Source of the DNA: a virus
Direction: 5' to 3' (one strand)
Virus record (IMG/VR): IMGVR_UViG_3300022198_001588
Location: 1-26,017 of that record
Length of the DNA stretch: 26,017 nt
The notes under the pieces are model-generated. The model ran no database searches. It had not been told where the DNA came from and saw nothing but the letters and a program-made list of their open reading frames with translations. Within the stretch, counting starts at the first letter, position 1; each line of letters starts with the position of its first letter. Positions 1 to 26,017 of this stretch are shown here, piece by piece. Both the position numbers and the translations under genes were made by a program.

Positions 1-2
1 CA

Positions 3-311
3 TGCGTGCAAAACCGCGAAGCCTTCCAAGGCAGCAACATCTTTGCCGAGTGGCGTGGAGACGACACGTTCGATGCCCGCTATATCGTGTACTCATACGG
101 CAAGCATTTTCCGATGTATATCTGGGCCGATGGCAAGTGGTACGGCAACAGCGACAAGTACAGTCGTTCGACCTCCAAGCACCAAGGCCAAGCACACCCA
201 CCAGTCGCAGGTTCAGAAATCGAATGGCGCGACACCGATGCGATGCGGACGATCGCCAACCGAGGCATCGCCGGATGGGTAGCGTACGAATTGAGAAAGG
301 AGGCAGCATGA
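3..311 (+). CDS. DUF8033-like phage protein, 5'-partial
   Basis: The reading frame is open to the left edge, so the true start probably lies outside the window; a GTG at 6 is the first internal candidate. The core pattern, a YIVYSYG stretch followed by PMYIW, a short gap, WYGNSDKYS and TSKHQGQAHP, resembles from memory the DUF8033 domain seen in phage and plasmid proteins of unknown function. No catalytic residues or membrane segments are visible. The stop overlaps the start of the next small ORF (ATGA at 308-311), so the two are probably translationally coupled. The family assignment is by recall and is moderately sure; the function is unknown. Confidence 0.7.
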   Translation, partial: CVQNREAFQGSNIFAEWRGDDTFDARYIVYSYGKHFPMYIWADGKWYGNSDKYSRSTSKHQGQAHPPVAGSEIEWRDTDAMRTIANRGIAGWVAYELRKEAA

Positions 312-367
312 CTTATGCACTCGTGATGATCGCAATATCGGCCACGCTGTGGGCGATAGGAGGCTGA
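308..367 (+). CDS. 19-residue membrane microprotein
   Basis: This very short ORF starts at the ATGA overlap with the preceding gene and has a GGAGG ribosome site 5 bases upstream of its ATG. The peptide (MTYALVMIAISATLWAIGG) is nearly all hydrophobic and could span a membrane once. Its stop is one base before the next start, and its last codons supply the next gene's AGGAGG, so it may be a leader that couples translation rather than a functional protein. Both readings are inference; the ribosome site and tight packing favour real translation. Confidence 0.45.
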   Translation: MTYALVMIAISATLWAIGG

Positions 368-368
368 G

Positions 369-554
369 ATGAACAGAGCAGAAATGATTGACTGGCTGAT
401 CGAAAACGACATTGACACGGACGACATGGGCTGGTTTGCCATGCTCCTGCGCGTTGGGTTTGTCGGCTACAACAACTACACGGACGACGAACTGCGCGCA
501 GAAATACTTGAGCGCGACCCCGAAGGCATGAGCCACGACCTGCTGGAGAACTGA
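369..554 (+). CDS. small acidic hypothetical protein
   Basis: A 61-residue protein I do not recognise. It carries 16 Asp/Glu and 4 Arg/Lys, a net charge near -12. An AGGAGG sits about 6 bases upstream of the ATG. The middle holds an aromatic stretch (GWFAMLL...GYNNYTDDELRAEIL) and a TDDELRAEI helix that looks like a protein-interaction segment. There are no Cys clusters or membrane segments. It is one of a row of short acidic proteins with 1-base gaps or overlaps, the usual look of a phage early region. A DNA-mimic or host-takeover role is possible but not shown. Confidence 0.75.
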   Translation: MNRAEMIDWLIENDIDTDDMGWFAMLLRVGFVGYNNYTDDELRAEILERDPEGMSHDLLEN

Positions 555-555
555 G

Positions 556-786
556 ATGAAGATACGCGAACTGATGAACTACCTGAATGAGAACTACGAC
601 CCAGACGATGCCATTGTTGTGCAGTGGTGGGGTCGGGATCAATTCGACACGTCTGGTATGACCCCAGAGCAATGGGTAGACGCTGCCGACTACATGGAAA
701 CCAACCCCGATACGGATTGGGGGTACATACATGAAGCATTGAGCGAAGTGTTGAGCGAATACATGGAGAATCAAAATGCAAACTGA
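556..786 (+). CDS. small acidic hypothetical protein
   Basis: A 76-residue protein, not recognised. It has 17 acidic against 3 basic residues and is rich in Trp and Tyr (VVQWWGRDQF, DTDWGYIHEAL). The N-terminus (MKIRELMNYLNENYDPDD) looks like a short helix followed by an acidic turn. It starts one base after the previous stop and runs 11 bases into the next gene, so it belongs to the same translationally coupled early operon. The charge resembles phage DNA-mimic inhibitors, but there is no specific motif to support that. Confidence 0.75.
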   Translation: MKIRELMNYLNENYDPDDAIVVQWWGRDQFDTSGMTPEQWVDAADYMETNPDTDWGYIHEALSEVLSEYMENQNAN

Positions 787-1132
787 AACCAACAACCCTA
801 TGTGCTGGGTAATCATGCACAACTGCGCAATCCTTGGGATATTTACACGCCCCGAGTGGGCCGCTGCGAAAGTGATGAGCCTGCTGGACGAGGAGTACGT
901 CGCGCGAGTGAAACGTGCGGACGAGTACAAATTCCAGAAACCGGACGGGCTGTACGTGCTGCGGGATGGGTATGACCCCGACACCGGAGCAATCGACCTG
1001 CTGCTGCACCCGACACCAGAACAGCTGCTCGAGGTAATCATCGAGCGGAGCAACACGCTGGGCGTAACGGTGGCAGGGCTGGGCTCCAGCACCTACGCGT
1101 TGAATATCGCACCCATCATCATGGACACCTAA
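776..1132 (+). CDS. hypothetical phage protein
   Basis: A 118-residue protein of unknown function. The start overlaps the previous gene by 11 bases, with an ATGGAGAATCAAA stretch giving GGAG upstream of the ATG. The N-terminal half (MCWVIMHNCAILGIFTRPEWAA) predicts a beta hairpin and helix. The middle has a YVLRDGYDPDTGAIDLLL segment and the C-terminus is mildly hydrophobic but not a clear membrane segment. The gene ends 8 bases before a GTCCTAATTAGGAC palindrome, which separates it from the next gene. Confidence 0.7.
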   Translation: MQTETNNPMCWVIMHNCAILGIFTRPEWAAAKVMSLLDEEYVARVKRADEYKFQKPDGLYVLRDGYDPDTGAIDLLLHPTPEQLLEVIIERSNTLGVTVAGLGSSTYALNIAPIIMDT

Positions 1133-1140
1133 CAAACACC

Positions 1141-1154
1141 GTCCTAATTAGGAC
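1141..1154. repeat. palindrome GTCCTAATTAGGAC, copy 1
   Basis: A perfect 14-bp palindrome between two genes, ending 12 bases before the ATG at 1167. It is one of seven full or near-full copies in the window, plus one half copy. The ribosome site of the downstream gene (GAGG at 1158-1161) lies just outside it. Confidence 0.85.
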
Positions 1155-1166
1155 AGCGAGGTAAAA

Positions 1167-2018
1167 ATGAACAAGCAAACCAACACAAAACCCATCGACC
1201 TGCACTTCGAGTACCAGCCCGAGAACGGCAACCACGAGGCGGATGTGTATATCGGCGAGACCCTGTACAAGGTGGTCGAGCGACCAGACGACAGCGCAGA
1301 CAACCCGTGGGCTGCATGGGACAACCAGCCGCCGATCGTTGCCTACGGTGGGAGAAACTACAACTACCGCAGCGGCGGTGCGGAGGACCCACCGACAAAC
1401 CGACTCACACGACAACAAATAATCGACAACCACGAGGCCCTCGAGCAGATCATCCGCGACGAGAACCTGCATGACTACTGGACAGAAAGCGAAGCGGCTG
1501 AGTTTAACTTGTTGGAGTATGTGATCGGCGGCAAGTCGGTTGAGTTCGGCGGGCGTGCGTACACCTCCACCGTGGAGAAGCTGATCGCTGACTCACTCGA
1601 CGACTACCTCACCGGCAGCATGGACGGCGACATGCTCGACCGCATGGCTGAGGTGTGGAGCTGGATGGGTGTGCCGACCCTGCGTAAAACGCTTACCGGC
1701 CACTCACAAGGAGACTGGATGGAAGTGCTGCTTGCGGCGACGCCTGACTGGGTGAAGCAGACCGGCATAAAACCTGACGACATCGACAAGGCGTTGGAGT
1801 CAGCGGCTGACGTGTTCGGTGCGTATATGTTCGGCGACGTGTACGGCTGTGAGATTGTGCGCATCGAAGTCGATGAAGATGGCGAGGTGGTCGGCGAAGA
1901 CTTCGTGGATTCATGCTGGGGGTTCTACGGCAGCGACCACGAGAAGTCTGGGCTGGCTGACTGGGCACGTGAGACGCTAGAACATGAGCGCGGCGTCCTA
2001 ATTAGGAAGGCAGCATGA
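1167..2018 (+). CDS. acidic hypothetical phage protein
   Basis: A 283-residue protein I cannot assign. The N-terminal third is Asn/Asp/Glu-rich (ENGNHEADVYIGETLYKVV). The middle contains a helical block (TRQQIIDNHEALEQII) and a short ESEAAEFNLLEYVIGG motif. The C-terminal part has strand-like repeats ending in VDSCWGFYGSDHEKSGL, a pattern I have seen in uncharacterised phage proteins. It is overall acidic. The start has GAGGT 5 bases upstream and follows palindrome copy 1. The 3' end contains palindrome copy 2 inside the coding sequence (codons for VLIRK), and the stop overlaps the next start by 4 bases. Confidence 0.75.
   Translation: MNKQTNTKPIDLHFEYQPENGNHEADVYIGETLYKVVERPDDSADNPWAAWDNQPPIVAYGGRNYNYRSGGAEDPPTNRLTRQQIIDNHEALEQIIRDENLHDYWTESEAAEFNLLEYVIGGKSVEFGGRAYTSTVEKLIADSLDDYLTGSMDGDMLDRMAEVWSWMGVPTLRKTLTGHSQGDWMEVLLAATPDWVKQTGIKPDDIDKALESAADVFGAYMFGDVYGCEIVRIEVDEDGEVVGEDFVDSCWGFYGSDHEKSGLADWARETLEHERGVLIRKAA
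1995..2008. repeat. palindrome copy 2 (12-bp core) inside a coding end
   Basis: GTCCTAATTAGGAA with a perfect 12-bp core TCCTAATTAGGA. It lies in the last codons of the 283-residue gene, and its right arm supplies the AGGA(A) ribosome site 7 bases before the ATG at 2015. Confidence 0.8.
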
Positions 2019-2218
2019 GTAGGCTGTACGATCCTGACCACAGCTGGGATGAGCATGAGGTGCGCGACGAGGTTGGCGGTGAGTTTGAATTAGCAATGCA
2101 AAACAACAAACTGCTATCGTCGTTGATCGACTTCATGTGGCTACACACACCGACGGAAGATCGGGAAGGGCTCGAGTCGAAGATCAGAGAAAGCATAACG
2201 AGGGAGTTATTCAAATGA
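2015..2218 (+). CDS. small acidic hypothetical protein
   Basis: A 67-residue protein, not recognised, mostly helical and acidic (DEHEVRDEVGGEFELAMQ). The start is set by AGGAAGG in palindrome copy 2, 7 bases upstream, and overlaps the preceding stop (ATGA). Its own stop overlaps the next start in the same ATGA manner. Similar short phage proteins with an N-terminal EFE.A..NNKLL helix are common and uncharacterised. Confidence 0.7.
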   Translation: MSRLYDPDHSWDEHEVRDEVGGEFELAMQNNKLLSSLIDFMWLHTPTEDREGLESKIRESITRELFK

Positions 2219-2721
2219 ACATATTCGCAGTAGATGAAAGCCCGAAAGCATCAGCGCAAGACTTGTGCGATGCGCACGTGGTGAAGATGATTCTCGAGTC
2301 CGCGCAGATTCTATGCACGGTGCATGACCTGCATGGCAAGTGGAAAGACTGGATGTACAAGCCAACACACCGGCATCATCCGTCCGTGCGCTGGGCAGCG
2401 GAGAGCAACTGCAACTACGGCTGGCTGTGGTATCACTTCGAGGAATTGGGTAGGGAATACACGCGCCGGTACAACAAGCGACACAAGACCTCGCACATGT
2501 TTGGAAGCAGGCTGCACTACCCACCGCTGGGCATTACACAAACCGACAGGCAGACACCGTTTGCACTGGCAATGCCAGACGAGTATAAATTTTTTGAGAC
2601 GCCGGTTGACTGCTACCGTGCGTACTACGCCGCCGAGAAAACCAAGATGAAGCGATTCACATACCGAGGCAGGCCCAAGCCTACGTGGCTTGAGGACTGG
2701 ACAACACGACTGGCGGCGTAA
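2215..2721 (+). CDS. conserved phage protein, CDxHVVKMxxExAQ family
   Basis: A 168-residue protein. The start at 2215 is chosen over an earlier in-frame ATG because it follows AGGGAG at the normal distance and overlaps the previous stop by ATGA. It begins MNIFAVDESPKASAQDLCDAH, continues HVVKMILESAQIL, and later has YKPTHRHHPSVRWAAES, NYGWLWYHFEEL, and AMPDEYKF near the end with a YRAYYAAEK segment. I recognise this layout as a family widespread in phages, including T4-like ones, and usually unannotated. The His-rich YKPTH.HHPS and HVVKM motifs look like a possible active site or metal site. A DNA-damage enzyme has been suggested for look-alikes, but I cannot support it here. Confidence 0.75.
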   Translation: MNIFAVDESPKASAQDLCDAHVVKMILESAQILCTVHDLHGKWKDWMYKPTHRHHPSVRWAAESNCNYGWLWYHFEELGREYTRRYNKRHKTSHMFGSRLHYPPLGITQTDRQTPFALAMPDEYKFFETPVDCYRAYYAAEKTKMKRFTYRGRPKPTWLEDWTTRLAA

Positions 2722-2889
2722 CCGCTGGGTGAGTGCGTAGTGCCCTTGGGGTTTTTTAGATGTGTAGGCATCCGAGTTTCCCCCCTTAACACGCACAGTC
2801 GGCACAGGGTAGTGCTATACCTCGCACACATCCTTGCTCTGGGAACCGACCGACTAGCCCACGAGACGGGCTACTTATTTACTTGAGAC
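2722..2889 (+). promoter_or_regulatory. gene-free 5' half of a control region
   Basis: The 240-base gap between 2721 and 2962 holds no credible gene. Its first half has a T6 run at 2752-2757 preceded only by weak GGG/CCC pairing, so I do not call a terminator there. A weak hairpin with a short T-rich tail follows at 2855-2873. The promoter and operator-like inverted repeat at 2890-2923 close the region. Confidence 0.5.
2855..2880 (+). terminator. weak hairpin terminator candidate
   Basis: TAGCCC (2855-2860) pairs with GGGCTA (2868-2873) around a 7-base loop and is followed by CTTATTT. The stem is only 6 bp and the T tract is interrupted, so termination would be partial. It sits between the early gene row and a strong promoter, where a terminator is expected. 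Confidence 0.4.
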
Positions 2890-2906
2890 TTGATTTGACA
2901 AATCAA
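2890..2906. promoter_or_regulatory. 17-bp inverted repeat operator candidate
   Basis: TTGATTTG-A-CAAATCAA is a perfect inverted repeat that contains the -35 hexamer (2895-2900) of the promoter at 2895-2923. A dimeric repressor bound here would block RNA polymerase. No other copy was found by eye in the window. Confidence 0.65.
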
Positions 2907-2923
2907 CACAGGTGTGGTAATAT
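2895..2923 (+). promoter_or_regulatory. sigma70-type promoter
   Basis: TTGACA (2895-2900), a 17-base spacer and TAATAT (2918-2923) match the sigma70 consensus at 11 of 12 positions with ideal spacing. It drives the rightward genes from 2962 (AAA+/VWA/DUF3150 module). Start of transcription would fall near 2930. Confidence 0.8.
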
Positions 2924-2945
2924 ATACACACTAAAACAAGACAAC

Positions 2946-2966
2946 ACTTCGGAGACACAACATGGC
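2946..2966 (+). promoter_or_regulatory. ribosome-site cassette, CTTCGGAGAYACAACATGG type
   Basis: The leader of the gene at 2962 (CTTCGGAGACACAACATGG) is repeated almost base for base before the gene at 16181 (CTTCGGAGATACAACATGG). GGAG sits 8 bases before each ATG. The shared sequence runs from upstream of the Shine-Dalgarno site into the first codon. Confidence 0.6.
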
Positions 2967-3216
2967 TAGACCAACACCTGCCAAAGCTATGGCAATAATC
3001 AAACTCGGGTGGAACGAATACGTCGTGCCGGTAAAAGACGCGGCGGCAATCCTGTCTTCGCTCGAGGCTGCGGAAAAGTATGAGTCGAAAGGCTACGGCG
3101 ACGAGAAGATGCACTACATCGGCGGCGCTGGGCCCAACGTGGAGTTCACCTTGATTGATGAATCCGCATATTTGCAGGGCAAGTTCGCTGGCCCGTACAT
3201 AAAAGACAGCGAATAA
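2962..3216 (+). CDS. small hypothetical phage protein
   Basis: An 84-residue protein, not recognised. It predicts a short beta strand (MAIIKLGWNEYVVPV), a helix (DAAAILSSLEAAEKYESKGYG) and a second sheet (HYIGGAGPNVEFTLID), a compact alpha/beta domain. It is the first gene after the strong promoter at 2895-2923 and is followed by palindrome copy 3 and the AAA+ gene, so it is probably in the same operon. It could be a small accessory or regulatory partner of the AAA+ module. Confidence 0.75.
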   Translation: MARPTPAKAMAIIKLGWNEYVVPVKDAAAILSSLEAAEKYESKGYGDEKMHYIGGAGPNVEFTLIDESAYLQGKFAGPYIKDSE

Positions 3217-3229
3217 CACAAACCAACCC

Positions 3230-3243
3230 GTCCTAATTAGGAC
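3230..3243. repeat. palindrome GTCCTAATTAGGAC, copy 3
   Basis: A perfect 14-bp copy in the short gap before the AAA+ gene, ending 18 bases before its ATG. The ribosome site CGGAG lies between it and the start. Confidence 0.85.
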
Positions 3244-3261
3244 AACATCGGAGTTCTCAAC

Positions 3262-4299
3262 ATGACTACATCAGTATCACTGACCGAAGCTGCACGTCTC
3301 GTATCGACCTGCGGCAAGAACAACACCTTCATCTTTCAGGGCGAGCCCGGCATCGGTAAGTCGGCCATGCTCACACTGCTAGGTGAACAACTCAAGATGC
3401 CTACGCGCTACTTCGACTGTGCGTTGCTTGACCTCGGCGATCTTCAGATGCCACGTGTATCCGACGAGGCGGTGTCATTCGTGCCCAACGAGTTATTCCT
3501 GAGCGACGAGCCGTGTATATACATGTTCGACGAGATTGGTAAGGCCATGCGCCCTGTGCAGAATGCGCTACTGCCCGCCATCTATGAGCATCGCTTGGGT
3601 AGCTACAAGTTCCCCGAGGGCAGCATCGTGTTTGCTACGACCAACATGGCAAGCGATGGCGTAGGTGATTCGTTGCAAGCACATGCCAAGAACCGTGCGA
3701 CATTCCTGACCGTGCGTAAGCCGACCGCCGACGAGTGGATCGACTGGGGTGTTGCCAATGATGTTGACCCAACTGTGATGGCTTGGGTGAAGGAGTACCC
3801 GCATTGCATGGCTACGTATGCAGATGACGTGGATGCTGCCAATGACAACCCGTATATCTTCAACCCACGCAAGCAGCAAGCTGCGTTCGTCTCGCCGCGT
3901 TCGCTACACCATGCGTCACACATCATCAAGCAGCGTCATAACCTGAACGACGACGTGTTGATCGCAGCACTGTCCGGCACGATCGGTGAATCTGCTGCGC
4001 GTGATATGCAGGCGTTCCTGTCCGTGGCTGATGCGTTGCCATCGTTCAACTCAATCGTGGCTGACCCTGAGCGTGCGCGTGTACCGGACTCGCCAATCGC
4101 TGCGGTGATCCTTGCGCTGGGTGCTGTGATGCGCCTGACTGCTGAGAATGCAGACGCGTGGATGTCCTATTTAGGACGCTTGCCTCGTGAGGTTCAGTTC
4201 ATGTTTGCGCAGAACGCTATGCGTTCAAACAAGGCGGGCATGCTTGTCAAGATAACAGGCTTTACCAACTGGGCACGTGAGAATAGCTGGGCTATTTGA
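3262..4299 (+). CDS. MoxR-like AAA+ ATPase
   Basis: A 345-residue AAA+ ATPase of the MoxR/AAA_5 type. Walker A is GEPGIGKS at residues 27-34 and Walker B is CIYMFDEIG with D90 and E91, followed by a sensor-1 Asn in VFATTNMASDG. MoxR ATPases use ATP to remodel partner proteins and typically work with a VWA-domain protein. Here the next gene encodes exactly such a protein, 10 bases away, as in RavA-ViaA and CobS-CobT pairs. The start follows CGGAG and palindrome copy 3. A 13/14 match to the palindrome lies inside the 3' part (4164-4177). The function as ATPase is sure; the substrate is unknown. Confidence 0.9.
   Translation: MTTSVSLTEAARLVSTCGKNNTFIFQGEPGIGKSAMLTLLGEQLKMPTRYFDCALLDLGDLQMPRVSDEAVSFVPNELFLSDEPCIYMFDEIGKAMRPVQNALLPAIYEHRLGSYKFPEGSIVFATTNMASDGVGDSLQAHAKNRATFLTVRKPTADEWIDWGVANDVDPTVMAWVKEYPHCMATYADDVDAANDNPYIFNPRKQQAAFVSPRSLHHASHIIKQRHNLNDDVLIAALSGTIGESAARDMQAFLSVADALPSFNSIVADPERARVPDSPIAAVILALGAVMRLTAENADAWMSYLGRLPREVQFMFAQNAMRSNKAGMLVKITGFTNWARENSWAI
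4164..4177. repeat. variant palindrome inside the AAA+ gene
   Basis: GTCCTATTTAGGAC differs from the repeat by one central base, which breaks perfect symmetry. It is coding (codons for MSYLGR) and 133 bases from the next start, so it may be chance or a relic. Confidence 0.45.
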
Positions 4300-4309
4300 G
4301 GAGATGACA

Positions 4310-5461
4310 ATGAACTTAACACACGAACAGCGCATACAGCGGAGCCACATTCAGCTGATGCGTTCACCCAAGTTCGCGTTGCTGTCCGGCATTATGATGC
4401 TGGGTGATAGCAAAGCGGTTGATGACATGCCGACTGCTGCGACCAACGGGCGCGACAAGATGTATGGCCGTGCGTTCATGGACAAGCTGAACGAGAAAGA
4501 ACTCAACTTTGTTGTGGCGCACGAGAACTTCCACGTGTTGTTCAAGCACATGACCACATGGCAGCGGCTGTGGAAGGAAGACGCGCAGCTTGCCAACATG
4601 GCGTGCGACTACGTGATCAACCAACAGATCGCTGACCTCGACCCTGAGCGTGAACTTGTTGAAGTGCCCAAGGCTGTAAAGGTTCTACTCGATGAGCAGT
4701 TCCGTGGCTGGGATTCAGGCCAAGTGTTTGAACATCTCAAGCAGAACCCACCGAAGGGCAAGGCCAAGGGTGGCAACAGCATGGATGACCACGGCTGGGA
4801 AGAAGCGCAGTCATTGTCCGAACCCGAGAAGAAAGAACTCGACAAGGCGATTGAGCAAGCGATCCGTCAGGGTTCAATCCTTGCCGGTAAGCTGAAGGGT
4901 ACGACTGCGCGTGACATCGGTGCGATACCTGAGCCCAAGGTGAACTGGCGTGATGAGCTGCGTGACTTTGTGCAGAGCGTGACCGCAGGGCGTGACGCAT
5001 CGACATGGCGTAAGCCGAACCGTCGCTGGCTGGCGCAGGGTATGTATATGCCGACACCGTATGCGGAGTCTATCGGGCCTGTTGTGATTGGCATCGACAC
5101 CTCGGCGTCTATCCGTCAAGCCGACATCGCTGGGTTCCTTGCGGAGATCAAGCAGATCACCGAGACCATGCCACCTGAGCGTATTGACTTGTTGTATTGG
5201 GATACGCACGTGGCGCGTGAGGAGCATTACATGCCGGGCGAGTACGGTTCGATCGTGACGTCGACCAAGCCTGCCGGTGGTGGTGGCACTGACCCACGCT
5301 GTGTTGAAGAGTACGTGCAGAAGATGCACACACCGCCTGAGTTTGTACTGATGCTGTCCGATGGCTACGTCGCTGACTGGCCGAAGTTCACAGTGCCGAC
5401 GCTGTGGGCCATGACAACTGACCAGATCGCACCGAACGCGATCAACATAAAACTGAAGTAA
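4310..5461 (+). CDS. VWA-like metallopeptidase protein (DUF2201 type)
   Basis: A 383-residue protein. I place the start at 4310 because GAGGAG lies 7 bases upstream; upstream in-frame ATGs are inside or too close to the ribosome site. An HExxH zinc-protease motif, HENFH (H71, E72, H75), lies in the N-terminal helical domain, as in DUF2201_N proteins. The C-terminal half is a VWA-like fold with the MIDAS motif DTSAS (D263, S265, S267) and a later MLSDGY loop. A Gly/Lys linker near residues 145-165 separates the halves. It is paired with the upstream MoxR ATPase and followed by the DUF3150-like gene. Family members have rarely been studied; a metal-dependent partner of the ATPase is the best reading. 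Confidence 0.85.
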   Translation: MNLTHEQRIQRSHIQLMRSPKFALLSGIMMLGDSKAVDDMPTAATNGRDKMYGRAFMDKLNEKELNFVVAHENFHVLFKHMTTWQRLWKEDAQLANMACDYVINQQIADLDPERELVEVPKAVKVLLDEQFRGWDSGQVFEHLKQNPPKGKAKGGNSMDDHGWEEAQSLSEPEKKELDKAIEQAIRQGSILAGKLKGTTARDIGAIPEPKVNWRDELRDFVQSVTAGRDASTWRKPNRRWLAQGMYMPTPYAESIGPVVIGIDTSASIRQADIAGFLAEIKQITETMPPERIDLLYWDTHVAREEHYMPGEYGSIVTSTKPAGGGGTDPRCVEEYVQKMHTPPEFVLMLSDGYVADWPKFTVPTLWAMTTDQIAPNAINIKLK

Positions 5462-5464
5462 CAC

Positions 5465-5478
5465 GTCCTAATTAGGAG
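5465..5478. repeat. palindrome copy 4 overlapping a ribosome site
   Basis: The 12-bp core TCCTAATTAGGA (5466-5477) is perfect, and its right arm with the next base forms AGGAG, the ribosome site of the gene starting at 5486. Folding of the palindrome in RNA would hide this site. Confidence 0.85.
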
Positions 5479-5485
5479 AGAGACC

Positions 5486-6343
5486 ATGAGTATTTCACTA
5501 TCATCAAGCGCCATGCTGGTTGAGTTATCAATCGGTACGTGGACTGCGCGTAAGCTGGACAAGCAAGTGACCGATGAAGTCAACGTGAGTAAGCGGGCCA
5601 GTTCGCAAGCCTCGCGCGTGAACAAGAACCTGCTGCCCGGCGTGGAGCATCTCGACAACATCACCAAGTACGCGAGTTCAGTACGTAATTGGATGTACAC
5701 ACAAACGCTGCCGTGGTCTGACTTCGGTGCAAGACTGATACCGACTGCTACGTTCTTTGAGTTCAAGCAGGAGATCGACAAGCATGAGGCTGAGTTCCAC
5801 CGGCTCGTCGATGAGTTCATTACCGAGTATCCGAACCTGATCAGCATGCAAGCGTTCAAGCTGGGCGACATGTTCGACCGCCGTGAGTATCCGACAGCGG
5901 ATGAGATCAAGGCTAAGTTCAAGTTCCACGTGTCATACATGCCGGTACCGGATGCGGGTGATTTCCGTGTGGACATCGGCAACGAGGCTGTGGCTCAGCT
6001 GCGTGAACACTACGCTCAGGACTACAAGGCCAAGATAGATGAGGCGATGTCCGACGTGCGCAAGCGTTTGCTGGACAACTTAACCCATCTGTCTGAGCGC
6101 CTGACTGACAAGGAAGATGGCAAGCCCAAGCTGTTCCGCAAGAACATCATCGAGTACGTGGGCGGTGCGCTTGCTCAGGTGCGTCAGCTCAACATCACCC
6201 AAGATGAAGCAGTCGACGCCATGTTGAACCAGACTGAGAACGCGATCCGTGGGCTGGATGGCGAGACGCTCAAGCAGAACGATGCCCTGCGCAGAAACGT
6301 GCGTGACCAGATCGACAGCATCCTCGGTGCGTTCGACTTCTAA
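5486..6343 (+). CDS. DUF3150-like protein
   Basis: A 285-residue, mostly helical protein. The N-terminus (MSISLSSSAMLVELSIGTWTA, then RKLDKQV) and the following N.NKNLLPG and RNWMYTQTLPWSD.G.RL segments match my memory of DUF3150 proteins, which accompany MoxR/VWA gene pairs in phages. The remainder (residues 95-285) is rich in charged helices and likely coiled coil. No catalytic motif is visible. It follows the VWA gene by 24 bases, and its ribosome site is the right arm of palindrome copy 4. I infer a structural or adaptor role in one complex with the two upstream proteins. Confidence 0.8.
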   Translation: MSISLSSSAMLVELSIGTWTARKLDKQVTDEVNVSKRASSQASRVNKNLLPGVEHLDNITKYASSVRNWMYTQTLPWSDFGARLIPTATFFEFKQEIDKHEAEFHRLVDEFITEYPNLISMQAFKLGDMFDRREYPTADEIKAKFKFHVSYMPVPDAGDFRVDIGNEAVAQLREHYAQDYKAKIDEAMSDVRKRLLDNLTHLSERLTDKEDGKPKLFRKNIIEYVGGALAQVRQLNITQDEAVDAMLNQTENAIRGLDGETLKQNDALRRNVRDQIDSILGAFDF

Positions 6344-6573
6344 TGCTGCGCGTATGGAAGGATGAGCGAGGCAAGTGGTGGGCGGACATCAACTTCTATT
6401 CGGATGAAGACGTGAAGGACATACCGAAAGTCGTTGGTTCCCCCGCCGAGTGGCCCGAGTGGCTGCGTGAGAAGCTGACCATACTCTCGTGTTCCGAGAT
6501 TGGAGTGACTGTGGACGGGATTGGAAAGCGGATAAGCAACAACATCTACTGGGTGTACAACCGTCCTAATTAG
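6343..6573 (+). CDS. small hypothetical phage protein
   Basis: A 76-residue protein, not recognised, rich in Trp (VWKDERGKWWADINFYS, PAEWPEWLREK). Its ATG shares one base with the stop of the DUF3150-like gene (TAATG), so it is translationally coupled and lacks its own strong ribosome site. It looks like a small alpha/beta domain. The stop codon TAG is part of an 18-bp palindrome (6561-6578). It may be a small accessory member of the AAA+ module. Confidence 0.7.
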   Translation: MLRVWKDERGKWWADINFYSDEDVKDIPKVVGSPAEWPEWLREKLTILSCSEIGVTVDGIGKRISNNIYWVYNRPN

Positions 6574-6578
6574 GACGG
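6561..6578. repeat. 18-bp palindrome copy 5 spanning a stop codon
   Basis: CCGTCCTAATTAGGACGG is the longest perfect copy. It contains the TAG stop (6571-6573) of the preceding gene and opens the 210-base control region before the HTH gene. There is no T tract after it, so it is not a standard terminator. Confidence 0.85.
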
Positions 6579-6595
6579 CGTTGCAGAGTATGGGG

Positions 6596-6625
6596 CCTCT
6601 TGATACCTCCTGAGACCTCTTGGTA
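6596..6625. repeat. three tandem decamer repeats
   Basis: CCTCTTGATA, CCTCCTGAGA and CCTCTTGGTA follow one another with a 10-base period, about one helical turn. They lie 43 bases upstream of the -35 box at 6668, where an activator or repressor array could sit. Confidence 0.6.
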
Positions 6626-6667
6626 CGAACTGGGACAATGGAGCGAAAAAATGTTTTTTGGAAAGGG

Positions 6668-6696
6668 TTGACACCCCATTTTATGTCAGCTACAAA
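6668..6696 (+). promoter_or_regulatory. sigma70-type promoter for the HTH gene
   Basis: TTGACA (6668-6673), a 17-base spacer and TACAAA (6691-6696) give a full -35 and a 4-of-6 -10. The -35 is bracketed by GGGT/ACCC (6665-6676) and TGACA/TGTCA inverted repeats (6669-6688), possible operator halves. The preceding AAAAAATGTTTTTT (6646-6659) is a flexible A/T block. Confidence 0.6.
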
Positions 6697-6770
6697 CCCG
6701 AGTGCTGAACACAAAACAGCAACAATGACAAGTACTTTTGTCAACACAGAGACCAGTAATTTCTAATCTG

Positions 6771-6790
6771 AAGGAGACCAGCAATGGCTA
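6771..6790 (+). promoter_or_regulatory. ribosome-site cassette AAGGAGACCAGCAATGGC
   Basis: This 18-base leader precedes the HTH gene and is repeated exactly before the gene at 8562 (8549-8566) and with two changes before the gene at 16769 (16756-16773). The shared block includes the Shine-Dalgarno AAGGAG, the spacer and the first codons. Confidence 0.65.
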
Positions 6791-7308
6791 CTAAAGCAAA
6801 GCGTAAGACCAAGGTGTTTCTGACACCGAAACAAAAGAGTGAAGTAATCCGCCTGAAGGGCGCAGGCACGCCGATCGACGAATTGGCCGCTGTCTACAAT
6901 GTCCACCCGAACACGATCAAGTCGATCTGTAAGGGCGGCAAGACCCGCAAGCCGCGCGTGCTTGTGACCTCAGCGATGGCGGACGAAATACTTGAGCTGC
7001 GTGCAGCAGGCATGACCTTCGACAAGATCGCAAGCATGATGAACATCGGCCATGCAACCGTGTCGCGTCACCTCAAGAAGCTAGGCGATCCGCTCAAGGC
7101 CAAGTATCTGGAAAACAAACCACTGCCTTCCGCTAAGCCAGAGGGTACGCATCACCCAGCCGGCATGATCTACACCGACGAGGGTCCAGAACTTCCTCCA
7201 GTCAGCAAGAGGGGCGACGACTTCATGGATGGCATCAAGCTGACCTTGGGTATCGCCGCAGTCCTCGGCCTATTCATCTTGGCGCTCGGCCAAGCGGGGG
7301 TGCTGTGA
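6784..7308 (+). CDS. double HTH DNA-binding protein with C-terminal membrane segment
   Basis: A 174-residue protein with two successive helix-turn-helix units: residues about 13-49 (TPKQKSEVIRLKGAGTPIDE, then LAAVYNVHPNTIKSI) and about 62-100 (DEILELRAAGMTFDKIASMM, then NIGHATVSRHLKKLG), both like Hin/transposase-type HTH domains. A Pro-rich linker (residues 110-145) leads to a hydrophobic C-terminal stretch (about 152-174, LTLGIAAVLGLFILALG) that looks like a transmembrane anchor. It has its own promoter and upstream repeats and the AAGGAG leader cassette. It is the best regulator candidate in the window and could bind the nearby repeats. The membrane tail is unusual for such a protein. Confidence 0.8.
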   Translation: MATKAKRKTKVFLTPKQKSEVIRLKGAGTPIDELAAVYNVHPNTIKSICKGGKTRKPRVLVTSAMADEILELRAAGMTFDKIASMMNIGHATVSRHLKKLGDPLKAKYLENKPLPSAKPEGTHHPAGMIYTDEGPELPPVSKRGDDFMDGIKLTLGIAAVLGLFILALGQAGVL

Positions 7309-7421
7309 TGGAGCGGGTTGCATTTCTATTCTTGTTGATAGGCATCATCGCCCTGTTCGGCACGCTGATATTTGCCGTGGGTGATTTAGTTCAGCTAGGG
7401 CTAAGTCTAAGGGGGCAGTGA
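7308..7421 (+). CDS. 37-residue membrane protein
   Basis: The ATG overlaps the stop of the HTH gene (TGATG) and the stop overlaps the next ATG in the same way. The protein (MERVAFLFLLIGIIALFGTL followed by IFAVGDLVQL) is one long hydrophobic helix with a short basic tail (SLRGQ). It directly follows a protein that ends in a membrane segment, so the two may associate in the inner membrane. It is too short for a typical holin. Real translation is likely from the overlaps; the role is unknown. Confidence 0.6.
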   Translation: MERVAFLFLLIGIIALFGTLIFAVGDLVQLGLSLRGQ

Positions 7422-7954
7422 TGGCAGACCGCACTTGCCCTGAGTGCGGCGAGACTAAACCGGTCGAGCAATTCTGGGGAGTCAACCGGCGGCGGGAGGA
7501 AGTATGTACACCTTGCCGTCGCCGGACTGCTCGGAAAGCCCGCTACCTACGCAACAAGTCAAAGAAAAGACGAGATGAGTTTCGCCGCCTGACTGAGATG
7601 GCGATGAAGGCGAACATCTCCCTGATGGACAAGTCGCAGGTTGGTGAGGCGATTGCAGAAATCAACGTAGTCCTCGCACGCATCGAGTACAAGCTGAAGA
7701 AGTATGCGGAAAAAGTGGCGTTTGGTATGGCAAGTAAGCGCACCGAACACGCCATCACGCACCAGACTCAACGGCTTAACTACTACGAGGAAATTAAGGA
7801 ACTGCTAATGGAGGCAGCGGGTAAAGGATTTGACCGCCCGTTGGAGTATTATCTGTCGAACACCTACCTATTACACAAGCATGGCTTCCCGTGCGTGGTG
7901 GTGGATGCCGACCCAAGACTCGAAATGGAGACCGAACATGGCGACAACGACTGA
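7421..7954 (+). CDS. zinc-ribbon phage protein
   Basis: A 177-residue protein with an N-terminal four-Cys zinc ribbon (C6, C9, C29, C32; CPEC...CTPC), followed by a very basic stretch (RRRTARKARYLRNKSKKRRD) and a long helical region, residues 55-130. The C-terminal part is less charged. The start is the ATG at 7421 that overlaps the previous stop. The basic region after a zinc ribbon suggests nucleic-acid binding. Such ribbons also occur in HNH and transcription proteins, but no nuclease motif is present. Function unknown. Confidence 0.75.
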   Translation: MADRTCPECGETKPVEQFWGVNRRREEVCTPCRRRTARKARYLRNKSKKRRDEFRRLTEMAMKANISLMDKSQVGEAIAEINVVLARIEYKLKKYAEKVAFGMASKRTEHAITHQTQRLNYYEEIKELLMEAAGKGFDRPLEYYLSNTYLLHKHGFPCVVVDADPRLEMETEHGDND

Positions 7955-8123
7955 AGAAACCGTGGTAATCACGAACGCTAAGACTGGCGCAACGTATGCA
8001 AACGATGTAGAGGCTGCATCGGATGTAGCTGATCCGACAACTGAAACCAGCGCAGATGACATCAAGCGCGATGTGGTGCTGAGCGTATTGAAGGGTGTAA
8101 GCAGCACAGGCGCTGCTGGCTAA
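7938..8123 (+). CDS. small Thr/Ala-rich acidic protein
   Basis: A 61-residue protein, not recognised. The start at 7938 is chosen because GGAG lies about 9 bases upstream and the ORF overlaps the preceding gene end by 17 bases. Composition is rich in Thr, Ala, Asp and Glu (MATTTEETVVI, ...ADPTTETSADDI), suggesting disorder, with a short C-terminal helix (KRDVVLSVLKGV). It could be a short-lived regulatory peptide. No family match. Confidence 0.65.
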   Translation: MATTTEETVVITNAKTGATYANDVEAASDVADPTTETSADDIKRDVVLSVLKGVSSTGAAG

Positions 8124-8130
8124 AGAAAAT

Positions 8131-8202
8131 CCCCAGTAGTCGGGGACCCACCGGAACCTGAGAACTCCTCGGTGGGGGTTAAGGACGGCACGCTGGCTGC
8201 CG
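8131..8202 (+). other. cluster of three RNA hairpins
   Basis: After the 61-residue gene there are three stems: CCCC/GGGG (8131-8145), CCCACCG/CGGTGGG (8147-8176) and CGGCA/TGCCG (8186-8202). None is followed by a T tract. This part of the 139-base gap contains no gene. It may be a structured leader, processing site or small RNA. Confidence 0.5.
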
Positions 8203-8229
8203 AGACTACGGCCAGTACTAATAACTACA

Positions 8230-8245
8230 CGTCCTAATTAGGACG
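8230..8245. repeat. palindrome copy 6 (16 bp)
   Basis: CGTCCTAATTAGGACG is perfect over 16 bp and ends 17 bases before the ATG at 8263. It follows the hairpin cluster. Confidence 0.85.
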
Positions 8246-8262
8246 ACAACTCAGAGACAACA

Positions 8263-8496
8263 ATGGAAGAAGAACGTAAGGCCCGGCTCAAAGAGATCCG
8301 CGATGCTGTGCGGGATAGTACCCGCAATATACACAACCTCCCGCAACGTATTGTTTGGAACCGCGTAATGAATCGCGGTTGGAAGTTAGACGACGCGTTG
8401 AACACACCCCAGATGAACAGAAGCCAAGCCGGACACAAGGCGGCGAAGAATCCGAACTGGCGCAACTTCACAATAAAAACGCCAGTAACCGAATAA
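8263..8496 (+). CDS. small DNA-binding-like protein
   Basis: A 77-residue basic protein. The segment WNRVMNRGWKLDDALNTP matches the RGWsl..AL.TP motif found in DNA-binding helices of phage homing endonucleases and intron-associated proteins (NUMOD-like). The N-terminus is a charged helix (EEERKARLKEIRDAVRD) and the C-terminus ends NFTIKTPVTE. There is no nuclease domain. It lies between palindrome copy 6 and the RAMP-like gene and has a weak AGAGA ribosome site. It could be a stand-alone DNA-binding module left from a homing endonuclease. Confidence 0.65.
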   Translation: MEEERKARLKEIRDAVRDSTRNIHNLPQRIVWNRVMNRGWKLDDALNTPQMNRSQAGHKAAKNPNWRNFTIKTPVTE

Positions 8497-8507
8497 CGAT
8501 ATAGCCC

Positions 8508-8520
8508 TGAGCAAGGCTCA
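8508..8520 (+). other. small intergenic hairpin
   Basis: TGAGC-AAG-GCTCA forms a 5-bp stem with a 3-base loop in the 65-base gap before the gene at 8562. It is too weak to call a terminator. Confidence 0.35.
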
Positions 8521-8561
8521 AAACCGCTCATCCACTTCAACATTTGGTAAGGAGACCAGCA

Positions 8562-9170
8562 ATGGCAAACTTAAAAGAGATGAACCTCAAGCGTATGACT
8601 TTCACCGTGGAGAGCACCTCCCCGCTGATCCAACACAAGTGGTCAGAGAAAGCCAAGAAGCAACTACGCGATAAAGGTCAGAAGACTGCAACGACGAAGA
8701 ATCGCGAAGCGCGTAACCCTGAAAAGGAAGCGCACGACGCGACTCACTTCACTGCGGATGGCAAGTACGGCATCCCGCTGATGGCGTTCAAGGCGTCAAT
8801 GATTGGCGCTGCGCACAAGGACATCGGCTTGGAAAAGACGCTGCTGCGTAAGTCTGTGTTCTTTGAGTGCAACGACCCTGAGATGATCGTCGAGATCGAA
8901 ACCCCTGAACCGGTGATTCGCGAAGACATGGTGCGTGTCGGCGCAGGCTCAGCGGATATTCGCTACCGTCCTGAGTTCCGTAAATGGAAAGCGAAGATTT
9001 CGTGCGTGTTCGACAACGACCTGATCGCTGCGGAAGACATCTTGAATCTGGCAAACCGTGCTGGCTTCGGTGTTGGTCTGCTGGAATGGCGCCCAGAGAA
9101 GGGTGGTGACTATGGCCGTTATCAAGTAAGCGCCGATTCTGGCGTTGTTTTGGAGGATGCACATGGCTAG
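8562..9170 (+). CDS. RAMP/Cas7-like phage protein of unknown function
   Basis: A 202-residue protein; the start at 8562 follows the shared AAGGAGACCAGCA leader. The N-terminus has a strand ending in ESTSPLIQHKW, like the 'gtsPLlhg' pattern of RAMP/Cas7 folds. The C-terminus carries a Gly-rich loop (AGFGVGLLEWRPEKGGDYGR, then YQV) like the RAMP G-loop. The middle contains helices and a GIPLMAFKASMIGAA segment. Similar phage proteins exist without annotation. There are no CRISPR repeats or effector genes here, so a CRISPR role is not implied. The similarity is by pattern only; an RNA- or DNA-binding role is the best guess. Confidence 0.7.
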   Translation: MANLKEMNLKRMTFTVESTSPLIQHKWSEKAKKQLRDKGQKTATTKNREARNPEKEAHDATHFTADGKYGIPLMAFKASMIGAAHKDIGLEKTLLRKSVFFECNDPEMIVEIETPEPVIREDMVRVGAGSADIRYRPEFRKWKAKISCVFDNDLIAAEDILNLANRAGFGVGLLEWRPEKGGDYGRYQVSADSGVVLEDAHG

Positions 9171-9684
9171 GCAATACACGTACCGTGAAAACTTCAGAGG
9201 CTCTGTGCCTGCACAGGCTCTCGGTGAAGTGCTAGACGAGTTGGAAGACAAGCTGGGTAAAGTCGACGCGCAAGATGTAGTTGACGCGGCTCGCCCAGAT
9301 GACTCGCCGATTCACAACCTGTGTTCGTGGGATGATGCAGCGGAAGCGGAGAAGTACCGCCAGCACGTAGCCCGTAAACATATTCGTGCAACTGTTGAGA
9401 TCACAGTCGTCAAGTCTGAACGGGCGAAGGCTCAAGAGATCGCGATAAGTGAACGTGTTCACTCAAGAGATGGTGGCTACAAACGAATCGAAGTTGTAGC
9501 TGCTGACCCGATGGACTTCAGCATTTGCATGCACGAGTTCCAGACCCGAGTCGCTTCCCTGCGTGCGTCGATGCGTAGGCTTGAAGAAGCGGCAGAGGCT
9601 CGATTGCCAGAAAACGAGAAGGGCTTGCTTGTTCTCGCTAAGGCGTTCGAGATGATGGACAACGCACTTGATATGCTCCACTAA
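9163..9684 (+). CDS. hypothetical phage protein with helical C-terminus
   Basis: A 173-residue protein, not recognised. The start at 9163 is chosen because GGAGG lies 8 bases upstream; it overlaps the end of the preceding gene by 8 bases. The N-terminal half is acidic with short helices (LGEVLDELEDKLGKV). The middle predicts beta strands (HIRATVEITVVKSER, YKRIEVVAADP). The C-terminal half is a long helix (residues about 125-170, RVASLRASMRRLEEAAEARL). It ends just before the pentamer lattice. Its role may be linked to the RAMP-like gene by coupling. Confidence 0.7.
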   Translation: MARQYTYRENFRGSVPAQALGEVLDELEDKLGKVDAQDVVDAARPDDSPIHNLCSWDDAAEAEKYRQHVARKHIRATVEITVVKSERAKAQEIAISERVHSRDGGYKRIEVVAADPMDFSICMHEFQTRVASLRASMRRLEEAAEARLPENEKGLLVLAKAFEMMDNALDMLH

Positions 9685-9690
9685 GAGCAT

Positions 9691-10124
9691 TGGTATGGTA
9701 TGGGGTGTGGCAACGTGCGGTAAGGCTTGGTGGGGTCCGGTAGGGTGGGTATTGGTTTGGCAGGTATGGCTCGGAAGGGCATGGTATGGCTCGGAAAGGT
9801 AAGGCAGGTCCGGCAAGGCGGGGTAAGGTTTGTTTCGGCAAGGTCAGGTATGGCGCGGATTGGTAAGGCAGGTGAGGTTGGGTATGGCACGTTATGGTGT
9901 GGCTGGGAAGGGTATGGAGCGGTGCGGATTGGTAAGGCAGGTTAGGTTGGGTGAGAGAGGTATGGAACCGTCTGGTGAGGTGAGGTTGGACATGGTTTGG
10001 CAGGTAAGGTTAGGCAAGGTCTGGCTGGGTGAGAACTGGTTGGGAAAGATAAGGATTGGTATGGCAGGTTTGGTGGGGTGCGAGAGGTATGTTCTGGTGA
10101 GGAACGCAGGTTATGGTTTGGCAA
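9691..10124 (+). repeat. G/T-rich lattice of degenerate NNGGY pentamers
   Basis: About 430 bases in which a GG doublet recurs every 5 bases, written as NNGGT or NNGGC, with very few C on this strand. The register holds for long runs (for example GG starts at 9724, 9729, 9734, 9739, 9744) and slips by one base at GGCAGGT or GAGAGGT sites. It is open in several frames only because NNGGY rarely forms stops, and no codon structure is visible. It separates the small-protein block from the replication genes. An RNA decoy, protein-binding lattice, R-loop or origin role are all inference. Confidence 0.85.
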
Positions 10125-10125
10125 C

Positions 10126-10137
10126 TTTAATTAGGAG
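10126..10137. repeat. half copy of the start-associated palindrome
   Basis: TTTAATTAGGAG keeps only the right arm of the palindrome, TAATTAGGA. The AGGAG it contains is the ribosome site of the gene at 10145, 7 bases downstream, as in copies 2 and 4. Confidence 0.5.
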
Positions 10138-10144
10138 CGCAAGG

Positions 10145-10315
10145 ATGAGCGATAAATGGCATGGCGGTAAGGGCAGCAAGCGCCGCCCCGAAGACCGCAA
10201 AGCGTACGAGGATAACTACGACAAAATTTTTGGAAAAAAAGATGGACAGAGTGATAAACCGCCCGAGTCTGAGCGGGTTTCGCAGACACCTACTGGCAAC
10301 GAGAGCGAGTGCTGA
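10145..10315 (+). CDS. small phage protein with HGGKGSxxRPE motif
   Basis: A 56-residue basic-to-polar protein starting MSDKWHGGKGSKRRPEDRKA, then Y. The HGGKGS..R motif and following D.RIF-like end recur in many uncharacterised phage proteins. An in-frame extension into the pentamer lattice exists but is rejected because AGGAG precedes this ATG and the upstream sequence is repeat. It overlaps the next gene by 74 bases in another frame. Role unknown. Confidence 0.75.
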   Translation: MSDKWHGGKGSKRRPEDRKAYEDNYDKIFGKKDGQSDKPPESERVSQTPTGNESEC

Positions 10316-10454
10316 GGCCAGAGACAAAAACAAGAAGCGCAGAGTCAACTACGAAGCTGAATCGACAAAGCTGAAGACGCTGATCGCACTTGAGATGTTA
10401 GACAACTATATCAACAAAACCAAAGGAACCGACGATGAGAGCAAGACCGCCTGA
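10242..10454 (+). CDS. small basic hypothetical protein
   Basis: A 70-residue protein, Arg/Lys-rich at the N-terminus (MDRVINRPSLSGFRRHLLAT) and with a helical C-terminus (LKTLIALEMLDNYINKT). I place the start at the ATG at 10242, inside the preceding gene, because the region further upstream shadows that gene; the ribosome site (GGA 9 bases upstream) is weak. The long overlap makes the start uncertain, but the part after 10315 is not otherwise used and codes well. Confidence 0.55.
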   Translation: MDRVINRPSLSGFRRHLLATRASAEARDKNKKRRVNYEAESTKLKTLIALEMLDNYINKTKGTDDESKTA

Positions 10455-10656
10455 GTTTTTACACTCCCTTTCCCTCCGCAAGCTGCGCAAAGACTTGCAG
10501 GAGGTGTGCCAACAAGCCATGCGCTTGTCCCGCACCAAAGGCCAGAACGAAATCAAGCTGAACTTCACCGGCAAGGATTACCTTGAACTACAGAAGCGGC
10601 GCGACTCGATCATCAACAAGATCAGAACCGTGTGGAACATGGAGGAAATCAAATGA
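10435..10656 (+). CDS. small basic hypothetical protein
   Basis: A 73-residue basic, helical protein (RKLRKDLQEVCQQAMRL, DYLELQKRRDSIINKI). AAGGAA lies 7 bases before the ATG, and it overlaps the previous gene by 20 bases. The helices suggest a small DNA- or RNA-binding dimer. No family match. Confidence 0.7.
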   Translation: MRARPPEFLHSLSLRKLRKDLQEVCQQAMRLSRTKGQNEIKLNFTGKDYLELQKRRDSIINKIRTVWNMEEIK

Positions 10657-10754
10657 TTAATTGGCTTGAAGCTGCGATGTATTTTGGTTTTGGTATGTTT
10701 ATTGGCTTTGCCCTCAGCATACTGGTTGATTGGTTGGAGGAAAAGAACACATGA
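10653..10754 (+). CDS. 33-residue membrane protein
   Basis: ATGA overlap with the preceding gene, GGAGGAAATCAAATG ribosome site and a second ATGA overlap with the next gene. The peptide has one hydrophobic helix (MYFGFGMFIGFALSILV) with a short acidic-basic tail (DWLEEKNT). It lies in the middle of small soluble proteins and the VRR-NUC gene. Translation is well supported; function unknown. Confidence 0.65.
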   Translation: MINWLEAAMYFGFGMFIGFALSILVDWLEEKNT

Positions 10755-10930
10755 ACCACGACAACCTCACCGTGCTGAAGAAGGCACGCTGCCTTGCGAA
10801 GAAGGCGTTGGAGTTATCCGAACGCAAAAACTTCGATGGGGTTGAATGCCACTACGCGCTAGATGACATGGCGCAGGAAGCCCGCTACATCCTGTGGGAA
10901 ACACAAGAACTGGAGGCGAAGGATGGCTGA
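10751..10930 (+). CDS. small helical hypothetical protein
   Basis: A 59-residue protein beginning MNHDNLTVLKKARCLAKKAL, with two helices separated by ERKNFDGVECHYAL. It starts in an ATGA overlap after TTGGAGG and overlaps the VRR-NUC gene by 8 bases. Layout suggests a partner or regulator of that nuclease, but no motif supports this. Confidence 0.7.
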   Translation: MNHDNLTVLKKARCLAKKALELSERKNFDGVECHYALDDMAQEARYILWETQELEAKDG

Positions 10931-11231
10931 TACACCGGAGAAAAAAGTCAAACGTAAGATCGTTGACATCTTGAAGCAATACGGAATGTATTACTTCTAT
11001 CCGGTAACTGGCGGCTACGGTGCTTCGGGTGTGCCGGACATCGTAGCCTGCTACAACGGGCGGTTCATCGGCATTGAAGTCAAAGCCGATATGAAGAAGA
11101 ACAAGCCCACCGCACTACAACAAAAAAACCTGCGTGAAATTGACGAGCATGGTGGAGTCGCGCTTGTCATTGACGCTAACAACTTAGACCACTTGGTCGA
11201 CACTTTGGAGACGTTACGATGCGTAAATTAA
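10923..11231 (+). CDS. VRR-NUC domain nuclease
   Basis: A 102-residue protein consisting only of a VRR-NUC domain (PF08774 type). The catalytic set is PD39 in GASGVPDIV, E52 and K54 in FIGIEVK. Stand-alone phage and bacterial VRR-NUC proteins have been shown to resolve Holliday junctions or cut branched DNA. The start at 10923 follows GGAGGCGAAGG; an earlier in-frame start is rejected because it lies inside the neighbour. It comes just before the polymerase block, so a role in repairing or resolving replication intermediates is likely. Confidence 0.9.
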   Translation: MADTPEKKVKRKIVDILKQYGMYYFYPVTGGYGASGVPDIVACYNGRFIGIEVKADMKKNKPTALQQKNLREIDEHGGVALVIDANNLDHLVDTLETLRCVN

Positions 11232-11356
11232 TTGTGATCGCGATGATGGTACTGGTGCTCATGCTAGGCCACGTGTTGAACGAACAACGGCTGGTGGCTG
11301 AAGCCATGCAGGCTGAAATTATTTCCTTGCAGCGAGCAATCGACGCCGCAAAATGA
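11219..11356 (+). CDS. 45-residue single-pass membrane protein
   Basis: The start overlaps the nuclease gene by 13 bases. One hydrophobic segment (LIVIAMMVLVLMLGHVL) is followed by a charged helix (NEQRLVAEAMQAEIISLQRA) that looks like a short coiled coil, reminiscent of an inner-membrane spanin or anchored regulator. No lysis genes are nearby, so a spanin role is unlikely. Function unknown. Confidence 0.6.
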   Translation: MRKLIVIAMMVLVLMLGHVLNEQRLVAEAMQAEIISLQRAIDAAK

Positions 11357-11529
11357 ATCAGATAATCGCGTGCTCAACGTGCAGATACTACAACCCAGAG
11401 CGTGAAGACCGCTGCACGTTTAACAGCGTGCCGGACGACTCGCCGTTGAAGAACCCTGACAACTGGCGCTACAAAAACTACGCGAAGAACAACAGAGAAG
11501 TTTGCGGCGCATACATTCCTACCACGTAG
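11353..11529 (+). CDS. 58-residue four-Cys protein
   Basis: Starts in an ATGA overlap with the preceding gene. Cysteines C7, C10, C21 and C51 (CSTC...C...C) could bind zinc. The rest is polar (NPDNWRYKNYAKNNREVCGA). Small phage proteins of this kind are common and uncharacterised. The stop ends the small-gene row before the polymerase promoter region. Confidence 0.65.
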   Translation: MNQIIACSTCRYYNPEREDRCTFNSVPDDSPLKNPDNWRYKNYAKNNREVCGAYIPTT

Positions 11530-11532
11530 GGG

Positions 11533-11561
11533 TTGCAATTCACTTTTCTGTCGGCTAGAAA
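11533..11561 (+). promoter_or_regulatory. candidate promoter for the polymerase gene
   Basis: TTGCAA (11533-11538), 17 bases and TAGAAA (11556-11561) match 4 of 6 at each hexamer with ideal spacing. A GGCT-AGAA-AGCC hairpin (11553-11564) overlaps the -10. The 94-base gap around it has no gene. This is weaker than the promoter at 2895. Confidence 0.35.
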
Positions 11562-11623
11562 GCCACCCCTGCCTCGTGCAGACACACCTCGATAAACATG
11601 CTGACTAAATGAGGAGCAGCAAC

Positions 11624-13570
11624 ATGACACCGATCTTTTTAGATTTTGAAACCTATTGGTCCCAGACGCACTCGTTGACGAAGATTCACCCTGTTGAATA
11701 CGTCATGCACCCCGAGACTGAAATTCAGTCAGTCGCAATCCAAGTAGCTGATGACAAGCCGTTCGTTCTGTTCGGCGAGAAAGCAATCCAGAACTGGGTT
11801 GACAACACAGACTTCTCTGACGCTGCACTCATCGGCCACAACATGTCAGGCTTCGACTCGATGATCTGCGCATGGCGCTTCGGCATGAAGCCTAAGATGT
11901 GGGGCTGCACGCTGGCGATGGCTCGTGCGATGGGCTACGCGAAAACCGTAGGCGGCTCGTTGAAGAAGGTGGCTGAGGATCTGGGCCTTGGCAAGAAGCT
12001 CGACCTCGAAGCGACCAACACCAAAGGCAAGAAGCTGGCTGACTTCACTGACGAAGAACTCGACGCTATGACTGCGTACAACATCGTGGATACCGAGCTG
12101 TGTGCTGGCATCTTTAATCGGTTGGCTCCACAACTCGGCGCACGTGAACTGAAGCTGGTTGATCTGACCATCAAGATGCTGGTCGAGCCGCAGTTTGAAC
12201 TCGACTTCAAGTTGCTTGAGACCACGCTGGAAGAGATTCAAACCAAGCAGGAGGAAGTGCTGATCAAGGTGGCAGGTGACGTGGCTGATGAGCCGCTGGA
12301 CTTGTTGTCGCGTGAAGAGAAGATCGAGGCCGCCAAGAAGATTCTGGCAAGCGCACCGAAGTTTGCGAAGTATCTGGAATCCAAGGGCGTGCCGGTTCCG
12401 ATGAAGCAGTCGCCATCTGATCCAGAGAGGATGATTCCTGCGTTGGCGAAAACGGATGAAGAGTTCCTTGCCCTGCAAGAGCACGATGATTTTGAAGTGG
12501 CTGCCGCCGCAGCAGCAAGACTCAAAGTGAAGAGCACCATCCTCGAGTCACGCATTCAGCAATTTATGACGTGCGGCACTGCTGCCAAAGGCAAGATGCC
12601 TGTCGCTCTGAATTACTACGGCGCTGACACCACGGGTCGTTGGTCCGGCACGATGAAGATGAACCAGCAGAACTTGCCACGCATCAACCCGTATAAGCCG
12701 TCACCGGCGGATGCACTGCGTAAATCCCTGCGCGCACCGGATGGGTACAAGGTTGTTGTGGCTGACTTGTCAGGCATCGAGCTGCGTGTGAATCACTTCC
12801 TGTGGCAAGAGCCGACCAGCATAAAGCTGTTCCAAGATGACCCTGAGAATGCGGACTTGTATAAAGACTTCGCATCAAGTTTGTATGACAAGCCAATCGA
12901 AGAAGTCACCAAGCAAGAGCGTCAGGTAGGCAAGGTTGCACACTTGGGGCTGGGTTTCGGTGCTGGTGCCAAGACGTTTAAGGATGTGGCGAAGCTGATG
13001 GGCGGCGTTGACCTGACCATGAAAGAATCCGAGGACGTCGTGTACAAGTGGCGTGGCGCCTACGGCAAGATTGCTGCGGGTTGGAAAACCTGCCACCGAG
13101 CACTGAGCCACATCGCTAACTTCAGTCCTGAAAGAAACACGTTCTACATTGACCCGTGGGATCTGTGCTACGTGACTGAAGGCGGCATCAAAACTCCGCT
13201 GGGCATGATTCGTTATCCGCATCTGCGTGAAGAGCAGGACAAGGAAACCGGCATGAACGAGTGGGTATACGGCGAAGGCCGACGCAAGGCTCGCATCTAC
13301 GCTGGGAAGGTGACGGAAAACATCGTGCAGCATCTAGCCCGCGAAGTCATTTCAGATCACATGCTGAAGGTTGCGAAGACGCGGCTTGGCAAGATGTATC
13401 CCCCAGCACTTACGGTGCATGACGAATTGGTCTACGTTGTCCGCGAAGAACACGCGCAGGAAATGCTCGACTTAGTTCAGAGCATTATGCGCCAAGGTGT
13501 TGATTGGTGGCCTGAACTGGTAACATGGTCGGAAGGAGATATTGCCGATACCTACGGCGACGCTAAATAA
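11624..13570 (+). CDS. family A DNA polymerase (Leu762 type)
   Basis: A 648-residue PolA. An N-terminal 3'-5' exonuclease domain has the first motif LDFE (D7, E9). Motif A is ADLSGIELR with D381; motif B is RQVGKVAHLGLGFG with K437, Leu441 and Phe445, matching K758, F762 and Y766 of E. coli Pol I; motif C is VHDEL with H599 and D600. The Leu at the 762 position is the type reported as abundant in aquatic viral communities. The start at 11624 follows GAGGAG; an upstream in-frame ATG is part of that site. It is followed directly by the Cas4-like nuclease. It is certain to be the replicative polymerase of this phage. Confidence 0.95.
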   Translation: MTPIFLDFETYWSQTHSLTKIHPVEYVMHPETEIQSVAIQVADDKPFVLFGEKAIQNWVDNTDFSDAALIGHNMSGFDSMICAWRFGMKPKMWGCTLAMARAMGYAKTVGGSLKKVAEDLGLGKKLDLEATNTKGKKLADFTDEELDAMTAYNIVDTELCAGIFNRLAPQLGARELKLVDLTIKMLVEPQFELDFKLLETTLEEIQTKQEEVLIKVAGDVADEPLDLLSREEKIEAAKKILASAPKFAKYLESKGVPVPMKQSPSDPERMIPALAKTDEEFLALQEHDDFEVAAAAAARLKVKSTILESRIQQFMTCGTAAKGKMPVALNYYGADTTGRWSGTMKMNQQNLPRINPYKPSPADALRKSLRAPDGYKVVVADLSGIELRVNHFLWQEPTSIKLFQDDPENADLYKDFASSLYDKPIEEVTKQERQVGKVAHLGLGFGAGAKTFKDVAKLMGGVDLTMKESEDVVYKWRGAYGKIAAGWKTCHRALSHIANFSPERNTFYIDPWDLCYVTEGGIKTPLGMIRYPHLREEQDKETGMNEWVYGEGRRKARIYAGKVTENIVQHLAREVISDHMLKVAKTRLGKMYPPALTVHDELVYVVREEHAQEMLDLVQSIMRQGVDWWPELVTWSEGDIADTYGDAK

Positions 13571-13578
13571 GGATACCA

Positions 13579-14232
13579 ATGAAGGCGTGGAGCTTTAGTT
13601 CGATTAAGACGTTTGAAACTTGTCCCCGGAAGTACCACGCAGAAAAGGTAGAAAAGCTCTACCCCTTCGTTGAGACTGAGCAGACGCTGTACGGTAAGGA
13701 AGTTCACAAGGCCGCCGAGGAATACATCCGAGACGGCAAACCACTGGCAGTAGGGCACGACCGTTTCCAACCCGCGCTGGACAGCTTGAACCGAATTGAA
13801 GGTGAGAAGCTGTGCGAGTTGGAGATGGCCCTGACTGCCGACAAAAAGCCGACTAAATTTCTGGCGAAGGACGTCTGGGTGCGAGGCATCGCTGACCTCG
13901 TGATCCTGAACGGCGACAAGGCGTGGATCGTGGACTATAAGACCGGCTCGGCGAAGTACCCGGACAAGGGGCAGCTGGAGCTGATGGCGCTCATGGTGTT
14001 CGAGCACTACCCAGATGTAAAAGAAGTTAAAGCAGCGTTGGTTTTCCTCCTGCACGATGTCGTCATCAAGGCGGCGTACGCCCGCGACGAGATGTTCCTG
14101 ATGTGGAGCCGCTGGGAAGAAAAGGCTGGACATTTGCAATCCGCGTTCGACAATGACAAGTGGCCGCCCAAGCCCAACGGGCTGTGCAAAAAGTGGTGCC
14201 CCGTTAAACATTGCGAGTATTCAGGAGGCTGA
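13579..14232 (+). CDS. Cas4/RecB-like PD-(D/E)XK nuclease
   Basis: A 217-residue single-domain nuclease of the PDDEXK_1 type. The active site is D106 (GIADLVI) and D119-Y-K121 (VDYKTG). Cys15 (TCPRKY) and a C-terminal set C203, C207, C212 (LCKKWCPVKHC) match the iron-sulfur cluster of Cas4 and AddB. Phage relatives act as 5'-3' exonucleases or Cas4-like ssDNA cutters. There is no CRISPR locus here. It sits between PolA and an HNH gene, so a recombination or DNA-end role is likely. AAGGA lies 8 bases before the ATG. Confidence 0.9.
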   Translation: MKAWSFSSIKTFETCPRKYHAEKVEKLYPFVETEQTLYGKEVHKAAEEYIRDGKPLAVGHDRFQPALDSLNRIEGEKLCELEMALTADKKPTKFLAKDVWVRGIADLVILNGDKAWIVDYKTGSAKYPDKGQLELMALMVFEHYPDVKEVKAALVFLLHDVVIKAAYARDEMFLMWSRWEEKAGHLQSAFDNDKWPPKPNGLCKKWCPVKHCEYSGG

Positions 14233-14233
14233 G

Positions 14234-14494
14234 ATGCCTAGAAACCCACGCCGCTACGACCTAGAAGCTAAGAACTACAACGCGAAGCCCGCCGTCAAGA
14301 AGAAGCACGCGCTCCGCAACAAAGCCCGCCGCATGCTTGAGAAGGAAGGCCGAGTAAGCAAGGGTGATGGCAAGGATGTCGACCACAAGAAGCCGCTCTC
14401 CAAGGGTGGCAGCAATGGACGCAGTAACCTGCGTGTGGCTCCGAAATCCAAGAATCGCAGCTTCGCAAGAAATAAAGCTGGCAAGATGAAATAA
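14234..14494 (+). CDS. small HNH-type endonuclease
   Basis: An 86-residue basic protein. The C-terminal half has VDHKKPLSKGG and NGRSNLRVAPKSKNRS, the HNH fold pattern with the last His replaced by Asn (NRS). GGAGG precedes the ATG, which lies one base after the previous stop. Free-standing phage HNH proteins can be homing enzymes or help terminase; the position next to the helicase gene and a structured RNA (14505-14578) makes a homing origin possible. Function as nuclease is likely but not certain. Confidence 0.85.
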   Translation: MPRNPRRYDLEAKNYNAKPAVKKKHALRNKARRMLEKEGRVSKGDGKDVDHKKPLSKGGSNGRSNLRVAPKSKNRSFARNKAGKMK

Positions 14495-14504
14495 GTCTTG
14501 GCAG

Positions 14505-14578
14505 GGCGCTACCACGGCGATAGACTGTGGAGTGCCGCCTCGTGAAAACGGGGAATGTAATAAGCCAGCGCAGCTGGC
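14505..14578 (+). other. three consecutive RNA hairpins before the helicase gene
   Basis: A bulged stem GGCGCT/AGTGCC plus CCAC/GTGG (14505-14536, one G-U pair), a CCTCG/CGGGG stem with loop TGAAAA (14538-14553) and GCCAG/CTGGC (14564-14578). They fill the gap after the HNH gene, and the last ends 20 bases before the helicase ATG. No known family recognised; could be a translational operator. Confidence 0.5.
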
Positions 14579-14597
14579 AAACCACTTCAGGAAGAGC

Positions 14598-16154
14598 ATG
14601 GAAATTGTTGATAATAGAGGGCTTTTAGTCCGCGTCAGGGAACCCTATCGCTATACGACAGCCATCCAGCAGAGCCGCTATCTCGGCCAAGTCGGGGAAG
14701 ATTCCCACGAGGTGCTGGTCAAATGGAATCTGGAGAACACCCGCCGCTTAGCTAACTTAGGCGTGCGAAAAGCCCCCAGCCCCATCCTGCGGGATTACCA
14801 CTGGCCCGGCGCCTACCAGCCGTACGACCACCAGAAACAGACAGCCAGCTTCCTGACCGCCAACAACCGCGCGTTCTGTTTCTCAGAACAGGGCACAGGC
14901 AAGACGGGTGCTGTGATCTGGGCTGCTGATTACCTGATGCAGATTGGAGATGTTAAGCGGGTTCTGATCGTGTGCCCGCTGTCGATTATGCACTCGGCGT
15001 GGATGCAGGACATCTTCACCATCGCTATGCACCGCACAGCCGGTGTGGCTCACGGCTCACGCAAGACCCGCAAGGAAGTGATCGGCGGCGACTGTGAGTT
15101 CGTCATCATCAACTACGACGGCGTGCCCACGGTGGTCGAGGATTTGCAGGCGGGTGGGTTTGATCTGGTGGTGGCAGACGAGGCCAACTTCGTCAAGACC
15201 GCTACGACGCTGCGCTGGAAATCCCTGAACGCTGTTCTGACACCTGAAACTAAGCTGTGGATGCTGACTGGCACCCCGGCGGCCCAGAGCCCGCTGGATG
15301 CCTTTGGGCTGGCGAAGATGGCAGTGCCCCAGCGTGTGCCCCGCTACTACGGCTCATGGCGGGACAAGGTGATGGTCAAGATCACGCAGTTCAAATGGGT
15401 GCCGACTCCGAATGCCACGAAGATGGTGAACGCCGCGCTCCAACCGGCTATCCGATTCACCAAGGCCGAGTGCCTTGACCTGCCGCCTGTGACCTACCAG
15501 ACCCGTGAAGTTGAGTTAACAGCTCAACAGAAGAAGTACTACAAAGCCCTGAAGAATCAGATGTACGTCGAGGCTGCCGGGGAGCAGATCAGTGCAGTTC
15601 ATGCGGCGGCTGGCCTTAACAAGTTACTCCAGCTGAGTTGTGGGGCGGTGTACTCCGACGACGGAGAGACCGTGCAGTTTGACGCCAAGAACCGGCTGGA
15701 TGAGATCGTCGACGTGGTGCGGGAAGCTGCACACAAGGTGATCGTGTTCGTGCCGTTCCGGCATGCGATCGACATCGTGTACGACCGGCTGATGAAGGAA
15801 GGGTTCAGCACCGAGATCATCAGCGGGGCGGTGAGCATGACCGCCAGAACCAGAATCTTTAAGGACTTCCAGACTACGGAAGACCCGCGCGTTCTGGTGA
15901 TTCAGCCTCAGTCTGCCGCGCACGGGGTGACTCTGACCGCTGCGGATACGATCGTGTGGTTCGGCCCAATCGCCTCAGTAGAAACGTGGCTACAAGCGAA
16001 CGAACGTATAAACAGGCCATCACAGGTAAATAAAATGACTGTGATAAAAATTTATGGCTCAGAGGTTGAAAAAAGGGTATATAAAGCGTTAGAATCTAAG
16101 GAAGCTAATCAGAAAGATCTGGTTGCTTTGTACGAACAAGAACTTAGCAGCTAA
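14598..16154 (+). CDS. SNF2-type superfamily 2 helicase
   Basis: A 518-residue helicase. Walker A is EQGTGKTG with K102; the DEAD-like motif is DEAN (D194-N197); motif III is LTGTP; motif VI is QANERINRPSQ near the end, as in SNF2 proteins. An N-terminal domain of about 80 residues precedes the motor. I start at the ATG at 14598 because AGGA lies about 7 bases upstream; a GTG at 14532 would run through the hairpins. SNF2-like helicases accompany Leu762 PolA in viral replication modules. It may act as branch-migration or fork helicase. A 14-bp GCAGC/GCTGC hairpin spans its stop. Confidence 0.9.
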   Translation: MEIVDNRGLLVRVREPYRYTTAIQQSRYLGQVGEDSHEVLVKWNLENTRRLANLGVRKAPSPILRDYHWPGAYQPYDHQKQTASFLTANNRAFCFSEQGTGKTGAVIWAADYLMQIGDVKRVLIVCPLSIMHSAWMQDIFTIAMHRTAGVAHGSRKTRKEVIGGDCEFVIINYDGVPTVVEDLQAGGFDLVVADEANFVKTATTLRWKSLNAVLTPETKLWMLTGTPAAQSPLDAFGLAKMAVPQRVPRYYGSWRDKVMVKITQFKWVPTPNATKMVNAALQPAIRFTKAECLDLPPVTYQTREVELTAQQKKYYKALKNQMYVEAAGEQISAVHAAAGLNKLLQLSCGAVYSDDGETVQFDAKNRLDEIVDVVREAAHKVIVFVPFRHAIDIVYDRLMKEGFSTEIISGAVSMTARTRIFKDFQTTEDPRVLVIQPQSAAHGVTLTAADTIVWFGPIASVETWLQANERINRPSQVNKMTVIKIYGSEVEKRVYKALESKEANQKDLVALYEQELSS

Positions 16155-16160
16155 AGCTGC
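16147..16160 (+). other. hairpin over the helicase stop codon
   Basis: GCAGCTAAAGCTGC folds with a 5-6 bp stem around the TAA stop (16152-16154). The small size and lack of a T tract argue against termination; it may slow ribosome clearance or mark a processing site. Confidence 0.4.
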
Positions 16161-16180
16161 ACAAACTTCGGAGATACAAC

Positions 16181-16576
16181 ATGGACATAGATAAGCTGGT
16201 CGCGGCTTACATTCGTATCCGCGACGCGAGGGATGACCTTCGAGCCAAATTCAAAGACGAGGAGCAGGCACTGCAAGACAAGCTGGATCTGATCTCAGCG
16301 GAATTGCTGGCGCATGCTCAGGAAAACGGCTTGGAGAATATGAGAACGAAGCATGGCACGGTATCGAAGCGTGTCAGCACCCGTTATTGGGCAGCCGACT
16401 GGGATGCCCTGAAGCAATTCTTTGACTCGGTCGGGGAAGACGGCATGGACTTTGTGGAACAGCGCATTGCCCAGACCCGGTTCAAGGAATATCTGGAGAA
16501 CAATCCAGATGTTAAACCACCTGTCAACGCTGACAGCAAATACACAATCGTCGTAACGAGAGGGAGAAAATCGTGA
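16181..16576 (+). CDS. conserved phage protein with N-terminal coiled coil
   Basis: A 131-residue protein. Residues 1-50 form a charged helix (RIRDARDDLRAKFKDEEQAL), followed by TKHGTVSKRVSTRYWAADWD and a helix ending EYLENNPDVKPPVN. This layout recurs in phage replication regions and has no assigned role that I know. It reuses the CTTCGGAGATACAACATGG leader found before 2962. The next gene's GTG overlaps its stop. Confidence 0.8.
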   Translation: MDIDKLVAAYIRIRDARDDLRAKFKDEEQALQDKLDLISAELLAHAQENGLENMRTKHGTVSKRVSTRYWAADWDALKQFFDSVGEDGMDFVEQRIAQTRFKEYLENNPDVKPPVNADSKYTIVVTRGRKS

Positions 16577-16776
16577 GCGACCTTGGCCTTTTGACCAAGA
16601 AAGAGGCAGCCGAGTTTCTGCGGGTGTCGATTTCGACCATCGAAAAGCTGCGCTACGACGGGAGTATTCCCTTCGTGAAGCTAGGCAAGCGTGTGTTTTT
16701 CAAGAAGACGGCGCTCGCCGATTACGTCGAGCGTCAGCAGTTTACGTATGCAAATAAGGAGACCAGTGATGGCTAA
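16573..16776 (+). CDS. excisionase/MerR-like HTH protein
   Basis: A 67-residue single HTH_17 domain: TKKEAAEFLRVSISTIEKLR, then YDGSIPFVKLGKRVFFKK, with the helix-turn-helix then the wing. Start is GTG at 16573 within GTGA, with GGGAG 8 bases upstream. Such proteins act as excisionases or small transcription factors. In the middle of a replication operon it may act as a regulator or a helicase loader rather than Xis. No integrase is in the window. Confidence 0.85.
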   Translation: MSDLGLLTKKEAAEFLRVSISTIEKLRYDGSIPFVKLGKRVFFKKTALADYVERQQFTYANKETSDG

Positions 16777-17668
16777 TGAAGTAGCGTTGTTTGAAGGCAT
16801 GGAGACCCTGCCAGCCCACCTGCAAGGGGGCGAACTCTCTGAAACCGCAAAGGCCCTAGCGGGTGGCGGTGCAGGCGGTGATGGCCTGAAGCGTATCAGT
16901 ATCAAGGGATCTGTATTCCGCATGATGCTGGGAAGCAAGGAAGTCGCACAGAACGAAGACCGTGGCATGAACATGATCATCGTGAAGTCGGCTCCGGGTT
17001 ATGCCCGTACCTACTACGAAGGCAGCTACAAGGAAGGCGTTACCGTCAACCCAAGCTGCTGGTCGGACGATGGCAACGCGCCAAGCCCGAACGTAGAAAG
17101 CCCGCAGTCCAGCCTGTGCGCATCTTGCCCGCAGAACGTGAAGGGCTCCGGTCAGGGTGGCGGTCGTGCGTGCCGTTACTCCGCTCGTCTGGCAGTCGTA
17201 TTGGAAGGCGATCCGAAGGGCGACGTGTACGGTGTTCAGGTTCCGGCCACCTCAATCTTCGGCGACGCGGACAGCGAGAAGTACAGCTCGCTCCAGCAGT
17301 ACGTTAAGAAGTTAGCCGGGTTTGGCTACGACGTGGTGAAGGTCGTGACTGAGTTCCGCTTCGACACCAAGTCCCCTGTGCCTAAGCTGATGTTCCGCGC
17401 AGTTCGCCCGGTGAATGAAGAAGAGTGGGCGGTTGTGCAGAAGCAGGGTGAGTCCGCAGATGCGAAGGCGCATACCGGGGATCGCCAGTTCAAGAAGGCA
17501 GACGAAGACGATGGTTTCGAGAAGCCGATTGAGCAGCAGAAGGCTGAGCTGAAGGCAGCGAAGTCGGATGACGCAGAGCCGGTGAAGGTTGCTAAGAAGA
17601 AGGCCGAACCTGTGCAAGCAGACAAGCCGGATCTCGCAGCTGTGCTGGACGAGTGGGGCGACGACTGA
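16769..17668 (+). CDS. candidate ssDNA-binding protein with zinc cluster
   Basis: A 299-residue protein beginning with the AAGGAGACCAGTG leader cassette. A four-Cys cluster (C97, C117, C120, C135) with surrounding NPSCW and LCASC motifs could bind zinc, as in T4 gp32. The C-terminal 60 residues are Lys/Asp/Glu-rich and end in an acidic tail (LAAVLDEWGDD) like the interaction tails of SSBs. Position next to primase-helicase and polymerase genes fits. I do not recognise the core fold, so the ssDNA-binding call is inference from tail, Cys pattern and context. Confidence 0.65.
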   Translation: MANEVALFEGMETLPAHLQGGELSETAKALAGGGAGGDGLKRISIKGSVFRMMLGSKEVAQNEDRGMNMIIVKSAPGYARTYYEGSYKEGVTVNPSCWSDDGNAPSPNVESPQSSLCASCPQNVKGSGQGGGRACRYSARLAVVLEGDPKGDVYGVQVPATSIFGDADSEKYSSLQQYVKKLAGFGYDVVKVVTEFRFDTKSPVPKLMFRAVRPVNEEEWAVVQKQGESADAKAHTGDRQFKKADEDDGFEKPIEQQKAELKAAKSDDAEPVKVAKKKAEPVQADKPDLAAVLDEWGDD

Positions 17669-17871
17669 TGATCTACACCAGCCTCACAGATAAAGAACTG
17701 TTGAGGCTGGTTCAGGATGTGCTTCACAAGGATGGACGTTCAGTTGTTGGAGTAAATAAGCAACTTCTTAACGAGCTTGCTGATCGCTTCGAGCTGATGC
17801 TATCTTCGGCAACCCCTGCCCACCGAACCACGAGGGCAGAAGCCGATCCGAACCAGCTTAAACTTTTGTAG
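17668..17871 (+). CDS. small helical hypothetical protein
   Basis: A 67-residue protein whose ATG overlaps the previous stop (TGATG). N-terminal helices (LTDKELLRLVQDVLHKD and VNKQLLNELADRFELML) are followed by a polar tail. It may be a partner of the preceding candidate ssDNA-binding protein through translational coupling. No family match. Confidence 0.65.
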   Translation: MIYTSLTDKELLRLVQDVLHKDGRSVVGVNKQLLNELADRFELMLSSATPAHRTTRAEADPNQLKLL

Positions 17872-17875
17872 GCCA

Positions 17876-17933
17876 TAAAGGGCGGCTAGGAGTTTGACTC
17901 CGAAAACGGCAGGCGTAGCCGCTGCCGCCTTTA
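17876..17933 (+). promoter_or_regulatory. pseudoknot-like RNA leader of the primase-helicase gene
   Basis: P1 UAAAGG/CCUUUA (17876-17881 with 17928-17933), P2 GGAGU/ACUCC (17889-17901) and P3 CGGCAG/CUGCCG (17907-17927) form a three-way shape. The P3 loop UAGCCG (17916-17921) is a perfect complement of CGGCUA (17883-17888) between P1 and P2, a pseudoknot. The 3' strand 17916-17933 would be paired without a break. AGGAG, the only strong ribosome site here, is inside P2. Pairings are seen in sequence; function is inference. Confidence 0.6.
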
Positions 17934-17956
17934 CTAAAATGCGTCGGAACCACTTG

Positions 17957-20812
17957 ATGAACCAGACCATAAACTTTCTCGATGCCGTTCTCCCAGAGGA
18001 AGGCACATACTGCGTTGTCGGCATTCGCAGCGATGGAAGAATCAAACAAGAATTTGTACACGACATAGACGAGATGGCTGAGAAGGCTCAGCAGCTTGTC
18101 GACCAAAAGATCAACGCATATTTCGCTGTTGCCTCATTTAAGGAAGGCAGTGAAAAGCGCACCCAAGAAAACGCCCAGTGGATGAAGTCGTTTTGGCTTG
18201 ATCTCGACTGCGGCCCGAACAAGCCATTCCCTAATCAAGCCGCTGCGCTTGAAGCCCTTGAGAATTTCAGAAATGAAACTGGCTTGCCTGAACCCACCGT
18301 GGTCAACTCGGGCAACGGGATTCATGTCTACTGGCTGCTCAACCATTACATCAGCAGCGTTGACTGGTCGCCGATCGCGCGCAAGCTGAAGCGGGCTTGT
18401 GAGTTTCTTGGCCTTGAAGCAGACCCCGCAGTGACTGCGGACGAGGCGCGCATACTGCGCATACCTACCACGCTGAACTTCAAGAACCCGAGCGAGCCGA
18501 AGGAAGTCTTTGAGATTCAACGCGGCGAGCCGCTGAGTGCGAGCGAGTTTGATGCTCACCTCAGCCAGCTTGACTTGCCAGAAGAAAAGAAGCCTCGTGT
18601 CAAAGTAGACGCCGCTGAGCTAAGCGAAACTGCCAAGGCTCTGATCGGCAACAGAACTTCTAAGTTCAAGAAGCTCGTACGCAAAAGCGTGCGGGACAAC
18701 GGATGTAACGTCATCAAGCACGTGGTGCTGAACCAAGCGGATCTTGAAGAGCCGTTGTGGCGTGCTGGCCTGTCGATTGCGTGGGCTTGTGAAGACAGAG
18801 ATGAAGCCATACATCTGATGTCGAAGAACCACCCGCACTACAACCCAGACGATACGCTGGAGAAAGCCAGCCAAACCAAGGGGCCGTACACCTGCGAAGT
18901 GATTCGCGGTCTTGCGGGCGAGCTGTGTACAGGCTGCACGCAGACATGCACCAGCCCAATCCAGTTAGGTTCAGAAGTAAAACGAGACGTGTCTGAGTTG
19001 TTCGCCGCTCCTGAAGAATCTGAAGTATCCGAGCCCGGCGATGGAAGCATCTCAACGCAGGTGGTGCAGCAGGTTCTGTACAAGCCGCCGTTCCCGTATT
19101 TCCGAGCTGCGAATGGCGGTGTCTATAAGCAGGACGGAACGGGAGATGATGCGGCAGAGATTCCGGTTTACGAGTATGACCTGTATCCGATCAAGCGTAT
19201 TCACGACCCGAATGACGGCGAGTCAATCGTCTTCAAACTGCACTTGCCGAATGATGCGATTCGTGAGTTCACGATTCCGCTGAAGAAGCTGATGGCTACG
19301 GATTCATTCCGCGACTTCATGGGGGAACAAGGGGTAGCGGCAACACCACCGCAGATGAAAGAAATTATGAACTACGCAATTAAATTTACAAAAGAACTTC
19401 AGAAATTACACAAAGCACACGAAGCCCGCCTTCAGTTTGGCTGGTCGAACGATAAGGAAGCCTTCGTTGTAGGCAACCTTGCATATCTCGCTAACAAGAG
19501 CCCTGAGCATAATCCTGCATCCAGCACCACCGCTGACCTGATGCGATTCTTTGAGCCGGTTGGCGACCTGAAGAAGTGGCGCGCTGCGTACAACGTGCTG
19601 GCTCGTCCGGGCATGGAAGCATTGCAGCTCGTAGCAGGCGCAGGGTTTGGCTCTCCGCTGATGTCGTTTACTGGACTGGACGGTGCGACGATCAACTTGA
19701 TCAGTGACGAGTCTGGTACGGGCAAATCAACCGCAGGCTACCTCGCGCTGAGCGTGTGGGGCGACCCGAAAGCCACGGCTCTGATTGCAGACGATACGCA
19801 TCTTGCTCGACTGCATCGTATTGGCGTGATGAACAACCTGCCTGTGATGTCAGATGAAATGACCAATCTGGCACCTGACCTGCTATCCCAGCTGATCTAC
19901 TCGATCTCACAAGGCCGTGGGCGTCATCGCATGGAGAAGGACACCAACCGTGAGCGCAAGAACATCAGCTCATGGCAGACCATGTTCCTGACCAACTCCA
20001 ACTCGTCCATGATGTCCAAGCTGTCCAAGGCAAAAGCCAGACCAGACGGCGAGATGATGCGCCTGCTTGAAATCTACGTTAAAGCCATCTACGTGGAAGG
20101 CGCCGATGTTCTGTTCGCGGACATCAACAAGAACTACGGATTAGCGGGCGCTGTGTATGCACAGTGGCTGGTCGACAATCGCGACAAGATTCCTGAACTG
20201 CTGGACAAGCAGCGCGACCGCATCGTGAAGGTAATCGGCAAGCGTATGGAAGAGCGTTTCTGGCTAACCACCATGACCTGTAATCTGGTCGGCTTGCGTA
20301 TCGCACAGAAGCTGGGCTTACACGACTACGATCTGGATGCGTTGGAAATCTGGATCTGCGAATACCTGATGAACCTGCGTGAAGAAGTGAAATCAGAAAT
20401 CGTACAGGCCAGCAGTCTGGTCGGCGAGTTCCTGATGGACAACTCCAACGGCATCTTGGCTGTTGGCAACCGCATCAACCCGAAGACTGGCGACAACATC
20501 TACATGCCGTCCCGCAGCGCCAAGCTAGTAGCGCGCTTCGAGCTGGATGAGCGCCTGATGTACATCTCCAAGAAAGCCTTCCGCGAATACTGCGTAGACC
20601 GCCAGTTCACGGAAACGCAGGCTCTGAAGAAGAGTCAGGAGGAAGGCTCGAACTACCAGTACACGAAGACGCTGAAGAAACGCATGATGGCAGGCACTGC
20701 AATTACTGCACCGGGCGTCGACGCTCACGTATTCCGGTGTGCGCCGGAGGAAGCCGAAGCCTTATTCAGCGCGATTGAAAAAGCGACTGAAAAGGCTGAC
20801 AACGATGCCTAA
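17957..20812 (+). CDS. primase-helicase (AEP-like primase with SF3/DUF927-like helicase)
   Basis: A 951-residue protein. The N-terminal domain is an archaeo-eukaryotic-type primase: DLD (D82, D84 in FWLDLDCG), SGNGIHVYW with H123, and a later RILRIPTTLNFK. A central Cys pattern (CTGCTQTC) may bind zinc. The helicase part has Walker A DESGTGKST with K590 and Walker B VMSDE with D633-E634, resembling DUF927 phage helicases. I choose ATG 17957 because homologues begin near M-x-x-x-xFL.AVLP; a TTG at 17894 inside the leader RNA is the alternative. It supplies primer synthesis and fork unwinding for the PolA. Confidence 0.9.
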   Translation: MNQTINFLDAVLPEEGTYCVVGIRSDGRIKQEFVHDIDEMAEKAQQLVDQKINAYFAVASFKEGSEKRTQENAQWMKSFWLDLDCGPNKPFPNQAAALEALENFRNETGLPEPTVVNSGNGIHVYWLLNHYISSVDWSPIARKLKRACEFLGLEADPAVTADEARILRIPTTLNFKNPSEPKEVFEIQRGEPLSASEFDAHLSQLDLPEEKKPRVKVDAAELSETAKALIGNRTSKFKKLVRKSVRDNGCNVIKHVVLNQADLEEPLWRAGLSIAWACEDRDEAIHLMSKNHPHYNPDDTLEKASQTKGPYTCEVIRGLAGELCTGCTQTCTSPIQLGSEVKRDVSELFAAPEESEVSEPGDGSISTQVVQQVLYKPPFPYFRAANGGVYKQDGTGDDAAEIPVYEYDLYPIKRIHDPNDGESIVFKLHLPNDAIREFTIPLKKLMATDSFRDFMGEQGVAATPPQMKEIMNYAIKFTKELQKLHKAHEARLQFGWSNDKEAFVVGNLAYLANKSPEHNPASSTTADLMRFFEPVGDLKKWRAAYNVLARPGMEALQLVAGAGFGSPLMSFTGLDGATINLISDESGTGKSTAGYLALSVWGDPKATALIADDTHLARLHRIGVMNNLPVMSDEMTNLAPDLLSQLIYSISQGRGRHRMEKDTNRERKNISSWQTMFLTNSNSSMMSKLSKAKARPDGEMMRLLEIYVKAIYVEGADVLFADINKNYGLAGAVYAQWLVDNRDKIPELLDKQRDRIVKVIGKRMEERFWLTTMTCNLVGLRIAQKLGLHDYDLDALEIWICEYLMNLREEVKSEIVQASSLVGEFLMDNSNGILAVGNRINPKTGDNIYMPSRSAKLVARFELDERLMYISKKAFREYCVDRQFTETQALKKSQEEGSNYQYTKTLKKRMMAGTAITAPGVDAHVFRCAPEEAEALFSAIEKATEKADNDA

Positions 20813-20996
20813 GTGGGATCTTCATGCCGTGATTGGAGGCATGCGGATAGGAGACAGTTTCTTTATCCCGTGCCTTCAATGTGAGGAAATACGCAGGGAA
20901 ATCATGCGGTTAGCGCATGCTTTTAGCATCAAGGTAGAAATCAGGCCCCGAACGGAGGATTTAATAAAAGGTTTACGTACGTGGCGAGTTAGGTAA
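20805..20996 (+). CDS. small hypothetical protein after the primase
   Basis: A 63-residue protein starting 8 bases before the primase-helicase stop. It has a GMRIGDSFFIPC strand and a helix (EEIRREIMRLAHAFSIKV) followed by a strand with EIRPRTEDLIKGLRTWRVR, a small alpha/beta fold also found as tiny phage proteins near replication genes. Function unknown. Confidence 0.7.
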   Translation: MPKWDLHAVIGGMRIGDSFFIPCLQCEEIRREIMRLAHAFSIKVEIRPRTEDLIKGLRTWRVR

Positions 20997-21007
20997 AATC
21001 AGCGGCA

Positions 21008-21063
21008 CAGTGATTCTTCTTCGGCCCTTTCTTCGGGCTTCCCTCCTCCAGCAGGAGTCACTG
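21008..21063. other. structured convergent intergenic region
   Basis: A 9-bp stem CAGTGATTC/GAGTCACTG (21008-21016 with 21055-21063, one G-U) encloses GCCC/GGGC (21024-21038). It lies between the end of the rightward operon and that of the leftward gene. It may aid two-way termination or make a small RNA. Confidence 0.45.
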
Positions 21064-21079
21064 GTCTCTGAAGTGGTTG

Positions 21080-21107
21080 CCCCCTCCTAGCGAGGGGGTC
21101 TTTTTTT
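21080..21107 (+). terminator. strong rho-independent terminator
   Basis: CCCCCTC (21080-21086) pairs perfectly with GAGGGGG (21092-21098) over a 5-base loop, followed by TC and seven T. It ends the rightward replication operon one base before the stop of the leftward gene. Confidence 0.9.
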
Positions 21108-21108
21108 G

Positions 21109-24100
21109 TCAGTCGTACGCGTACTGACGCATGCGAGCAATCTGACCGGCGAGACGCGCCTGTAAATCTTTTTCACGATCTACACGCTCACGCTTCTCTT
21201 CAGAACCCATATTAGGATTTGCTTGTATCTGCTTAATCCGCTGATTGCTCTTCTTAATCGTGTTGTCTACCGCATTAAGTTGTTTGCGCAGGGCGATCAG
21301 CTGGCGGTTTTCTTCGACGTATTCACGAGCGCCTTCTATATCACCACGCTCAATCATCTTGTTCATGGTAGCTACTGCACCACGGACGTCTTCACGTAAC
21401 GCATAGAAGTCTTGCTTGAACCCGGTGCCCTTGGTGCGGGCAAACAGAGCCTTAGCCAGCGGATAATCCGCCAGTTCACGCTGCGTCTTTTCAACCCCTA
21501 GAGCCTGCTCAGTGACTATGTCCATCGTAGTCAGCATGTCGCCGCCGATGGTGCCGAACATGCCCTTAATCATGTGGTCTGCCTTCAGCGGGGAAATGCC
21601 GATGGAAGAGAACAAGCGAGCCAGCTGCGAGGTGCTGTCACGATACTGCTGACTAACGTCCAACTGCTCTTCGCCCATCGAAACGATCGGGCTGTCGGTG
21701 AAGAAACTCTTGTTGAAGTACACCTCAACCGCAGGCTTCAGGATCTGCGGAATCATGTTCGGGCCGAGGATGGCGGTAGCCAATGCACCGGTCAGTTCAG
21801 TCTTCGACTTTTCGAAATCGAAATCATCACGCAGGTGCTGCATAACCAGCATTTCTGGAATCGCCTTGAACATGAAGCCGAGGTCCGCAGGCATCGCCAA
21901 TTTGATCGGTGGGTTGCCGTCGCCCGTCGGGAACAGGAAGAAGCGAGACCGCAGATGCGCAGGCTGCTTAGCATATTCATCGTCGTCCGCCATCAATGCT
22001 GCGTAGAGCACGCTAAGGACAGCCAGCTTCATACCAGCAGCCCAGAATATCTGAGCGGCCTTCATCCTTTCTTCTTGACTCAGGCCACGACCGAACATGG
22101 ATTTAGCCAGTACGTTCATACCTTGCATGTATGCGTTCTGGAACGGAATCAGCTGACGGAGGACAGTAGCTGCCGGGTGCGCGCCACGACGGCTGAAGTT
22201 GATAACTTCGGATGCACGCCAGAAAGCCATTGCTTCGTTGTTGGTCTCGGCCATCGTCTGATCGAACACAGCCTTACGCTGCGCCAAGTCAGATGCCTCA
22301 GCATTACGTTCAGCCCAAAGCATCGTCTTCTCAAGGAAGCTAAGCTGCTGGTTGCCCTTGAAGATAGCTTCGATCTGCTCACGGCTACGCTGCGGTGAGA
22401 TGTCGTACATGCCAATGATGCCGAACTCGTTCAGGCTCTCAGCACCGAAGTTGCCCTCTTTACTGAGATCACGACGAATCTTGAGGAACTCCTTACCGAC
22501 ATTAACACCAGCCTTGGCGCCGTTCTTCAAGCCGCCGAACGCAAACGCACGGAAGCTATCCTGCTGGATCTGGCTGAAGATAAATTGAGGAGTCAGCGTG
22601 ATGCCCTTACGGAGCCAGTCAGCAGCGTTGCTGCCGAACACAAACTTACCCGGCATCGTGCGGTCAATGCCGCGCCACGCAAACGCATCCAGCGGGTCTT
22701 TAACGAGGAAGTACTGATCCTTGCCCTCGGCCTTGTAAGACACAACACGATCGCGCTGCTTTTCTGGAACCTGCTTGATGTCAGTCATCGGGCGGTTGAC
22801 GTCAGTCTCTACACCACCGGCTTCGTTCAGACCACGGACCATTTCCTTGGCAGCGTGGTTACGCACGATTGAGTTCACAAGTGAAACGCTGAGCTTCTCG
22901 ATGTTGTCGAGGACGTCGTTGATTTCCTTGGTGGAACCCTTCAGCGCCTTCATGGTCGGCAGACGCATCATGCCGTTGAAGTACTGCTGCGGCCCTGCGG
23001 TTTCTGCGTCTTCCAGTATGCGGTAGAACGGCACGTAGCCGAAGTTCTCCATCCAGCCCTCAGCGGTTTCTTTGTCATACAAACCGGTGTCGATGCCTGT
23101 CTGAATCAGCCCATTCTTGTAGGTGACGAACATGTCGTACGCCTGCTTGATTTCTGGGATCTCGTCGAACAGTTTGAGATCCTTAGCAATACGGGCTTCT
23201 TCTTTCTGGATGTCCGCTTCCTTCATGCCGGGATACAGATCGACGATCTTGTCTTCCCGCTTCTGCGCTTCCTTAGCCTTGCCTTTGGCACGCAGGGCAT
23301 CCGCTTCCTTCTGGAGCTTCTCGTTGTTCTTGAGAATCTGGTCTTCACGCTGGGCAATCCACGCAGCGTTAATCACGCCACGGGCTTCGGAACGACCAAT
23401 GCGGTCGCCGAGTTTCTGCACCACTTCGTAGACATCAGCCAGAGACGGAACGCCGTCTTTCTTCACGCCCTTGAACAGGCCGCTTTCTGACAACTCAAGC
23501 GTACCGCGACGCATAACCATCGCAGCCAGACCCTCAGAGCGCAGTGCCTGTACATAAGACACCATCGGGTTTAGCACGCCGTCCTTAGTGACTGCGTTGT
23601 TGTACGCACCCATGATCTTGTCTTCTAAAGTCGCAGCGGTATCCACGAAGTTGACACGGAAGGTGTCGAACAGGCGGAGGCCACGAACGGCTTGGAACCG
23701 CTCACGGAACGTCTTCTTCGGTTCAGGACGGAATTTGTATTCAGCGTAGCGTGGGTCGCCAGCAGGCTCAGCGGCTGTGCGGGAGAAGGCCGGAGTATCT
23801 AGGTAGTCGTCATCAAGCGCGATTTCTTCAATCTCAGCGGTCTCCTTGACCGGCACCTGACGCTCACCTGACAGAATCTCACGCATGTAGAGGCCAGCTT
23901 CCTTCAGGTCGTAGCCACGGTAGCCATGCTGCCAAGCACGCTGCATCAGAACTTGACTCTGATACTCGCTATTCAGGAAGTGGAACCCAGCACGCGTTGC
24001 GCTCTTGCCACCCTGCACATGCAAAGCCGCGTCGTGAATCAGGCGGTCGAGCATCAGATCGCTCGGCTCCAACATGCCACGAGACACGAGCCACTCTTTA

Positions 24101-26017
24101 ACCTTCAGCTTCAGGTTGTTCCACAGACGGCGGATCTTGCTGTCAGTCAGGTATTCGGTCTTAGCCTGCGCGATGTGGGCCAGAATCTCACGTGCTTCCT
24201 GCTCTGGGCTCAGTTCATATACGCCCTGCACGTTGGTGTAGGCACGCTTGATGTCTTCCAGTACACGCTTGACCTGCTCGTTGGTACCCTTGAGCTGGTT
24301 GACTTGGTTGATCAAGCCATTGAACGCACCCTTGCCAAGCATCTGCTCAAGACCGAGGTGGCCGACAACTTCGTGCGTAAGCACCGTGTCGAAGTCAAAT
24401 ACTGAGGTGTTGTCCGCAACAATGTACACCTTGCCCTGATGGTAGACGCCGCGAGTCAACGGAGTTGCACCAATATCTTCGGGCAGGTTGTCTACAGACT
24501 GGACGATCTCGACAGGAGCTACGGACTTAATGCGGCTCATCACCTTCTGTCCGTAACGCTTTAATTCTGCAACGGTTGACTGCTGCTGGCCGCCATTAAA
24601 TGCCATGCGACTAAACATCGGCTTGCCATCTTCATCGGCGTACCGCTTGTCGAGTTCAGCGGCAATCTTGACCTGTTCAGCGTCGTATTCCTGACCAGCA
24701 CGGCGGATGGCTGCCTTCACTTCTTCGAGCGTCATGCTCTCAGTGACTTCAGGCACATCTTCCAGAATCTGCTTGCGTTCCTGCTGAGCACGAGCCGTCG
24801 CCGCATTGATCTCGGCGTACATGGTCTCGACCATCTCAGGGTTGTTGCTGAAGTAGGCAGCGTCACTGATGCGAGAGGCGATGATGTGCATCACCTGCAT
24901 ACGGCCAACCACGCCCTTCTGGCGCATGTTCTTTTCAAACGCCGTGACTTCAGGGCCGCTGAAGTAGCCTTCAGCCTGAGCGGCGCCGAGCGCCTCACCC
25001 ACATTAGATTCAGTCGGGCTGTTAATCGCACGCTGGAGCGGAACCAGCGATGCGGGCATTTCTGTCGTTACTTCTTCAGCCACCTCAGCAGCAGGCGGTG
25101 CTTCCACGACTTCGGCAGCGGGAGCCACTTGTGGGCGAACTGGAGGAACTTCTCGAACAGGCTCTCTAGCAGCTTCAGGAGCCCGCTCACGACGAGGCTC
25201 TGCCACAGGTTCTTCAGCCACGGCTTCAGCTTCTGCCACAGCAGGTGCAACTTCTCTTTCACGGGCAGGCTCCTCTAGTGCAGCAGGCTCTCTTCTTGCT
25301 CTTCCAGTGTCTCGTACAGCAGGCTCGCCACGGCGTGCCACTCCAGCGGCTTCAGGTGTCGCAGCCCTCTCGGCGGGTTCGGGTTCGGGCTGTTCTCTAG
25401 CCACCTCCACGCGCGGCTCAGCTGCTGGCTGCTCAACGGCAGCTTCCGGTCGGCCACGCGGAACACCACGAACGGCTTCTCGTCCTTCGGTAACTTCACT
25501 GGGCGCCTCCCTTTGTGCGATGCGTTCAGCAACAACATCTCTGAACAAATCAGGTTGAGTAGGAGCAGCCTCGCCACGAGCTTCGGCAATCAGAGCCTGC
25601 TGTTGGGCACGACGACCTTTCGTCAAGCCGCCCTTAACAGCGCCCCAAGTGCGTCCACCCAGCACGGACTTCGCTTCAGTGTCTACAGCGTCAATCAACT
25701 GCTGATCACCAACATCCTGAGCTTCGGTGTACTGCTGGGCGTAAATGGCGGAGATTGCCTTGGTGGCAGGAGGCGCTTCTGGTACGCGTTCATCTACGTA
25801 CTGCATATCCAACTCGAAGTTGGCAGCCTCTTCCTCAGCCATCTGGTCAAGCCCCTGCTCACGCATGCGGGCCTGTTCTTGATTCTGTGCCAGCTGGCGG
25901 CGGGCCACCTGCTTCCATGCGTCGGTAAGCGGGATAGTACCGGTCGCTGTTTCACGGACTTGCTCAGCCTGTGCTTCTACGCGACGGCGGGAATCTTCCT
26001 CACGCTGAATCGCATCT
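21109..26017 (-). CDS. giant polyvalent virion-type protein, N-terminus outside window
   Basis: More than 1,630 residues are visible, and the frame is open at the right edge, so the protein is longer. Order from the edge: an acidic coiled-coil region; an Ala/Pro/Glu/Arg-rich linker near 25050-25500; helices; a zinc-protease-like domain with HEVVGH (24358-24375, an HExxGH pattern); a long helical part; a C-terminal segment (about 22500-21700) with PFQNAYMQGMNVLAKSMFG and a nearby hydrophobic stretch (KLAVLSVLYAALMA) resembling LPD38/PLxRFG domains of phage polyvalent proteins; and a charged coiled-coil end. Such proteins are thought to be packaged and injected with the DNA. Call by domain pattern; the exact role is unknown. 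Confidence 0.8.
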   Translation of the reverse strand, partial: DAIQREEDSRRRVEAQAEQVRETATGTIPLTDAWKQVARRQLAQNQEQARMREQGLDQMAEEEAANFELDMQYVDERVPEAPPATKAISAIYAQQYTEAQDVGDQQLIDAVDTEAKSVLGGRTWGAVKGGLTKGRRAQQQALIAEARGEAAPTQPDLFRDVVAERIAQREAPSEVTEGREAVRGVPRGRPEAAVEQPAAEPRVEVAREQPEPEPAERAATPEAAGVARRGEPAVRDTGRARREPAALEEPAREREVAPAVAEAEAVAEEPVAEPRRERAPEAAREPVREVPPVRPQVAPAAEVVEAPPAAEVAEEVTTEMPASLVPLQRAINSPTESNVGEALGAAQAEGYFSGPEVTAFEKNMRQKGVVGRMQVMHIIASRISDAAYFSNNPEMVETMYAEINAATARAQQERKQILEDVPEVTESMTLEEVKAAIRRAGQEYDAEQVKIAAELDKRYADEDGKPMFSRMAFNGGQQQSTVAELKRYGQKVMSRIKSVAPVEIVQSVDNLPEDIGATPLTRGVYHQGKVYIVADNTSVFDFDTVLTHEVVGHLGLEQMLGKGAFNGLINQVNQLKGTNEQVKRVLEDIKRAYTNVQGVYELSPEQEAREILAHIAQAKTEYLTDSKIRRLWNNLKLKVKEWLVSRGMLEPSDLMLDRLIHDAALHVQGGKSATRAGFHFLNSEYQSQVLMQRAWQHGYRGYDLKEAGLYMREILSGERQVPVKETAEIEEIALDDDYLDTPAFSRTAAEPAGDPRYAEYKFRPEPKKTFRERFQAVRGLRLFDTFRVNFVDTAATLEDKIMGAYNNAVTKDGVLNPMVSYVQALRSEGLAAMVMRRGTLELSESGLFKGVKKDGVPSLADVYEVVQKLGDRIGRSEARGVINAAWIAQREDQILKNNEKLQKEADALRAKGKAKEAQKREDKIVDLYPGMKEADIQKEEARIAKDLKLFDEIPEIKQAYDMFVTYKNGLIQTGIDTGLYDKETAEGWMENFGYVPFYRILEDAETAGPQQYFNGMMRLPTMKALKGSTKEINDVLDNIEKLSVSLVNSIVRNHAAKEMVRGLNEAGGVETDVNRPMTDIKQVPEKQRDRVVSYKAEGKDQYFLVKDPLDAFAWRGIDRTMPGKFVFGSNAADWLRKGITLTPQFIFSQIQQDSFRAFAFGGLKNGAKAGVNVGKEFLKIRRDLSKEGNFGAESLNEFGIIGMYDISPQRSREQIEAIFKGNQQLSFLEKTMLWAERNAEASDLAQRKAVFDQTMAETNNEAMAFWRASEVINFSRRGAHPAATVLRQLIPFQNAYMQGMNVLAKSMFGRGLSQEERMKAAQIFWAAGMKLAVLSVLYAALMADDDEYAKQPAHLRSRFFLFPTGDGNPPIKLAMPADLGFMFKAIPEMLVMQHLRDDFDFEKSKTELTGALATAILGPNMIPQILKPAVEVYFNKSFFTDSPIVSMGEEQLDVSQQYRDSTSQLARLFSSIGISPLKADHMIKGMFGTIGGDMLTTMDIVTEQALGVEKTQRELADYPLAKALFARTKGTGFKQDFYALREDVRGAVATMNKMIERGDIEGAREYVEENRQLIALRKQLNAVDNTIKKSNQRIKQIQANPNMGSEEKRERVDREKDLQARLAGQIARMRQYAYD

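Follow-up and report, generated by a model that had tools for sequence, protein, structure and literature searches.

Here we report a phage-encoded VIPR (Viral Interference Programmable Repeat) locus in a 26,017-base IMG/VR record that carries the genes of an uncultured tailed phage; this whole stretch of DNA is referred to below as the window. The identity of the system as VIPR is close to certain. A tract at positions 9691 to 10123 of the plus strand, together with the genes vipr (8562 to 9170) and a vap-like accessory gene (9163 to 9684), almost surely forms a VIPR system in which the tract is a vrRNA (guide) array that is read as in the mechanism proposed below. VIPR was described in a preprint of April 2026 as a phage-encoded, CRISPR-like form of RNA-guided silencing (PMC13142463); the kind has been known since then, and the window locus is a further member. 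According to the preprint, a VIPR pairs a RAMP-like Vipr protein and an accessory gene, vap, with long vrRNAs from intergenic DNA that are made of 9-16 YNNGG repeats; the NN bases recognize the DNA targets, one base being skipped between them (PMC13142463). Programmable DNA silencing is demonstrated there for a Vipr homologue and is strengthened by SUSP1 vap1, the small RNAs are expressed and co-purify with Vipr, and the minimal locus has two genes (PMC13142463). The same source gives an RRM core, a glycine-rich loop, and a thumb domain interrupting guide-target pairing as traits of Vipr, distinguishes seven types with vap1-6, names staggered or overlapping arrays in its main text, and proposes VIPR as a CRISPR forerunner (PMC13142463).

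A first-pass annotation made without database searches had spotted the tract as a non-coding lattice of NNGGY pentamers with a strong G-over-C skew, and a VIPR locus is thus recognizable from bare sequence. We confirmed each element of that description. Autocorrelation of GG positions in 9691 to 10124 gave 58 pairs at lag 5, where dinucleotide-preserving shuffles predict 20.6 (z = 9.8; the highest count among 1000 shuffles was 33), with further peaks at lags 10, 15, 20, and 25. The end-to-end step from one G run to the next is exactly 5 in 55 of 77 cases. A pyrimidine (T or C) follows GG in 67 of 78 cases, and the next two bases are near random; the ratio of G to C is 198:44. All three plus-strand frames are interrupted by stop codons (5, 2, and 9), and the tract is therefore not a gene. 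It had also been called the most unusual structure in the window, which agrees with up to 44 lag-5 GG pairs in a 300-base segment of the tract and at most 6 in any segment elsewhere on either strand. The lattice runs from just past the stop codon at 9684 to the last GGCA at 10120 to 10123. Within it, 10-base gaps are mostly two in-phase pentamers, the second of which has lost its GG by decay, and steps of 4 bases, which are frequent, nearly all correspond to the tetramer GGCA. A search of the tract for repeats returned loose lattice matches, about 60-87% alike, and recurring short tandem words. RNA folding of the tract did not exceed that of shuffles (z = +0.91). No Rfam family and no hammerhead ribozyme was found in the window and 13 lattice loci, no sigma-70 promoter or terminator on the plus strand, and no DNA match of 9001 to 10900 among 50,697 phage records.

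GGCA, which shifts the phase of the lattice by -1, occurs at 9759, 9803, 9867, 9936, 9999, 10063, and 10120 and divides the array into seven (GGYNN)n-GGCA units. Unit 1 (9685 to 9762, 78 nt) includes the 5' edge, which is out of register. Unit 2 (9763 to 9806, 44 nt), unit 3 (9807 to 9870, 64 nt), unit 4 (9871 to 9939, 69 nt), and unit 6 (10003 to 10066, 64 nt) consist of 8, 12, 13, and 12 pentamers, respectively, each closed by GGCA. Units 1, 5, and 7 are less regular: unit 5 (9940 to 10002, 63 nt) has one extra -1 phase step, GAGA, and unit 7 (10067 to 10123, 57 nt) closes at the last GGCA, with no lattice beyond. A second -1 phase step, GAGAGGTAT, stands at the same place in units 5 and 7 and could be either another mark or a decayed pentamer. 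The unit ends have a TTGGTWW-GGCA-like sequence in common, with no RNA fold above shuffles. In arrays of the window's vap clade (74 loci), NGCA accounts for 529 of 806 -1 phase steps, compared with 73 of 222 in Vipr loci without the window's vap family. Intervals between NGCA steps in the window's clade equal 5n+4 in 366 of 418 cases, mostly with n = 7-13, a regularity that is partly built in by the choice of phase-shifting GCA marks only. This unit punctuation by GGCA in the window's clade is one of the things that the locus adds, and it may already stand in the supplement of the preprint (PMC13142463).

The vipr gene encodes 202 amino acids from the ATG at 8562 and is predicted, by profile and fold, to specify a RAMP-fold guide-RNA-binding protein. 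A profile of 36 Vipr family members had a sole match among solved structures, PDB 36pp, the 'SUSP1 Vipr protein' (E = 7.6e-39), and all 36 members match phrog_4652. In a direct BLASTP comparison with SUSP1 Vipr (E 3e-11), the alignable stretch of 86 residues is 30% identical. An AlphaFold model of the window's Vipr (mean pLDDT 92.9) had Csm3/Cas7 RAMPs as its best PDB matches in Foldseek (probability 1.00, E 2.9e-7, TM about 0.5), and a Gly-rich C-terminal motif, GxGDxRP...GRFxV, is conserved in the family. In a FastTree phylogeny with local support only, the window's Vipr lies among loci with its own vap family and far from SUSP1. The accessory gene (173 amino acids, phrog_15946) overlaps the vipr stop by 8 bases and is classed as vap-like; 80 of the 82 loci with this vap family also have vipr. 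Its confident AlphaFold model (pLDDT 91.1) is mostly helical with a small sheet. A structure search with the model found no solved fold with an E value below 0.001. The window's protein has no reliable match to any named family, the Pfam match to HEF_HK being isolated and confined to the window's member. In five other loci (L042, L050, L069, L103, and L107), a SUSP1-like Vipr is followed by a different accessory family, and GGCA is sparse (2 of 15 -1 steps).

Lattice and Vipr are found together across viruses, from whichever side the search begins. We searched viral contigs for eight GG at 5-base spacing alone, with no protein query, and obtained at least 120 stretches from unrelated viruses, many with several matches each. 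Among the matches listed, the lattices are degenerate, non-coding, GGC- or GGT-rich, and 200 to 1400 bases long, and they run in the coding direction of the genes beside them (both neighbors co-directional in 45 cases, both opposed in 4). Grouped by homology, the adjacent genes among these matches form a single large family, whose proteins have about 200 residues, and a few minor families. A profile of the former has at least 65 members in lattice loci, including the window's 8562 to 9170, and a second family includes 9163 to 9684. A vipr homologue was present in 61 of the 92 contigs with a real lattice among the matches listed, at a median gap of 29 bases; about one third of these contigs have no detectable vipr on the stretch examined. 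No lattice was found near the polymerase in 23 relatives.

In the reverse test, a search with nothing but the window's Vipr sequence brought up 67 loci, and a lattice was present on the strand of vipr in 63 of them and on the opposite strand in none. Control loci had no lattice (0/23 polymerase relatives and 0/54 other contigs, 0/77 together). Two of the four Vipr loci without a lattice, L147 and L170, are on contigs that break off right after vipr. With a stricter definition, an array was found in 56 of 66 Vipr loci. A lattice search alone had thus recovered the Vipr family from IMG/VR, which confirms the link between lattice and Vipr independently of the structural mining described in the preprint (PMC13142463).

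The locus is a cassette with vipr and vap as its only genes. Elsewhere the window encodes an AAA ATPase, a VWA-like DUF2201 protein, a PD-(D/E)XK nuclease, an SNF2 helicase, a DUF927 protein, an LPD38 large polyvalent protein, and a family-A DNA polymerase. The vipr-vap-array block is exactly missing from four colinear contigs (L004, L005, L008, and L020; polymerase 78-83% identical), in which about 5-11 bases separate a homologue of 8263 to 8496 from a homologue of 10145 to 10315 behind it; alignment of the joined flanks displays the empty site. The left edge of the cassette, GGCGCAACTTCACAATAA (8459 to 8476, plus strand), is common to the empty site in all four, and the right edge, GGCAACTTTAATTAGGAG (10120 to 10137, plus strand), placed by flank alignment, overlaps the last GGCA. 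The two edges are alike, and both resemble the sequence that is present once in the empty sites. By analogy with the characterized system, the cassette would be a removable RNA-guide system that silences rival viral DNA, carried by an uncultured phage. Contig L147 has a vipr 90% identical and a vap start 86% identical to those of the window behind unrelated genes, and it ends ahead of any visible array. Because the two genes are near-identical in such a different context, the comparison points to a recent transfer of vipr-vap between different viruses. L147 is from the same metagenome as L025, an identical copy of the window locus. That one genomic site either has the cassette or exactly lacks it, and that a near-identical vipr-vap occurs in a different virus of the same metagenome project, are further additions of this locus. 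L025 / L146 (IMGVR 3300025647_000732) is a second assembly of the window locus, identical where compared, which stops within the array at about window position 10008. Arrays lie at or near the ends of several other contigs as well and may therefore break assemblies.

Similar loci are present in cultured phages, where the genes are annotated as hypothetical proteins: vipr, vap, and an array were found in Mycobacterium phage Saal (gp51-gp52) and in the Gordonia phages ODay and UmaThurman. Their Vipr proteins are 37-42% identical to that of the window and adjoin a GGCA-punctuated lattice, which is GGC-rich in these phages and GGT-rich in the window. Saal has its array upstream of vipr, and the two Gordonia phages have theirs between vipr and the genes that follow; that of ODay sits between tail genes. 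Among six F1 mycobacteriophages, vipr DNA is 98.9-100% identical and the sequence between array and vipr is nearly identical, and the arrays vary by whole GGCA-bounded units. For example, a 59-base unit in Saal is absent from ByChance, and the Donkeykong array has two units more than that of Brocalys. In units that these phages have in common, the NN bases vary and GGC is kept. This is the expected look of guides under turnover, and whole-unit turnover in cultured, easily handled Mycobacterium phages is another point that the locus brings to the system.

Because of its phase shift, its position at the array end, and the turnover of whole units, GGCA is supported as the guide boundary, and processing would take place there. 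A broader proposal, which we make tentatively and rate as somewhat short of an even chance, is that GGCA is both guide boundary and recombination module. Tail-less (GGYNN)8-13-GGCA units would be cut or phased at this tetramer, guides would be gained and lost whole, giving an editable library without Cas1-Cas2, and the cassette of this Vipr/vap clade would move between unrelated phages.

We searched for targets of units 3, 6, 4, and 1 in IMG/VR viral contigs under the one-base skip rule. Exact 8-pentamer matches numbered 30, 24, 9, and 0, respectively, and their flanks were mostly chance-like, with no convincing target in viral contigs. The best match, of unit 3 to the minus strand of L219 (4836 to 4864), covers 20 of 20 guide bases over ten pentamers and lies in a gene of an unrelated phage. 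We do not claim it as a target, since the chance expectation is about 0.12 and the skipped base is at codon position 1 rather than at the wobble position. In 84,980 bacterial genomes, unit 3 had no match and a Saal guide had five, all unrelated and chance-like. A comparison of skips 0-3 over all loci collected gave no usable signal because contigs fetched by skip-1 patterns bias the count.

Other readings of the lattice can be weighed against these data. Vipr might bind the GGY lattice in its own transcript, in a TRAP-like autoregulation in which the array is a cis-acting site and no DNA is targeted. In most loci the array comes directly after vipr-vap and shares its strand (64 of 77 arrays are downstream of vipr), which would suit such a site, as would target searches that gave no target. 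We nevertheless regard autoregulation as improbable: 13 of the 77 arrays, all of which are on the strand of vipr, lie upstream of the gene, as in Saal; a regulatory site would not be expected to gain and lose entire units whose NN bases are random; and a homologue shows programmable DNA silencing (PMC13142463).

A structural DNA element, namely a replication origin, an R-loop or G-quadruplex tract, or a packaging site, fits the strong G skew and the location ahead of replication genes, and an origin of this kind had been put forward in the first-pass annotation. The colinear relatives keep the same polymerase, nuclease, and helicase genes and exactly lack the tract, which speaks against an origin, and the lattice accompanies Vipr into unrelated phages at other sites, for example between the tail genes of ODay. 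Since the tract also shows no excess RNA folding, we consider any such element highly improbable. Equally little credence is due to a neutral, decayed satellite repeat or a C-rich rho-utilization element on the minus strand: that strand is indeed C-rich and G-poor and short tandem words recur, yet GG is kept while NN varies, and lattice and Vipr are nearly always found together, on one strand in every case. A decoy RNA, also raised at first, found no support, the constant partner across viruses being the RAMP-fold Vipr.

For the guide array, we thus propose the following mechanism, modeled on what the preprint describes for SUSP1-type VIPR (PMC13142463), from which transcription, formation of the ribonucleoprotein, the one-base-skip code, and repression are inferred for the window. 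The array would be transcribed with or behind vipr-vap and would yield seven guide RNAs. Copies of the Cas7-like Vipr would coat each guide, one subunit per pentamer, and grip the invariant GGY, leaving two free NN bases per pentamer to read target DNA by non-contiguous pairing (NN, skip one base, NN). The -1 phase shift of GGCA at each unit end would mark the guide boundaries, and the complexes, once bound, would keep competing phages or satellites from being transcribed.

The type II VIPR of Escherichia phage SUSP1 resembles the window locus in a RAMP-like Vipr of about 200 amino acids, an adjacent accessory gene, carriage by a phage, and a non-coding GGY/NN pentamer array on the same strand (PMC13142463; PDB 36pp). 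Its Vipr is distant, the accessory family is probably different, and, as the preprint describes them, its vrRNAs are separate, about 100 nt long, and each with a folded tail, whereas the window has one contiguous seven-unit array punctuated by GGCA. The window's clade apparently differs from the one that was studied experimentally. Class 1 CRISPR-Cas systems have the RAMP fold and the predicted RNA-coating backbone (Csm3/Cas7) in common with the window locus, in which, however, near-identical CRISPR repeats are lacking, no cas gene was seen in the cassette, and guide and constant part are interleaved every five bases. Protein recognition of RNA with 5-base spacing is known from TRAP (MtrB), which binds GAG/UAG repeats. 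TRAP had been named at first as the nearest precedent, and by analogy the general idea holds in that 5-base RNA units would be read from the plus strand by a repeated protein. TRAP itself does not apply: the motif is GGY, the partner is a RAMP protein, and the array is modular and variable.

Two further observations concern the arrays of the cultured phages. Genes deposited as 'hypothetical protein' lie within the arrays of Mycobacterium phages Donkeykong (L286, 277-663), ByChance (L288, 430-588), Zizzle (L289, 390-578), and Pippy (L290, 390-578), and are probably annotation artefacts of the non-coding array. Behind the final array unit, Saal (L276, about 2813-2860) has a constant sequence, also found at the same place in five relatives, that contains GGCTGGGCAACCAGCC; this forms a perfect hairpin of 6 bp with a GCAA tetraloop and is a candidate for the 3' tail of the last guide.
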